Below, in pieces: positions 1 through 64,000 of a stretch of 64,000 nucleotides of DNA. Each line of letters starts with the position of its first letter. Position 1 is the stretch's first letter. Source of the stretch: Gordonia hongkongensis. Lineage in GTDB: Bacteria; Actinomycetota; Actinomycetes; Mycobacteriales; Mycobacteriaceae. The stretch lies in the NCBI RefSeq assembly GCF_023078355.1, contig NZ_CP095552.1:4774001-4838000 (forward strand), given 5' to 3'. The position numbers and the translations under genes were made by a program. The notes beneath the pieces are model-generated. The model had not been told where the DNA came from. It did no database searches and saw nothing but the letters and a program-made list of their open reading frames with translations.

Positions 1-596
1 GCCCTCAGCGTCGGGACCCTGTGGTTGCTCGCCTCCGGTCTGATGTCGGTGGCCGCCACCAGCGATGCCCGCACCGAGGGCGCCGACCCGCTCCGCGACC
101 TGACCGCCGCCCGGATCCTCACCCAGCAGGCGCGGTCGGCCGAGACGCTCTCGCTCATCCGCCGCGGTGATCAGGGCGGTCTCGAGCGCAGCTTCTCCGC
201 GGCGACCAGCGAGATCGGCAACATCGTCGACGACGTCCGCGAGGGCACCGAAGACGGCGACAGCGCGGTCACCGGCGAACAACTGGACACGGTCACGGCG
301 GCGCTGACCGAGTGGCGCCGCACCGACGCCGCGGTCCGCCGCTACATCCAGACCGGCAACTTCGGTCTCGCGCGCCTGCACACCGTCGGCGACGGACCGG
401 ACAGTTCGGCCCGCGCCTACACCGCGGTGGACACCGCGCTGGTCGATGCGATCACGACTGCCCGGAACTCCTTCCGGGACGACATCAACACCGCGCAACG
501 GGTCCTCGGGTTCACCGGCACCGGCATCCTGCTGCTCACCGTCTTCGCCGGCGTCGCGGTCGTGGGCGGTCTCATCCCGCGCATCCGGGAGTACCG

Positions 597-600
<4 letters not shown>
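1..600 (+). CDS. glnX: GlnX-like membrane sensor, 5' end cut by the window
   Basis: Partial: the frame is open from base 1, so the true start lies outside the window; 199 residues are present. A hydrophobic segment at the very start is followed by about 140 residues of charged, Ala/Thr-rich extracytoplasmic-looking sequence. A second membrane helix (FTGTGILLLTVFAGVAVVGG) and a short basic tail close the protein. In M. tuberculosis the gene beside glnH-pknG is Rv0412c (GlnX), which passes the amino-acid signal from GlnH across the membrane to PknG. Gene order glnX-glnH-pknG is the same here. The stop overlaps the glnH ATG (ATGA), so the two are probably translationally coupled. Identification rests on position and topology more than on a motif. 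Confidence 0.8.
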
Positions 601-6038
<5,438 letters not shown>

Positions 6039-6186
6039 TGTCACCCCCGGAGACGATTGCACGAATACATGTTCGAGTGTAGACGCTATAGCGCTGGTGT
6101 GCAACGTTTTTCGTTGTCCATTCGCAGCGAGCATCTTGTCGGTGGCGCGTGGTAGGGCAGCCGATTCTCGCACCTGCGGCCGAGGA

Positions 6187-7389
6187 TCAGTCCGCCACCA
6201 CCGCCGCCGACTGCCGCGCGATGGCCAGCTCCTCATTGGTCGGAACCACAAGGACCTCTACCGCACTGTCATCCGCCGAGATGCGTCGGGCCTCCTTGCC
6301 ACGCACCGCGTTTCGCTCGTCATCGACGACAATCCCGAACCCTTCCAACCCCGCCAGCGCACGGGCGCGGACGACCGCGGAGTTCTCCCCCACACCGGCC
6401 GTGAAGGTGATGGCATCGACACGTCCGAGGGCGAAGGCGTAGGCACCGATATAACGGCGCAGGCGGTGGATGTAGACGTCGAAGGCGCGTCGGGCGGCGT
6501 CGTCACCGTTGTCCATCAGCTCGGTGATGGCGCGGAAGTCGTTCTCGCCGCACAGACCTCGAAGTCCCGAACGCTTGTTGAGCAGCGTGTCGATCTCGTC
6601 GACGGACAGGTTCGCCACCCGGTTCAGATGCAGGACCAGTCCGGGGTCGAGGTCACCGCTGCGGGTCCCCATCACCAGCCCCTCGAGCGGGGTCATCCCC
6701 ATCGACGTGTCGATCGGCTGCCCGCCCGCGATGGCCGACGCCGACGCGCCGTTGCCCAGGTGCAGCACGATCTGGTTCAGCGACGCCGGGTCGCGGTCGA
6801 GGAACTCGGCCACCCGACCGGAGACGTATTCGTGGCTGGTGCCGTGAAAACCGTAGCGGCGGATGGCATGTTCGTCGGCGACCGCGCGGTCGATCGCGTA
6901 TGTCGCCGACGCATCAGGGAGCCCGTGGAAGAACGCGGTGTCGAACACGGCCACCGAGGGGACGTCGGGGAGCAACTCCCGGGCCGCCAGGATGCCGACC
7001 AGGTTGGCCGGATTGTGCAGCGGCGCCAGCGGGGAGATCCGCTCGATCTCCGAGATCACCTCGGGGGTCACCACCGTCGGCTCGTAGAACGACCGGCCAC
7101 CGTGCACCACCCGATGTCCGACCGCGCTCAGTCCCGCGTCGGCCAGATCGGTTCCGTTGCCGGCGAAGAAGCGCTCCGCGCGTCGGACCGCGGCGAGGTG
7201 ATCGTCGAGTTCCAATGTCTCGGTGACCGTCTCACCATTCTGTTCGTGTGTCATCGACGAACCGGAGTCGCCGATCCGCTCCGCGATGCCCTCCGCGATC
7301 ACCGTGCCGTCCGCCGGTTGCACCAGTTGGTATTTCAGCGACGACGAGCCGGCGTTGAGCACCAGCACCGCACCCGACGCCCCGCTCAT
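6187..7389 (-). CDS. ackA: Acetate kinase
   Basis: Interconverts acetyl phosphate + ADP and acetate + ATP; with Pta it links acetyl-CoA and acetate in the cytoplasm. It has 400 residues, the usual length. The N-terminal phosphate-binding motif [12 protein letters not shown] and the later [12 protein letters not shown] and FHGTSHEYV motifs are intact. The ATG overlaps the pta stop by ATGA, so pta-ackA is a coupled operon as in most actinobacteria. The start is supported by the immediate NAGSSSLK motif. Confidence 0.97.
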
Positions 7390-9572
7390 CGGGGACCCTC
7401 GGCCTCGGCGGAGGCGGCGTTCTCGGCGAGTGGGTCCACGCCCTCCTGCTGGGCCTGGATCGCGGTGATGGCGACCGTGTTCACGATGTCCGAGACGAGG
7501 GCGCCGCGGCTCAGGTCGTTGATCGGCTTGTTCAAGCCCTGCAGCACCGGACCGATCGCGACCGCGCCCGCGCTGCGCTGCACCGCCTTGTACGTGTTGT
7601 TGCCCGTATTGAGGTCGGGAAAGATCAGCACGGTCGCACGGCCGGCCACCGGCGAGTCGGGCATCTTGGTCTTCGCCACCGAGGGTTCCACCGCGGCGTC
7701 GTACTGGATCGGCCCCTCGACCAGCAGATCGGGTTGCCGCTCGCGTACGAGTTCGGTTGCGGTCTTGACCTTCTCGACGTCGGCACCCGATCCGGATGTG
7801 CCGGTGGAGTACGACAGCATCGCGACCCGGGGATCGATACCGAAGGCCGCGGACGTCTGCGCCGAGGAGATGGCGATGTCGGCGAGCTGTTCGTCGGACG
7901 GATCCGGGACGATGGCGCAGTCTCCGTACGCGAGCACCTTGTCGGCCAGGCACATGAAGAACACGCTCGACACGGTGGACACACCCGGTTTGGTCTTGAT
8001 GATCTCGAAGGCCGGCCGGATCGTGTGGGCCGTGGTGTGCGACGCCCCCGACACCATCCCGTCGGCGCGCCCGGTGTGCACCATCATCGTGCCGAAATAC
8101 GACACGTCCCGCATCTTCTCCTGTGCCCGTTCCAGATCCATACCCTTGTGCTTGCGCAGCTCGGTGTAGATCCGGGCGAACTCGTCGAGATACTCCGACT
8201 CGGCCGGGTCGATGACCGTGACGTCGGAGAGGTCGAGTCCGAGTTCGATGGAACGCTCGCGCACCGCTTCGGGATCACCGAGCAGAGTGAGGTCGGCAAC
8301 GCTGCGCCGCGCAAGCCTGTTGGCGGCCCGCAGGATCCGGTCATCGTCGCCCTCCGGTAACACGATGTGCTTTCGGTCGGCGCGCGCACGGGAGATCAGG
8401 CGGTACTCGAACATCTGCGGCGTCACCACGGTCGGCGTCGACACGTTGAGGTTGCGCATGACCTTCTCGGGGTCGACATGGGTCTCCATCATCGCCAGTG
8501 CGGCCTCGATCTTGTGTACCGAGCCCACCCCCACCTTGCCGCGCGTGTGAGCGGCGGTACGCGCGGTGTCGTAGGTGCCCTGCGGGCAGCTGATGATCGG
8601 CAGGGTCGGCTTCAACCCGCTCACCAGCGCCTCGATCATCGGGTGCGGTTTGAGTCCGCCGTTGAGGATGATGCCGGCGAGACGCGGGAAACCCTGTGCG
8701 GTGTTGGCGTTCACGAGTGCCAGGAGAACATCCGACCGGTCGGCGGGCGTGATGACCACGGTGCCGTCGGTGAGCCGCTCCAGGATGTGCTCGACGGTCA
8801 TGCCACCGACCATCACCCGGAGCGCCTCGCGGTCGAGCAATTCCTCGTCACCGCTGTACATCGTCGCGCCGAGCGCCTCCTTGAGCTCCCCCATCGTGGG
8901 GGCGAAGAGCACCGGCTCCTCGGGTAGGCACAGCGCCGGAATCCCGGTGCTGCGCAACTGGTCCCGGATCTCGTCGAGGCGGTCGGGGTCGCACCGGTTG
9001 GCAACCAGGGCGACGGGGGTGGCATGGGCAGCGGTCACCTCGGCGATCAGCCCCTCGGCCAGACCGTGCATCTCTTCCGGCGACCGGTCGATCGCCTTGA
9101 TCGCCAACACCATCGGCGCCGACAGATTCGCGGCGATCCGGGCGTTGTAGCTCAGCTCCGACGGGGTGCCGACGTCGGTGTAATCCGAACCGACGATGAC
9201 CACGCGGTCGCAGCGGGACTGGATGGCGTGAAAGCGCGCGACGATCTCGGCGACCGCACCTTCGGGATCGTTGTGCACCTCCTCGTAGGTGACACCGAGA
9301 CAGTCCTCGTACGGGAGGTCGGCGGATTCGTAGTCGAGGAGGAGATCGAGGATCGGATCACGATCCTCCGCGGCCGTCCGCGAGATCGGACGGAACACCC
9401 CGACCCGCCCGCCGGTCGCCGACAGCAGGGCCAGCAACCCCAGCGCGACGATGGACTTACCGGTCTCGCCTTCGGCCGAGGCGATGTAGATGCTGGTCGT
9501 GGGGTCGGCGACGATCTGATCCGCGCTCGCGGGTCCGTCGGCGTCGGCGGTCTGGACTCTATCCGTGGCCAT
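7386..9572 (-). CDS. pta: Phosphate acetyltransferase, long form
   Basis: Transfers acetyl between CoA and phosphate. About 728 residues in three parts: an N-terminal P-loop-like domain ([16 protein letters not shown]), a central DRTGG-type region ([11 protein letters not shown]...[10 protein letters not shown]), and a C-terminal PTA_PTB catalytic domain ([41 protein letters not shown]). The long form is typical of actinobacteria. I chose the ATG at 9572 (preceded by GGGGCGC); an ATG at 9584 is also possible. It is the first gene of pta-ackA and lies 54 bp downstream of the AgpS-like gene on the same strand, so a longer transcript is possible. Confidence 0.96.
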
Positions 9573-9626
9573 GCGCCCCAGCATAGTGGCGGACGGACCG
9601 GGCAACCCCGGTCCCGGAGTCGGGCG

Positions 9627-11300
9627 TCAGAGGAGAATACCCGGATTGCACACACCGTCGGGATCGAGCGACGCCTTGACCGACCGCAACGCGTCCAGGG
9701 CCAGGGGCCCGATCTCGTCGTGGTACGCGTCACGGTGATCCCGCCCGACCGCGTGATGATGGGTGATGCTGGCACCGGACGCCCGGATCGCGGAATTGGC
9801 CGCGACTTTCGCCGCCCCCCACTGCGCCAGCGGGTCGTCGGCGAACGGTGCGACGACCGTGAAGTACAGCGAGGCACCCGACGCGTAGACGTGACTCACG
9901 TGGCACATGATCAGCGGCGGCGTACCCGAGGCAGTGAGCGAGTCCGTCAGCGCGGCCGTCACCGCGGCGCGCACGTCGTGCAGCCGCGACCAGAACGCGA
10001 CGGTCTCGAGCGTCTCGACCAACACCCCGGCATCGAGCAACGGGTCGCGAAGGTACGGTCCCGCGAAACGTCCTGTCCGCCAGGCCTCTCCGGGACCCTC
10101 CCCCAGCGCCCCGCCACCGGCGTCGATCAACACCGACGATGCCGCATCGCGTCGCCGCGCCACCTCGTCGGCCGCACCCTCGTACCCGGCGACGACCAGA
10201 CACCCGCCGCCATCGCCATCGCCATCGCCATCACCATCGCCCTCACCGCTCCCGGCGCCGGCGTCATCCGGCCCGCTCGCTTCGCTCCCGGCGCCGGCGG
10301 GATCAGCGAGATTCAACGCCGTCTCCACCTCGTCGGACAGCCGGAGCACCGTCGGCAGGGGACCGTCTTGGGCCAGCCGACGGAGAGCGGTCGCGCCCTC
10401 GGCGAACGAGGCGAACCGCCAGGCGTCGAAGACGCGGGTCGTCGGGGCCGGGCGGATACGGATCTGCACGCTCGTGATGACACCGAACACGCCCTCCGAC
10501 CCGAGGACGAGCTGACGCAGGTCGGGTCCGGCCGCCGACCGCGGCGCGGTACCGAGTTCGATGGTTCCGCGCGGAGTCGCCAACACGAGGCCCTCGACCA
10601 TCTCGTCGAAGCGCCCGTATCCGGCCGACGACTGGCCGGCCGAGCGAGTCGCGGCATAGCCACCGATCCCGGCGCCCTCATAGGACTGCGGGAAATGACC
10701 GATGGTCCAACCCTTCTCGCGCAGGAGCGCCTCGGCCGCGGGTCCGCGCAGACCGGCCTGCAGGGTCGCCGTCCGGGAGATCTCGTCGATCTCCACCACG
10801 CGGTCGAGGCGGCGCAGGTCGAGACTGATCACGCCGTCGAATCCGGCGCGGTCGGGTGTCAACCCACCCACCACGGATGTCCCGCCGGTGAACGGCACCA
10901 CCGCGATCCGTCGCTTCGAACACACCCGCAGGATCGCGACCACTTCCTCGTGGTCGCCCGGGTACACGACGAGGTCGGGCGCGTCGTCGGCGTCACCCGC
11001 GCGCAACCGCAGGGTGTCCGGGGTGGAGTACCCGCGCGTGTGCTGTACCCGTGTCGCGTCCGCGTCGGAGACGTGGTCGGTGCCGACGACAGCCGAGATC
11101 TCTTCGCGGACAGCAGCATCGACCGCCAACCGAGCCGGCGAGATGGTGTCCGGATCGACGCCGGCGTCGGTTTTCCGGTCCCCGGCCAGCGCAGCCGCGG
11201 CGCCGGGCAGTTCGGCCGTGCGCGCCGGGTCTCCCCAGCGCGGCCGAAGCATCCCCACGACGGGGATCGCGGTTTCGTCGGATCCGTGCTCGCCGGTCAT
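9627..11300 (-). CDS. FAD-binding oxidase resembling alkyldihydroxyacetonephosphate synthase (AgpS-like)
   Basis: VAO-type flavoprotein of 557 residues. The FAD-binding half shows VVPFTGGTSVVGG and the glycine-rich stretch GGYAATRSAGQSSAGYG. The C-terminal half has GASITHHHAVGRDH, matching the His-rich active-site motif of alkyl-DHAP synthases. Plants and animals use such enzymes for ether lipids; bacterial members of the family often have unknown substrates, so the exact reaction is uncertain. The ATG overlaps the upstream tetR stop (ATGA). A Gly/Asp run (GDGDGDGDGDG) preceded by AGSEASGP interrupts a variable loop near residue 350; it is encoded by a hexamer repeat and part of a dispersed repeat. 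Confidence 0.85.
   Translation of the reverse strand: MTGEHGSDETAIPVVGMLRPRWGDPARTAELPGAAAALAGDRKTDAGVDPDTISPARLAVDAAVREEISAVVGTDHVSDADATRVQHTRGYSTPDTLRLRAGDADDAPDLVVYPGDHEEVVAILRVCSKRRIAVVPFTGGTSVVGGLTPDRAGFDGVISLDLRRLDRVVEIDEISRTATLQAGLRGPAAEALLREKGWTIGHFPQSYEGAGIGGYAATRSAGQSSAGYGRFDEMVEGLVLATPRGTIELGTAPRSAAGPDLRQLVLGSEGVFGVITSVQIRIRPAPTTRVFDAWRFASFAEGATALRRLAQDGPLPTVLRLSDEVETALNLADPAGAGSEASGPDDAGAGSGEGDGDGDGDGDGGGCLVVAGYEGAADEVARRRDAASSVLIDAGGGALGEGPGEAWRTGRFAGPYLRDPLLDAGVLVETLETVAFWSRLHDVRAAVTAALTDSLTASGTPPLIMCHVSHVYASGASLYFTVVAPFADDPLAQWGAAKVAANSAIRASGASITHHHAVGRDHRDAYHDEIGPLALDALRSVKASLDPDGVCNPGILL
10203..10299. repeat. CATCGC hexamer microsatellite plus GAGCGAAGCGAG-core repeat inside the FAD oxidase gene
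   Basis: About five CATCGC-type hexamers (some CATCAC/CCTCAC) encode the Gly-Asp run on the minus strand. They sit beside CCGGCCCGCTCGCTTCGCTC (from 10268), which recurs with one mismatch at 28507 inside the DUF6153 gene and in the same reading frame. The hexamer can grow or shrink without breaking the frame. Confidence 0.8.
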
Positions 11301-11902
11301 CGGACCGGGCCCGGCCGGTTGCCGCCCGTCGGCGCGCCACCGCTCTCGGTGTCGTCTCGGACGATCGCCCGCACGACCAGTTCGGCGATCTGCTCGTCAC
11401 TCAGGAAGCTGTCGGGGATGAGCATGAGGGAGTAGATGGTGCGCACGAGGAACTCCGCGGCCCCCCGCGGGGTGGGGAACAGCTGGTCCCCGATCTCGGG
11501 TTCCAGATCGGGCAGGGCCTCCGACACGATCTGATGGATGAGCGTGGGCCCGGCCGAATCGTTGGTGGCGACGAGCGCGCGGACCACTTCCTCCGGCTCC
11601 TTGCGCAGCACGTACTGCAACGCGTCGTGGTTGCGGATGTAGGGCAGCACGTTCACCACCTGCGCGTGGATCTTGCCCGGGGCGTCGGGCGCGGTCGCCG
11701 ACCATTCGATCAACTTGACCCGCAGCAGCGACACCTCGCGTTCCACGATGGCCGTGACCAGCGCTTCGCGGCCGCCGAACATCCGGTAGGCGGTCGCCCG
11801 CGCCACCCCGGCGTGCCGGGCCACCGACGTCAGACTCAGCGTCTTGGCCCCGAACCGGGACACCAGCCCGACTCCGACATCCACCATGCGGTCACGATCC
11901 AT
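11297..11902 (-). CDS. TetR-family transcriptional regulator
   Basis: DNA-binding regulator of 201 residues, a normal TetR length. The N-terminal helix-turn-helix is SVARHAGVARATAYRMFGGREALV at residues ~23-46, and the C-terminal ligand domain is helical and unassigned. The ATG at 11902 sits at the usual distance from the HTH; a second ATG lies five codons in. It is translationally coupled to the AgpS-like oxidase downstream (ATGA overlap), which makes that gene the most likely target. It lies 17 bp below the secreted-protein gene, so it may also be transcribed from further upstream. Confidence 0.9.
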   Translation of the reverse strand: MDRDRMVDVGVGLVSRFGAKTLSLTSVARHAGVARATAYRMFGGREALVTAIVEREVSLLRVKLIEWSATAPDAPGKIHAQVVNVLPYIRNHDALQYVLRKEPEEVVRALVATNDSAGPTLIHQIVSEALPDLEPEIGDQLFPTPRGAAEFLVRTIYSLMLIPDSFLSDEQIAELVVRAIVRDDTESGGAPTGGNRPGPVR

Positions 11903-11919
11903 GCGAAAACCGTAGCGAA

Positions 11920-12519
11920 TCAGGATGCGGCGGGAACCGTCGTGGTGGTCGTCGTGGTCACGGCGCGCTCCGGTGCGGCGTCCTCGGTGGTCGGAGGTGT
12001 CGTGGTGATCTCGGCGGGGCCCTCCGGCTCGGATGACGTCGAAGGCGCCGACGGGACAGGCGCCGGTGACGTACGGCGGACCGAAGGCGTCGTACGCGCC
12101 GGCTCCGGCGTCTCGGCGCGCGCGGTGATCGTGGTCTGCCGGTCCACGCGGTCGGCGCCCGCACCGCCGCCGAGGCAATGGACGACGAAGGTCCTCGGCA
12201 CATTCGGGTACACCGACGCCGTGAGGGCCCCACGCGACCCCGGCCCCATCGTGGTGGCGGCCGTGGGATGGACCGCGCCGCTGGGTGTGAGGGTGCATTC
12301 CACCGCCGGATTGCGCGTCGCATTGTTGTAGAGACTGATCTGCAACCGGGTCCCGTCGACGCGGTACGAACACCCGGGGATCGGTCCGGAACCGGCGAGC
12401 GGTCCGCAGTTCACACTGGGCGACGCCGCGGGCGACTCCGAGTCGACAGCCAGAAGCGTTGTCGCCGTGGCGAAAGTCAGCGATCCGCCGATGGCGAGGC
12501 CGGCGACGAACTTGCGCAT
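11920..12519 (-). CDS. Secreted Thr/Pro-rich hypothetical protein
   Basis: Protein of 199 residues that I do not recognise. It begins with a signal-peptide-like MRKFVAGLAIGG followed by a hydrophobic, Thr-rich stretch. A compact domain of ~110 residues follows with four Cys (VNCGPL, GCSYRVDG, VECTLTP, VVHCLGG), spaced as for two extracellular disulfides. The last 65 residues are Thr/Pro/Ser-rich, ending in a run of Thr, as in mycobacterial mannosylated secreted proteins. The 5' end overlaps the 3' end of the upstream exporter gene by 43 bp. Confidence 0.75.
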   Translation of the reverse strand: MRKFVAGLAIGGSLTFATATTLLAVDSESPAASPSVNCGPLAGSGPIPGCSYRVDGTRLQISLYNNATRNPAVECTLTPSGAVHPTAATTMGPGSRGALTASVYPNVPRTFVVHCLGGGAGADRVDRQTTITARAETPEPARTTPSVRRTSPAPVPSAPSTSSEPEGPAEITTTPPTTEDAAPERAVTTTTTTTVPAAS

Positions 12520-13568
12520 GGCGATGTCTCCTCGGTTGCGGTCGTGCCGGAAACGCGTCGTATATCGGAGGGCGTCATCGTCGGCGACGACACGTCCAGG
12601 CTACGCGCCGACCGGCCCGTACGCGGCCTCATCCGCAGCAACCGCCGGGCGATGGCGACCCCGCCGAGACAGAGGAGTCCGCCGACGATGCCGACACCGG
12701 TGGGCAACTCGTCGAGCAGCGCCCACGACAGGACGATGACGATTGCGGGGACCACGAGGGTGGTGGCCGCCATCGCACTCGCATCAGTGCGGGCCAGCGC
12801 ATAGGCCCACGTGGAGAACGCGATCGCGGTCGGCCCGACCCCGAGGTAGATCACCGCCCAGATCGCCCCCGACTCGGCGCCGGACAGTTCGGTGACGGCC
12901 ACGGGGGCGAAGGGCGCGGTGGCCACGAGACCGGCGACCGCACCGAGCCAGGTCGCGGTCAGCGCGTCGACGCTGCGTAGGGCCGATTTCTGGATCAGCA
13001 CCCCGGTCGCGTACAGAACCGCCGCGCCGACCCCGAGCACGATGCCGAGCCAGTCGGCGTGCGCGTCCGCGGTGGCGGACCCGCCGACGGCGATCAGCAC
13101 CACACCAGCGAAGGCGATCGTCATACCGATCACGAGATGACGCGGAAACCCCTCTCCGAGAAACAGTCCCGCGGCGACGGCCACGAGGATCGGCGCCAGG
13201 TTCACCAGCAGCGCCGCGGTCCCGGCGTCGAGGTGACGCTCGGCCCAGTTCAGCAGGACGGTGTAACCCGCGAACCAGGCGACCCCGTACGCCGTCACCA
13301 GTGCGAGCGCACGGCCGCGCGGTAGCAGCGGACGGGCCGGCGCCCCGGTTGTCCGTGGGCGCAGACGTACCACCACCACGATGAGCGTCAGCGGGATCAC
13401 CGCCGCCAGCAACCGCAGGAACGCCATGGAACCCGGCGAGAACGTGTCACCGAGCGCGCGGATGCCGATGAACGCCGACGCCCACAGCACGACGGTGACG
13501 ACGGCGGCCAGAGCCGGCAGGGATGCGGTGGCGGACCCAGCCGATGCCGGTGTCGGGCGCGAGGACAT
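12477..13568 (-). CDS. EamA/DMT-superfamily permease
   Basis: Inner-membrane transporter of about 363 residues with ten predicted helices in two EamA repeats (first repeat opening AAVVTVVLWASAFIGIRALG, second at GIVLGVGAAVLYATGVLIQK). Family members export amino acids, nucleosides or other metabolites; the substrate here is unknown. A ~50-residue hydrophilic tail follows the last helix and overlaps the next gene. I used the ATG at 13568; a GTG at 13583 is possible. It is divergent from a LysR gene 96 bp away, the usual arrangement for a regulator and the exporter it controls. Confidence 0.88.
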   Translation of the reverse strand: MSSRPTPASAGSATASLPALAAVVTVVLWASAFIGIRALGDTFSPGSMAFLRLLAAVIPLTLIVVVVRLRPRTTGAPARPLLPRGRALALVTAYGVAWFAGYTVLLNWAERHLDAGTAALLVNLAPILVAVAAGLFLGEGFPRHLVIGMTIAFAGVVLIAVGGSATADAHADWLGIVLGVGAAVLYATGVLIQKSALRSVDALTATWLGAVAGLVATAPFAPVAVTELSGAESGAIWAVIYLGVGPTAIAFSTWAYALARTDASAMAATTLVVPAIVIVLSWALLDELPTGVGIVGGLLCLGGVAIARRLLRMRPRTGRSARSLDVSSPTMTPSDIRRVSGTTATEETSPCASSSPASPSADR

Positions 13569-13600
13569 GTGTTCCAGATTCACTCATCCGGCACTTCAGG

Positions 13601-13616
13601 ACAAGTGAATACTTGT
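13601..13616. promoter_or_regulatory. Perfect inverted repeat between the EamA and LysR genes
   Basis: ACAAGTGAATACTTGT: 6-bp arms around a 4-bp centre, in the 96-bp divergent intergenic region. It contains the AT-rich T...A dyad expected for a LysR box and is 49 bp before the lysR ATG. Probable operator for the adjacent LysR protein; inference from position and symmetry. Confidence 0.6.
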
Positions 13617-13664
13617 TCCGAACATTTCAGCGCCGCTGCACAGTCGCCGCGGTATCGTCGCTCC

Positions 13665-14564
13665 ATGGTCGACATCCACCGCCTCCGGGTTCTGCGCTCG
13701 GTCATCGGCGAGCAGTCCATCGGCGGAGCCGCGGCCTCGCTCGGATACACGCCGTCAGCGGTCAGCCAGCACATCGCCACCCTGCAGCGCGAGACCGGGT
13801 TGTCGCTGGTGGAGCGAGACGGTCGCGGCATCGTGCCCACCGAGGCCGGCACCATCCTGGCCCGCGAGTCCGACACCGTCTTCGAGCAGATCGCCCGTAT
13901 CGACGGTCTGATCTCGGAGCTGCGCGACGGCCGGCTCGGTCAGCTGCGCATCAACTACTTCGCCTCGGCGGGCGCCACCTGGATCCCGCCGATCGTCGCC
14001 ACCATCTCGCGCGAGTTCCCCGGATTGCGACTGGATCTCCGCCTCATCGAGCTGATGGGCCCGTCGTCGGCGGCACCCGACATCGAGATCTATGTCGAGG
14101 ACAGTCAACGCCCGTCCGCGGACGTGGCCGGGTTCGTCGGACGCCGGCTGACCACCGACCCGTATTCCGCTGTCGTACCCGTGGATTCAGCATGGGCGGC
14201 GCTGGAGTCGGTGACCCTGCGCGAACTGTCCCAGGTGCCGTGGGTCGACAACGACGTGGCGCGGGGACCCTGCCGGCAGGCAGTGCTCGACGCATGTACG
14301 TCGGTCGGTTTCGTACCCGACTTCAGCGTCGAGACCCAGGACTACCCGACCGCGATACGGTTCGTCGCGGCCGGGGTCGGACTCACCGTCGTCCCCCGGC
14401 TCGCGCTCGTCGACCTGCCGCCCGGCGTCACGGCAGTTCCCATCGTCGACCCGACGCCCGCACGCGAGGTGCGGGTCCGGGTACGACAGAGCGGACTCGA
14501 CCTGCCGCCCGTCCAACGGGTGCTCGAGATGCTCGACGCCGCTGTCGCGCAGGGGTTTTCGTGA
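13665..14564 (+). CDS. LysR-family transcriptional regulator
   Basis: Protein of 299 residues. The N-terminal winged HTH (SIGGAAASLGYTPSAVSQHIATLQRE, residues ~17-42) and the following LVERDGRGIVPTEAG are typical. A two-lobed periplasmic-binding-like effector domain begins near residue 90 (LRINYFASAGATWIPPIV). The ATG at 13665 places the HTH at the normal position; upstream codons are not protein-like. The divergent EamA exporter is its likely target. Its stop abuts the convergent fgd1 stop with no gap. Confidence 0.92.
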   Translation: MVDIHRLRVLRSVIGEQSIGGAAASLGYTPSAVSQHIATLQRETGLSLVERDGRGIVPTEAGTILARESDTVFEQIARIDGLISELRDGRLGQLRINYFASAGATWIPPIVATISREFPGLRLDLRLIELMGPSSAAPDIEIYVEDSQRPSADVAGFVGRRLTTDPYSAVVPVDSAWAALESVTLRELSQVPWVDNDVARGPCRQAVLDACTSVGFVPDFSVETQDYPTAIRFVAAGVGLTVVPRLALVDLPPGVTAVPIVDPTPAREVRVRVRQSGLDLPPVQRVLEMLDAAVAQGFS

Positions 14565-15575
14565 TCAGCCGAGCTTGCGCAGGCGCGGGGCGAGGTCGCG
14601 TTCGAAGTTCTCCAGGAACCGCTGCTGGTCGTGGCCGGGGGCGTGGAAGACGAGGTGGTTGAGTCCGGCGTCGGTGTAGAACTTGACCTTCTCGACGGCC
14701 TCGTCGGGGTCGGAGGAGACGATCCACCGCTTGGCGACCTGCTCGATCGGGAGCTCGTCGGCCAGCCGCTCCATCTCGGTCGAGCTGTTGACGCTGTGCT
14801 TCTGCTCCGGGGTCAGCGACAGCGGGGCCCAGAACCGGGTGTTCTCCAGCGCCAGTTCGGGATCGGGATCGTAGGAGATCTTGATCTCGATCATCTTGTC
14901 GATGGTGTCGACATCGCGCTCGGCCTTTGCCGCACCCTCGGCGACCGCGGGCAGCAGCTTCTCGGTGTAGAGCTCGGGCCCCTTGCCCGAGGTACAGATG
15001 AAACCGTCGCCGGCACGCCCGGCATAGCGTGCGACCACCGGCCCGCCGGCGGCGACGTAAACCGGGATCGGTTGCTCGGGAATGTCATACATGTAGGCGC
15101 CCTGCGTGTGGTAGTACTCGCCGTCGAAGTTGACCTCTTCGCCGGTCCACAGTTCGCGCATGAGTTTGATCGACTCGCGCAGGCGCGCGAAACGTTCCTT
15201 GAACTCCGGCCACTCTCCCTGGAACCCGGTCGCGCACTCGTTGAGCGCCTCGCCGGTGCCGACACCGAGCATGATGCGTCCGGGGTAGAGGCAGCCCATC
15301 GTGGCGAAGGCCTGCGCGATGACCGCGGGGTTGTAGCGGAAGGTCGGGGTCATGACCGAGGTGCCGATCTGCACGCGCTTGGTGCGCTCGCCGACCGCCG
15401 CCATCCAGGCCAGCGAGAACGGGGCGTGGCCGCCGTTGTGCCGCCAGGGCTGGAAGTGATCGCTCACCGCAACCGAATCCATGCCGTGCTCTTCGGCCGC
15501 GACCGCGATCTCCACCAGCTCGCGCGGATCGAACTGCTCCGCCGATGCCTTGAAACCGAGCTTGAGTTCTGCCAT
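14565..15575 (-). CDS. fgd1: F420-dependent glucose-6-phosphate dehydrogenase
   Basis: Oxidises glucose-6-phosphate to 6-phosphogluconolactone while reducing cofactor F420, supplying F420H2 to Ddn-type enzymes such as the one at 26787. Luciferase-like TIM barrel of 336 residues, the same length as M. tuberculosis FGD1. Known active-site residues fall at the same numbers: His40 and Trp44 (DHFQPWRH) and Glu109 ([10 protein letters not shown]). The ATG at 15575 has AAAGGAG eight bases upstream; the ATG two codons before it is too close to that site. In M. tuberculosis fgd1 adjoins pta; here five genes lie between them. Confidence 0.97.
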
Positions 15576-15775
15576 GTCCATCGCTCCTTTGCCACCGGCC
15601 CTCACCCGCCGGCGCGGGCCGGTCTGCGGAGTCGGCCCCATCGTCGTGTGACCTCGCATACCAACGTAGAGCATGCGGACAGACGCCGACGTCGGGAGCC
15701 GGACGGGACCTCAGCCGGCCGGGGCGACCCAGCATGTTCGCACTCGGGATTCCTCTGGCAGCGAACAAGCTGGAC

Positions 15776-15794
15776 CTCAAGTTGGGTTTAAGTT
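15776..15794. promoter_or_regulatory. Direct repeats CTCAAGTT/TTTAAGTT upstream of the ABC transporter
   Basis: CTCAAGTT and TTTAAGTT start 11 bp apart, one helical turn, and end 14 bp before the chosen ATG at 15809. Direct repeats at this spacing are used by some activators (for example SARP proteins); the left half also resembles half of a SoxR/MerR-type box. It may instead be chance or part of the core promoter. Confidence 0.35.
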
Positions 15795-15808
15795 CTACCG
15801 TGGACGGC

Positions 15809-17713
15809 ATGAGTATGCAGTCCGTGGCCTGGGACATGATGTACAAGTCCTCCACCCAGCCCAGCAGCAAGCGATTACGGGGCGACCGCCGGGTGACACT
15901 TCGCCGTATCGGTGGGTTCGCCCGACCGCACCGACGCCGGATCGGATGGTTCCTCCTGCTGTCGGTCTTCACCGCGGTGCTGACCGTCGTGACCCCGCTG
16001 TTGGCGGGTCGCGTCGTCAACGTCATCACCGAGAGCGGCTCGGAGATGATGATCGTCGGACTCGCGGTCGCCATCGCGCTGATCGCCGTCGCCGAGGCCG
16101 CCGCGGGAATCGGGGTCCGGTGGCTGTCGGCGAACATCGGGGAGGGTCTCATCCTCGACCTACGGCGAGCTGTCTTCGACCACGTGCAGCGGATGCCGAT
16201 CGCGTTCTTCACCCGCACCCGCACCGGGGCCCTGGTAAGCCGGCTCAACAACGACGTCATCGGCGCCCAGCGGGCATTCAGCGACACCTTGTCCGGCGTC
16301 GTCTCGAACATCGTCACCCTCACCCTGACGCTGGGCGTCATGATCGCGATCAGCTGGCAGATCACGTTGCTGGCGCTGATCCTGCTGCCGGTCTTCGTGA
16401 TACCGGCGCGACGGATGGGCCGGCGCATGGCCGCACTCTCCCGCGAGGCCGCCGAACACAACGCCCGCATGTCGACACAGATGACCGAGCGCTTCTCCGC
16501 CCCCGGCGCCACGCTGGTGAAACTGTTCGGGCGTCCCGATCTCGAGTCGCGCGAGTTCGCCGACCGCGCCGACCGGGTGCGCGACATCGGCGTACGACGG
16601 TCGATGTTGCAGGCGTACTTCATGACGACGCTGATGCTGGTGTCGGCGCTGGCCCTCGCCCTGGTCTACGGGCTCGGCGGATGGCTTGCGGTACAGGATC
16701 ATCTGTCCGCGGGCGCGGTCGTCTCCCTGGCCCTGTTGCTCACCCGGATGTACGCACCGCTCACGGCCCTGGCGAACGCACGCGTCGAGATCATGAGCGC
16801 CCTCGTCAGTTTCGAGCGCGTCTTCGAGGTCCTGGACCTACAACCCCTCATCGCCGACGCACCCGACGCGGTACCGGTGCCCGGCACCGAGAGCGGGCGG
16901 CCCGTGCCGGTGTCCGTCCGATTCGACGACGTGTCCTTCGCCTATCCGGCGGCGGACAAGGTGTCGCTGGCATCGCTGGAAGAGGTTGCCCAACTCGACA
17001 ATCGGGCCGGCACGACGGTCCTGCACCGTGTCGACCTCGATGTCCCGGCCGGCAGCATGGTGGCTCTCGTGGGCAGTTCCGGTGCCGGCAAGTCGACCAT
17101 CGCGAGTCTCGCGACCCGCCTCTACGACGTCGACGAGGGCTCGATCCAGCTGGCCGGAGTCGACATCCGGAAACTGCAGACCGCATCGGTCCATCGAACC
17201 GTCGGTCTCGTCACCCAGGACGGCCACCTCTTCCACGACACCATCCGGGCGAATCTCGTGCTCGCCCAGCCGAACACGTCTGATGACGAGATCTGGGACG
17301 CACTGCGACGGGCTCGGCTCGACGAGCTGGTCGGCTCACTGCCCGACGGACTGGACACCGTCGTCGGCGAACGCGGGTACCGGCTGTCCGGCGGTGAGCG
17401 CCAACGCATGACGATCGCCCGTCTGCTGCTCGCACAACCGTCGGTGGTCATCCTCGACGAGGCGACCGCGCATCTCGATTCGACGTCGGAGGCGGCGGTC
17501 CAGGCGGCGCTCGGCGAGGCCCTCGAGGGACGGACCTCGATCGTCATCGCGCACCGGCTCTCGACGATCCGGGCCGCCGACGAGATCGTCGTACTCGAAG
17601 CCGGGCGTGTCGTCGAACGCGGTGATCATCCGACGCTCCTGGCGCGCAACGGACGCTACGCCGAGCTCTACCGGACGCAGTTCGCCGAGGACTCGGATTC
17701 GCTGACGGCGTGA
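15809..17713 (+). CDS. ABC exporter, fused membrane and ATPase domains
   Basis: Half-transporter of 634 residues, active as a dimer. An N-terminal six-helix membrane domain (residues ~45-330) is followed by an ATPase with Walker A GSSGAGKST, signature LSGGERQR, Walker B VVILDEATAHLD and a switch His (IVIAHRLST). A ~25-residue insertion rich in Ser/Glu (DKVSLASLEEVAQLDNRA) sits just before the Walker A strand. Substrate unknown; lipids or drugs are typical. Start chosen at ATG 15809 (MSMQSVAWDMMY), a conserved-looking N-terminus; upstream in-frame codons include another ATG at 15734. It is followed directly by dispersed repeats. Confidence 0.92.
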   Translation: MSMQSVAWDMMYKSSTQPSSKRLRGDRRVTLRRIGGFARPHRRRIGWFLLLSVFTAVLTVVTPLLAGRVVNVITESGSEMMIVGLAVAIALIAVAEAAAGIGVRWLSANIGEGLILDLRRAVFDHVQRMPIAFFTRTRTGALVSRLNNDVIGAQRAFSDTLSGVVSNIVTLTLTLGVMIAISWQITLLALILLPVFVIPARRMGRRMAALSREAAEHNARMSTQMTERFSAPGATLVKLFGRPDLESREFADRADRVRDIGVRRSMLQAYFMTTLMLVSALALALVYGLGGWLAVQDHLSAGAVVSLALLLTRMYAPLTALANARVEIMSALVSFERVFEVLDLQPLIADAPDAVPVPGTESGRPVPVSVRFDDVSFAYPAADKVSLASLEEVAQLDNRAGTTVLHRVDLDVPAGSMVALVGSSGAGKSTIASLATRLYDVDEGSIQLAGVDIRKLQTASVHRTVGLVTQDGHLFHDTIRANLVLAQPNTSDDEIWDALRRARLDELVGSLPDGLDTVVGERGYRLSGGERQRMTIARLLLAQPSVVILDEATAHLDSTSEAAVQAALGEALEGRTSIVIAHRLSTIRAADEIVVLEAGRVVERGDHPTLLARNGRYAELYRTQFAEDSDSLTA

Positions 17714-18049
17714 CCCTTCGTGACGCGGGCTCCGCAAGCTCCGGCCGCTCCTCAGGGAGCGGTGGCAGACGCGGCCTGGTTTCCTGCTACCTGAGGTGCG
17801 AGCGAAGCGAGCCCAACCACTGCTCCCTGAGTTGCGAGCGAAGCGAGCCCAACCACTGCTCCCTGAGGAGGCCGGAGCTTGCGGAGGCCGTCACGAAGGG
17901 TCCTGGTGAGATGCGTCGCCAAGCCCTTCGTGGCTCGTCGCTAGCGCTCCTCGCACCTCAGGGAGCATAGGGAGGGCGTCGCTTGCGCTCCTCGCACCTC
18001 AGGGAGCAATGGATATGTCGTTCTCTCGGATCAGGGAGCAGGGGTGAGC
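17714..18049. repeat. Family-1 dispersed repeat cluster between convergent genes
   Basis: This 336-bp gene-free stretch is made almost entirely of repeat parts: at least five copies of GCTCCCTGAG or its complement, two GAGCGAAGCGAG cores (17800-17811, 17836-17847), and an inner inverted pair CACGAAGGGTC / CCCTTCGTG around 17891-17933. Inverted pairs of GCTCCCTGAGG and CCTCAGGGAGC could fold into nested hairpins, so it may end transcription from both sides. I see no gene in it. Confidence 0.85.
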
Positions 18050-18379
18050 TCAGTCGTCGAGGTCGTCGAAGTTGTCGATCAGGCCGCGGCGCCGGGGGCG
18101 ATCGTCGGTGTCCTTGACCCGTTCACCGAGGCGGCGGCGGAGCTGCATGGCGATCAGCACGACGTTCACGACGACCACGGCGATCCCGACGACCACCCAG
18201 AACCACCGGCCGTCCTGCCACCAGCCGACCGTCAGCCAGCCGATGCAGAAGATGAGGATGGTCGCGCCGACGATGGTCAGCGTCATCGAGAACGTCTGCG
18301 CGCTCCGCGAGAAGTCGGGGCCGGTGGTCACGATGATCTCCTGCAGTGGTGGACAGCTGATGGTCGCGGCCGCCGACAT
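18050..18379 (-). CDS. Small two-helix membrane protein
   Basis: Protein of 109 residues, not recognised. Two membrane segments (MTLTIVGATILIFCIGWLTV and WFWVVVGIAVVVVNVVLIAM) are separated by a Trp-rich loop, and the tail is acidic (GLIDNFDDLDD). A shorter form starting at the internal ATG at 18289 would keep both helices. It is third in a leftward group with the alpha/beta hydrolase and the DUF202 gene. Confidence 0.65.
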   Translation of the reverse strand: MSAAATISCPPLQEIIVTTGPDFSRSAQTFSMTLTIVGATILIFCIGWLTVGWWQDGRWFWVVVGIAVVVVNVVLIAMQLRRRLGERVKDTDDRPRRRGLIDNFDDLDD

Positions 18380-18406
18380 GGGCAGCGTGCCGTTGTGGAG
18401 CGCAGG

Positions 18407-18814
18407 TCAGGACTGGATCACCATGGCAACCGCGACGAGGACGGCCACCACCACTATCGCAGCGACCACAAGCATGACCTGCGTCGGCCCCGGCATCTCG
18501 CCACCGGAGGTCAGCGCTCGCGTGGTCCGTCGCCACCGCCAGGCCCCGAGAACCGCCAGCGAGGCACCGAGTCCGACCATCACGACGCCGAGCGTGATGT
18601 CGACCATCGGCGTCGTCTCGTCGGGAGCGAGGTAGACCACCGCGATACCGGCCGCCATGAAGCCGAGTGCGGTCCGGACCCAGGCGAGCAGCGTTCGTTC
18701 GGCGGCGAGGGTGAATCGGGCGTCCACTGCGCCTGGCGGTCTGGTCTCCAGCTCGTCGGCGTACGACTGCCCCGGGTTCACCGCATCCGGAGTCGCCGGG
18801 TTCGGGGCACTCAC
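18407..18814 (-). CDS. DUF202 (YidH-type) membrane protein
   Basis: Protein of 135 residues with the DUF202 signature AAERTLLAWVRTALGFMAAG followed by two more helices. The family is widespread; its function is unknown. The GTG start lies four bases after the stop of the upstream hydrolase gene, indicating an operon. Confidence 0.85.
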   Translation of the reverse strand: MSAPNPATPDAVNPGQSYADELETRPPGAVDARFTLAAERTLLAWVRTALGFMAAGIAVVYLAPDETTPMVDITLGVVMVGLGASLAVLGAWRWRRTTRALTSGGEMPGPTQVMLVVAAIVVVAVLVAVAMVIQS

Positions 18815-18818
18815 CCCG

Positions 18819-19793
18819 TCAGCCGGCCCGTTTGCCCGTTCGCTCGTCAGTGCTCTTGCCCTCTCGGATCGCTTCGGCGGCGAAGGCCGCGGTCACCTCG
18901 ACCGCGTCCAGGGTCTCCGGGTGGCGGGCGCTCAACACCGGGAAGGCGTGCACCTGCCATGCGTAGAGGTGCGCCACGGCCGTGACGCCCGCAGCGTCGA
19001 GCGACTCGACGAGGTCGATGACGTCGGGCTCGAGCATCTCACCTTCGGCCGCGACCAGCACGGTCGGCGGGAACGAGGTGAGATCGGCGTCGGCGATGCG
19101 GCGCACACCGGTCAGCTGGACGGGCCCCTGGTCGAACTGGGGCGCCAGCCGGGCCATCTTCGACTTGGGCAGATAGGCGTCGGATCGACTCGAACGGTCC
19201 GGGTGGACCCCCAGGTCCATGTCGAGGAGCGGCGAGAACCCGATCAGCGCCGTGGGTGTGGGCAGGCCGCGGGCTGCGGCGGCCTCGACCACCTTCGCGG
19301 CCAAGAAACCGCCGGCCGAGTCACCGGCGACGATCACCCGCCGGAAGCCACGCTCGTTGATCAGCTCCGCGTAGGCGTCGACCGCGTCCACGACGGACGT
19401 CCCGACACCGGCCTTCGGCAGCTGCCGGTACTCGAGTGAGAACACCGGCACCTCACACGCCCGCGCCATCCGCGCGGCGATCGATCGGTGGGTGCCGAGC
19501 CCGCAGACCACGAAGGCCCCGCCGTGCAGGTAGAGCATCGCGGTGTCGCCGTCCCGGCGGGACGGTCCGACCGGCATGATCAGCTCGGCGGGTCGCCCGG
19601 CGAGGACCAGCTGCTCACGGACCACGCCGCGGGGTTTGGGTCCAACGGCAAAGATGCGGTCGATGAGGAACAGCCCCGCCAGCCCCTGCTTGTTGACCGG
19701 CCACAGCGCCAGGGTCGGTTTCAGCAGCGCACGCGCACCGAACCAGATGGGGAACGACCGCAGGCTCGGCCGACGGTGATGAACGATGGGCAT
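18819..19793 (-). CDS. Alpha/beta hydrolase, hormone-sensitive-lipase type
   Basis: Likely cytoplasmic esterase/lipase of 324 residues. The oxyanion motif LYLHGGAF, the nucleophile elbow GDSAGG (Ser near residue 159) and a C-terminal His (VHAFPVL) mark the HSL/Lip family; the acid is probably in EGEMLEPDV. An excellent Shine-Dalgarno (AGGAGGAATCTG) fixes the ATG. It is the first gene of the hydrolase-DUF202-small membrane protein operon and is divergent from the NRPS gene. Substrate unknown. Confidence 0.88.
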   Translation of the reverse strand: MPIVHHRRPSLRSFPIWFGARALLKPTLALWPVNKQGLAGLFLIDRIFAVGPKPRGVVREQLVLAGRPAELIMPVGPSRRDGDTAMLYLHGGAFVVCGLGTHRSIAARMARACEVPVFSLEYRQLPKAGVGTSVVDAVDAYAELINERGFRRVIVAGDSAGGFLAAKVVEAAAARGLPTPTALIGFSPLLDMDLGVHPDRSSRSDAYLPKSKMARLAPQFDQGPVQLTGVRRIADADLTSFPPTVLVAAEGEMLEPDVIDLVESLDAAGVTAVAHLYAWQVHAFPVLSARHPETLDAVEVTAAFAAEAIREGKSTDERTGKRAG

Positions 19794-19952
19794 CAGATTC
19801 CTCCTGTGCCCGAACGTACACCCCGGGAGCGTCCGTTTCAGTCCGTTCGTCGGGGTCGCCGTTCATGGTGTCGAGGTCGTTCGGTCACCTTCGTCGGCTA
19901 TATTCTCGGACTCGTGACCAGATCGCGGATGCGCCCGGCAGGTGCCGTTTAG

Positions 19953-22900
19953 GTGCCCATTCCACCTCGATTCCTCCTGTCTGCACAGGCAGACCCGCCG
20001 CGCACCCTCTGCGACGTGCTCACCGCCACCGCGCGTGCACACCCGGATGCCGCGGCCATCGACGACGGCGAGATGACCCTCACCTACGGCCAGTTGCTGG
20101 CCGTGGTCCGCCGCACGGTCGCACGTCTCGGCGAGGTCGGCGTCGGGCGGGGAAGCCGGGTCGGCATCCGGATGCCGTCGGGGTCGCGGGACCTGTACGT
20201 CGCGATCCTGGCGACCCTCTATGCCGGCGCCGCGTATGTGCCGGTCGACGCCGACGACCCGGACGAACGCGCCGAGCTCGTCTTCGGCGAGGCCGAGGTC
20301 GACGCCATCGTCGACGCCGACGGACCCCGTTCGACGAAACCGGCGTCGACGCCTGCGCAACCCCCTGCCCGCCCCACACCCGACGACGACGCGTGGATCA
20401 TCTTCACCTCCGGTTCCACCGGCAAGCCGAAGGGCGTCGCGGTCACCCACCGCAACGCGGCGGCGTTCGTCGACGCCGAGGCGGCCATGTTCCTGCCGGA
20501 CGCCCCGATCGGCCCGCACGACCGTGTCCTGGCCGGACTGTCGGTCGCGTTCGACGCCTCGTGCGAGGAGATGTGGCTGGCGTGGCGCAACGGCGCGTGC
20601 CTGGTGCCCGCACCGCGCTCGCTGGTCCGCAGCGGGATGGACCTCGGGCCGTGGTTGGTGGCGCGCGACATCACGATCGTGTCGACGGTTCCCACGCTGG
20701 CATCCCTGTGGCCGCCGGAGGCGCTGGAAGCCGTGCGGCTGTTGATCTTCGGCGGCGAGGCCTGCCCGCCCGAGCTCGCCGACCGGCTCGCCGTCACCGG
20801 CCGCGAGGTGTGGAACACCTACGGCCCCACCGAGGCGACGGTCGTGGCGTGCGCCGCCCCGCTGGGAGGTGACGGCCCGGTCCGTATCGGATTGCCGCTG
20901 CGCGGTTGGGATCTCGCGGTCGTCGACGCCCAGGGCCAGCCGGTGGCCGAAGGCGAGGTCGGCGAACTGGTTATCGGCGGCGTCGGCCTGGCACGCTACC
21001 TCGATCCCGCGAAGGACGCGGAGAAGTACGCACCGATGCCCACGCTCGGCTGGGAACGCGCCTATCGCAGCGGCGATCTCGTGCGCCTGGACACCGCCGG
21101 CCTGTTGTTCATGGGCCGCGCCGACGACCAGGTGAAGGTCGGCGGACGGCGCATCGAACTCGGCGAGATCGACAACGCTCTGCAGAACCTGCCCGGCGTG
21201 AGCGGAGCCGCGGCCGCGGTCCGCAAGTCCGCGGCTGGCAACAGTCTGCTCGTCGGCTATCTCGTGTCGGCCGATCCCGGCTTCGACGTCGCCGAGGCGC
21301 ACGCCGAACTACGACGACAGCTGCCCGCCGCGATGGTCCCCACCCTCGCCCTCGTCGACGAATTGCCCACGCGCACTTCGGGGAAGGTTGATCGTGATGC
21401 GCTGCCCTGGCCCCTGCCGGGCAGCGACAGACCAGTCGATGACGACGTTGAACTCAGCGAGACCGAACTGTGGCTGGCACAGCTGTGGACCGACGTCCTC
21501 GGCATGGCCGTCTCCAGCCCGGACGTCGACTTCTTCGCCGAGGGCGGTGGATCACTGGCCGCGGCCCAGCTCGTCACCGCGGTGCGGGAACGCTACCCCG
21601 ACATCTCGGTGGCCGATCTCTACGACCGTCCGCGACTGGGCTCCATGGCCGAGATGCTCGACGCCCGCCGCCCGACGACGAGCATCGATGAACGCCTCGT
21701 CGAACCGACCCCGCGCTCGGCCGGGCTGGCGCAGCTCCTGCTGACCATCCCGCTGACGACGCTCACCGGATTGCAGTGGGCCACATGGCTCGGCGTGGCG
21801 AACAACGTGGCGCTGCTCGTCGCCGACCGGATGGATCGCACGGTCGAGTGGCTGGTCGAGATCAACTGGTGGGTCCTGCTCGCGGCGTTCCTGATCTTCA
21901 TCACCCCGCCCGGCCGCATGTGCATCGCGGCGCTCGGTGCGCGGGTGCTCCTCGCCGGGGTCGCTCCGGGCGTTCATCCGCGGGGCGGGAGCGTCCACGT
22001 CCGGCTCTGGGTGGCCGAGCGACTCCTCGACGCCAGCGGTGCCGCCAACCTGTCCGGTGCGCCGTGGATGATCTACCTCGCGCGGGCTCTCGGGGCGTCG
22101 ATCGGGCGCGGCGTCGACCTGCACACCATCCCGCCGGTGACCGGACTGCTCACGGTCGGGGACGGCGCGTCCGTCGAACCCGAGGTCGACATCTCCGGAT
22201 GGTGGATCGACGGCGACGACGTCCACATCGGCGAGATCGCCATCAAACGCGGCGCGTCGATCGGTGCCCGGTCGACGCTCACCCCTGGTGCGGTCGTCGG
22301 ACGTGACGCGGTCGTCGCCCCGGGTTCGGCGGTGTTCGGCCGGGTCAAGGCCCGGCAGCACTGGGCCGGGTCGCCCGCGGTGAAGATCGGCAAGGCCGAG
22401 CATCCCTGGCCCGACCACCGGCCCCCGCGGGCGACGTGGTGGGTACCGATCTACGGACTGTCGTCGTTGGGGCTCGCCGCCATCCCCCTGCTCTCGCTCG
22501 CCTCCGGCCTGGCCGTCATCGGCGCCTGGGCGCTGACCGCGGACCGGTTGCGCGACGTCGGGATCCGGGCGCTGATCCTGTTACCCGTGGCCACCGTCAC
22601 GAGCCTGTTCGTGTTCGCGGCGATCACCGCGGTCCTGGTCCGGCTCGCCTCGATCGGGCTCCACACCGGGTATCACCCGGTCCGGTCCCGCGTCGGCTGG
22701 CAGGTCTGGATCACCGAACGCCTTCTCGACGCGGCCCGCACCTATCTGTTCCCGCTGTATGCCAGCCTGCTGACCCCGACGTGGTTCCGCATCCTCGGCG
22801 CGAAGGTCGGTGAGGGAACCGAGATCTCGACCGCGCTCGTGCTCCCCAAGTTCACCACGATCGGCGACGGCGCCTTCCTCGCCGACGACACGATGGTCGC

Positions 22901-23814
22901 GTCGTACGAACTCGGTGGCGGCTGGCTGCACATCGACGAGGCGAAGATCGGCAAGCGCTCCTTCCTCGGCAACTCCGGCATGACCGGCCCCGGGCGCAAG
23001 GTCCCCAAGAACGGTCTGGTGGCCGTGCTGTCGGCCCGACCGGGCCAAGTCGGGCTCGAGTTGGCTGGGCAGCCCACCGGTCCGCCTGCGCCGCACCGCC
23101 GCCGAGATCGACACCTCACGCACCTTCGACCCGCCGGCGACGCTCAAGGTCGCCCGAGCACTCATCGAGACACTGCGCCTGGTGCCCGTCATGGTGTCGT
23201 TCGGACTCGGCGTCGGACTGCTGCTCGCGCTGCAGTATGTGGCCGTCCATGAGCACTACGGGGTCGCGGCAGCGGTGAGCGGTCTGCTCCTGCTGGTCGT
23301 CGGCGCGATCGCCTGCGTCACCGCAGCGGCGGCGAAATGGCTGGTCGTCGGCCGCATCACGGTGAGCGAACATCCGCTGTGGAGTTCGTTCGTGTGGCGG
23401 AACGAGCTGTCCGACGCCTTCGTCGAGACAGTGGCGGCTCCGTGGTTCGCCAACGCCGCGACCGGCACGCCGATCCTCAACCTGTGGCTGCGGATGCTCG
23501 GCGCCAAGATCGGCCGCGGCGTCTGGTGCGAGACCTACTGGCTGCCCGAGGCCGACCTCGTCACCCTCGGCGACGGCGCGACCGTGCAGCGCGGCTGCGT
23601 CGTGCAGACCCACCTGTTCCACGATCGGGTCATGGCCATCGACCGCGTCACGCTCGGGGCCGGCGCGACCCTCGGCCCGCACTGCGTCGCCCTACCGGCG
23701 TCCGGACTCGGCGACTCGGCGACCGTCGGACCGGCATCGCTGGTCATGCGCGGCGATGTGGTCCCGGCCCACACCCGCTGGCAGGGGAACCCCATCGCTC
23801 CCTGGCCGCGCTGA
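19953..23814 (+). CDS. Pls/PosA-type single-module NRPS with membrane-embedded C-terminal domains, apparent frameshift
   Basis: An adenylation domain (IIFTSGSTGKPKGVAV; WNTYGPTEATVV; YRSGDLVR; SGKVDRDALP; residues ~15-495) is followed by a carrier domain (DFFAEGGGSLAAAQLV, Ser near 530). Then come three repeats of a helix pair plus a soluble left-handed beta-helix-like domain. This is the layout of epsilon-poly-L-lysine synthetase Pls, where the C-terminal domains link amino acids into an isopeptide chain. The frame breaks at about 23036-23040 (after VAVLSA): deleting one C of a CCC run restores SADRAKSGSSWLGSPPVRLR and joins the frame ending at 23814, ~1286 residues in all. The GTG start lacks a clear Shine-Dalgarno. 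The product is unknown. Confidence 0.88.
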
Positions 23815-23840
23815 TCCGAGAGGATCGCATAACCCCACCC

Positions 23841-23988
23841 CTGCTCCCTGAGGTGCGAGGAGCGCAAGCGACGAGCCACGAAGGGTCCTGGCGAGACGAG
23901 TTGCGAAGACCCTTCGTGACGCTCGCAAGCTCGCTCCTCAGGGAGCGGAGGGCGACGCTCGCAAGCTCGCTCCTCAGCTCAGGGAGCA
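23841..23988. repeat. Family-1 repeat: nested inverted-repeat element
   Basis: The outer arms GCTCCCTGAGG (23843-23853) and CCTCAGGGAGC (23936-23946) enclose inner arms CACGAAGGGTC (23877-23887) and GACCCTTCGTG (23908-23918), all perfect. A partial second copy extends to 23988. It lies between the convergent NRPS and HdeD-like genes and fills most of the 202-bp gap. This is the cleanest example of the family. Confidence 0.9.
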
Positions 23989-24016
23989 GAGCAGTGACGC
24001 TCACGAGTGTTCCGGC

Positions 24017-24604
24017 TCAGACCGCGGGCTCCCCGGTGGCCGGCTGCTCGACCTTCTTGGGCAGCGTGAGCAGCGTGGCGATCGACAGCGCGACGAGCAT
24101 GATGCCGCCGACCCAGGCCAGCACCTCGAGCGAGAACGCGGGCAACACCATCATCACGATGCCCGCGATGATCGCGATGATGCCGGAGAGGATCAGGAAC
24201 CAGGTGGGTGCGTGCCCGGACTTGGTGATCGCGGCGTACAGGTCGGCGACTCCCTGGAAGATCCAGCCGATGCCGATGAACACCGCGAGCAACCACACGG
24301 CGTCGCCGGGACTGAACAGCGCGATCACGCCGGCCAGCAGCACGATCGCGCCGACGATGCCGAGCATCACCCGGACCCCGGTGCTCAGGAACGACGCCGC
24401 GAAGGCCTGATAGATGCGGAAGATGCCGGCGATGATCAGCGAGATCGCGAACAGGATGGCGAGGACGACGATGGTCGGCCCCGGCCACAGGATCGCGATG
24501 ACCCCGATCACGATGCCGACGATCGACGTGATGATGAGTGCCGTGCGGACGGCACCGACCAGTTCGTCGGGGAAGTGCTTGGTGTACACCGTGGCGAAAG
24601 TCAT
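24017..24604 (-). CDS. HdeD-family (DUF308) membrane protein
   Basis: Protein of 195 residues with six short membrane segments arranged as three helix pairs, the DUF308 pattern (IIAGIFRIYQAF; IGWIFQGVADLYAAI). E. coli HdeD is an acid-resistance membrane protein, but actinobacterial members are uncharacterised. It is a single gene, divergent from the thioesterase gene. Confidence 0.85.
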   Translation of the reverse strand: MTFATVYTKHFPDELVGAVRTALIITSIVGIVIGVIAILWPGPTIVVLAILFAISLIIAGIFRIYQAFAASFLSTGVRVMLGIVGAIVLLAGVIALFSPGDAVWLLAVFIGIGWIFQGVADLYAAITKSGHAPTWFLILSGIIAIIAGIVMMVLPAFSLEVLAWVGGIMLVALSIATLLTLPKKVEQPATGEPAV

Positions 24605-24711
24605 GGTGGGAGGTTATCCGGCACAGCAGGATCCGGCGCGCTATTCGCTCAGGAGCGGCACAAACCCGACCGCATCGCCGACGCAGATGAACAGCGGGGT
24701 AACAAGTAACG

Positions 24712-25590
24712 ATGACCAACATCGCGTTCTTCGAGCCGATCTCCGACACCGGCCGGCCCGACGCCGGTCTCCGATACCGGCCGACACCCTTCGCCGCCAG
24801 CCTGTGGGCGCCCGGCACCCTGAACGGACCGGCGGTGTGCGGCCTCGCCGCGCGGGCGGTCGAGACCGAGTTCGGTGATGATGAGTTCGTACCCGCCCGG
24901 TGCACCATCGACCTCTTCAAGGCCGCGCGCGACATCGTCACCTCCACCCGGGTCCGAATCGTCCGATCGGGCGGACGAATCCGGGTCGTCGACGTCGACG
25001 TGGTCCAACACCCCGAAGGTGCGGATGAGGTGCTCGTCGCGCGCGGCACGACGGTGTTCCTGCGCACCTCGACCAACCCGCCCGGGCAGCGGTGGCATCG
25101 CCCCGCGGACGCGGTCACCTTCCACCCACCCGAGACCGCCTCCGACGACGACCTGTCCCCCCGGTTCGCCTCCGATGCCGCGGACGACACCGTCGGCGAA
25201 TGGGAGCGCGACATGGGCAATCACCAGAACGGGCACCGCAAACGGATGTGGTCGCGGGCCGCACCCATCGTGGCGGGCGAGAAGCTCACCCCGTTCCAGC
25301 GGGCGGTCGTCAGCGCCGAATCCGCGAGCCTGGTGTCGAACTGGGGCACCACCGGCATCGGATTCATCAACTGCGATCTGACCGTCGCCCTGAGCCGTCT
25401 GCCGTCGGGTGAGCGGGTCGGGGTCGAGGCCGATGTCCACATCGAGGACGACGGCGTCTCGGTCAGCAACGCCGGACTCTACGACGCCGACGGCATGTTC
25501 GGGACCGCGCTCGTGACCGCGGTGAACAATGCTGCCGCACAGATCGACTTCACCACCGTGGACACCTCGGAACGCTATCGCGAAGCCTGA
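24712..25590 (+). CDS. Acyl-CoA thioesterase family protein (double hotdog)
   Basis: Protein of 292 residues of the TesB-like/4HBT_3 type: an N-terminal half with ARCTIDLFKAA and STRVRIVRSGGRIRVVDVDV, and a C-terminal half with GFINCDLTVALSRLPSGERV. Likely hydrolyses acyl-CoA in the cytoplasm; chain preference is unknown. The ATG follows GGGGTAACAAGTAACG, a weak ribosome site. It stands alone between the HdeD-like and DUF4185 genes. Confidence 0.82.
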   Translation: MTNIAFFEPISDTGRPDAGLRYRPTPFAASLWAPGTLNGPAVCGLAARAVETEFGDDEFVPARCTIDLFKAARDIVTSTRVRIVRSGGRIRVVDVDVVQHPEGADEVLVARGTTVFLRTSTNPPGQRWHRPADAVTFHPPETASDDDLSPRFASDAADDTVGEWERDMGNHQNGHRKRMWSRAAPIVAGEKLTPFQRAVVSAESASLVSNWGTTGIGFINCDLTVALSRLPSGERVGVEADVHIEDDGVSVSNAGLYDADGMFGTALVTAVNNAAAQIDFTTVDTSERYREA

Positions 25591-25670
25591 GTTCGACACG
25601 ACCGTTCGCGGTGGTCGGGCACCGTAGCGGACCTCACACATATCTCTCAGGTCTTGATAAGGTCACGGCC

Positions 25671-26741
25671 ATGACACGGCGCCTCGCACGGCTTTTCCTG
25701 GGTCTTGTCGTCACCTTGCTCGCTCTGGCCCTGACGACGACCCTCGCCGCCTCCCCCGCCCACGCCGCCCGCTACGCCAACGGTCCGGCGACCATCGTCA
25801 ACCGATTGACGGGGCCGTTCGCGATGAACGACACCATCGGGCGGTTCAACATCGTGGGTACCGATCTCGGTGTCATGTGGGACAACGGCCGAGGTGAGAT
25901 CCTCACGGCGTTCGGTGACACCCAGTCGTTCAACGGGTGGTCCCTCCTGTACGGCGAGCTCTACTACTGGCGGTCCAACGTCCTGCTGCGCAGCACGGAC
26001 CGCCACCTGGCCGACGGCATGACGTTCACCTCGCACGCCGGCCGGCCGGGTCATGCCAAGCGCCTGCTCAAGCCGAACGTCCGCCGCGAGATCACGATCA
26101 TCCCGACCGCCGGCGTGGCCGCCAACGGCAAGCAGTACATGACCGTGATGTCGGTCAAACGGTGGGATTCGCCCGGCATCTGGACCACCAACTGGGCGGG
26201 CCTCGTCTCCTCCGCCGACAACGGCGAGAACTGGCGCTCGGTCGGTGCGTTCCGCCCCAATGGCGGCGGCAACAAGAAGTTCCAGATGGGCGCCTTCCTG
26301 AAGGTCGGCAAGACCGTCTACTACTACGGCACACCCGACGGCCGCTGGGGCGGTGTCTACCTCGCGCGCGTCGACGAGAAGGACATCGAGAATCTCGGCA
26401 AGTGGCAGTACTTCTCGTACGGCCGTTGGGTTCCGAACAACCCCGACGCCGCCACCCCGGTGATGGGCGCCCCGACGGGCGAGATGTCGGTCCAGTGGAA
26501 CGACTATCTGGGCAAGTACATCTCGCTGGCGAGCCAGGACGTCGGCGTGACGCTGCGCACCGCCGACAACCCCTGGGGCCCATGGACTTCCGGCGAGATC
26601 GTCGCACCCTCGGTGGACCCGTACACGGGTTACGCGCCGTACATCCACCCGTGGTCGAAGGGCAGCACCCTCTACTTCACCTACTCGGTCTCCATCGGCT
26701 ATCAGGTGTACCTCATGCGTCTGCCGCTGCGGCGCGGCTGA
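25671..26741 (+). CDS. Secreted DUF4185 protein
   Basis: Protein of 356 residues with a Sec signal peptide (RRLARLFLGLVVTLLALALT, cleavage after SPAHA). The DUF4185 beta-propeller-like domain shows repeated blades with aromatic/Gly motifs (GRFNIVGTDLGVMWDNG, LVSSADNGENWRSVG, SGEIVAPSVDPYTGYAP). The family is exported and often compared with glycosyl-hydrolase propellers; a recent link to D-arabinan cleavage exists for some members, but I cannot assign activity here. The ATG at 25671 sits behind AAGG and a TAAGGT -10-like hexamer. Confidence 0.85.
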   Translation: MTRRLARLFLGLVVTLLALALTTTLAASPAHAARYANGPATIVNRLTGPFAMNDTIGRFNIVGTDLGVMWDNGRGEILTAFGDTQSFNGWSLLYGELYYWRSNVLLRSTDRHLADGMTFTSHAGRPGHAKRLLKPNVRREITIIPTAGVAANGKQYMTVMSVKRWDSPGIWTTNWAGLVSSADNGENWRSVGAFRPNGGGNKKFQMGAFLKVGKTVYYYGTPDGRWGGVYLARVDEKDIENLGKWQYFSYGRWVPNNPDAATPVMGAPTGEMSVQWNDYLGKYISLASQDVGVTLRTADNPWGPWTSGEIVAPSVDPYTGYAPYIHPWSKGSTLYFTYSVSIGYQVYLMRLPLRRG

Positions 26742-26786
26742 CCTCGACCACCGACATCGGGGCGATTGCCCCGTCGCTCTCGATGA

Positions 26787-27296
26787 TCAACTGTCGGCGA
26801 TGGTGAGCACGACCAGCGGGATGGGGCGGTCGACCTTGGACTGGAAGTCCGCCAGCAGTGGGTTGTTGGCCAGCACCCAGGCTGCGAACTCGTCGTAGTC
26901 CTCGCCTTCGAGCACCTTGCCGGTCCCCTGGTGCGTATTGTTTCGGAACTCGATCCTGACCTGTGGATTCGCCTTGATGTTGTACCACCATGCCGGGTAC
27001 TTGTCCTCGATGAACGAGCTCACGTACATGGTGTCGTCGCGGTGACAGGGTCCCAGTGGAACCGTGTGCGGCTTTCCGCTCTTGGCCCCGGTGGTGGTGA
27101 GCAGGATGAGGTCCGCGCCCGCGTAAGCGCCGCCCACCTTGCCCGCGTTCTCCCGAAACTCCTTGATCACATCATCGTTCCAGTTGGCGATGCCACCCTC
27201 TTGATCCCACGCCTGGTTCCACGGCGCGTTCGGATCGTCGTAGTCGGTGATATTGGTCTGATCGGGTTGTCCTGCGGTCGATTCGGTTTCACTCAT
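26787..27296 (-). CDS. Deazaflavin (F420)-dependent nitroreductase family protein, Ddn-like
   Basis: Protein of 169 residues. The split-beta-barrel core shows LLTTTGAKSGKPHTVPL and YPAWWYNIKANPQV, the family's cofactor-binding pattern. M. tuberculosis Ddn uses F420H2 to reduce quinones and nitro drugs; F420H2 could come from Fgd1 encoded in this window. An unusual acidic N-terminal extension (ITDYDDPNAPWNQAWDQEGG) precedes the fold. The gene is preceded by a strong inverted repeat. Confidence 0.87.
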   Translation of the reverse strand: MSETESTAGQPDQTNITDYDDPNAPWNQAWDQEGGIANWNDDVIKEFRENAGKVGGAYAGADLILLTTTGAKSGKPHTVPLGPCHRDDTMYVSSFIEDKYPAWWYNIKANPQVRIEFRNNTHQGTGKVLEGEDYDEFAAWVLANNPLLADFQSKVDRPIPLVVLTIADS

Positions 27297-27313
27297 GATC
27301 CGAGTGTGTCGTC

Positions 27314-27340
27314 GAGTTAGGACAGTTACGGTCCTAACTC
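27314..27340. promoter_or_regulatory. Perfect 10-bp inverted repeat, probable operator of the Ddn-like gene
   Basis: GAGTTAGGAC, seven bases, GTCCTAACTC; it ends 18 bp upstream of the ATG at 27296 and would overlap the promoter or 5' leader. Symmetry and length suit a TetR-, MarR- or HxlR-type repressor. No regulator gene lies next to it. Confidence 0.7.
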
Positions 27341-27453
27341 AAAATCGCTACGAAAACCCGTCCTGCGCCTGTCGGTAGGTGACCCGCCGACACGTCGGGG
27401 CGGTTGACGTCCGTTTCCGGACCCAACCGCCCCGGCGTCGCTGGCTGGAGAGA

Positions 27454-28101
27454 TCAGCGCTGGCCGAGCATGCCCTTCATCTGATCAATTTCCGCCTGCT
27501 GGGTTTTCTTGACCTCCAGGGCAAGGGTTTTCGTCGCGGGGTCGACGCCGTCGGCGAGTACCGCGTCGGCCATCGCGATGGCGCCCTCGTGGTGCAGGAT
27601 CATGCCCTCGAGCCAGAGCCGGTCGAACTCGGGACCGCGTGCGTCCCGCAAGGCGGTCATCTGGTCTGGGCTGAGCATGCCCGGCATCGCGGAGTGACCA
27701 CCGTGGCCCATGTTCTCGTGGCCGTCGTCGAGGCCGTCGGTACTGACGCCCCAACTCTCCAGACGGTTCTCCATCTGCTCGATCTCGGCGTCCTGGGCCT
27801 TCTCGATCGTCGACGCGAGAGCGATCAGTTCTGCATTGTCCGTCCGGCCCTCGACGAGTTCGGCCATCTCCACGGCCTGGTCATGGTGTCCGATCATCGT
27901 CGAGGTGAACTCGACGTCGGCCTCGTTGTGGGTGGCCGACGCCGGAGCTTGCGTCGCCGCCGATGCCGAGGTGTTGGCGGAGGTGGCGTCGCTCGCTGTT
28001 TCGTCGGGCGAGCAACCGGCGACTGCGATGAGTGCCGCCGCGGCCAGGCCGATCCCTGCCGCCGTCCGGATACGGCGCCGAGATGTGTTGTGTACGTACA
28101 T
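27454..28101 (-). CDS. DUF305 lipoprotein
   Basis: Lipoprotein of 215 residues: signal peptide with lipobox AVAGC, then a Ser/Thr/Ala linker. Two DUF305 halves follow, each with a His-His helix (MIGHHDQAVEMAELVE and MILHHEGAIAMADAVL) in a ferritin-like arrangement; a Met/His-rich loop (ENMGHGGHSAMPGM) joins them. These features suggest metal, perhaps copper, binding at the outer face of the membrane. The start is supported by AAGGA eight bases upstream. It is 104 bp below the DUF6153 gene and probably co-transcribed. Confidence 0.88.
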   Translation of the reverse strand: MYVHNTSRRRIRTAAGIGLAAAALIAVAGCSPDETASDATSANTSASAATQAPASATHNEADVEFTSTMIGHHDQAVEMAELVEGRTDNAELIALASTIEKAQDAEIEQMENRLESWGVSTDGLDDGHENMGHGGHSAMPGMLSPDQMTALRDARGPEFDRLWLEGMILHHEGAIAMADAVLADGVDPATKTLALEVKKTQQAEIDQMKGMLGQR

Positions 28102-28204
28102 GAGTGCATTCCTTGCTGCTGTCGGAGTTCCCGGCGGGCGCGACGCCGGCCGAGAGGGAGGAGAGATGACGACACGACGGACCGAGCGGTCCGCGGAGGT
28201 CAGC

Positions 28205-28660
28205 TCAGCAGCGGATCACCTGTAGTTGCAGATGGGAGTACATGGCCCACGGCGGCGGACGACCCAGGATCGTCGTCCGACGGCGAGCGGTGTCGACGAT
28301 CCGCGGAAACGCCGCAAGCGACCAGAGCAGGAGAACAAGAACCACGGCCGGAAGATCGACGCCCGCCGCACGGATGAACACGCAGTCGTGCGAGTGCTCA
28401 CCGCAGTCGTCGGTTCCGGTCATCTTCGGGGCTGACGTCATCGTCGACGATGCCGTGAGCGCCGAATGCTCCGCATGGTGGGACATCCCGCTCTCGCCGT
28501 GTAATTCCGGCCCGCTCGCTCCGCTCCCGGCGCCGCCACCGGAAGGCCCGCCGTGACCCGACACCACCGTGTGCATGAGCATCACGGCGATAGCGAGCAC
28601 GAGAACGAGTGCGCGGCGCCGGACGACGGCGCCACGACCGGTTCTGCGGCGGCGGCTCAC
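28205..28660 (-). CDS. DUF6153-like His/Met-rich membrane protein
   Basis: Protein of 151 residues: a basic start, one helix (ALVLVLAIAVMLMHTVV), a His/Met/Cys-rich external stretch (HGESGMSHHAEHS; CGEHSHDCVF), a second helix (LPAVVLVLLLWSLAAF) and a basic tail. It resembles the actinobacterial DUF6153 family found beside DUF305 genes. The residues suggest metal binding. The linker GAGSGASGP is encoded by a copy of the GC-rich short repeat also seen in the FAD oxidase. GTG start. Confidence 0.7.
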   Translation of the reverse strand: MSRRRRTGRGAVVRRRALVLVLAIAVMLMHTVVSGHGGPSGGGAGSGASGPELHGESGMSHHAEHSALTASSTMTSAPKMTGTDDCGEHSHDCVFIRAAGVDLPAVVLVLLLWSLAAFPRIVDTARRRTTILGRPPPWAMYSHLQLQVIRC

Positions 28661-28677
28661 GGTGCCAGGTTACGAGG

Positions 28678-29967
28678 TCACGATGCCGTCGTCGACGCCC
28701 TGGCGTCATCGGGACGCCGATCGTCTCCCGACTCCGACGCGGCATCCTCGGCGGCTCGGCGTCGTTGTCGTGGGATCAAGATCTTGCGATCGATGATCTG
28801 GTAGGTCGCGACCACCGCGGCGGCCAGCAGCCACCCGAGCACGATGTCGAAGATGTAGTGCTCGGCGGTGTACACCAGGGCGAACGCCATCGCGAGGGCG
28901 TAGCCCATGAACAGTGTCTTGCCGAGCGCCTTCACCCGCGGCCACATGAAGAGCGCGAGGAGCATCGTCAGACCCGCGTGCAGCGACGGGATCGCGGCCA
29001 CCAGGTTGGACTTGCCCTGCCCGACCTCGACGAGGTTCGACGCCGCGTGGATGTTGAGATACCCCCAGCCGCGAGCCGAGATCCGTTCGACGTAGGGGTT
29101 GGCGTCCGGATACTCGTTATCCAGCGTCCCGAGCAGACCGCCGGGCTCCTTGGCCTCGGGCGAGTACATGCAGATCGGGTCACGCGGGAAGTCCTGGACC
29201 TCGGCCGCGGTGCATCGCGCGGCGGCCCACGGCGGGGCGCCCGGGACGAGGGTGTAACCGACCAGGGCGAGGAAGGTCGTCGCCACGAAACACGCCGCGT
29301 AGCGTCGCCAGGCGGCGCGGTCCTTCAGCCACAACACGGCCGCGACCGCGTACGGGATGATGAAGTACGACATGTAGACGATGCTGACGATGACCTCCCA
29401 CCAGGGCGGACTCGCCTGCTTGAGGTGCTCCTGCAGCCATGCCGTGGGATTGACCCCGCCGGTCAGCCAAGCATCGAAATCGATCGCCAGATGCCAGTGG
29501 GTGGGCATGTCGACGATGCGCGCGACGTCCCGGGTCCAGTCGTAGAGGATCAGGATCAGCGCGAACGGCGCCCAGTCGATGAGGATCGTGATGAACTTGC
29601 GCCGGCCGATACAGGCAGCCGCGAGTCCCAGACACATCAGGATGATCAGGCGCGTGCGGTCGAAGGCCAGACCGTAGAGGGCGACGTGCACCGCCATCAG
29701 CACGATCCAGGCGCCGATCGCGATGCGCCGGACCATCGTCAGATCGCGACGGCTCTCGGGATCGGCTTCCATCTCGGCGGCGGCGGCCAGGTCGTCGAGG
29801 ATCGGTTCCACACCCGCGCGCCCGGTGTCGTCGCGGTCGGTGTCCTCACGACCGGTGGCCACCACGGAGTCCTTGGTGTCGGAGGTGGTCGTCTCGGCGC
29901 TCTCGCGCTCGTCGCGCTTGGAGGGTCTGCCCGGCTGCGGGACGCCCACCGTCTCGTCGACACTCAC
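28678..29967 (-). CDS. PAP2-superfamily phosphotransferase (AUR1-like)
   Basis: Integral membrane protein of ~429 residues. A charged N-terminal ~75 residues is followed by several helices and the PAP2 motifs IPSLHAG and AEHYIFDIVLG (His and Asp of the active site). The long loop between helices resembles inositol-phosphotransferase (AUR1/IPC-synthase-like) members of the family. The likely role is phosphate or phosphoinositol transfer on lipids at the membrane. I prefer the GTG at 29967; a TTG three codons earlier is possible. Seventeen bases separate its stop from the DUF6153 gene. Confidence 0.82.
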   Translation of the reverse strand: MSVDETVGVPQPGRPSKRDERESAETTTSDTKDSVVATGREDTDRDDTGRAGVEPILDDLAAAAEMEADPESRRDLTMVRRIAIGAWIVLMAVHVALYGLAFDRTRLIILMCLGLAAACIGRRKFITILIDWAPFALILILYDWTRDVARIVDMPTHWHLAIDFDAWLTGGVNPTAWLQEHLKQASPPWWEVIVSIVYMSYFIIPYAVAAVLWLKDRAAWRRYAACFVATTFLALVGYTLVPGAPPWAAARCTAAEVQDFPRDPICMYSPEAKEPGGLLGTLDNEYPDANPYVERISARGWGYLNIHAASNLVEVGQGKSNLVAAIPSLHAGLTMLLALFMWPRVKALGKTLFMGYALAMAFALVYTAEHYIFDIVLGWLLAAAVVATYQIIDRKILIPRQRRRAAEDAASESGDDRRPDDARASTTAS

Positions 29968-30011
29968 CCGACACAACCCCGCCCGTCACACCCCGCAGGG
30001 CAACCACCCAC

Positions 30012-30031
30012 TTAAACTGCCGTCAGTGTAA
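30012..30031. promoter_or_regulatory. Near-perfect palindrome upstream of the PAP2 gene
   Basis: TTAAACTGCCGTCAGTGTAA, eight of ten symmetric pairs, 45 bp upstream of the PAP2 start. It is the only strong dyad in the gap between the PAP2 gene and the rightward small gene at 30204. Candidate operator; inference only. Confidence 0.5.
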
Positions 30032-30203
30032 TGGCCATCTGTTGTTCGCGAGCCAAGCCGACGGCCAGGCATGTCGGATTTGAGCATTTCCGGCGCCGCG
30101 ACCCAGGGCGAGGGGTCTCCGCCAGCGGTTTTCGCCGGACACCTCGCCGATCAGGGTGTTGTGGATCACACTGGAGGGCGTCGATCCCCTGAAGGAGGTC
30201 TCG

Positions 30204-30419
30204 GTGCCCAATCGCTACCTGCGCTACGGCGACCAGCGCTACATCATCAACAAGGAGGCGGAGGCCCGTCTCAACCGCACCCTCGACGCGGTGTACGCCG
30301 ACGGAACCCGCGGTCACGAGTGGCTGAACCTCTATCACGACAGCGCGGCACCGTGTCGACTCCTCATCGCACCCGGAGTCCCGATCACCATCGAGACCGA
30401 GCCCTGCCTGGGCGACTGA
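30204..30419 (+). CDS. Small hypothetical protein (71 residues)
   Basis: Not recognised. A very good Shine-Dalgarno (AAGGAGGTCTCG) precedes the GTG start, and the sequence (MPNRYLRYGDQRYIINKEAE onward) is balanced in charge and Tyr-rich, with the codon bias of its neighbours. No membrane helix or signal peptide. It may be co-transcribed with nfo, which begins 115 bp later. Confidence 0.7.
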   Translation: MPNRYLRYGDQRYIINKEAEARLNRTLDAVYADGTRGHEWLNLYHDSAAPCRLLIAPGVPITIETEPCLGD

Positions 30420-30534
30420 TCTCCCGTCGCCGCGGAGAGCCGGTTGGACGAAGCAGGTGACCGCCCCGGCGTGTCCCCGTGATCCATGACGACGGGCGCG
30501 TCCGCGTGTCAGGGCGGGCCACTATCGTTGTCGC

Positions 30535-31305
30535 ATGCGCATCGGAGCCCATCTTCGCGAGGACGCCGACCCCTTGGCCACTGCCGCCGAGCTCGGGATC
30601 GATGTCTTCCAGATGTTCGTCACGGACCCTCAGAGCTGGAAGAAGCCGCAGCCGAACCCGCGCGCGGCGGAGTTCCGTGAGTCCGACATCGACGTCGTCG
30701 TGCACTCGAGCTACCAGATCAACGTCGCCAGTCTGAACAACCGGCTGCGGATGCCGTCGCGCAAGGCCGTCGAGCAGCAGGCCGCGGCCGCCGCCGAACT
30801 CGGCGCCTTCGGGCTCGTCGTCCACGGCGGGCATCTGCGCGACGGGGAGGACAGCGCCGAGGGATTCGCCAACTGGCGCAAGCTGTTCGACCGCCAGGCC
30901 GACAAGGGCGGCTTCGGCGTCCCGATCCTCATCGAGAACACCGCGGGCGGCGACCACGCGATGGCACGCACGCTCGAGTCCATCGACCGTCTGTGGGAGG
31001 CGGTCGGCGACTTCGACCAGGCCGGCTTCTGCCTCGACACCTGCCACGCCTGGGCCGGCGGCGAGGATCTCGTCGGACTCGTCGAGCGCGTCCGTCAGAT
31101 CACCGGCCGGATCGATCTCGTGCACCTCAATAACTCTCGCGACGAGTTCGACTCGGGCCGCGACCGACACGCCAACCTCGCGTCGGGCCACATCGACCCC
31201 GAGGTGCTCGTCGCCGTCGCCGAGGCGGCGGGCGCACCGGTCATCCTGGAGACACCCGGCGACGGCATCCCCGACGATCTCGAGTACCTGCGCTCGGCGC
31301 TATAA
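30535..31305 (+). CDS. nfo: Endonuclease IV (AP endonuclease)
   Basis: Zinc-dependent repair enzyme that cuts DNA 5' of abasic sites. TIM barrel of 256 residues, similar in length to the mycobacterial enzyme. Metal-ligand motifs are present: VVHGGH, LIENTAGG, FCLDTCHAWA, VHLNNSRDEFDSGRDRHANLASG and ILETPG. An ATG 12 bp after a TATCGT -10-like hexamer suggests a near-leaderless message. Its stop is eight bases from the stop of the convergent secreted-protein gene. Confidence 0.95.
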   Translation: MRIGAHLREDADPLATAAELGIDVFQMFVTDPQSWKKPQPNPRAAEFRESDIDVVVHSSYQINVASLNNRLRMPSRKAVEQQAAAAAELGAFGLVVHGGHLRDGEDSAEGFANWRKLFDRQADKGGFGVPILIENTAGGDHAMARTLESIDRLWEAVGDFDQAGFCLDTCHAWAGGEDLVGLVERVRQITGRIDLVHLNNSRDEFDSGRDRHANLASGHIDPEVLVAVAEAAGAPVILETPGDGIPDDLEYLRSAL

Positions 31306-31313
31306 GACGTCGA

Positions 31314-31880
31314 TCACGACAGATTCCAGGCGGGCGCCGGCGGAGTCACCGGGTATGCGGCGACGTTCATGACGACCGTCCCGTCGCAGGGCCCGCCGTC
31401 GATCGTGGTCCGCCACACGCCCTTCAGCGTGCCGTCGCCCTGCGGGGTGTAGGTCGCGATCGACGTCGCCGGGCGCCACACCTTCGGCACACCCGCGCCC
31501 TGCCAGCAGTCCCATTCCCAGTCATAACGATGCACCCAGGATCCTGCCTCCCAGGTGTAGCGCGGCGGCTGCGGCAGCGTCGGATTCGCGGGTTTCGGCC
31601 CGTCGATCACCGTCGCCACGCACGTACCGCCGTCGCACGATGTCCTGAAGGTGTAGTCGTCGGAGAAGTCCGGCTCCGCCTGCCGGGCCGCGAGGCTCGT
31701 TCCGGTCTTCGAGGCGGCGAACCGCTTCAACGAATACACGCCGTCCCACGAGGGCGTCGCCGCGGCGTCTGCCGGGGCGACAGCCACCAGAAGTCCGGCG
31801 GCCAGGGCGACGATCGAGATCACGACGCTCACGAAACCTGTCGCACCGACACGTGCGGGTCCGATCACCAGTCTGCGCAT
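31314..31880 (-). CDS. Secreted hypothetical protein
   Basis: Exported protein of 188 residues with a clear Sec signal (VVISIVALAAGLLVAVAPAD, cleavage after ADA). The mature part has four Cys and many Trp (RTSCDGGTCVATVIDGP; WEWDCWQGAGVPKVW; GGPCDGTVV), consistent with a small beta-rich, disulfide-bonded fold found in mycobacterial secreted proteins. Function unknown. The ATG at 31880 matches the basic n-region. Confidence 0.78.
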   Translation of the reverse strand: MRRLVIGPARVGATGFVSVVISIVALAAGLLVAVAPADAAATPSWDGVYSLKRFAASKTGTSLAARQAEPDFSDDYTFRTSCDGGTCVATVIDGPKPANPTLPQPPRYTWEAGSWVHRYDWEWDCWQGAGVPKVWRPATSIATYTPQGDGTLKGVWRTTIDGGPCDGTVVMNVAAYPVTPPAPAWNLS

Positions 31881-31998
31881 TCGTTCATTGGAACGTACTC
31901 GCGGTTCCTGCGCCGGCGTTGCGGATTTCTCGGCGCTCCGGGTGCGCCAACCGGCGCAGATCACACATCTTCTGATTGATCCGGCGGGGATATGGGGC

Positions 31999-32022
31999 TA
32001 TTCTAGGGTTACCGGCGAGTAA
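31999..32022 (+). promoter_or_regulatory. fadE5 promoter with palindromic operator
   Basis: TATTCT (31999-32004) fits an actinobacterial TANNNT -10. It is followed five bases later by TTACCGGCGAGTAA (32009-32022), a palindrome that would cover the transcription start. The same palindrome class lies before fabG4/fadA2 (42214) and tetR (45281). It is 111 bp before the fadE5 ATG. Confidence 0.65.
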
Positions 32023-32133
32023 CATAGCTCGGACCGAACAGCCCCCTCATCCGGCCGGTACGCGCACAACCGTGAGCGATCGGACCGGGTCGAGGACGCC
32101 ATCGCAGACGGCCACACCAGACAAGGAACAACC

Positions 32134-33969
32134 ATGGGCCATTACAAGAGCAACATGCGCGACCTGCAGTTCAATCTCTTCGAACTGTTCGAGCTCGACA
32201 AGGTACTGGAGTCCGGCGACTTCGGGGACCTCGACCACGAGACAGCCGTCGACATGCTGCGCGAGGTCCGTGCGCTGGCCGAGGGCCCGATCGCCGAGTC
32301 CTTCGTCGACGCCGACCGCAATCCCCCGGTCTTCGACCCCGACGAGCACACCGTCACGATCCCCGAGTCGTTCAAGAAGTCGTACAACGCCCTGGTCGAG
32401 GGCGGCTGGGACAAGATCGGCATCGCCGAGGAACTCGGCGGCCTGCCGGCCCCGCGCTCGCTGTACTGGGCCATCGGCGAGATGATCCTCGGCGCCAACC
32501 CGCCCGTGTTCATGTACGCCGCCGGCGCGGGCTTCGCGAACATCTTCTACAACAACGGCACCGACGAGCAGAAGAAGTGGGCTGCCATCTGCTCCGACCG
32601 CGGCTGGGGCGCCACCATGGTGCTGACCGAGCCCGACGCCGGTTCCGACGTAGGTGCCGGACGCACCAAGGCCGTGCAGCAGGAAGACGGTTCCTGGCAC
32701 ATCGACGGTGTGAAGCGATTCATCACCTCGGCCGATCAGGACATGACCGAGAACATCTTCCACCTGGTGCTAGCCCGCCCCGAGGGCGCTGGCCCGGGCA
32801 CCAAGGGTCTGTCGCTGTTCTTCGTACCCAAGTACCACTTCGACTTCGAGACCGGCGAACTCGGCGAGCGCAACGGCGTCTTCGTCACCAACGTCGAGCA
32901 CAAGATGGGCATCAAGGCGTCCGCCACCTGTGAGGTCACCTTCGGACAGCACGGCACCCCCGCCAAGGGCTGGCTCGTCGGCGACGTCCACAAGGGCATC
33001 GCGCAGATGTTCGAGGTCATCGAGCACGCGCGGATGATGGTGGGCACCAAGGCCATCTCGACCCTGTCGACCGGTTACCTGAACGCGCTCGAGTACGCCA
33101 AGGAGCGCATCCAGGGTGCGGACATGACCCAGATGACCGACAAGGCCGCACCGCGCGTGTCGATCACCCACCACCCCGATGTGCGTCGTTCGCTGATGAC
33201 CCAGAAGGCCTACGCCGAAGGTCTGCGCGCGATCTACCTCTACACCGCGTCGCACCAGGACACCGCCGCCGCGAAGATCGTGTCCGGCGCCGATGCCGAG
33301 ATGGCCCACCGCGTCAACGATCTGCTGCTCCCGATCGTCAAGGGCGTCGGCTCCGAGCGCGCCTACGGCACCCTCGGTCACGAGTCGCTGCAGACGCTCG
33401 GCGGGTCGGGATTCCTCCAGGACTACCCGATCGAGCAGTACATCCGTGACTCGAAGATCGACTCGCTGTACGAGGGCACCACCGCCATCCAGGCCCAGGA
33501 TTTCTTCTTCCGCAAGATCATCCGCGACAAGGGCCAGGCGCTCGCGCACGTCGCCGGGCAGATCCAGAGCTTCATCGACTCCGAGGCGGGCAACGGCCGG
33601 CTGAAGACCGAGCGGGCACTGCTGAAGACGGCGCTCGACGACGTGCAGGCGATGGCTGCCTCGCTGACCAACGATCTGATGGCGGCACAGGAGAACTCGA
33701 CCGAGCTGTACAAGGTCGGACTCGGTTCGGTCCGCTTCCTGATGGCCGTCGGCGACCTGCTCATCGGCTGGCTGCTCCTCCGCCAGGCCGAGGTCGCCCT
33801 CGCAGCTCTCGACAACGGGGCCTCCGACGCCGACAAGTCCTTCTACGAGGGCAAGGTCGCCGTGGCGAGCTTCTTCGCGAAGAACATGCTCCCGCTGCTC
33901 ACCTCGGTCCGCGTCACCGTCGAGAACATCGACAATGACATCATGGAACTCGACGAAGCGGCCTTCTGA
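32134..33969 (+). CDS. fadE5: Acyl-CoA dehydrogenase FadE5
   Basis: FAD enzyme of 611 residues, the same length as M. tuberculosis FadE5 (Rv0244c), which introduces the trans-2 double bond into acyl-CoAs of varied length in beta-oxidation. The N-terminus ([20 protein letters not shown]), the flavin region [20 protein letters not shown] and the C-terminal [20 protein letters not shown] are almost diagnostic. In mycobacteria it lies beside fadA2-fabG4-htdX; here it is 7 kb away but shares their predicted operator. Followed by a strong terminator. Confidence 0.95.
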
Positions 33970-33984
33970 GCCCGACCATACTGA

Positions 33985-34024
33985 GAACTCCCACCGGCGA
34001 ATCCGCCGGTGGGAGTTCTTCTTT
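33985..34024 (+). terminator. Intrinsic terminator of fadE5
   Basis: A perfect 15-bp stem (33985-33999 with 34004-34018; arms GAACTCCCACCGGCG and its complement, loop AATC) followed by TTCTTT. It lies 16 bp after the fadE5 stop and may also serve the convergent gene. Confidence 0.9.
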
Positions 34025-34071
34025 GCGTCGAGCCCGCGCACATCGCGGCTCAGACCGGCGGTGCGGCAACT

Positions 34072-34818
34072 TCAGTCGATCACACTGAAGCAATAGCCGA
34101 CCGGGCGCGGTTTCTCCGCGAAGTAGGTCCCGTCCGAGTCGGGACATTCGGGCTCCCCCGCAGCCTTGGTGTCCACGCGGATGTTCGTTCCGCCGGAAAC
34201 CGGCGACCCGCAGTCGTTCTCACGAATGTCGGCGAGCGCGGTACCACCGGTCGCCGACGGGATGTAGTAACAACGGCCCTCCTGGTAGACCGGCGCCAGA
34301 CAGAGCGCACCCTCCTCGCCCGCGACCCAGTAGCGCGAGTAGTTGGGACCGCAGAGCCCTTGCGTGATGGACTTCTCCGCGACGACGTAGTGGAAGTCGG
34401 TGTCGCCGCAGGACACCTCGTCGGCCTTGAGGGTCTCCGGCTCCGCCGTCACGACGATGCACTCGCCGGCGTCGACGTCACTGGTGTCGGTGACCCCACC
34501 TCCCTGCGCCGACGACACCAGCACCCGCGCCACGCCACCGGCGATCACGATCAAGAGCAGCACCCCGACAATTCCCAGCGCGACCCACAAACCGGTGCGC
34601 TTCTTCTTCGGTGGCGGCGGGAACGGCGGTCCGGGCGGGTACATCCCGCCCGGCATCGGACCCGGGTACTGGGGCCGACCGCCGTAGGGCACCTGGTTCG
34701 GCGGCGGTGCGCCGTAGGGCTGGTTCGGTGGCGGGTACCTCCCGTTCGGCTGGTACTGCCCGGGTTGCGGTTGTGGCCCGAATCGCGGGTCCCCCGGCTG
34801 GTATGGCGAGTTGGTCAC
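34072..34818 (-). CDS. LppU-like membrane-anchored protein with Pro-rich N-terminus
   Basis: Protein of 248 residues. The first 70 are Pro/Gln/Tyr/Gly-rich and cytoplasmic, ending in KKKR; one helix (LWVALGIVGVLLLIVIAGGV) follows. The external domain of ~150 residues has eight Cys (GECIVV, VSCGDTD, GLCGPN, ALCLAP, GRCYY, NDCGSP, PECPD, GYCFS), probably four disulfides. This layout matches actinobacterial LppU/SCO3897-type proteins of unknown function. Confidence 0.75.
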   Translation of the reverse strand: MTNSPYQPGDPRFGPQPQPGQYQPNGRYPPPNQPYGAPPPNQVPYGGRPQYPGPMPGGMYPPGPPFPPPPKKKRTGLWVALGIVGVLLLIVIAGGVARVLVSSAQGGGVTDTSDVDAGECIVVTAEPETLKADEVSCGDTDFHYVVAEKSITQGLCGPNYSRYWVAGEEGALCLAPVYQEGRCYYIPSATGGTALADIRENDCGSPVSGGTNIRVDTKAAGEPECPDSDGTYFAEKPRPVGYCFSVID

Positions 34819-34871
34819 GCCGCGAACACTACCCGCGCGCCGGTGGCGTTACCGGACCGGCGGCCGAACTC

Positions 34872-34943
34872 GCAAACCCACCACTTTTCGGCATATCCAC
34901 CCCGTCTGAAGGGGGTGGATATGCCGAAAAGTGGTGGGTTTGC
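34872..34943. terminator. Perfect 32-bp hairpin between the LppU-like and glycerate kinase genes
   Basis: The left arm 34872-34903 and right arm 34912-34943 are exact complements, with the loop GTCTGAAG. The outer part (GCAAACCCACCAC) is shared with the hairpin at 37912. It lies seven bases past the glycerate kinase stop and upstream of the LppU-like gene. Probable terminator or transcript-end stabiliser, but far longer than needed and without a T-tract. Confidence 0.75.
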
Positions 34944-34950
34944 GCAGCGG

Positions 34951-36168
34951 TCAGACCGCCTTCTTCCGCTTCCGCTGCCCGGCCCGGGCGGAGACCGCGG
35001 CACCGAGGAGGATCATCCGCATGGTGCGCTCGGCGGCGTCGGCGAGGAGCTTCTCTCCGTTGGCGACCGCCTCCGACAAGGGCATCGGCACCGTGATGAT
35101 CGACGCGATCGCCCCGATCCCCACGTCGTGGACGGCGGGAGCACCGTGCCCGAGCGAACCCGCCAGCGCGACAACGGGCACACCCCGTAACTGGGCGCGG
35201 CGGGCCACCTCCGCGGGCACCTTGCCGCGGGGGGTCTGGAAGTCGATCGAACCCTCTGCGGTGATCACCAGATCGGCCTTGCCGATCCGATGATCGAGGT
35301 CGATGCCGGACAGCCCGGAATCGAGTAGTGCGTCGAACCGCGACCGCAGTTTCCCGCCGGCTGCCGCCAGGCCCGCACCGAGTCCACCCGACGCGCCGGA
35401 CCCGGCCCCCTGCCGATAGTCGATGTCGGCCAGCCCATCCCGCTGCAGTATGTCCGCCCAGACGTCGAGCGCCGCCGACAGCGAGTCGACCTGTGCGGGC
35501 GTCGCCCCCTTCTGCGGCCCGAAGACGCGGGCGACGCCGCTCGGTCCGCAGAGGACGTTGTGCGGGTTGCCCGCGACCACCACTTCGGTCTCACGCAACC
35601 GCGGATGCAGGCCGGTGAGGTCCAGCGACGCCGCGCGCGCCAGTTCGTTTCCGCCACGCCCGATCTCGTGACCGTCCTGGTCCAGGACGCGCGCACCGAG
35701 CGCCTGGAGCGCCCCGGCCCCGCCGTCACATGTCCCCGAGTCGCCGCATCCGACGAGAATCGCCGACACCCCCGCGTCGAGTGCCGCGGCAATCAATTGT
35801 CCCACTCCGTAAGTGGTCGTGGCGCCGGGATCGCGCTGCCCCGCCGGAACGAGCGCCAATCCAGCGGCGGCAGCCATCTCGACGACGCCGATGCGGTTCC
35901 GACCGACGCCGACCTCGGCCCAGTGCGACTGCACCGGCTCACCGGTGGGGCCGCAGACGGTCAGCTCGTGGAGGCGCCCGTTGCCCGCGGCCGCCAGGAT
36001 GCGCGCCGTTCCCTCCCCGCCGTCCGCGATCGGTGCGATGTCGACGCGCACCCCGGGGAGCGTGCGCCGCACCCCCGCGGCGATGGCGGTCGCCACGGAC
36101 ACGGCGTCGAGGCTCTCCTTGAAACCACTCGGGGCGACCAGGATTCGTTGCGGAACTCGGACGGACAT
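34951..36168 (-). CDS. Glycerate kinase (GarK/GlxK family)
   Basis: Phosphorylates glycerate with ATP in glyoxylate/allantoin or sugar-acid breakdown. Length 405 residues, slightly above the usual ~380, with family motifs: APSGFKESLDA at the start, PIADGGEGTA, GCGDSGTCDGGAGALQALG, NPHNVLCGPSGVARVFGPQKG, and EGSIDFQTPRGKVP. The ATG at 36168 has AGGAG six bases before it. It lies 94 bp below the DASS transporter gene on the same strand, suggesting uptake and use of a dicarboxylate or glycerate-like compound. Confidence 0.93.
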   Translation of the reverse strand: MSVRVPQRILVAPSGFKESLDAVSVATAIAAGVRRTLPGVRVDIAPIADGGEGTARILAAAGNGRLHELTVCGPTGEPVQSHWAEVGVGRNRIGVVEMAAAAGLALVPAGQRDPGATTTYGVGQLIAAALDAGVSAILVGCGDSGTCDGGAGALQALGARVLDQDGHEIGRGGNELARAASLDLTGLHPRLRETEVVVAGNPHNVLCGPSGVARVFGPQKGATPAQVDSLSAALDVWADILQRDGLADIDYRQGAGSGASGGLGAGLAAAGGKLRSRFDALLDSGLSGIDLDHRIGKADLVITAEGSIDFQTPRGKVPAEVARRAQLRGVPVVALAGSLGHGAPAVHDVGIGAIASIITVPMPLSEAVANGEKLLADAAERTMRMILLGAAVSARAGQRKRKKAV

Positions 36169-36262
36169 CGGCACTCCTGTTGATCGATCGGACAAGGTCT
36201 TGATGAGGAGACGGGAACTCGCACCCGGAGGCACATTCGGGACGGTCGCGGCGATGCGACGG

Positions 36263-37828
36263 TCAGGACGAGAGCAGGGGCAGACCCAGGTAGGGCCAGA
36301 CCCAGAACGCGAAGATGATGAGCAGCACCAGCGACACCGGCGCGAGCAGCGCCGACATCGTGAGCAGATGCCGGGGTTCGTAACCGGGGACGTCGTCACT
36401 CGCCGCGAACATGGCGACCGGTTTGGCCGAGCTGGTGAGGGTGATGCAGAACCCGGCGGCCGCGGTGGACAGGAAGGCCGCGGCGACGGGGTCGACCCCG
36501 ACGGCCGGGGCGGTCACCACGATGATCGGGATCAGTACCGCCGAACGGGCCGAACGGGATTGGATCACCAGATGCGCGAGCAGCGAGACGATCGCCGCGA
36601 CGACGACGAACACCATCGCCGCCGCCGGCCCGGTCTCGGCGATGGACCCGAAAGCCTGATCCGCCAGCCACTCCGCGGCACCGCTGGAGTTGAGCGCCAT
36701 CCCCAGCGCGAGGGTGGCGGCCATGAACAGCAGGAGCGTCCACGGGATGGTCTTCAGCGCCGCGCCCAGCGTCGTCGCGCCGACCGCCGGCGCCGACGCG
36801 GCCAGCGCGCCGAGCACCGCGACGATGGCCGGGTCGACGCCGTGCAGGGGTTCTGAACACCACAGCACCACAACGAGTCCGAGAACGACGGACACCCGTC
36901 GTTGAGCAGACGTGAGCGGTCCGGAGGTCGCCGTCCCGGTCGCCGCGAGAGCGGTCGGCGGCACGCACAGCGGACGTGCCCGTTCGGCGTGATCGGTCAT
37001 CAACCACAGCGCCGCCTCGGCCGCGAGGTGCCACCACACGAGGGCCAGGGGGATGCCGAGGACCGCCCAGTGCAGGAATCCGATGCCGCCACCGGTTGCG
37101 GCCGAGACGATCTCGACGGTGATGAGGTGCGCGCCGGCACCCAGAAGCGATCCCACCGCCGAGAAGAGGATCACGATCGGGAAGACCAGCGCGAGGCACA
37201 GCACCAGACGAGGTCGGTCACGCAGGACCGCAGCGAGCGCGAGAAAGATCGGAAGGGCAAGGGCCGCACGGCCGGAGGTCGCCGGGATCGCGAACGTGGT
37301 CAGCAACAGGGCCGCGGTGATCAGATGGACCAGCTGACGAGGCGTCCGGGCCCGGCGGACGACACGCGCCGACACACGAGCCGACAGACCTGACGCCGTG
37401 ACCGCGGCCGCGATCACGAAAGCACCGATCAGCAACCAGATCACGCCGGAGCCGAGGGTGCCCGCGAAGGTGTTGGCGTCGATGATCCCGAAGACCACCA
37501 GAGCGATACCGCCACCCAGCGCGACATAGGTGTCATCCAGCGGCGAGAAGATCCACGCCCACACCGCGACGAGGAAGACGAGGAGGGTGACGACGGCGTC
37601 GAACGGCAACTTCCCGGTCCACCCGGCATGTCCGACGAACGCCCCGGCGCCGAGAACGACGACGAGACCGGCTGCCGCCCAGGGGGACAGCGCGCTGCCG
37701 ACGGCGTCGAGGAGGGTGCGTCGTGGCGGCGGTGGCGGCGTCACCGTGCGCACGGGTGGGCGCGTCGCGTACATCGTCACCGAGCCCGGGTGATCCGGAG
37801 GTCGGTCGATCGCGTGCGGAAGGTTCAT
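36263..37828 (-). CDS. DASS/SLC13-type anion transporter
   Basis: Membrane protein of ~521 residues with about twelve helices and two related halves. Family-type helix-hairpin regions include IPATSGRAALALPIFLALAA and the C-terminal STAAAGFCITLTSSAKPVAM, where SNT-like motifs bind sodium and the carboxylate in characterised members (here degenerate). It probably imports di- or tricarboxylates or a related anion; pairing with glycerate kinase hints at a glycerate/tartronate-type substrate. Start uncertain: ATG at 37828 or 37774. Confidence 0.85.
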   Translation of the reverse strand: MNLPHAIDRPPDHPGSVTMYATRPPVRTVTPPPPPRRTLLDAVGSALSPWAAAGLVVVLGAGAFVGHAGWTGKLPFDAVVTLLVFLVAVWAWIFSPLDDTYVALGGGIALVVFGIIDANTFAGTLGSGVIWLLIGAFVIAAAVTASGLSARVSARVVRRARTPRQLVHLITAALLLTTFAIPATSGRAALALPIFLALAAVLRDRPRLVLCLALVFPIVILFSAVGSLLGAGAHLITVEIVSAATGGGIGFLHWAVLGIPLALVWWHLAAEAALWLMTDHAERARPLCVPPTALAATGTATSGPLTSAQRRVSVVLGLVVVLWCSEPLHGVDPAIVAVLGALAASAPAVGATTLGAALKTIPWTLLLFMAATLALGMALNSSGAAEWLADQAFGSIAETGPAAAMVFVVVAAIVSLLAHLVIQSRSARSAVLIPIIVVTAPAVGVDPVAAAFLSTAAAGFCITLTSSAKPVAMFAASDDVPGYEPRHLLTMSALLAPVSLVLLIIFAFWVWPYLGLPLLSS

Positions 37829-37874
37829 GGCGACCACTCTGCGGTGCCGGCGTGACACCTTCATGAGGCGCGAA

Positions 37875-37898
37875 TGAAAGTTCTTTCACGGAAAGAAC
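37875..37898. promoter_or_regulatory. Overlapping palindromes upstream of the transporter-glycerate kinase operon
   Basis: Two dyads share one arm: TGAAAG-TT-CTTTCA (37875-37888) and GTTCTTTCACGGAAAGAAC (37880-37898, perfect 8-bp arms around ACG). They end 47-70 bp upstream of the ATG. Probable binding site for a regulator encoded elsewhere. Confidence 0.6.
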
Positions 37899-37911
37899 CG
37901 GTGAACAGACG

Positions 37912-37949
37912 GCAAACCCACCACCGGCTCGGGCCGGTGGTGGGTCTGC
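37912..37949 (-). terminator. Hairpin terminator of the SDR gene
   Basis: Arms 37912-37928 and 37933-37949 pair over 17 bp with one mismatch; loop TCGG. It begins 26 bp after the SDR stop on the minus strand and shares the GCAAACCCACCAC outer stem with the hairpin at 34872. Confidence 0.75.
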
Positions 37950-37975
37950 GCGGTTACCCCGGTGGGGTGCCGGAT

Positions 37976-38755
37976 CTACTTCGGTGGCATCCGGATGCCA
38001 CCGTCGACGCGGATGACCTCCGCGTTCATGTAGCTGTTGGTGACCAGCTCGACGACCATCGAAGCGAGCTCGTCGGGCGCACCCAGGCGGTGCGGGAACA
38101 GGACCGACTCGCCGAGCTTGGCCTTGAACGCCTCGGCCGCTTCGCCCTCACCGTAGATCGGGGTGTCGATCAGACCGGGGGCGATGGTGTTGACGCGGAT
38201 GCCGACCGCAGCCAGGTCGCGCGCGACCGGGAGGGTCATGCCGACGACGCCGCCCTTGGACGACGAGTACGACGCCTGGCCGATCTGGCCGTCGAACGCT
38301 GCGACGCTGGCCATGTTGACGATCGCGCCGCGCTCGCCGTGGCCGTCGAGCGGCTCGTTGCGGCTCATGGCGGTGGCCGCAAGACGGATGCAGTCGAAGG
38401 TGCCGATCAGGTTGATCGCGATGACCTTCTTGTAGGCGTCGAGGTTGTGGGCCGACCCGAACTCACCGTCGCGACCGATGGTGCGCTGCGCCCAGCCGAT
38501 GCCGGCCGAGTTGACCAGGGCACGCAGCGGGCCCAGTTCGGTGGCCGCGTTGACGGCGGCTTCGATCTGTTCGGTCGAGGTCACGTCGACGGCGACGAAC
38601 TGTCCGCCGATCTCCTTGGCGAGTTCTTCGCCCTTGTCCGCGTTCAGGTCGGCGACGATGACCTTTGCACCCTTGGCCGCCAGCTGGCGAGCCGCAGCCG
38701 CGCCGATGCCGGACGCGCCACCCGTGACGATTGCACTAGCTCCATTGATATCCAC
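37976..38755 (-). CDS. Short-chain dehydrogenase, 3-hydroxyacyl-CoA dehydrogenase type II-like
   Basis: NAD-dependent SDR of 259 residues: cofactor motif [19 protein letters not shown], catalytic Ser in [10 protein letters not shown] and Tyr-Lys in ASYSSSKGG. The overall sequence resembles HSD10-type enzymes, which act on hydroxyacyl-CoA in branched amino-acid and fatty-acid breakdown. I chose the GTG at 38755 because the fold starts immediately ([13 protein letters not shown]); there is no strong ribosome site. A palindrome lies just upstream. Confidence 0.88.
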
Positions 38756-38769
38756 GCCCCGGAGCCTAT

Positions 38770-38787
38770 CGAGCGTTCTATCGCTCG
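38770..38787. promoter_or_regulatory. Inverted repeat upstream of the SDR gene
   Basis: CGAGCG-TTCTAT-CGCTCG, perfect 6-bp arms, ending 15 bp before the GTG start. The pattern resembles TetR-family operators of fatty-acid genes in actinobacteria. No regulator gene adjoins it. Confidence 0.55.
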
Positions 38788-38861
38788 GTAAAGCCCTTCG
38801 GGGAAACACCCCGCATCGAAATCCTCCACATCAGATCACCCCGCGCCGAATCACCCCGGGG

Positions 38862-40559
38862 TCAGACGCACTTCACGATGGGTTCGGGCGCGTAGCGGAC
38901 GGTGCGGGTGGACCGATCGATCTCCCGTCCGGTACGCGCGTCCTTGATGATCCGGGTGTCCGATGCCGTGAAACCCTTGCTCCCGCTGCTCGGGATGCAG
39001 TCGTCCCCGCGCGGAACGCGGACTCGCGGCGGATCGGTGGGGGCAACCCGCTCACCCGTGACCGACTCGACCTCGAACGCCTTCGTGCCCCAGAGCCGCA
39101 CCGTCACCGACGACGGCGACCAGGCGGTCTCGATCAGCACGCCATGCCGCGTGTTGTTGCGGAACTTCAGGTCGATGGCGCCTTCGAACACGGTCGCCTC
39201 CCGCGCCTCCGGGTACCGCGAGATGTAATACGCGTGTTCGGTGTGATCGACGTCCTCGAGCCCGGCGAAATACGTCGCGTTGTACAGGGTCGTCGCGAAC
39301 TGGGAGATCCCGCCGCCGACCGCGTTCGACGCCCGACCGTGGTCGATGATCGTCGACTCGACGTACCCCTGCTCCGCTCCGCGCGGCCCGGTGTGCCCGT
39401 TGAGCGAGAACACCTTTCCGGGCAGGACGAGGGCCCCGTCGACCTCGGCGGCTACGAGCCGGATGTTCTCCCCGGAAGCGCTCGAGAAGCCACCTGTGGT
39501 GTACTCGCTGATCAGTTCGGTGACCCCGAGCTTGCGCGCGGCATCGGTCGTGAGCTTCGGCTCGACGTCGTCGTAGACGACCTCGACCCTGCGATCGCCA
39601 CCGTCGGCCGCCGCACTCGTGGCGACGGCGGCGAGGGTCTTCGGCCAGTTGATCGCGGCGCCGTCGACGCCCGGCACCACCTGCGGACGGCCGGACGCCA
39701 GACTGAACGTCGCGCTGACGGGGGCCCGTTGCGAGGCGTCGAGGTCGGGGGCGAGGATCTCGCGCCCCACCTTCTCGTCGGCTCGGGGGGTGAGCCCGCC
39801 GCGGCCGTCGGGCCCGAAGGTCACCATCGACGCCAGGTCTCCCGCGGGCACCTCGACCGTCCGTTTGCGGCGGTCCACGAGACTCACGGGAGCCGCGACC
39901 ACCCGTTCGGCCGGTCCGGCGACGGTCGCGACCACGACCTCGGCGCTCACCGTCGGCGAGAAGGGTTCCATGGGCAGGTCGACGGGGGCGCCGTCCAGCC
40001 AACGGTCGACGAGGGTCGCGGCGGCAGCGTCTCGCGCGATGCGTTCACCCTTGGCGGGCTGATCCCCAACAGGCTTGGTGCCGTCGTAGTGCACACCACC
40101 CTCGACCGCGGCCTTCTCGAGTGACGCGCGCTGGGCGTCGAGCGCCGCGTTCATCGCCGTCCGATCCAGCGTGACGACCGGCTCGACGTCGAAGTCGCGG
40201 CCGAACAGCGCGGCCAGACGGACGAGCGGATTGCGCGGTTGCTCGAGGAGACGAGCCCGCGTCGCATCGGCGTCGTATGTGAGTCCCAGCTCGGCGGGCG
40301 AGACCTCGGCCGAGCCCTCCGGCGTCCGCAAGACAACCGGTTGTCGCGAACGCGCCGTCAGCTCGTCGAGTACGGAGGTGAGTTCGGCGGAGTTCCGACC
40401 GCCCGCATCGATACCGCCGACGACGGCGTTGCGTGGGGAATCGGAGCGGGTGGCCACGAACTCCGCGGCGAGGACGAGCGTGATCACGGCGACGACGGCG
40501 AGCACGGCGCGTAGCGCGGATCGTGCTCGGCGAGAGCCTGGGGTCACAACTCCATCCAT
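38862..40559 (-). CDS. VanW-family cell-wall protein
   Basis: Protein of 565 residues with an N-terminal membrane anchor ([20 protein letters not shown]). Two repeated wall-binding-like regions (each with SPAELGL- or [13 protein letters not shown] strands) follow, and then the VanW domain ([48 protein letters not shown]). VanW occurs in glycopeptide-resistance clusters, but most homologues are of unknown cell-envelope function. It stands alone, and its stop is ~75 bp from the SDR operator. Confidence 0.9.
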
Positions 40560-40857
40560 CGGGGCTGGCAGCTCGGCCGGGCTGACGACTTACCGATCAG
40601 GGGGTGGCCGCAGAACTACGGTCGGGAAAGTAGGCGCTCCGGCCGAGCTGTCGGGTCGGGGGTCTGACAGCGCAGCCGGAGCTATAGACATATTTACGCT
40701 ACTTTTCGGCCGGAGGCATCCCCGGACGGCCGATTCTGTCGAATATGTGACGAAGTACCCCGATTCGTCCCACGAAAGTGAGACGGATCGGCCGATCAGT
40801 CGCCGATCCGTCTCACTTATCGGGATTCCAGCTCCCGATGATGTCCGCTTCGGGTCG
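40560..40857. other. Intergenic region with VanW promoter patch and fadA2 terminator
   Basis: Gene-free. An AT-rich patch at 40681-40705 (reading GCGTAAATATGTCTATAG on the minus strand) is the best promoter candidate for the VanW gene. A perfect 17-bp hairpin, 40776-40792 with 40802-40818 and loop CGATCAGTC, lies 40 bp after the fadA2 stop and is its probable terminator, although no T-tract follows. Confidence 0.65.
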
Positions 40858-42171
40858 TCAGCCCTCGATGATCGCGGTGACGCCCTGGCCGCCCGCGGCA
40901 CAGATCGAAACCAGGGCGCGACCGCCGCCGTTCTCCTTGATCTGCTTGGCCGCCTGCGCGACGATCCGGCCGCCGGTCGCCGCGAAGGGGTGACCCGCCG
41001 CGAGCGACGAACCGTGGACGTTGAGCTTGCTGCGGTCGATCGAACCCAGTGCCGAGTCGAGGCCGAGGCGCTCCTTGCAGTACTCCTCGGACTCCCACGC
41101 CTGCAGGGTCGCGAGGACCACCGACGCGAAGGCCTCGTGGATCTCGTAGAAGTCGAAGTCCTGCAGCGTGAGCCCGTTGCGGGCGAGAAGACGCGGCACC
41201 GCGTAGGTCGGGGCCATGAGCAGCCCGTCGGGACCGTTGACGTAGTCGACCGCGGCGGTCTCGCTGTCCACGAAGTAGGCGAGCACCGGCAGTCCGCGGT
41301 CGGCGGCCCACTCGTCGCTGGCGAGCAGCACGGTCGACGCCCCGTCGGTGAGCGGCGTCGAGTTGCCCGCGGTCATCGTCGCGTCGCCGAGGGAGACGCC
41401 GAAGACCGGCTTGAGCTTGGCGAGCTTCTCCGCGGTGGAGTCGCCGCGCAGGTTCTGGTCGCGGGTCAGGCCCAGGAACGGGGTGATCAGGTCGTCGAAG
41501 AAGCCAGCGTCGTAGGCGGCGGCCATGTTCTGGTGGCTGCGGGCGGCCAGCTCGTCCTGGTCGGCTCGCTTGATGCCGAACTCCTTGGCCGTGACGGCGG
41601 CGTGCTCGCCCATCGACATGCCCGTGCGGGGCTCGCCGTTGCGCGGGATCTCGATGCCGAGCTTCGTCAGCAGCTTCGCGGCGCCGAGGATCTGGTCCTT
41701 GGTGCTCCGCGCGCGGTTGACCTCGAGCAGCTGACGACGCAGGCCCTCGCCCACGGCGATCGGCGCGTCCGACGTCGTGTCGACGCCACCGCCGATCGCG
41801 GCGTCGTAGCGGCCGCGGGCGATACCGTCGGCGACCGTCGTGATGGCCTGCAGTCCGGTGCCGCAGGCCTGCTGGATGTCGAACGCGGGCGTGTACGGCG
41901 ACAACGCCGAACCGAGCACCGACTCGCGGATGAGATTGAAATCACGGGCGTGCTTGAGCACGGCGCCGCCGGCGACCATGCCAAGCTGCTCGCCCTGCAG
42001 GTTGAAGCGGCTCACCAGGCCGTCGAGCGCGGCAGTGAACATCTCCTGGTTCCCGACCTTCGCGTACGCCTTGTCCTGGCGTGCGAACGGGATGCGGTTG
42101 CCGCCGAGGATCGCGACGGGACGATCGCTGCGGGTCTTCGGCTTGCTGGTGGGGTTGGACTGTTCGGCCAC
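40858..42171 (-). CDS. fadA2: Acetyl-CoA acetyltransferase FadA2-like thiolase
   Basis: Thiolase of 437 residues. The catalytic Cys lies in QQACGTGLQ, and the other active-site motifs are EIHEAFA and [10 protein letters not shown], with AAGGQG at the end. Catalyses the last step of beta-oxidation or condensation of acetyl-CoA. It is divergent from fabG4, as Rv0243 is from Rv0242c, which supports the name. GTG start with GGGAG upstream. The 90-bp divergent gap carries the TTAC...GTAA operator. Confidence 0.92.
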
Positions 42172-42208
42172 GTCGATCTCCCAAGGGTCGGGTGCGGTAT
42201 CTATAGCG

Positions 42209-42228
42209 TATTCTTACTCATCAGTAAG
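42209..42228. promoter_or_regulatory. Shared fadA2/fabG4 operator
   Basis: CTTACTCATCAGTAAG (42213-42228), a palindrome in the divergent promoter region. A TATTCT hexamer at 42209-42214 (fabG4 direction) overlaps its left arm, as a similar hexamer adjoins the fadE5 site. A repressor bound here could control both directions. Confidence 0.7.
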
Positions 42229-42261
42229 TTCGTTGTCGAACGACAGTCAGAGGAGATCAAC

Positions 42262-43626
42262 GTGGCCGCCAACGGAAACACTGGCCTGTACTCGAGCTTC
42301 GTCCATTCCGCGCCCGGCGCATTCATCGCCAAGCAGGCCGGTTTGCCCGTCCCGGCGCCGCTACGGCGCTACAAGGCCTCCGAGCCGCCGCTGCCCGGCC
42401 CCGTTCTGCTCGGCGGGTCCGGCCGGCTCGTCGAACCGCTTCGCGAGATGCTCTCGACCGAGGACTACGACCTCATCCAGAACGCCACGACCGGGCGCAG
42501 CGCCGACAAGTACGGCGGCCTCGTCTTCGACGCGACCGGAATCACCACTCCCGCCGAGTTGCGTCAGCTCTTCGAGTTCTTCCAGCCCGCGATGCGCTCG
42601 ACCGCGGCCTGCGCGCGGTTCCTGGTCATCGGCACCACGCCGGAGCTGGTCACCGACCCCTCCGAGCGCGTCGCGCAGCGTGCACTCGAGGGCTTCACCC
42701 GCTCGCTGGGCAAGGAACTCCTGAAGGGGTCCACCGTCCAGCTCGTCTACGTCTCCCCCGACGCCAAGACCGGGCTGACCGGCCTCGAGTCGACCGTGCG
42801 CTTCGTGCTGTCGGCGAAGTCGGCCTTCGTCGACGCCCAGGTCATCCGGGTCGGCGGCGCCGACGCCACCGCGCCGAAGAACTGGGACAAGCCCCTCGAG
42901 GGCAAGGTCGCCGTCGTCACCGGTGCCGCCCGCGGCATCGGTGCGACGATCGCCGAGGTCCTCTCCCGCGACGGCGCGCACGTCATTGCCGCCGATGTCC
43001 CGCAGGCCGGGGACGCCCTGTCGGAGACGGCGAACAAGGTCGGCGGCACCGCCTTCCCGCTCGATGTCACCGCGGCCGACGCCGGCGCGAAGCTCGCCGA
43101 GCACGCCCTCGAGCGGCACGGCGGCATCGACATCATCGTCAACAACGCCGGCATCACCCGCGACAAGCTGCTCGCCAACATGGACGACTCCCGCTGGGAC
43201 GCGGTCATCGCGGTCAACCTCATCGCACCGCAGACCCTCGTCGAGACGCTGCTCGAGAAGGGCGCTCTGCGCGAGGGCGGCGCCGTCGTCGACGTGTCGT
43301 CGATCGCCGGCATCGCGGGCAACCGTGGCCAGACCAATTACGGCGCCTCGAAGGCCGGTGTTATCGGCCTCGTCGACGCCTACGCGCCGATCCTCGCCGA
43401 GAAGGGCATCACCATCAACGCGGTGGCGCCCGGCTTCATCGAGACCAAGATGACCGCGGCCATCCCGCTCGCGACCCGTGAGGCCGGTCGCCTGATGAGC
43501 TCGCTGCAGCAGGGCGGTCAGACCGTCGACGTCGCCGAGACCGTGGCCTACTTCGCCAACCCGGCGAGCAATGCCATCACCGGCAATGTGGTCCGCGTCT
43601 GCGGCCAGGGATTCCTGGGGGCCTGA
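42262..43626 (+). CDS. fabG4: High-molecular-weight 3-oxoacyl reductase FabG4
   Basis: Protein of 454 residues, the length of M. tuberculosis FabG4 (Rv0242c). A flavodoxin-like, catalytically silent N-terminal half (~1-210) precedes an SDR half with [22 protein letters not shown], catalytic Ser in [11 protein letters not shown] and Tyr-Lys in NYGASKAG. FabG4 prefers NADH and 3-oxoacyl-CoA. GTG start with AGGAG eight bases upstream. Its TGA overlaps the htdX ATG, so the two are coupled. Confidence 0.95.
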
Positions 43627-44513
43627 TGGGCAAGACGATCACCCTCCCGTCCGCACCCGGCACCGCCGAGCTGTACGGCAAGGCGGTCACCGCGCTGCTG
43701 CCCGGCATCGGCAAGCCGCCACGGGTGCCGGCCGACGCCACCGCACCCGAGACGCGTTACCGGCTCGACGGCGTGCGGGTGGATTCGACTGCGCTGCAGG
43801 CGTATTGCCACGCGACCGGGCAGCGGTTCGGCGGCACCCTGCCGCTGACGTATCCGTTCGTGCTGCAGTTCCCGGTCGTCATGAAGCTCATGACGTCCGA
43901 CGAGTTCCCGTTCGGCGCCGTCGGTTCGGTGCACATGACGAACACCATCGAGCGCACGCGGCCCATCGAGGTCGGTGAGCCGCTCGACATCGTCACGCAT
44001 GCACAGAACCTGCGCGAGCACCGCAAGGGCATCCTGATCGACGTCGTCAGCGAGATCCGCGTCGGATCGGAACTTGTCACCACCCAGACGGCGACGTTCC
44101 TGAAGCAGCAGCGCACCAGCCTGTCCGACGAGCCGCGGGGTCCCGAACCGAAGTCGAAGACCCCGCCGCCGCCGGACGCCATCCTGGCCGTCGACCTCAA
44201 GCGGATCCGCGAGTACGCCGCCGCCTCCGGCGACCGCAACCCGATCCACATGGGCAACCTGCCGGCCAAGGCCTTCGGCTTCCCCAAGGCGATCGCCCAC
44301 GGGATGTGGAGTGCCGCAGCAGCTGTCGCGAACGTGGAGGCGCAACTGCCCGACGCCGTGACCTACGACGTCAGGTTCGGCAAGCCGATCCTGTTGCCGG
44401 CCAAGGTGAACCTGTACACCCGCCGCATCGACGGAAAGGGGAGCTTCGACATCGCGATCCGCGACCGCCGCAAGGGATTCCCGCACCTCACCGCGACGAC
44501 GCGGGAGGGCTGA
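43626..44513 (+). CDS. htdX: 3-hydroxyacyl dehydratase HtdX (MaoC family)
   Basis: Double-hotdog (R)-hydratase of 295 residues; the C-terminal half carries the hydratase-2 motif (YAAASGDRNPIHMG, then AKAFGFPKAIAHGMW) with catalytic Asp and His. It matches Rv0241c in position after fabG4. Together with FadE5, FabG4 and FadA2 it could supply a full acyl-CoA oxidation or reversed-synthesis cycle. Followed by a hairpin shared with the convergent tetR. Confidence 0.92.
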   Translation: MGKTITLPSAPGTAELYGKAVTALLPGIGKPPRVPADATAPETRYRLDGVRVDSTALQAYCHATGQRFGGTLPLTYPFVLQFPVVMKLMTSDEFPFGAVGSVHMTNTIERTRPIEVGEPLDIVTHAQNLREHRKGILIDVVSEIRVGSELVTTQTATFLKQQRTSLSDEPRGPEPKSKTPPPPDAILAVDLKRIREYAAASGDRNPIHMGNLPAKAFGFPKAIAHGMWSAAAAVANVEAQLPDAVTYDVRFGKPILLPAKVNLYTRRIDGKGSFDIAIRDRRKGFPHLTATTREG

Positions 44514-44527
44514 GGGCTCTCGCCTTT

Positions 44528-44599
44528 CGCTCCCGCGGTCTCGTTTCCGTCCCGCTTATTGGATCCAATCAGCGGATAGGAAGCGGGGCCGCGGGAGCG
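44528..44599. terminator. Nested hairpin between htdX and tetR
   Basis: Outer arms CGCTCCCGCGG (44528-44538) and CCGCGGGAGCG (44589-44599) enclose a near-perfect 24-bp palindrome at 44552-44575 (arms CCGCT and ATTGG around a central AT, one mismatch). Placed between convergent genes, it probably terminates both. Confidence 0.75.
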
Positions 44600-44627
44600 T
44601 TTGCGTTGCACCTCAGGTGTCGACACT

Positions 44628-45230
44628 TCAGGCGTCGGTACCGACGCCCTTCAGGCCGCGCCAGGTGATGCCGACGAGGAGGTTGGTGGCCTTCTCGAGG
44701 TCGACGTCACCCTCCGTGATGCGGTCGGCGACGGCCTCGGCGGCGCCGACGATCGACACGGCGGTGAGTTCGAAGTCGATGTCGCTGTCGACCTCGACGG
44801 TCGTGCCCGCCTTGATCAGTTGGGCGACCATCTCGGTGACCCGCTGGCGGCTCTCGGAGACGATGCCGGCGAAACCGGCGGTGCCGATGGCGACGCGGTA
44901 CAGCACCCGCCAGGACTGCCGGTGCTCGTGCACGAAGCGGAGGAACTCACGGATCACCGTGACGGCCTGCTCACGTTGCGACAGCGACGGGTCGAAACCG
45001 ACGCTCATCGCGTCGATGAACAGACCGGACTCACGGGCGATGCACGCACTGAACAGTTCGTCCTTCGAGCCGTAGTACAGGTACAGCATCGGCTTGGAGA
45101 TCTGCGCCTCGGATGCGATGGCGTCCATCGAGGTCTCGCGAAAACCGTTCTGCGCGAACACCTTGACGGCCGCATCGAGCATCTGCTGCTCGCGCACCGC
45201 GCGGGGCAGGCGCTTGGTTCCGCCCGACAT
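44628..45230 (-). CDS. TetR-family regulator (Rv0238 type)
   Basis: Protein of 200 residues. HTH: MDAIASEAQISKPMLYLYYGSKDELF, residues ~36-61. The position between htdX and lpqI equals Rv0238. ATG at 45230 chosen: GGAGGT lies seven bases upstream. A palindrome TTACCAATCGGTAA sits 51-64 bp upstream, the same class as before fadE5 and between fadA2 and fabG4. I infer it is an autorepressor that also controls these lipid genes. Confidence 0.9.
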   Translation of the reverse strand: MSGGTKRLPRAVREQQMLDAAVKVFAQNGFRETSMDAIASEAQISKPMLYLYYGSKDELFSACIARESGLFIDAMSVGFDPSLSQREQAVTVIREFLRFVHEHRQSWRVLYRVAIGTAGFAGIVSESRQRVTEMVAQLIKAGTTVEVDSDIDFELTAVSIVGAAEAVADRITEGDVDLEKATNLLVGITWRGLKGVGTDA

Positions 45231-45280
45231 GACCGCCACCTCCGTTCACGACTTCTGTTCCGTCCGACGATATCAACAAC

Positions 45281-45294
45281 TTACCAATCGGTAA
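45281..45294 (-). promoter_or_regulatory. tetR autoregulatory operator candidate
   Basis: TTACCAATCGGTAA, a palindrome between lpqI (stop 45339) and the tetR start. It fits the consensus TTACYNRYSRGTAA built from the three sites in this window. Confidence 0.65.
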
Positions 45295-45338
45295 GGTGAA
45301 ACCCCATTCAGACCGTCGGCGCCGGGGGACTCAGCAGG

Positions 45339-46571
45339 TCAACAGTTCACCACACCCTTGGATCGAAGGATTCGCACGACCTTGTCGTCGAGTCGTGCCG
45401 GCGCCAGGCGACCCGCTGACACCGCGCGTTCGAGATTGTCGAGCACCGACGAGACACGGTCGGTCGACAGCCACAGCGCGATGTCGCCGCCGGCGAGGAT
45501 GAACTTCTCCACCGCCTGCTCGATGGGGTACTGGGCGCTGATCGCCGCCATGCCCGACAGGTCGTCGGAGTAGATGACGCCGTTGAACCGCGGACCGTCG
45601 TAGCCGACGCCGGTGCGCAACATCTGGATCGCGGGCCGGCTGATGCTGGCGGGCAGTCCCTTCGTCAGACCGGGCACGATCAGGTGCCCGACCATGGCGC
45701 CCGCGGTCCCCGGGTCGCGCAACAGCGTCCGGAACGGCACGAGGTCGCTGTCCTGCAGCTCCGCGAGCGACGGAACCGTCACAACGCCGAGATGCGAGTC
45801 GCCCGACCCGTGTCCGTGACCCGGAAAGTGCTTGTACACAGGCGTGATTCCCGCGTCGGCCAGCCCCGCGGCGTACGCGCCCGCGTACTCGGTGACGACG
45901 GCCGGGTCGTTGCTGAAGGACCGGTCGCCGATCACCTCGTTGTCCGATTCGTCGCTGACGTCGGCGACGGGAGCGAAGTCGACGGTGACCCCGAGCCGCT
46001 TGAGCTTGCGGCCCACATCGGCCGCGATCGCCCGCACCTGCTCGGGCGTCTTGGTCTGGGCGAGTTCACGAGCCGAGGCGTGGTCGATGCCGAGCGCGGA
46101 CAGGCGCGACACCCGCCCGCCCTCCTGATCGACGGTGACCATCAGCGGGATCGGCGAGTTCTGCGAAATACGTGCTGCCGCACCGCTCGTCAGAATCGCC
46201 TTGTCGGTCCAGCTCCCGACGAAGATCCCGCCGATCTCCTCGTTCTCGACGATCTGCTGGGCGTCGGCCGCCCCGGTCACGCCGACGACGATCAGCTGCG
46301 CCAGCTTCTGGCGTACGGACAGCTTCGCGAGTTCGCTTGCGCCACAGCTGTTTGCGACCGGAACGGTCGTCGGCGACGCCGACGAAGACGCCGAGGCGTA
46401 CGACGACGCCGAGGACGAGGGAGTCGGCGGCGGTGAGTCGGGCGTCGATGACGCGCACGCCGCCAGCGCCGCGCACAGTACGGCGACCGTCCCCGTCGTC
46501 ATCGCATTCCGGATCCGGTTGTCACGGATCCCTTCGCGACGAATCCGCCGGGGTCTGCGAGTTGGGCCCAT
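45339..46571 (-). CDS. lpqI: Beta-N-acetylglucosaminidase lipoprotein LpqI (GH3, NagZ type)
   Basis: Removes N-acetylglucosamine from muropeptides during peptidoglycan recycling. About 410 residues: an Arg-rich n-region, a short hydrophobic core and lipobox ALAAC (Cys39), a Ser/Pro linker, then the GH3 barrel. Motifs: VDQEGGRVSRL, the His-Asp dyad loop KHFPGHGHGSGDSH, and the nucleophile Asp in IYSDDLSGMAA. Equivalent to Rv0237. Only 29 bp separate its ATG from the divergent stress-protein ATG, so one start may be further inside. Confidence 0.93.
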   Translation of the reverse strand: MGPTRRPRRIRREGIRDNRIRNAMTTGTVAVLCAALAACASSTPDSPPPTPSSSASSYASASSSASPTTVPVANSCGASELAKLSVRQKLAQLIVVGVTGAADAQQIVENEEIGGIFVGSWTDKAILTSGAAARISQNSPIPLMVTVDQEGGRVSRLSALGIDHASARELAQTKTPEQVRAIAADVGRKLKRLGVTVDFAPVADVSDESDNEVIGDRSFSNDPAVVTEYAGAYAAGLADAGITPVYKHFPGHGHGSGDSHLGVVTVPSLAELQDSDLVPFRTLLRDPGTAGAMVGHLIVPGLTKGLPASISRPAIQMLRTGVGYDGPRFNGVIYSDDLSGMAAISAQYPIEQAVEKFILAGGDIALWLSTDRVSSVLDNLERAVSAGRLAPARLDDKVVRILRSKGVVNC

Positions 46572-46600
46572 GGCTCGAGTCTGGCATGTAGCCTGAGCCA

Positions 46601-47158
46601 ATGGACGTGGGGTCCGTTTCGTCCGGGTCCGCCACCGCCGGCGGCGGTAGCGGCGCCAAGGGTGCCGCACAAACCCTGATGATCGCCTATGACGGGTCTC
46701 CCAACGCCGACCGCGCCATTCGCTACGCCGGTCATTTCCTCCGTGCCCGCTCAGCTGTCGTCGTCACCGCGTGGCAGCCCGGCGCGATGACGCCGGCACG
46801 CATGTCCACCCTCGCCGGTGGGATGCAACCCTTCATCGACACCCAGCTCGACGTCGGCGTCGACCAGGCCCTCGAGGAAGAAGCCGCCTCGATCAACGAA
46901 CGGGGCGTGGCCCTCGCCGTCGACTGTGGGCTGGCCGCACGCGGATCGCTCGTCGAGGTCGAGTCGACGGTGTGGGGGGCGCTCGTCGCCGCGGCCGAGG
47001 CGCTGAACGTAGATCTTCTGGTCACCGGAACGCGCGGCGCATCGGGACTCAAGGCTCTGCTGCGGTCCAGCGTCGCCGAACGGGTCCTCAAACACTGTCA
47101 TCGACCGGTGTTCATCGTTCCCGCGAAGTGCGAGAAAGAACCGCAGGTCACGCTGTAG
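46601..47158 (+). CDS. Universal stress protein (UspA)
   Basis: Single-domain Usp of up to 185 residues. The strand-one Asp is in LMIAYDGSPNADRAI, and the ATP-binding signature is GTRGASGLKALLRSSVAERV with the usual Gly spacing, followed by PVFIVP. The first 25 residues are Gly/Ser-rich and may not be translated; an internal ATG at 46679 (MIAYDGS) is an alternative. It is followed by dispersed repeats. Confidence 0.88.
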   Translation: MDVGSVSSGSATAGGGSGAKGAAQTLMIAYDGSPNADRAIRYAGHFLRARSAVVVTAWQPGAMTPARMSTLAGGMQPFIDTQLDVGVDQALEEEAASINERGVALAVDCGLAARGSLVEVESTVWGALVAAAEALNVDLLVTGTRGASGLKALLRSSVAERVLKHCHRPVFIVPAKCEKEPQVTL

Positions 47159-47214
47159 CGCAACGCTGCTGGTCGAGCGTCCCCACCTGACGGCCGAGCT
47201 AGTCGAGGTCACCA

Positions 47215-47470
47215 AGTGGCTTCGACACGGCGCCTCGCTGCGCTCGGAGCCGGCTCAACCAGCGGGGGTGGGGCGCCTCGACCTCGACGCGCTCCTTCGT
47301 CGCTTGCTCGGCCCGGCGGCTCCGCTCGGAGCCGGCTCAACCAGCGGGGGTGGGGCGCCTCGACCTCGACGCGCTCCTTCGTCGCTTGCTCGGCCCGGCG
47401 GCTCCGCTCGGAGCCGGCTCAACCAGGGGGGCGAGCCGGCTCGAGCAGCGGGGACGGGTACCGGCGCAAC
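47215..47470. repeat. Family-2 dispersed repeat with 82-bp tandem duplication
   Basis: The 406-bp stretch 47159-47564 holds no gene. It starts with a family-2 element in reverse orientation (GTGGCTTCGACACGGCGCCT ... GAGCCGGCTCAACCAG). An 82-bp unit follows twice, starting at 47261 and 47343, almost identical, each ending GGAGCCGGCTCAACCAG. Degenerate copies trail to ~47500. It lies between usp and the glxA-type gene, both rightward. Confidence 0.88.
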
Positions 47471-47564
47471 CGGTGGTGGGGACCAGCTCAAACAACAGTG
47501 ACGTGTCCTGATCTGTGGGATGCGTGGCCTGGACGCCACGGTGCGGGTCGGAAACGGTGTCCTC

Positions 47565-48530
47565 ATGACTCGATCGGTGCTGATCCTCGGATACCCCGGG
47601 GTGCAGGCCCTGGACGTGACCGGACCGGCCGACGTGTTCACCACCGCGTCGTACGCCCTCGCCGACCAGGGCGCGCAGGTCCGCTACGACCTGCGGCTGG
47701 TGTCGACGACCGGTCTGCCGGTGGGCACCGGCGTCGGGCTGGAGTTCGTCGCGCAGCCGCTGCCCGACCCGGCCGAGCCGCTCGACATCCTGATCCTCCC
47801 CGGCGGCACCGGCGTCCACGACGCCTCCCGCGACCCCGACCTCGTCGACTGGATCCGACGGGCGGCGCAACGGGCACGACGCGTCGTCAGCGTGTGCAAC
47901 GGCGCGTTCCTCGCCGCCGAGGCCGGCCTCCTCGACGGCAAACGCGCGACGACGCACTGGGCCGTGACCGAGTTGCTCGCCGAGCGGTACCCGTCGATCC
48001 AGGTCGACGCCGAGGCCCTGTTCGTGCGCGGCAGCGACCGGGTGTGGAGTTCCGCGGGCGTCACCGCCGGTATCGACCTCTCGCTGGCCCTCATCGAGGA
48101 GGACCACGGCACCGAGCTCGCACAGCTCGTCGCGCGGTGGCTCGTCCTCTACATGCGGCGCCCAGGTGGTCAGAGCCAGTTCGCCCCGCCGGTGTGGATG
48201 CCCCGGGCCCGGCGCACGGCGATCCGCGAGATCCAGGAACGCATCGAGGCCGAGCCGGGCCGGGTGCACCGCGTCGACGATCTCGCCCGCGACGCGTCGA
48301 TGAGCCCACGCCATTTCTCCCGCATCTTCACCGACGAGACCGGTGAGGCGCCGGGCGCCTACGTCGAACGGGTCCGGACCGACGCCGCCCGCCGGGCACT
48401 CACCCAGAGCGACGACACGATGCCGGTGATCGCCACCCGGTGCGGGTTCGGGTCGGCTGAGACGATGCGGCGCACCTTCGTCCGCCGGCTCGGCGTGCCG
48501 CCCGATCAGTACCGCCGCACCTTCCGCTAG
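47565..48530 (+). CDS. GlxA-family AraC regulator (DJ-1/PfpI + HTH)
   Basis: Protein of 321 residues. The N-terminal DJ-1/PfpI-like domain (SVLILGYPGVQALDVTGPAD; SVCNGAFLAAEAGLLDGKRA with the elbow Cys) probably binds a ligand. The C-terminal AraC HTH has VDDLARDASMSPRHFSRIF and VIATRCGFGSAETMRRTFVR. The next gene encodes a stand-alone DJ-1 protein 36 bp later and is the obvious target. ATG at 47565 chosen at the first strand of the fold. Confidence 0.92.
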   Translation: MTRSVLILGYPGVQALDVTGPADVFTTASYALADQGAQVRYDLRLVSTTGLPVGTGVGLEFVAQPLPDPAEPLDILILPGGTGVHDASRDPDLVDWIRRAAQRARRVVSVCNGAFLAAEAGLLDGKRATTHWAVTELLAERYPSIQVDAEALFVRGSDRVWSSAGVTAGIDLSLALIEEDHGTELAQLVARWLVLYMRRPGGQSQFAPPVWMPRARRTAIREIQERIEAEPGRVHRVDDLARDASMSPRHFSRIFTDETGEAPGAYVERVRTDAARRALTQSDDTMPVIATRCGFGSAETMRRTFVRRLGVPPDQYRRTFR

Positions 48531-48566
48531 ACGCACACCCGAGAACCCACGACCCGGAAGGCATCC

Positions 48567-49289
48567 ATGACCCAGATAGCGATCGTGCTCTACCCGCAGT
48601 TCACCGCGCTCGACTTCATCGGCCCCTACGAGGTGCTGCGAGCCCTGCCCGACACCGATGTCAGATTCGTCTGGCACGAACCCGGGCCGGTCGTCGCCGA
48701 CTCGGGCGTGCTCGTCGTCGGAGCCACGCATTCGTTCGACGAGACACCGTCGCCGGACGTCGTCCTGGTGCCGGGCGGTCCCGGTTTCCTGGCCGCCTCG
48801 CAGGACGAGAAGGTCCTCGACTGGCTGCGTGCCGTACGGCCGGGCGCCCAGTGGACGACGTCGGTCTGCACCGGTTCGATCATCCTGGCCGCCGCCGGTC
48901 TGCTCGACGGGAAGCCGGCCACGACGCACTGGTCGTCGATGGCCGGGCTGTCGCTGCACGGCGCGAAGCCGGTGACCGACCAGCGGATCGTGCGCGTCGC
49001 GCCCCACGACGACCTGGTCACCGCGGCCGGTGTGTCCGCGGGCATCGACCTCGCGCTGTGGCTGGCCGAGCAGATCGCCGGGCGTGCGCGCGCGGAGGCG
49101 ATCCAGCTGATCATCGAGTACGACCCGCAACCCCACCTGGACTCCGGGCATCGTTCCAAGGCGTCTGCCAAGACGATCGCGACGTCGACGATGCTGCTCA
49201 GCCGCGACGTCGACAAACCCGAGATGGTGAAGTCGAGCGTGCGTCTGTTGTGGGATCGCGCCCTCACGAAAGTGCGTTCCGGACGTTGA
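48567..49289 (+). CDS. DJ-1/PfpI-family protein, isonitrile hydratase-like
   Basis: Protein of 240 residues: YPQFTALDFIGPYEVL at the start with an Asp where isonitrile hydratase has one, and the nucleophile elbow TTSVCTGSIILAAAGLLDG. Isonitrile hydratase InhA turns isonitriles into N-formamides; many homologues have other or unknown roles. The longer C-terminal tail (KTIATSTMLLSRDVDKPEMV) is not part of the core fold. Probably an operon with the GlxA-type regulator. Confidence 0.85.
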   Translation: MTQIAIVLYPQFTALDFIGPYEVLRALPDTDVRFVWHEPGPVVADSGVLVVGATHSFDETPSPDVVLVPGGPGFLAASQDEKVLDWLRAVRPGAQWTTSVCTGSIILAAAGLLDGKPATTHWSSMAGLSLHGAKPVTDQRIVRVAPHDDLVTAAGVSAGIDLALWLAEQIAGRARAEAIQLIIEYDPQPHLDSGHRSKASAKTIATSTMLLSRDVDKPEMVKSSVRLLWDRALTKVRSGR

Positions 49290-49364
49290 GCTCGACACGG
49301 TGCACCCGCACGTGTCAGCGGGTGTCACCCGGAAACGGACTCGGGCGATGGTAGTTTCATCGCC

Positions 49365-49565
49365 ATGACCAACAACCGCCTTGTCGCCGGAGCCGTCGCC
49401 GGGGTCGCCGGCATCCTGGTGGGACTCGGCGCGGTGTTCCTCGGCGGGTTCCTGGCCTCCGAGAACAGCCCGTCCACCGATCTGAACAACATCAGCCCGA
49501 ACAACGGATTCGTCCAGGGTTCGGTGGACTACGGTTCGCGCGGCGGAGCCGGCGAGACCAACTGA
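49365..49565 (+). CDS. DUF2613 small membrane protein
   Basis: Protein of 66 residues with one N-terminal helix (LVAGAVAGVAGILVGLGAVF) and a polar Asn/Ser-rich external part. It corresponds to the small gene next to aftD in mycobacteria (Rv0236A position). Function unknown. It is immediately upstream of aftD and perhaps co-transcribed. Confidence 0.85.
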   Translation: MTNNRLVAGAVAGVAGILVGLGAVFLGGFLASENSPSTDLNNISPNNGFVQGSVDYGSRGGAGETN

Positions 49566-49617
49566 CCCATCCACGACGCCGCCGGTCCCGGCGTCTCCTG
49601 ATCGACAGCAGCCGCAA

Positions 49618-52600
49618 CTGAGTACTCCGCCTCCGCCACCGGATCAGTCCGTACTCAGCCGACGCGGTATCGCCGTCGTCGGCGCGATCTCGCTGCTGAT
49701 CTGCCTGCTGCAGTCACCGGGCCGCATCGCCGCCGACACCAAACTCGACCTCACCGCGAATCCGCTCGGGTTCCTCGCGCGCGCCGCGCATCTGTGGACG
49801 CCGAACGCACCGATGGGGCAGGTGCAGAACCAGGCCTACGGGTACTTCTTCCCCCACGGGGCGTTCTTCGCCCTGGGTGACCTTCTCGCCGTTCCGCCGT
49901 GGATCGTGCAACGCCTCTGGTGGGCGGTGCTGCTCACCGTCGGCTTCGTCGGCATCGTCCGCCTCGCCGAGATGCTGCGGCTGGGCTCGCCCGCCTCGCG
50001 GATCATCGCCGCCACCGTCTTCGTGCTCAGCCCGCGGGTCCTGACCACCCTCGGCTCGATCTCGTCGGAGACGCTGCCGATGATGCTCGCCCCGTGGGTG
50101 CTGATCCCGGTGGTGCGGGCACTCGACACGCGGGCCGAGAACGCTGCCCCGCTGTGGCGGGAGGCCGCGCGTGCGTCGGCGGCGGTCGCGCTGATGGGCG
50201 CGGTCAACGCCGTCGCCACACTGGCAGCGCTCGGCGTCGCCGCCCTGTGGTGGCTGCTGCACAGTCCGCGCGACCGACGCTGGTGGCGGTTCGGCGCCTG
50301 GACCGCCGCCGGCCTGACCCTGGCGTGCGCGTGGTGGCTCGTCCCGCTGCTGATCCTGTCGCGCGTGAGTCCGCCGTTCCTGGACTACATCGAGTCGTCC
50401 CGGGTCACCACGCAGTGGACCTCGCTCACCGAGGTGCTGCGCGGGGCGAGTTCGTGGACGCCGTTCGTGTCGCCGGAGCGCGTCGCCGGGGCGGTGCTCG
50501 TCACCCAGCCCGCCGCGGTGCTGGCGACCGGGACCATCGCGGCTGCCGGGCTCGCCGGATTGTGCATGCGGCACATGCCGTTCCGCGGCCGTCTCGTCGC
50601 GATCCTGGGCGTGGGCCTCGTCCTGATGTGCGTCGGCTACGCGGGTGAACTCGGGTCGCCGGTCGCCGAGCAGGTACGCGTCTTCCTCGACGGCTCCGGC
50701 GCCCCGCTGCGCAACATCCACAAGTTCGAGCCGCTGCTCCGCATCCCGCTGGTCCTCGGTGTCGCACATCTCCTGGCGCGGGTTCCGCTGCCGGGGAGTG
50801 CGAGTCGCCGGGAGACGCTCTCCGCCTTCGCCCAGCCCCAGCGGTCGCGACCGGTCGCCGCGACCATCGTCCTGCTCGTCGCCGTGATCGGCGCCGGGTC
50901 GTTGATGTGGACCGGTCAGCTCGCGCCGGACGGTACGTACCAGGCGATTCCACGCCACTGGCAGCAGACCGCCGACTGGCTGACCGAGCACAGCGAACGC
51001 GACGACGGCGCCCCGCCCGCCCGCGCGCTGGTCGTCCCCGGCGCCCCGTTCGCCGACCAGCTCTGGGGGCTCACCCGCGACGAACCGCTGCAACCCCTGT
51101 CCGACACCCCGCGGGCGGTCCGCGACGCGATCCCGCTCACCCCGCCGGGCGCGATCCGCGCCCTCGACTCCGTACAACGGGAGATCGCCGCGGGCCGTGG
51201 CTCCCCCGGTCTCGCCGCCACCCTCGCCGGGCAGGGCATCGGATTCGTCGTCCTCCGAGCCGATCTCGACCCCGACACCTCGCGGTCGGCCCGCCCGCTG
51301 CTCGCGCAACAGGCACTCGACGAGTCGCCCGGGCTCCGTCGCGTCGCCGAGTTCGGTCCACCGATCGGGCCACCCAGCGTCCGAGGAGTGGTGCGCGACA
51401 ACGGACTACGGCCGCCGATGCCCGCGGTGCAGATCTACGCCGTCGGCGAACCGGGCGCGACGACCGGCACCGGTCCGCGACTCGTCGACACCACCGGGCT
51501 CCCCCGCATTGCCGGCGGGCCCGAGGCGATCGCCGAACTGGCCGACGTCCGCGCACGCCAGGGACTTCCCCCGCTCGGACCCGTCGTGCTCGACGCCGAC
51601 GCCCGCCGCGCCGGGATCGTCGACGGCCCGTTGATCGTGACCGACACACCCGCTGACCGGGAGACCGACTTCGGCCGCGTCGACGACCACAGTTCGGCGA
51701 TCAGGTCGCCGTCGGACCCGCGTCGGACACAGAACGCCGTCGCCGACTACCCCGTCGACGGCCAACCACTGGTCCACGGGGAATGGTTGTTGGACAACGA
51801 GAGCGGCGAAGTCGAGGTGTCGACGTCGGGATCGGCGGCGGACGCGGTCCAGCCCGGGCAGACCTCGCCGGCCAACTCGGCGGCCGCGGCCTTCGACGGC
51901 AACCCGCAGAGCGCCTGGGTGAGCGGCGGATTGGAGACCGCGGTCGGACGATGGATGCGCATCGGTTTCACGACGCCGCGCACCGATCTCGCGGTGACCC
52001 TGACGACCGCGAAGGCGCTCGGACCTGACGTCACGAGTGCGCTGATCACCACCGAGGCGGGCAGCACGGTGGTCTCCGGTCTCGCTCCCGGCGAACCGGT
52101 CACCGTGACCGCCCCCAGCGGCCCCACCGGTTGGCTCCAGATCCGCGCGCTCCGCACCGACGACGGCACGGCGGGAAACCAATTCGCGCTCGGCGAGGTG
52201 ACGGTCTCCGATCTGCGGACCGCGACGCCGTTGCGGATCCGCCACCGCGTGGTCCTGCCCGAACTCGAGGCCGGCACCGACGTGGCCCAGTGGGTGCTGT
52301 ACCAGGAGCTGTCCGGGCGGGCGTCGTGCGTCTCCGACCCCGAGCGGCAGATGACCAGGTGCGCACCGGGTCTCGCACTCTCGCCGGAGACGTCGGCGGT
52401 GTTCGGGCGCGCACTCTCGGTGCCGTCGGATGTCACCGTCTCCCCCACCGCGATCCTGCGACCCCGACCCGGCGATGCTCTGGACCGGCTGCTCGCCGAA
52501 GACGACCGGGTCACGGCGCGTGGGCCCCGCCCGGTGACCGATCCTCGCGGCGGGCCCGCGGCCGCCGTCGACGGCGACCCCGGAACCTCCTGGACCGCAC

Positions 52601-53982
52601 CGGAGATCCCGGACGAACGGCCATCCCCGGCGCGCGACGCTCGAACAGATGACGACGCAGCAGCCGACGAGAACACTCCCACCCTGGTCTTGGACCTCCC
52701 GCGCGAACAGCGGGTCGAGTCGCTGACGATCGCCGCCCCGCGGGGGTATCCCGCGGCGCCCACCGAGGTCGCCGTCGACCTCGGGACCGGTGAACAGATC
52801 CGCGAGGTGGACGAGAAGGGCATGGTGCGACTCGATCCCGCGGTTACCGACCGCATCGAGATCACCATCCGCGCACAGTCCGACCTCATCGACGTCAACA
52901 GCCTCGGATTCGCCAGTCCCGCACCACCGGGAATCGCCGAGGTCCAGGTGTTCCCGTCGCCGGCGACCGGTACGGACGCCGACCGGATCGTCGAGATCGG
53001 TTGCGACGCCGGGATCGGTCTGACCGCCGCGGGTCAGGTCGTCCGGATGTCCGTGCGCGCCACCGCGTCCGAGCTGCGCAGCGGACGGCCGGTGGTCGGG
53101 CGCCCGTGCGGCGACGGCCGGCTCGTGCTGCCCGCCGGCCAGCAGGAGGTGTCGGTCAATCCCGGCGACGCCTTCACCGTCGACGCCGTCTCGCTGGTGA
53201 ACGGTGATCCGGTCTCGGCGCCCGCGTCGACGTCCCCCGAGGTGACCGAGTGGTCGCCGGTGCGGCGCGTGGTGACGGTCGACGCCGGTGCGCAACGACT
53301 GCTCGTCGTGCCCGAGAGCACCAACCCGGGGTGGCAGGCGCACCTCGACGGCACGCAGCTACGGCCGGTCGTCGTCGACGGGTGGCAACAGGGGTGGGTC
53401 GTCCCCGCCGGTGCAGGCGGAACCATCGAACTCACCTTCCGATTCGACTCGCTGTACCGGTGGGCGCTGGTGATCGGGCTCGCGCTGATGGCGCTGCTGC
53501 TCGTCGCCGCGTGGTGGCCGTCGGCGCGTCGCACCCGGGCCGGTGAACCCGTCGTGGTTCCGTCCGGGCGCAGCAACGTGCTCGCCGCGGGGGGTGCGGT
53601 GTTCGCCGCGGCGTGGCTGGTGTCCGGCTGGTGGGGACTCGCGGCCGCCGTCGTGGTCGGCACCCTCGCCGCAGCGGTACCGCAGAAGACCGGCGTCACA
53701 ATCACATTCGTGGCGATGATGACCGCGACCATCGGGCTGGCGGCCGGCCCCTGGCACGCCTCGGGCGGGTACCACGGGTCGCAGTGGTGGGTTCAGCTAC
53801 CGGCGCTGGTGGCGGTGTCGATGACGGCCTGGCTGGTGTTCTTCTCGGCCGTCGACGACGGTCCGTCGTCCGACGAGGCCGGCGAGGACGACGAGGCGGC
53901 CGGGACCTGGCGCACGCGATTACGACGACGGCTCTCGCGAGTGCGCAACCAGTTCCGCGTCGGCTCCTCGATGAAGGCGTAA
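49618..53982 (+). CDS. aftD: Arabinofuranosyltransferase AftD
   Basis: Very large membrane glycosyltransferase (~1454 residues) that adds arabinofuranose in arabinogalactan/lipoarabinomannan synthesis using decaprenyl-phosphoryl-arabinose. The first periplasmic loop carries the GT-C motif region DTKLDLTANPLGFLARAAHL; about ten helices follow, then a long periplasmic region with discoidin/CBM-like domains (AAAFDGNPQSAWVSGG; AAAVDGDPGTSWTAPE) and two final helices. There is no ATG, GTG or TTG in frame from the TGA at 49483 until ATG 49813, which lies inside conserved sequence. CTG at 49618 would give MSTPPPPPDQSVLSRRG, a sensible N-terminus. The 3' end overlaps the convergent acyltransferase by 190 bp. 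Confidence 0.94.
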   Translation: MSTPPPPPDQSVLSRRGIAVVGAISLLICLLQSPGRIAADTKLDLTANPLGFLARAAHLWTPNAPMGQVQNQAYGYFFPHGAFFALGDLLAVPPWIVQRLWWAVLLTVGFVGIVRLAEMLRLGSPASRIIAATVFVLSPRVLTTLGSISSETLPMMLAPWVLIPVVRALDTRAENAAPLWREAARASAAVALMGAVNAVATLAALGVAALWWLLHSPRDRRWWRFGAWTAAGLTLACAWWLVPLLILSRVSPPFLDYIESSRVTTQWTSLTEVLRGASSWTPFVSPERVAGAVLVTQPAAVLATGTIAAAGLAGLCMRHMPFRGRLVAILGVGLVLMCVGYAGELGSPVAEQVRVFLDGSGAPLRNIHKFEPLLRIPLVLGVAHLLARVPLPGSASRRETLSAFAQPQRSRPVAATIVLLVAVIGAGSLMWTGQLAPDGTYQAIPRHWQQTADWLTEHSERDDGAPPARALVVPGAPFADQLWGLTRDEPLQPLSDTPRAVRDAIPLTPPGAIRALDSVQREIAAGRGSPGLAATLAGQGIGFVVLRADLDPDTSRSARPLLAQQALDESPGLRRVAEFGPPIGPPSVRGVVRDNGLRPPMPAVQIYAVGEPGATTGTGPRLVDTTGLPRIAGGPEAIAELADVRARQGLPPLGPVVLDADARRAGIVDGPLIVTDTPADRETDFGRVDDHSSAIRSPSDPRRTQNAVADYPVDGQPLVHGEWLLDNESGEVEVSTSGSAADAVQPGQTSPANSAAAAFDGNPQSAWVSGGLETAVGRWMRIGFTTPRTDLAVTLTTAKALGPDVTSALITTEAGSTVVSGLAPGEPVTVTAPSGPTGWLQIRALRTDDGTAGNQFALGEVTVSDLRTATPLRIRHRVVLPELEAGTDVAQWVLYQELSGRASCVSDPERQMTRCAPGLALSPETSAVFGRALSVPSDVTVSPTAILRPRPGDALDRLLAEDDRVTARGPRPVTDPRGGPAAAVDGDPGTSWTAPEIPDERPSPARDARTDDDAAADENTPTLVLDLPREQRVESLTIAAPRGYPAAPTEVAVDLGTGEQIREVDEKGMVRLDPAVTDRIEITIRAQSDLIDVNSLGFASPAPPGIAEVQVFPSPATGTDADRIVEIGCDAGIGLTAAGQVVRMSVRATASELRSGRPVVGRPCGDGRLVLPAGQQEVSVNPGDAFTVDAVSLVNGDPVSAPASTSPEVTEWSPVRRVVTVDAGAQRLLVVPESTNPGWQAHLDGTQLRPVVVDGWQQGWVVPAGAGGTIELTFRFDSLYRWALVIGLALMALLLVAAWWPSARRTRAGEPVVVPSGRSNVLAAGGAVFAAAWLVSGWWGLAAAVVVGTLAAAVPQKTGVTITFVAMMTATIGLAAGPWHASGGYHGSQWWVQLPALVAVSMTAWLVFFSAVDDGPSSDEAGEDDEAAGTWRTRLRRRLSRVRNQFRVGSSMKA

Positions 53983-55133
53983 CTCGCCGCGGCGATGCCG
54001 ATCGACAGGCCGAGGGTGATCACCAGCACCAAGAGGGTGTTGCCACTGAACGGCACGATGCCGAACAGCGGGAAGACCACCGCAAGGATCGCGACGTGCC
54101 AGATGAAGATCCCGTACGACCACCTGCCGAGGGCCAGCATCACCCGTGAGGTGAGGATGCGGAACGGCCCGTCGTTGCAGACGAGCGGGGCGAGCAGCGC
54201 ATATCCGCAGAGCGCGCCGAGAACCATCTTGGTGGCGAACTCGATCTCGGTGACCGCGCCGAGACCGGTCGGGCCGGCGATCCTGGTGCATGCCAGCGCG
54301 TAGGCGACGACGAGGACGCCCAGCATGAGCGGGCGGTTCGCGCTGAGGCGGATCGTTCCCGCCATCCAGCGGCCCGTCCCCGACGTCCCGGATGCAGAAC
54401 CCGATTCCGGTTCACGTTCGAGGACTCCGGCGATCTCGGCCAGGACCAGACCCGCGACGAACCACGGGAGGTGGCCGAACACCCAGTTCTTGGTCTCCAC
54501 GCCGTCGGCCACGGGCAGCGAGGTGCCGACCCAGGCCCAGCCGAGGCTCAGCGCACCGAGGAGGACGATCGCCGGCACCCGCGCCCGCAGACGGCTCCCG
54601 CGCAGCCGCAGGAGAGCGAAGCCGATGAGCGGCAGCAGTGCGTAGAAGGCGATCTCGACCGAGAGGCTCCACATCTGGGTCAGACCGGCGGTCAGTGTCA
54701 GCGGCACGAAGACCTGCGTGAGCGTGAGGTTCGCCAGCCAGACCTGCGCATCCGCTCCCTGCGCCTCGGGGAGCAGCAGGATCACCAGCGTCACCACGAC
54801 CACATAGGCCGGCCAGATCCGGACGACGCGATGGCGGAAGTACCGCGGCACCGACGGATGACCGGTCCCGCGATGCGCGGCGTCGACCCACGGTCGCCAG
54901 AGCAGAAAGCCGGAGAGCGCGAAGAACAAGGCGACCGCGAGGTCGAGACGACCGAGGACCGGTCCCAGCACGGGGATCTCGACCGCGCGGGTCTGGAAGG
55001 CCACGTGCGTGACCAGGACCCCGATCGCGGCGATGGCCCGCATGCCCTCGAGCTGCGGATAGAACCGCCGGGCGGAACCCGTTGCGGGTTCGGCGGTGGC
55101 GGGGCTGGTGGGGCCGGGGTCGGTGCTGGTCAT
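53793..55133 (-). CDS. Acyltransferase 3 family protein, TmaT-like
   Basis: Integral membrane acyltransferase of 446 residues with ~10 helices. Family motifs: RFYPQLEGMRAIAAIGVLVTH, RYFRHRVVRIWPAYVVVV and SLSVEIAFYALLP. It occupies the Rv0228 position next to the DUF3068/pgfA gene; in corynebacteria the homologue TmaT acetylates trehalose monomycolate before MmpL3 export, so I infer that role. The last ~63 residues (NRVRQVPAASSSSPASSDDG onward) are encoded opposite the end of aftD. It is divergent from pgfA with 44 bp between starts. Confidence 0.85.
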   Translation of the reverse strand: MTSTDPGPTSPATAEPATGSARRFYPQLEGMRAIAAIGVLVTHVAFQTRAVEIPVLGPVLGRLDLAVALFFALSGFLLWRPWVDAAHRGTGHPSVPRYFRHRVVRIWPAYVVVVTLVILLLPEAQGADAQVWLANLTLTQVFVPLTLTAGLTQMWSLSVEIAFYALLPLIGFALLRLRGSRLRARVPAIVLLGALSLGWAWVGTSLPVADGVETKNWVFGHLPWFVAGLVLAEIAGVLEREPESGSASGTSGTGRWMAGTIRLSANRPLMLGVLVVAYALACTRIAGPTGLGAVTEIEFATKMVLGALCGYALLAPLVCNDGPFRILTSRVMLALGRWSYGIFIWHVAILAVVFPLFGIVPFSGNTLLVLVITLGLSIGIAAASYAFIEEPTRNWLRTRESRRRNRVRQVPAASSSSPASSDDGPSSTAEKNTSQAVIDTATSAGS

Positions 55134-55177
55134 GCTGCTGACAGGGTAGCCGGGAGGCGTTGCGTACCCTCGCCACC

Positions 55178-56362
55178 ATGTCCTCGCCGTCCTCCTCGTC
55201 GCACCCGGAGCCCCATCGCTGGTCGACGGCGGACCTCGCGGGACCGACGCTGATCTTCGTCGGCGCGTTCCTGCTCGCGGTGACGATCGCGCTGCCCACC
55301 CTGCTCGTCGGCGGGTTCCGCACGATCCCGCTGAGCACCGACTTCACCACCGTCGCCACGGCCGACGACGCGACGATCTTCGACCGGTGCTCGCTGGAGA
55401 CCCGGAGCGCCCGTACCGTCGGCGCCGACCTCGTCCGGCAGCAGCGCGTCGTGGCGGTGCAGCCGTCCGACGAACACCGGGTGACGCTGCAGGCCGGTAC
55501 GTCGATCCAGGCCGAGAAGCTGCGCATCGACGATCGCGAGGTCGACCCCGGTGATCCGCGCCCCGGTGTCGATGCCGATGACCCGTCACAACCGTGCAAC
55601 GAGGCGACCGTGAATGCCATCAAGGATCGGGTCACGCTGGACCGGAAGAACGCGCTGCCCCGACTCGCCGCCCGCGGGGCGTCGGAGATCCAGTACGACA
55701 GCGGTCAGGCCGCGGTGCTCGTCCCGGACCGTAGCGGCGTCACCTATCTGCTGCCCTTCGACACGGCGATCGCCGACCGCGAGTTCTTCGACCCGATCAC
55801 CCGCACCACCGTGCCGTTGGTCCACGACGGTGACACCGAGGTGCAGGGTCGCGACGTCGCACGGTTCCGCGCCGAGGTCCCCGACACCGACCTCGCCCGC
55901 GAAGCGCTGGGTCGACCGGTCGGCACGAATGTCTCGATCACGCGTCCGGCGTCGTGGTTCGGGTTCGGCGGCTCGAGCCGGCCGTTGACCGCGAGCCTCC
56001 ATCACCGGAGTTCGTGGGATCTCGCCGTCGACACCCGGACCGGCACCATTGTCGACGCCACGATCACCGTCGACGAGGCGTACCGCTTCCCCGACGGCAT
56101 CCCCGGCGTCCCGGCCGACTTCGAATTGCCGCATCTGCGCGCGACTTTCGGCTACGACGACGACACGCAGGCCCGGATGACGGACCTGTCCGACGATCTC
56201 GCGTCCCCGATCCTGATCTGGGGCCGGCTCGTACCCATCGGCACCGGGGTCCTCGGGGTCGTGGCTCTGCTGGCCGGGTTGATACTCACCAATCCGGCCT
56301 GGCTGCCCGCCCGGTTCCGGCGCCGAAGCGGCGCGGAAACCGTTGGCGAGCAACCGGAGTGA
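55178..56362 (+). CDS. pgfA: DUF3068 membrane protein, PgfA (Rv0227c) homologue
   Basis: Protein of 394 residues: a helix near residue 30 (LIFVGAFLLAVTIALPTLLV), a large external domain of ~300 residues and a C-terminal helix (LVPIGTGVLGVVALLAGLIL). The mycobacterial homologue PgfA interacts with MmpL3 and guides trehalose monomycolate traffic at the growing pole. Two Cys (DRCSLETR, PSQPCNEAT) could pair. ATG 55178 chosen; a TTG at 55160 is too close to its GGGAGG. Its stop lies 12 bp from the convergent SRPBCC gene. Confidence 0.85.
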   Translation: MSSPSSSSHPEPHRWSTADLAGPTLIFVGAFLLAVTIALPTLLVGGFRTIPLSTDFTTVATADDATIFDRCSLETRSARTVGADLVRQQRVVAVQPSDEHRVTLQAGTSIQAEKLRIDDREVDPGDPRPGVDADDPSQPCNEATVNAIKDRVTLDRKNALPRLAARGASEIQYDSGQAAVLVPDRSGVTYLLPFDTAIADREFFDPITRTTVPLVHDGDTEVQGRDVARFRAEVPDTDLAREALGRPVGTNVSITRPASWFGFGGSSRPLTASLHHRSSWDLAVDTRTGTIVDATITVDEAYRFPDGIPGVPADFELPHLRATFGYDDDTQARMTDLSDDLASPILIWGRLVPIGTGVLGVVALLAGLILTNPAWLPARFRRRSGAETVGEQPE

Positions 56363-56374
56363 CGGGGACCGCCG

Positions 56375-56845
56375 TCAGGACGTCGACTCGACGGCGAGCC
56401 TGCCGAGGGTGTCGTTCAGCTGGTGCTCGGTGACGAGCGGGAACTTGACCTTCTCGAGCAGGTTCTTGTCGGTGACCTTCGACCAGTCGTAGGTGTGGCG
56501 CACCAGCGTTTCGTTCGGACCCTGGGACTCCAGCTCCCACAGCCATTCCCACCCGGGCGGCTCGGTGCCGGCGGGGGCGGTCTGCCATGCCAGCAGCTTG
56601 TCCTTGGCGTAACCGGTGACATGGTTGTCGGTCTTGTAGTCGCCGCCCATGTGGTCGCCCGACATGTTCATCGTGAACACGTCACCGACCTGCTGGATGC
56701 GATCGGCGTGGTCCACGCCGCGGATGAAACCCGAACCGTCGAGCGCCTGATGCCGTTCGGGATTGGAGAGGACGTCGAACACCGCGTCGACGGGCGCCTC
56801 GATCGTGCGTTGGACAGTGACCTGTGTGCTCTCGTTGTCGCTCAT
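56375..56845 (-). CDS. SRPBCC (polyketide cyclase/START-like) protein
   Basis: Cytoplasmic protein of 156 residues with the SRPBCC opening VQRTIEAPVDAVFDVLSNPERHQALDG and a C-terminal helix (KFPLVTEHQLNDTLGRL). The fold binds hydrophobic ligands; no enzymatic role can be assigned. It follows the flippase gene on the same strand. It belongs to a three-gene group not found between the mycobacterial Rv0226c and Rv0227c. Confidence 0.85.
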   Translation of the reverse strand: MSDNESTQVTVQRTIEAPVDAVFDVLSNPERHQALDGSGFIRGVDHADRIQQVGDVFTMNMSGDHMGGDYKTDNHVTGYAKDKLLAWQTAPAGTEPPGWEWLWELESQGPNETLVRHTYDWSKVTDKNLLEKVKFPLVTEHQLNDTLGRLAVESTS

Positions 56846-56894
56846 GACACAACACTGCCGAAACTTCGGGCACTCGGCAACGTCCGACCTCAAC

Positions 56895-58079
56895 TCAGCG
56901 CGCGACCGCCCACGTCCCCAGCGCGGCGATCGTGGCGGCCACGGCCGCGGTGCCCGCGACCCCTACCACCGAGCCGGTGAGGGTGACGATGACCAGCACC
57001 TCGGCGCCCACGACCAGCCAGGTGCCGAGTGCCACGCGCGTCCGGTCGCGCGCGATCGCCGACAGTAAAACGACCTGCAGGACTGCGAGCGCGGCGCCGA
57101 TGTAGGCGAAGAGCCACAGGATCGGCACCAAGGCGTCGTAGCCGTCCCCGAAGACGAACGGGACGACCGGGCCCGCCGCGCCCGCCAGCACGGTCAGGAC
57201 GACCCCGATCCCGGCGACCACCGTCACCGCCTGACGCAACGAGGCCGACGACCGTGCTGGGTCGGCGAGACGCGGATAGAAGACGACGCCGATCGCCTGC
57301 GGGAGCCAGAAGGCCACCTTCGTCGCGATCGCGCCGAGGGCGTACACACCGACCTCCTCGGCGTCGAGGACCCGGGGCGAGAGCAGCAGGTCGATCGACG
57401 ACGCGACGATCAACACCAACTGGACCTGCGACGCGCGGACCACGCTGAGCACCCCGGCGGCTCCCGACGGCGTCCGCCCCGGCCGTCCGGACCGTGACAT
57501 CGACCAGACCACGAGCCAGACGACGGCCGCCGACGCGGCGGCACCCAGCGTCCCGGCCAGCAGCCCACCGGCCGGTCCGGCGCCGGCGGCGAATGCCCCG
57601 ATGATCGGCATCGATCGTGCGACTCCGACGACGGCCAGCACCCAGGACAGCGCCCGGAACTCGCCGCGTCCCTGCAGAATGCCCTGACCTGCGGCGATGA
57701 GCGCCAGCAGCGGCGCCGAGGCGAGTGCTGCGGCCGTCGTAGCGACGTCGGTGCGCAGCAGCAGCCCGACCAGCGGGGTGGCGACGACGGTGAGTACGAC
57801 GACCCAGCACGTCGTCACCACACCCAGCGCGCGGAGCCGTCCCTCGTCACCGCCGAGCACGACCTCCCGGGCGATGACGTTCTGCAGCGCCATCGCCGGC
57901 ACGCCCAGCACGAGCATCGCCGACAGCAGCACCGCGAACTCGCCGTATTCGCTGACGTCGAGGAAGTGCGCACTCGCGACGAGGTGCACCACGTACATGC
58001 AGACGTTGGCCACCATCGACCCGATCGCCACCGACCCGACGGCGCCGACCGTGCCCGTCGTCCGACGCGTCTGCTGCAT
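56895..58079 (-). CDS. MOP-superfamily flippase (polysaccharide biosynthesis type)
   Basis: Membrane protein of 394 residues with ~12 helices; the start (GAVGSVAIGSMVANVCMYVV) and FLDVSEYGEFAVLLSAMLVLG are typical of Wzx/MviN-like flippases. It likely moves a lipid-linked glycan or similar precursor across the membrane. The setting beside aftD, tmaT and pgfA suggests envelope work, but the substrate is unknown. ATG 58079 chosen just before the first helix. Confidence 0.86.
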   Translation of the reverse strand: MQQTRRTTGTVGAVGSVAIGSMVANVCMYVVHLVASAHFLDVSEYGEFAVLLSAMLVLGVPAMALQNVIAREVVLGGDEGRLRALGVVTTCWVVVLTVVATPLVGLLLRTDVATTAAALASAPLLALIAAGQGILQGRGEFRALSWVLAVVGVARSMPIIGAFAAGAGPAGGLLAGTLGAAASAAVVWLVVWSMSRSGRPGRTPSGAAGVLSVVRASQVQLVLIVASSIDLLLSPRVLDAEEVGVYALGAIATKVAFWLPQAIGVVFYPRLADPARSSASLRQAVTVVAGIGVVLTVLAGAAGPVVPFVFGDGYDALVPILWLFAYIGAALAVLQVVLLSAIARDRTRVALGTWLVVGAEVLVIVTLTGSVVGVAGTAAVAATIAALGTWAVAR

Positions 58080-58240
58080 GGACCAAGTGTGCCGATCGCA
58101 CCGCGGCGGTCTCGCGCGGGGCGGGCACGAGGTAAGCGAGCCGGGTTTTGCACGGGCAGTCGGGCATAGGCAACGATGGGAAGGCTGTTGCCGAGCGCGG
58201 GTCCCCCGATCGCGCGTGTCCACCGGACCGAGAGACCGTG

Positions 58241-59179
58241 ATGTACGACGACAACCCCACCTACGACGCCGAGTCGACCGACATCGGTTCGCGCATCGAC
58301 CCGGTGCTGGCCCGGAGCTGGCTGCTGGTCAACGGCTCCCACTACGCCAAGTTCGAGCCGGCCTCGCGTTCGCGCGCCGACATCGTCGTGCTGGACATCG
58401 AGGACGCGGTGGCTCCCAAGGACAAGGTCTCCGCGCGCGACAACGTCGTCCGCTGGCTCGGGCCGAAGGACGGCACCGCCGGTCCCGGCGCCGGAGACTG
58501 GGTTCGCGTGAACGGATTCGGCACACCGTGGTGGGCCGATGATCTCGAGGCGCTGTCGCAGACCGCCGTCGGCGGGGTGATGCTGGCGATGGTCGAGTCC
58601 GTCGACCACGTCACCGAGACCGCCAAGCGACTGCCCGGCCTGCCGATCGTCGCGCTCGTGGAGACCGCGCGCGGACTGGAACGCATCAGTGAGATCGCAG
58701 CCACCAAGGGCACGTTCCGTCTCGCGTTCGGTATCGGGGATTTCCGCCGCGACACCGGCTTCGGCGAGAACCCGCAGACCCTGGCCTATGCCCGTTCGCG
58801 TTTCACGATCGCCGCGAAGGCCGCCCACCTGCCCAGCGCCATCGACGGCCCGACGGTCGGTTCCAGCGCGCTCAAGCTCAGTGAGGCGACCGCGGTCAGT
58901 GCCGAGTTCGGCATGACCGGCAAGATCTGCCTCACCCCGGGCCAGTGCGCGCAGGTCAACGAAGGACTGTCCCCCTCTCAGGACGAGATCACCTGGGCGC
59001 GCGAGTTCTTCGCCGAGTTCGAGCGCGACGGCGGCGAGATCCGCAACGGCTCCGACCTGCCGCGGATCGCGCGGGCGACCAAGATCCTCGACCTGGCGCG
59101 GTCGTACGGCATCACCGAGTCCGACTACGACGACGACCCGGTGCACGCCCCCGCACCATCGGACACCCACCACTTCTGA
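58241..59179 (+). CDS. HpcH/HpaI aldolase-citrate lyase (CitE-like) protein
   Basis: TIM-barrel protein of 312 residues: ADIVVLDIEDAVAPKDK with metal/acyl-CoA motif, VRVNGFGTPWWADDL, ALVETARGL and IDGPTVGSSALKL. Stand-alone CitE-like enzymes act as malyl-, citramalyl- or beta-hydroxyacyl-CoA lyases/thioesterases; the precise substrate cannot be read. It is only 13 bp before the next membrane-protein gene, so the two are co-transcribed. Confidence 0.88.
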   Translation: MYDDNPTYDAESTDIGSRIDPVLARSWLLVNGSHYAKFEPASRSRADIVVLDIEDAVAPKDKVSARDNVVRWLGPKDGTAGPGAGDWVRVNGFGTPWWADDLEALSQTAVGGVMLAMVESVDHVTETAKRLPGLPIVALVETARGLERISEIAATKGTFRLAFGIGDFRRDTGFGENPQTLAYARSRFTIAAKAAHLPSAIDGPTVGSSALKLSEATAVSAEFGMTGKICLTPGQCAQVNEGLSPSQDEITWAREFFAEFERDGGEIRNGSDLPRIARATKILDLARSYGITESDYDDDPVHAPAPSDTHHF

Positions 59180-59192
59180 TCGGCTCGCCGCG

Positions 59193-61040
59193 GTGACTCC
59201 CCGACGACTGTTGCCGGTTCTGTACGGCACCGGTGTCGCTGCGGCCGCGGTGATCCTGGCGCCGCTGCTGCCCGGCCTGATCGGGGCCGGCGACCGGTAC
59301 CTGCTGTACCGCGATGCGGTGTCCACGCCGCGCACCCATGTCACGGACACCACGCTCGGGATCGGTGACCTGCCGCCCCGCGCCGTGCCGCAGGACTGGT
59401 TCCTCGCGATGGTGAGCACCGTCATCGACGGCGGGATCGTCGTGCTGGCGGTCCTCGCCGCCTCCCTGGTGTGCGCGGGCGTCGGGTACGGACGTCTGGC
59501 AGCTCGCCTGGTCCCGGGCGCCGGGCGCACCGGCGCCGCGGCGGCAACGCTCGTCGCGGTGTGGAATCCGTTTGTCGCCGAACGTCTTCTCCAGGGCCAC
59601 TGGAGCCTGCTGGCGGGTTATGCGGCACTGGGGTGGATTCTCGTCGCGGTTCTGGATCTGCGGGAGCACGCCCGGCTGATTGAGCCGGCACCGAGCGAAG
59701 CGAGGAGCCGAGTCACTCCGCTGGTTGAGCCGGCACCGAGCGAAGCGAGGAGCCGAGTCGAAGCCACCCGGCGACCGGACCCCCGAGCAAGCACCGTCCA
59801 ACTTCTTCAACTGGGCGGACTGTTCGCGGTCGCAGGCTTGACCCCCACCGGTTCTGTCCTCGCCGTAATCACTCTGGCGACGGCGCTCGTGGCCCGTCCG
59901 ATCGGTCTGCGACCCACGATGGCCGTCGTTGCGCTCTGGCTCCTCAGCACGCTGCCCTGGTTGCTGACGTCGGTGATCACCGACGCCCCGACCACATCGG
60001 CGGCCGCCGGGGTGGAGGCATTCGGTCTGCGGTCCGAGCCGTGGCTCGGACCCGTGGGTACGGCTCTGTCACTGGGCGGGATCTGGAACGCCGATGCGGT
60101 GCCGGCGAGCCGGACCATCGGGTGGGCCGCGGTGGCCACCCTCGGCCTGCTCCTCGTCGTCGCGGTCGGCGCCGGTCACCTGTGGCGGCGTCGCGCGGAG
60201 TCGGACCCGCTGGTGCGCGCCATCGCCATCCTCGCGGCGGTGACCGCGTTCTTGTTGGTGCTGAGCACTTTCGGACCGGTCCGCACCGGCCTGGGGTTCG
60301 TCGTCGAGCACGTCGGTGGCGGCGGACTCCTGCGCGATACGCAGAAGTTCGCCGCACTTCTCGTCCCGGCGGTCGCGGTGTGTGTGGCAGCGGCCGTGGC
60401 AGCGGCGAGGCGCCGGGTCCCGTCTGGTTTCGCGTACGCCGCGGTCGCACTGCTCGCGGTCGCGCCGCTCCCCGACCTGGCGTGGGGGGTCGGCGGTGCG
60501 GTGCGCACGGTCGACTATCCCGACGAGTGGCGGCAGGTCGCCGAGATCGTGCCGCCGGACCGGGGTTCGGTGGCCCTGTGGCCTCCCGGCACGGTGCGTG
60601 AGTACCCCTTCGCGCGCGATCCGTCGCTCGATCCCGCCGCACGGATGCTGCGGGCGCCGGTCGTCGAATCCGGTGAACTCCGCGTCGACGGCGTCGTGAT
60701 CGACCCGGCGGGCCGGCACGCCGCCGCGGTGACCCGGGTGCTGGAGTCCGGCGGGTCGCCGACCGCTCTCGCCGAGCTCGGCGTCGGCTGGGTGCTGGTC
60801 GAGAACGGTTCTCCGCCTATCCAACTCGCGGACGCCGGACGCCTCGTCTTCGACGGGCCGGATCTGAGGCTGTATCAGGTGGGCGACGTCGTGGATCGGT
60901 CCGCCGACGCCACCGACCGTGCGATCGCCCTCGGCGCGCACCTCGTATGGGCCGCGCTGCTCATCACCGGACTCGTCGGTCTCGGCGTCCGTGTGATCAG
61001 CGGCGCGAGTCGGACAGCACGGCGTCGAACGTCGCCATGA
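59193..61040 (+). CDS. Multi-spanning membrane protein (Rv0226c type) carrying an in-frame repeat
   Basis: Integral membrane protein of 615 residues with ~10 helices and a C-terminal periplasmic region (residues ~430-590). It resembles the GT-C-like membrane protein Rv0226c by position beside the Rv0225-type glycosyltransferase, the Rv0224c-type methyltransferase and pgfA. Motif-like DRYLLYRDAVSTPRTH near residue 35 may be the first loop. Residues ~163-193 (LIEPAPSEARSRV, then LVEPAPSEARSRV) are encoded by two 45-bp copies of a dispersed repeat, in frame, in a cytoplasmic loop. GTG start, no clear Shine-Dalgarno. Function unproven; mannan/arabinan or mycolate assembly is likely. Confidence 0.8.
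   Translation: MTPRRLLPVLYGTGVAAAAVILAPLLPGLIGAGDRYLLYRDAVSTPRTHVTDTTLGIGDLPPRAVPQDWFLAMVSTVIDGGIVVLAVLAASLVCAGVGYGRLAARLVPGAGRTGAAAATLVAVWNPFVAERLLQGHWSLLAGYAALGWILVAVLDLREHARLIEPAPSEARSRVTPLVEPAPSEARSRVEATRRPDPRASTVQLLQLGGLFAVAGLTPTGSVLAVITLATALVARPIGLRPTMAVVALWLLSTLPWLLTSVITDAPTTSAAAGVEAFGLRSEPWLGPVGTALSLGGIWNADAVPASRTIGWAAVATLGLLLVVAVGAGHLWRRRAESDPLVRAIAILAAVTAFLLVLSTFGPVRTGLGFVVEHVGGGGLLRDTQKFAALLVPAVAVCVAAAVAAARRRVPSGFAYAAVALLAVAPLPDLAWGVGGAVRTVDYPDEWRQVAEIVPPDRGSVALWPPGTVREYPFARDPSLDPAARMLRAPVVESGELRVDGVVIDPAGRHAAAVTRVLESGGSPTALAELGVGWVLVENGSPPIQLADAGRLVFDGPDLRLYQVGDVVDRSADATDRAIALGAHLVWAALLITGLVGLGVRVISGASRTARRRTSP
59676..59768. repeat. Family-2 repeat, two 45-bp copies inside a coding region
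   Basis: Copies start at 59676 and 59721, each with TTGAGCCGGCACCGAGCGAA followed by GCGAGGAGCCGAGTC; the second continues GAAGCCACC. The element is the reverse orientation of the one at 47215 and like the one at 63062. The host reading frame is kept. Confidence 0.9.
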
Positions 61041-62157
61041 ACCCGTCGCAGGTCGCCGACCACGAGTAGCGGCTGGCCGTGGTCTGCGCATTCCGGCCGA
61101 GTCGATGCGCCTCGTCCGGATTGTCGATGAGTTTCCTCGTTGCGCTGGCCAGTTCGTCGACACCGTCGACGAGGAGCCCGGTGCGACCGTCGTCGATGGA
61201 GTCGGCGAGTCCGGCGGCACTGCGGTAACCGATCGTCGGGACACCGTGCTGGGCGGCTTCGACGACCGCGAGGCCCCATCCCTCCTTGCGCGACGGCATG
61301 AGGTGGACCCGGGCCAGGGCGAGCAGTTCGTGCTTGCGGCGCTCGTCGACGTGGCCGTGGAAGGTGACCGCGTCGGTCACCGCGAGTTCGGCTGCTGCAC
61401 GGTGCAATTCGTCCGACCACCAGCCACCGCCGATGACATCGAGACGGGCGTCGACACCGTCGCGACGCAGCCGGGCGAGTACGGTCAACGCGTCCTCGAC
61501 CTGCTTGTGGGGCACCAGCCGCGACAGTACGCAGAGTCGTACCGGCACACCGGGAGTCGACGCCCCGGTGCGCGCGGGCGCCTCGATACCTTGAGGTACC
61601 GGATCGATCCCGTTGCGCACGACCGCGATCCGCCCGGCATCGACCCCCAGCGCGACGAGTTCGGACTTCGACGGCATCGAGACCGTGACGTATCGGTTGC
61701 GCCGATGGACGCGCGGCGAGACCCGCGACTCGAGGAACCACCCGATGTGGCCGAGCAGACGGCCGGCGACCGGCCACTGCTCGCGATGACAGTGATGGAC
61801 GAGGACGACCGTCGGAGCCGGTGAGACGAGCGCCGAGAAGAACGGGACACCGTTCTGGGTGTCCACGACGACGTCGGGGCGGCACCCCGACAGCGGGCCG
61901 AACCCGAGCCGGCCCGCGACGATGGTTGCGAGCATGAGCGGATACACGCTGATCCGTCCGCCGGCGCGGAAGAACCGCATGCCGTCCCGGTGCTCGTGGC
62001 GCAGCGACCCCGGGTACGCGGACGTGAGGAAAGTGACGTTCGCGCCGCGTCGGGCCAGTTCGGCGCCCACCCGTTCCAGGTAGGTCTCGCTGCCGCCGCC
62101 CTGAGGGTGGCGGGTGTCCCGCCAGCACAGGAGCAGGATGTTCGACGGTGCGCGCAT
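60997..62157 (-). CDS. GT4-type glycosyltransferase (Rv0225 type)
   Basis: Protein of 386 residues, GT-B fold: the N-terminal start NILLLCWRDTRHPQGGGSETYLERV with the sugar-acceptor Gly-rich loop, and the C-terminal donor site VRLCVLSRLVPHKQVEDALTV and PSRKEGWGLAVVEAAQHGVPTIG with the E-x7-E motif. It likely adds a sugar to a lipid or envelope glycan at the cytoplasmic face. Its 3' end overlaps the convergent membrane-protein gene by 44 bp. ATG 62157 chosen at the first beta strand. Confidence 0.9.
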   Translation of the reverse strand: MRAPSNILLLCWRDTRHPQGGGSETYLERVGAELARRGANVTFLTSAYPGSLRHEHRDGMRFFRAGGRISVYPLMLATIVAGRLGFGPLSGCRPDVVVDTQNGVPFFSALVSPAPTVVLVHHCHREQWPVAGRLLGHIGWFLESRVSPRVHRRNRYVTVSMPSKSELVALGVDAGRIAVVRNGIDPVPQGIEAPARTGASTPGVPVRLCVLSRLVPHKQVEDALTVLARLRRDGVDARLDVIGGGWWSDELHRAAAELAVTDAVTFHGHVDERRKHELLALARVHLMPSRKEGWGLAVVEAAQHGVPTIGYRSAAGLADSIDDGRTGLLVDGVDELASATRKLIDNPDEAHRLGRNAQTTASRYSWSATCDGFMATFDAVLSDSRR

Positions 62158-62290
62158 GGTGTCCGTCAGCCTACCGATCAGGCCGTGAGCACCGGAATCC
62201 GCCGCGCGAGCGGCCCGGCGAGGAACCTCTCGCCGAGACACCCCACTAGAGTGACCCGACGATGACGACTTCACTTCCCGGGGCGCGCGG

Positions 62291-63028
62291 ATGGCCCGGC
62301 TCGCCACCCTGCGACGCGCCGCGGGACTGCTGAACGACTTCCGTTACGAACAATCCGATCCCGCGCGCTTCTACGGCGCGCTCGCCGGCGACACCGCGGA
62401 CATGGTCGAGGCGTTCGTCCCCGACATGGGCGGATCGGTGGTCCTCGACGTGGGCGGCGGTCCCGGATACTTCGCCGACGCCTTCCGGGCCCGCGGCGCG
62501 CACTACGTCTCCGTCGAACCCGATCCCGCCGAGATGCACGCCGGTGGGCTCGAGCATCGCGGATCGGTCCGCGGCTCCGGCCAGGCCCTGCCTTTCGCCG
62601 ACGGATGCGTCGACGTCTGCCTGTCGTCGAACGTCGTCGAGCACACCCCGACGCCGTGGGAGATGGCCGACGAGATGCTGCGGGTGACGCGTCCCGGCGG
62701 CGTCGTCATCATCAGCTACACACTGTGGTGGGGACCGTTCGGTGGTCACGAGATGGGCCTGACGCACTATCTCGGCGGCCATCGGGCGGCCCGGCTGTAC
62801 ACCCGACGCCACGGTCATCCACCCAAGAACCTTTACGGCACATCGCTGTTCGCGGTCTCCGCCGCCGACGGGCTGCGCTGGGCCCGATCCGCGACCGGAA
62901 CCGGGCGCGCCGACCTCGTCGCCGCATTCCCCCGCTACATCCCGCGCTGGATGTGGTGGGTCATGCGCGTGCCGGTGCTCCGGGACGTCCTCGGCACCAA
63001 CCTCGTGCTCGTCCTGCGTCGACGCTGA
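62291..63028 (+). CDS. SAM-dependent methyltransferase (Rv0224c type)
   Basis: Class I methyltransferase of 245 residues. Motif I VVLDVGGGPGYFADAF, acidic loop YVSVEPDP, motif IV CLSSNVVEHTPTPWEM and ITRPGGVVIISY-like strand. Substrate unknown; the mycobacterial counterpart is encoded in the same cluster. The C-terminal helix-rich part (FPRYIPRWMWWVMRVPVL) may contact the membrane. It is divergent from the glycosyltransferase gene. Confidence 0.88.
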   Translation: MARLATLRRAAGLLNDFRYEQSDPARFYGALAGDTADMVEAFVPDMGGSVVLDVGGGPGYFADAFRARGAHYVSVEPDPAEMHAGGLEHRGSVRGSGQALPFADGCVDVCLSSNVVEHTPTPWEMADEMLRVTRPGGVVIISYTLWWGPFGGHEMGLTHYLGGHRAARLYTRRHGHPPKNLYGTSLFAVSAADGLRWARSATGTGRADLVAAFPRYIPRWMWWVMRVPVLRDVLGTNLVLVLRRR

Positions 63029-63061
63029 CGTGCTCGGAGTCCGGTTGCGTCTGGCTGAGCC

Positions 63062-63118
63062 CACTGCTGGTTGAGCCGGGACTGAGCGAAGCGAAGCCCC
63101 GAGTCGAAGCCACCTCCG
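63062..63118. repeat. Family-2 dispersed repeat, single copy
   Basis: CTGGTTGAGCCGGGACTGAG followed by CGAAGCGAAGCCCCGAGTCGAAGCCACC, in the 106-bp gap between the convergent methyltransferase and MmpS-like genes. Same orientation as the copies at 59676. Confidence 0.85.
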
Positions 63119-63134
63119 CACCCAGCGGCCTGAA

Positions 63135-63956
63135 CTACTCGGCGGCGAGGTCCGCGGTGCAGTTGAGGGTGCCGCCCTGACTGGTCGCGGCGGCCAGCTG
63201 TTCACCGTCGGCGAGGATGGCGCACGACACCGGTCCGCGGATCACGATGGCCGACATGCTCGCGCGGGTTCCCTCGAGCTGCACCCGCTGGGACCACGGC
63301 GAGCCGATCGCCGGGATCACCGTCGGCGATCCCTGGCCGCGGGTGAACGTCAGCGCGACGACGTCCCCGTTGCCGGTCAGCTGGTAGGTGATGGTCCCGG
63401 AGCGCTGCGTCGTCGTCGTGGTCGACGTCGTCTCCTCGGTGGTCGGGGTGCTCGACGAGGTCGTCTCGCTCGTCGTCGCCGGCTCGCTCGACTCGGTGGT
63501 CGACGATGACGCCGCGCTGGTGGAGTCGCCGTCGCCAGAGCGGGTGACCAGCACGACGACGAGACCCAGGACCACGAGCGCGATCAGGGCGACCAGCGCC
63601 AGCCCGATGGTCCGGCCCTTCGACCCGGAACCGCGGGGCGGTTCACCACCGGCCGGCGCGTCGTAGGGCGAGGCACCGTAAGGCGACCCGCCGGTGTACT
63701 GGGGGTCGCCATACTGGGGTTCGGTGTAGGGACCCGGATACGGCTGTCCGGGCTGCTGCGGTTCGGTGTACGGACCCGGATAGGGCTGACCGGCCTGGTG
63801 CGGTTCCGTGTAGGGACCCGGATACGGCTGCCCGGGCTGCTGCTCGGTGTAGGCCTGCGACGGCGGTGCCGACGGGTCGAAGTCCGGATCGAACTGACGG
63901 GTCTCCGGCGGGTCGTTCCGCGGATCGTTGGGATCGCCCTCTGGTGGTCGGGTCAT
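63135..63956 (-). CDS. MmpS-like membrane-anchored protein with Tyr/Pro-rich repeats
   Basis: Protein of 273 residues. The cytoplasmic N-terminus has three near-copies of GQPYPGPYTEP. One helix (GLALVALIALVVLGLVVVLV) is followed by a Ser/Thr-rich stalk of ~55 residues. The ~85-residue external domain (GTITYQLTGNGDVVALTFTR; VSCAILADGEQLAAATSQGG; LNCTADL) resembles the MmpS/transport-accessory beta fold with two Cys. MmpS proteins assist MmpL lipid transporters, but no mmpL is adjacent, so the link is structural only. Confidence 0.75.
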   Translation of the reverse strand: MTRPPEGDPNDPRNDPPETRQFDPDFDPSAPPSQAYTEQQPGQPYPGPYTEPHQAGQPYPGPYTEPQQPGQPYPGPYTEPQYGDPQYTGGSPYGASPYDAPAGGEPPRGSGSKGRTIGLALVALIALVVLGLVVVLVTRSGDGDSTSAASSSTTESSEPATTSETTSSSTPTTEETTSTTTTTQRSGTITYQLTGNGDVVALTFTRGQGSPTVIPAIGSPWSQRVQLEGTRASMSAIVIRGPVSCAILADGEQLAAATSQGGTLNCTADLAAE

Positions 63957-64000
63957 GCGGACGATTCTGTCATCCCGGACCGGTCCCGGACCCGACCACC

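Follow-up and report, generated by a model that had tools for sequence, protein, structure and literature searches.

The closest described relative of the system discussed here is FdmR, which was reportedly characterized in Mycobacterium marinum by Dong et al. in PNAS in 2021. In the excerpts of PMC12403877, FdmR is identified as Rv0238 and described as repressing fatty-acid degradation in response to long-chain acyl-CoA, and the excerpts of PMC9262360 list fadE5 among the genes it regulates. Long-chain acyl-CoA is also given as the ligand of a second regulator, FasR, which acts as an activator at fas-acpS according to the relevant portions of PMC7382501. Here, we describe a candidate FdmR regulon in Gordonia hongkongensis and compare it with these systems.

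The window analyzed is a stretch of 64,000 nucleotides of contig NZ_CP095552.1, and coordinates are positions within it. The gene identities given in a preliminary description of this DNA agree with Pfam and NCBIfam family models, which give enzyme class only; the names fadE5, fadA2, fabG4 and htdX are those of that description, and we presume them to be apt. The relevant features are as follows:

31999-32004, + strand: TATTCT, −10-like hexamer of the presumed fadE5 promoter (direct reading)
32009-32022, no strand assigned: operator before fadE5, TTACCGGCGAGTAA (exact pattern match)
32134-33969, + strand: fadE5-like acyl-CoA dehydrogenase, 611 aa (Pfam Acyl-CoA_dh_M/1/C)
40858-42171, − strand: fadA2-like acetyl-CoA C-acetyltransferase (thiolase), 437 aa (NCBIfam NF006740, 765.6 bits, cut-off 539)
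42209-42214, + strand: TATTCT, −10-like hexamer of the presumed fabG4 promoter (direct reading)
42214-42227, no strand assigned: operator in the divergent fadA2/fabG4-htdX promoter region, TTACTCATCAGTAA (exact match)
42262-43626, + strand: fabG4-like 3-oxoacyl-ACP reductase, 454 aa (NCBIfam NF006110, 676.9 bits, cut-off 410)
43626-44513, + strand: htdX-like MaoC-domain protein, 295 aa (Pfam MaoC_dehydratas)
44628-45239, − strand: tetR, 203 aa, FdmR (Rv0238) counterpart and presumed repressor (Pfam TetR_N and TetR_C_46)
45281-45294, no strand assigned: tetR operator, between lpqI and tetR, TTACCAATCGGTAA (exact match)
45339-46670, − strand: lpqI-like beta-N-acetylhexosaminidase (NCBIfam NF003740, 154.4 bits, below the cut-off of 207); it serves as a synteny marker and is not counted in the regulon

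It is very probable, in our judgment, that the FdmR-counterpart TetR binds and represses fadE5, fadA2, fabG4-htdX, its own gene and distant genes with the same operator, and that acyl-CoA releases it. By analogy with the published FdmR, a dimer of the Gordonia protein would bind 14-bp operators of the form TTAC-Y-N4-R-GTAA and repress fadE5, the divergent fadA2 and fabG4-htdX units, and tetR, with long-chain acyl-CoA expected to free the operators. The preliminary description had proposed such a TetR-controlled regulon, and the model is supported by operator conservation at orthologous promoters and by synteny with FdmR.

The three 14-bp palindromes reported earlier are all present, and no match to the operator pattern appeared in 100 shuffles of the window. 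Their palindromy is imperfect: the TTAC and GTAA arms are perfect but the center is variable, and by hand count 10 (fadE5), 12 (fadA2/fabG4) and 12 (tetR) of the 14 positions are self-complementary. A genome-wide search with the earlier consensus found four places in the 5.41-Mb genome, namely the three operators of the window and a fourth match centered 43 bp before etfB, against 0-1 for a control in which the pattern was read backwards (0 forward, 1 reverse). As an operator definition, this exact consensus was nonetheless rejected as too narrow, because its two middle positions are nearly uninformative; the strict form left many orthologous promoters apparently empty. The looser core TTACYNNNNRGTAA matched eight places in the genome (control, one). 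Allowing up to one mismatch to TTACYNRYNRGTAA gave 27 places and the control 14, which means that chance is expected to supply roughly half of this one-mismatch class. Further one-mismatch sites lie before sucB, an enoyl-CoA hydratase gene and an acyl-CoA-oxidase-like gene, among others. The site C1:986763, which overlaps the start of a reading frame that we take to be carboxylesterase-like, was treated as a probable chance match. Assignments of sites as "inside a gene" are weak, since the ORF caller is rough and placed two of four known sites (etfB and fabG4) inside spurious opposite-strand frames.

Conservation was assessed in 80 loci of relatives, comprising 1.54 Mb around the TetR gene, with the core as the search pattern. 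The preliminary description had held that a motif equally frequent inside coding regions would speak against the model; every one of the 155 exact core sites is found no more than 200 bp upstream of tetR, fadA2/fabG4 or fadE5, and the reversed-pattern control gave a single match. The comparison of orthologous promoters, which that description had also called for, found the motif conserved: the core is exact at fadA2/fabG4 in 71 of 71 evaluable loci (11 genus labels), and at fadE5 in 17 of 19 (19 of 19 with one mismatch). The site before tetR is exact in 66 of 80 loci and within one mismatch in 73, and in a second set of fetched loci it was within one mismatch in 29 of 30. A separate count of strict sites in 20 relatives gave 79, with 35 left unassigned to any gene of the set considered here. 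An origin of the palindromes by chance, or as general promoter features with no common regulator, would fit their intergenic location adjoining −10-like hexamers. However, the shuffle and reversed-pattern controls speak strongly against it, as do the unbroken fadA2/fabG4 conservation and the recurrence of this core upstream of unlinked genes that belong to one pathway, and we give this explanation almost no credence.

The TetR encoded at 44628 is, judged by its surroundings, the syntenic counterpart of mycobacterial FdmR. The order lpqI-tetR-htdX-fabG4-fadA2 is common to Gordonia and Mycobacterium loci. Of the 65 loci spanning 20 kb or more, 62 have an lpqI-like gene directly upstream of tetR in the same orientation, and in 65 of the 73 loci where this could be measured, htdX and tetR are convergent and no more than 3.5 kb apart. 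A close orthologue of the TetR occurs in 91 of 101 genomes, with 41-100% identity and E-values no worse than 8e-31; weaker matches start only at 2e-22, leaving one orthologue per genome, well apart from paralogues. Among solved structures, PDB 3f1b, from an organism that we take to be Rhodococcus, is a nearly full-length match (233.7 bits, E-value 1.7e-68). Its entry name, "TetR-like transcriptional regulator", states no function; it is probably the structure of an FdmR orthologue. The target class also agrees: operators stand here at fadE5 and other fatty-acid degradation genes, the class targeted by FdmR in the published excerpts. The systems differ at tetR itself. The conserved Gordonia site is exact in none of eight Mycobacterium/Mycolicibacterium loci and within one mismatch in three. 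The autorepression proposed in the preliminary description is thus supported by the tetR site outside Mycobacterium, but the exact site is missing from these eight loci, although Mycobacterium is where the functional data come from.

FasR (Rv3208) belongs, like the Gordonia TetR, to the TetR family, and the operators could belong to it or to another fatty-acid TetR regulator such as a paralogue, acting on its own or alongside this TetR. The next-best solved structures, 6o6p and 6o6n/6o6o, are labeled only as TetR family regulators, although we presume them to be FasR. Two genomes of genus g8 keep perfect sites at fadE5, etfB and etfD (one also at fadE24), yet no FdmR-like gene was found in either, only a FasR-like one; against NCBIfam NF053731, the FasR model (cut-off 330), their best helix-turn-helix matches reach 266.5 and 263.6 bits. 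Moreover, one g24 genome encodes a distant TetR paralogue with its own exact site 69 bp upstream. Against this, the site stands before tetR itself in most loci, and the earlier consensus occurs in 90 of 91 genomes with the TetR versus 4 of 10 without it. FasR in this genome is a separate gene, scoring 352.2 bits on that model, whereas the TetR scores 80.3 bits, far below the cut-off; FasR was for these reasons considered but not favored. Two g5 genomes and G033, in which neither FdmR nor sites were found, have FasR-like genes (177, 176 and 110 bits). Control by a different regulator is therefore unlikely, and the FdmR counterpart remains our preferred regulator.

The claim that two of the sites adjoin a TATTCT hexamer was confirmed. 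The hexamer at 31999-32004 ends four bases before the fadE5 operator, and that at 42209-42214 shares one base, the operator's first T, with the fabG4 operator. At the fabG4 offset, TANNNT is found in 57% of 70 distinct loci, compared with a mean across all positions of 2.3%; at the fadE5 offset, the share of the other fadE5 loci with a TANNNT stayed below 20%. Some TetR-type regulators do activate lipid genes, and this TetR could in principle activate its targets, as FasR does at fas-acpS. In most loci, however, the fabG4 operator overlaps or directly adjoins a TANNNT hexamer; a protein bound there would obstruct polymerase, which is consistent with repression, and the orthologue FdmR is a repressor in the excerpts of PMC12403877. 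Activation is accordingly a very improbable reading, and we retain repression.

In this Gordonia genome, fadE5 lies 6.9 kb from fadA2, a further difference from the FdmR loci. The preliminary description held that fadE5 had moved by ~7 kb and kept its site; the site is indeed kept, but "moved" implies a polarity that the comparison does not supply. The gap was measured in the 30 of 80 loci with both genes inside the fetched flank, larger gaps being invisible to this approach. Five mycobacterial loci have gaps of 0.3-3.4 kb, and 12 loci from four other genera have gaps of 2.6-5.7 kb; in 13 Nocardia loci the gap lies on the opposite side and spans 9.4-15.2 kb. The survival of a site through rearrangement is better illustrated by Nocardia.

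Beyond the window, the same operator stands before etfB, malate synthase, a fadE24-fadE23 pair, a second fadE23-like gene and, probably, a gene resembling etfD, and would place them under TetR control (fadE23 and fadE24, like etfD, are named by resemblance). Among the 30 best-matching loci of each search, the etfB site is exact in 29 and within one mismatch in 30; the etfD-like site is exact in 20, and of the 29 loci that could be evaluated with one mismatch allowed, 27 have it. The reversed pattern gave 0 of 30 for each, and shuffles gave 0.38 and 0.34 of 30, respectively. The malate synthase (glcB) site is exact in 7 of 30 and within one mismatch in 21 (control, 0). In the Gordonia genome itself, the sites at etfD and glcB each deviate at one position and so belong to the class for which chance would account for about half of the matches. 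Operators at etfD are often paired, 15 or 24-25 bp apart. Exact sites lie upstream of fadE24 in three genomes of one genus and in one g8 genome. The idea that fadE23 had split from fadE24 in this genome was dismissed, since the two genes still stand together, preceded by two operators with a spacing of 23 bp; the remaining fadE23-like gene is a second copy, 71% identical.

Since the operator is shared beyond the window, a build-up of acyl-CoA would jointly induce the dehydrogenases, the electron outlet that serves them and the glyoxylate shunt. We tentatively suggest that FdmR serves family-wide as an electron valve, matching ETF/EtfD capacity (etfBA, etfD) to acyl-CoA oxidation, and that in g8 another regulator took over the same operators after FdmR was lost. 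On the same reading, held with equal reserve, etfBA and the membrane oxidoreductase gene etfD, and not only the dehydrogenases, may be the most evenly conserved operator targets.

The regulon in Gordonia is largely a known mycobacterial system in a new genus. The analysis yields a sharp, testable operator code in a laboratory genus and indicates that a repressor circuit studied in connection with the virulence of mycobacteria has a wide distribution in the family, environmental genera such as Gordonia and Rhodococcus included. The FdmR-type operator also marks the ETF/EtfD electron route that acyl-CoA dehydrogenases need, and g8 is a lineage whose operators outlived a recognizable regulator.

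The preliminary description held that three 14-bp palindromes mark a fatty-acid regulon controlled by a TetR protein. All three are present where claimed, and none arose in 100 shuffles of the window. Over all 5,409,529 bases of the genome (2 contigs), the same strict consensus matches only four places, compared with 0 forward and 1 reverse for the reversed pattern used as control. A looser core retaining the TTAC/GTAA arms matches eight places (control, 1). With up to one mismatch there are 27 places versus 14 in the control; chance would account for roughly half of this class, and etfB, etfD, and glcB were therefore compared in relatives.

Sites in this genome (C1, position on the genome contig)
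Window 32009: strict site before fadE5
Window 42214: strict site between fadA2 and fabG4-htdX
Window 45281: strict site before tetR (44628-45239, minus strand)
C1:3578974: fourth strict site, centred 43 bp before the electron transfer flavoprotein (ETF) beta subunit gene, etfB
Core, two places spaced by 23 bp: upstream of the fadE24-fadE23 pair
Core, one place: before a second fadE23-like gene
Core, one place: overlapping the start of a carboxylesterase-like frame
One mismatch, among others: before malate synthase G (glcB), an EtfD-like Fe-S protein gene, a ferredoxin-reductase-like gene, a DUF4442 protein, an enoyl-CoA hydratase, and sucB

Because the fourth site precedes an ETF gene, whose product scores 158 bits on NCBIfam NF040731 (under the cut-off of 445), all four strict matches lie before either a fatty-acid oxidation gene or the regulator gene. 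ETF accepts electrons from acyl-CoA dehydrogenases, as described in PMC8593149.

The regulator is a 203-aa protein with TetR_N and TetR_C_46 domains, 97% identical to a protein of Gordonia sp. 'Campus' and 93% identical to one of G. namibiensis; the closest solved structure by sequence is 3f1b (E 1.7e-68). It is not FasR, scoring 80 bits on the FasR model against a cut-off of 330, and the FasR of this genome is a separate gene at C1:3824121 (352 bits). Of 65 loci ≥20 kb long, Mycobacterium among them, 62 have an lpqI-like gene immediately upstream of tetR; htdX, fabG4, and fadA2 are on the other side. In mycobacteria, the counterpart is FdmR (Rv0238), described in PMC12403877 as a repressor of fatty-acid degradation that responds to long-chain acyl-CoA. 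PMC9262360 presents FdmR as a key regulator of fadE5, with an M. marinum mutant described; PMC4482099 counts Rv0238 as one of five TetR regulators conserved across every mycobacterium examined. Overall, the sites are very probably explained by this TetR, as the FdmR counterpart, binding and repressing them.

Conservation was assessed in 80 loci, the best among 583 confirmed places; these were picked by TetR similarity, are mutually related, and span 1,539,885 bases. The core, TTACYNNNNRGTAA, occurs exactly at 155 places in these loci and the reversed pattern at one, so the motif is not frequent elsewhere; all 155 lie no more than 200 bp ahead of a tetR, fadA2, fabG4, or fadE5 start. Allowing one mismatch gives 192 places, of which 182 are at these promoters (control, 9). 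Conservation at orthologous promoters is complete for fadA2/fabG4 (71/71 exact) and high for fadE5 (17/19 exact, 19/19 with ≤1 mismatch). The tetR site is exact in 66/80 loci and within one mismatch in 73/80; the corresponding counts in Mycobacterium/Mycolicibacterium are 0/8 and 3/8, and those in 30 further family loci are 23 and 29 (control, 0). The operator profile has strong TTAC/GTAA arms with adjoining Y/R, and its two central positions are almost without information. Paired fadE5 sites occur 27 bp apart in 10 Nocardia loci and 25–26 bp apart in five Mycobacterium/Mycolicibacterium loci and one Antrihabitans. One locus labelled Kitasatospora arboriphila (L080) has the same gene order and a TetR 70% identical to that of Gordonia; it is possibly a mislabelled or mixed assembly.

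It had also been proposed that fadE5 moved away while keeping its site. Here, fadA2 and fadE5 point towards each other across 6.9 kb that hold genes for a glycerate kinase, a DASS-type symporter, a protein without a Pfam match, and a VanW-domain protein. In the 30 of 80 loci with both genes inside the fetched flank, the gap is 3.9–5.7 kb in five Gordonia, 2.6–5.5 kb in five Rhodococcus, 3.2 kb in one Antrihabitans, 5.1 kb in one Tsukamurella, and 0.3–3.4 kb in five Mycobacterium/Mycolicibacterium; the fadE5-like gene of 13 Nocardia is on the other side, 9.4–15.2 kb away. Since the gap varies among genera within the fetched flank, "moved" has no polarity. In Nocardia, however, the site has outlasted a true rearrangement: 10/10 evaluable loci keep it with ≤1 mismatch, nine being exact.

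The fabG4 operator touches or overlaps a TANNNT hexamer; among 70 distinct loci the hexamer sits at offset −5 in 57% and at −10 in 37%, against a mean of 2.3% over all positions. Judged from sequence, this position suits repression by polymerase block: the presumed repressor would sit on the operator and exclude polymerase. By analogy with the published orthologue FdmR, the ligand would be a long-chain acyl-CoA. Directly after this operator, at window 42228-42239, GTTNNTTGTCGA is conserved across genera; it could be either the −35 region for fadA2 transcription or a site for a different factor.

Three further candidate targets were searched in 61 family genomes, and for each the best 30 of the matches listed were examined. 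The etfB upstream site (30 of 59) is exact in 29/30 and within one mismatch in 30/30; that of etfD (30 of 61) is exact in 20/30 and within one mismatch in 27/30, or 27/29 evaluable loci, as the contig ends at one (L206). For both genes, the reversed pattern and the first 270 coding bases each gave 0/30, and shuffled upstream regions gave 0.38/30 (etfB) and 0.34/30 (etfD). The glcB site (30 of 57) is weaker, with 7/30 exact and 21/30 within one mismatch (control, 0). Sites at etfD are often paired, 24–25 bp apart in many genomes and 15 bp apart in two Gordonia, one genome of genus g7, and those of genus g8. Judged by its Fe-S domains and by resemblance, the EtfD-like protein is probably the product of etfD (Rv0338c). 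According to PMC8593149, EtfD and EtfBA are required for acyl-CoA dehydrogenase activity; FdmR is named neither in those passages nor in PMC13083937. No link between FdmR and etfB or etfD was found in the literature searched, in partial texts and with the primary FdmR paper outside its coverage.

Among 101 family genomes, 94 match the strict pattern, at 484 places versus 47 for the control. Seventy-nine strict sites were inspected among the matches listed, from 20 genomes other than this one. Forty-four precede a gene of the set defined here: etfB (9), etfD (9), tetR (6), fadE5 (6), fadA2/fabG4 (4), DUF4442 (3), fadE24 (3), ferredoxin reductase (2), and an SDR/AurF pair (2). The other 35 were not assigned to it, and some may be chance matches inside frames of a rough ORF caller. 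Proteins beside ten of these are an acyl-CoA dehydrogenase, an aldehyde dehydrogenase, an SDR, an FAD oxidoreductase, two biotin carboxylases, a TetR paralogue, a CHAD/CYTH protein, an ABC transporter, and a methyltransferase. Two g24 loci (L436:3058-3204 and L437:5990-6138) each carry a cluster of four operator-like sites, all exact or one mismatch off and including a pair spaced by 15 bp; the cluster is flanked by a gene whose start resembles a biotin carboxylase and by an amidase-like frame. A distant TetR paralogue (L430:1322-1942) carries an exact TTAC-N6-GTAA site of its own, 69 bp upstream, and in genus g4 a site recurs beside a CHAD/CYTH-type gene (called by Pfam in L386, by similar start in L381 and L388).

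The pattern is present in 90/91 genomes with the TetR versus 4/10 without (Fisher p 1.1e-6, relatedness ignored). The sole TetR genome without a strict site, G019, has a core site before etfB (L185). Those with the pattern and without the TetR are G002 (one place; control 10 and 1), G014 (66% complete), and two g8 genomes. The latter (G007 and G037; L288-L297, L317, L319, L321, L322) have perfect operators at fadE5, etfB, and etfD, with two tandem fadE5-like copies, tandem etfD sites 15 bp apart, and a fadE24 site only in G037. A search of both for an FdmR-like gene found none, and their best helix-turn-helix matches are FasR-like (266.5 and 263.6 bits). These sites either count against an exclusive tie between operator and FdmR or mean a replacement. 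That g8 keeps operators alongside FasR-like proteins slightly raises the alternative that the sites belong to a different TetR regulator, e.g., FasR, and slightly lowers the FdmR explanation. However, sites are absent from the g5 genomes and G033, each of which carries a FasR-like gene, so FasR alone is insufficient, and we consider this alternative improbable.

The original observation is correct and, with the TetR as FdmR counterpart, the regulon model is supported; the system is a Gordonia member of the already known FdmR regulon. Three points are of interest: the operator extends to etfB, etfD, and malate synthase; lineages differ at the tetR promoter; and g8 poses a puzzle, having operators and no recognisable FdmR.
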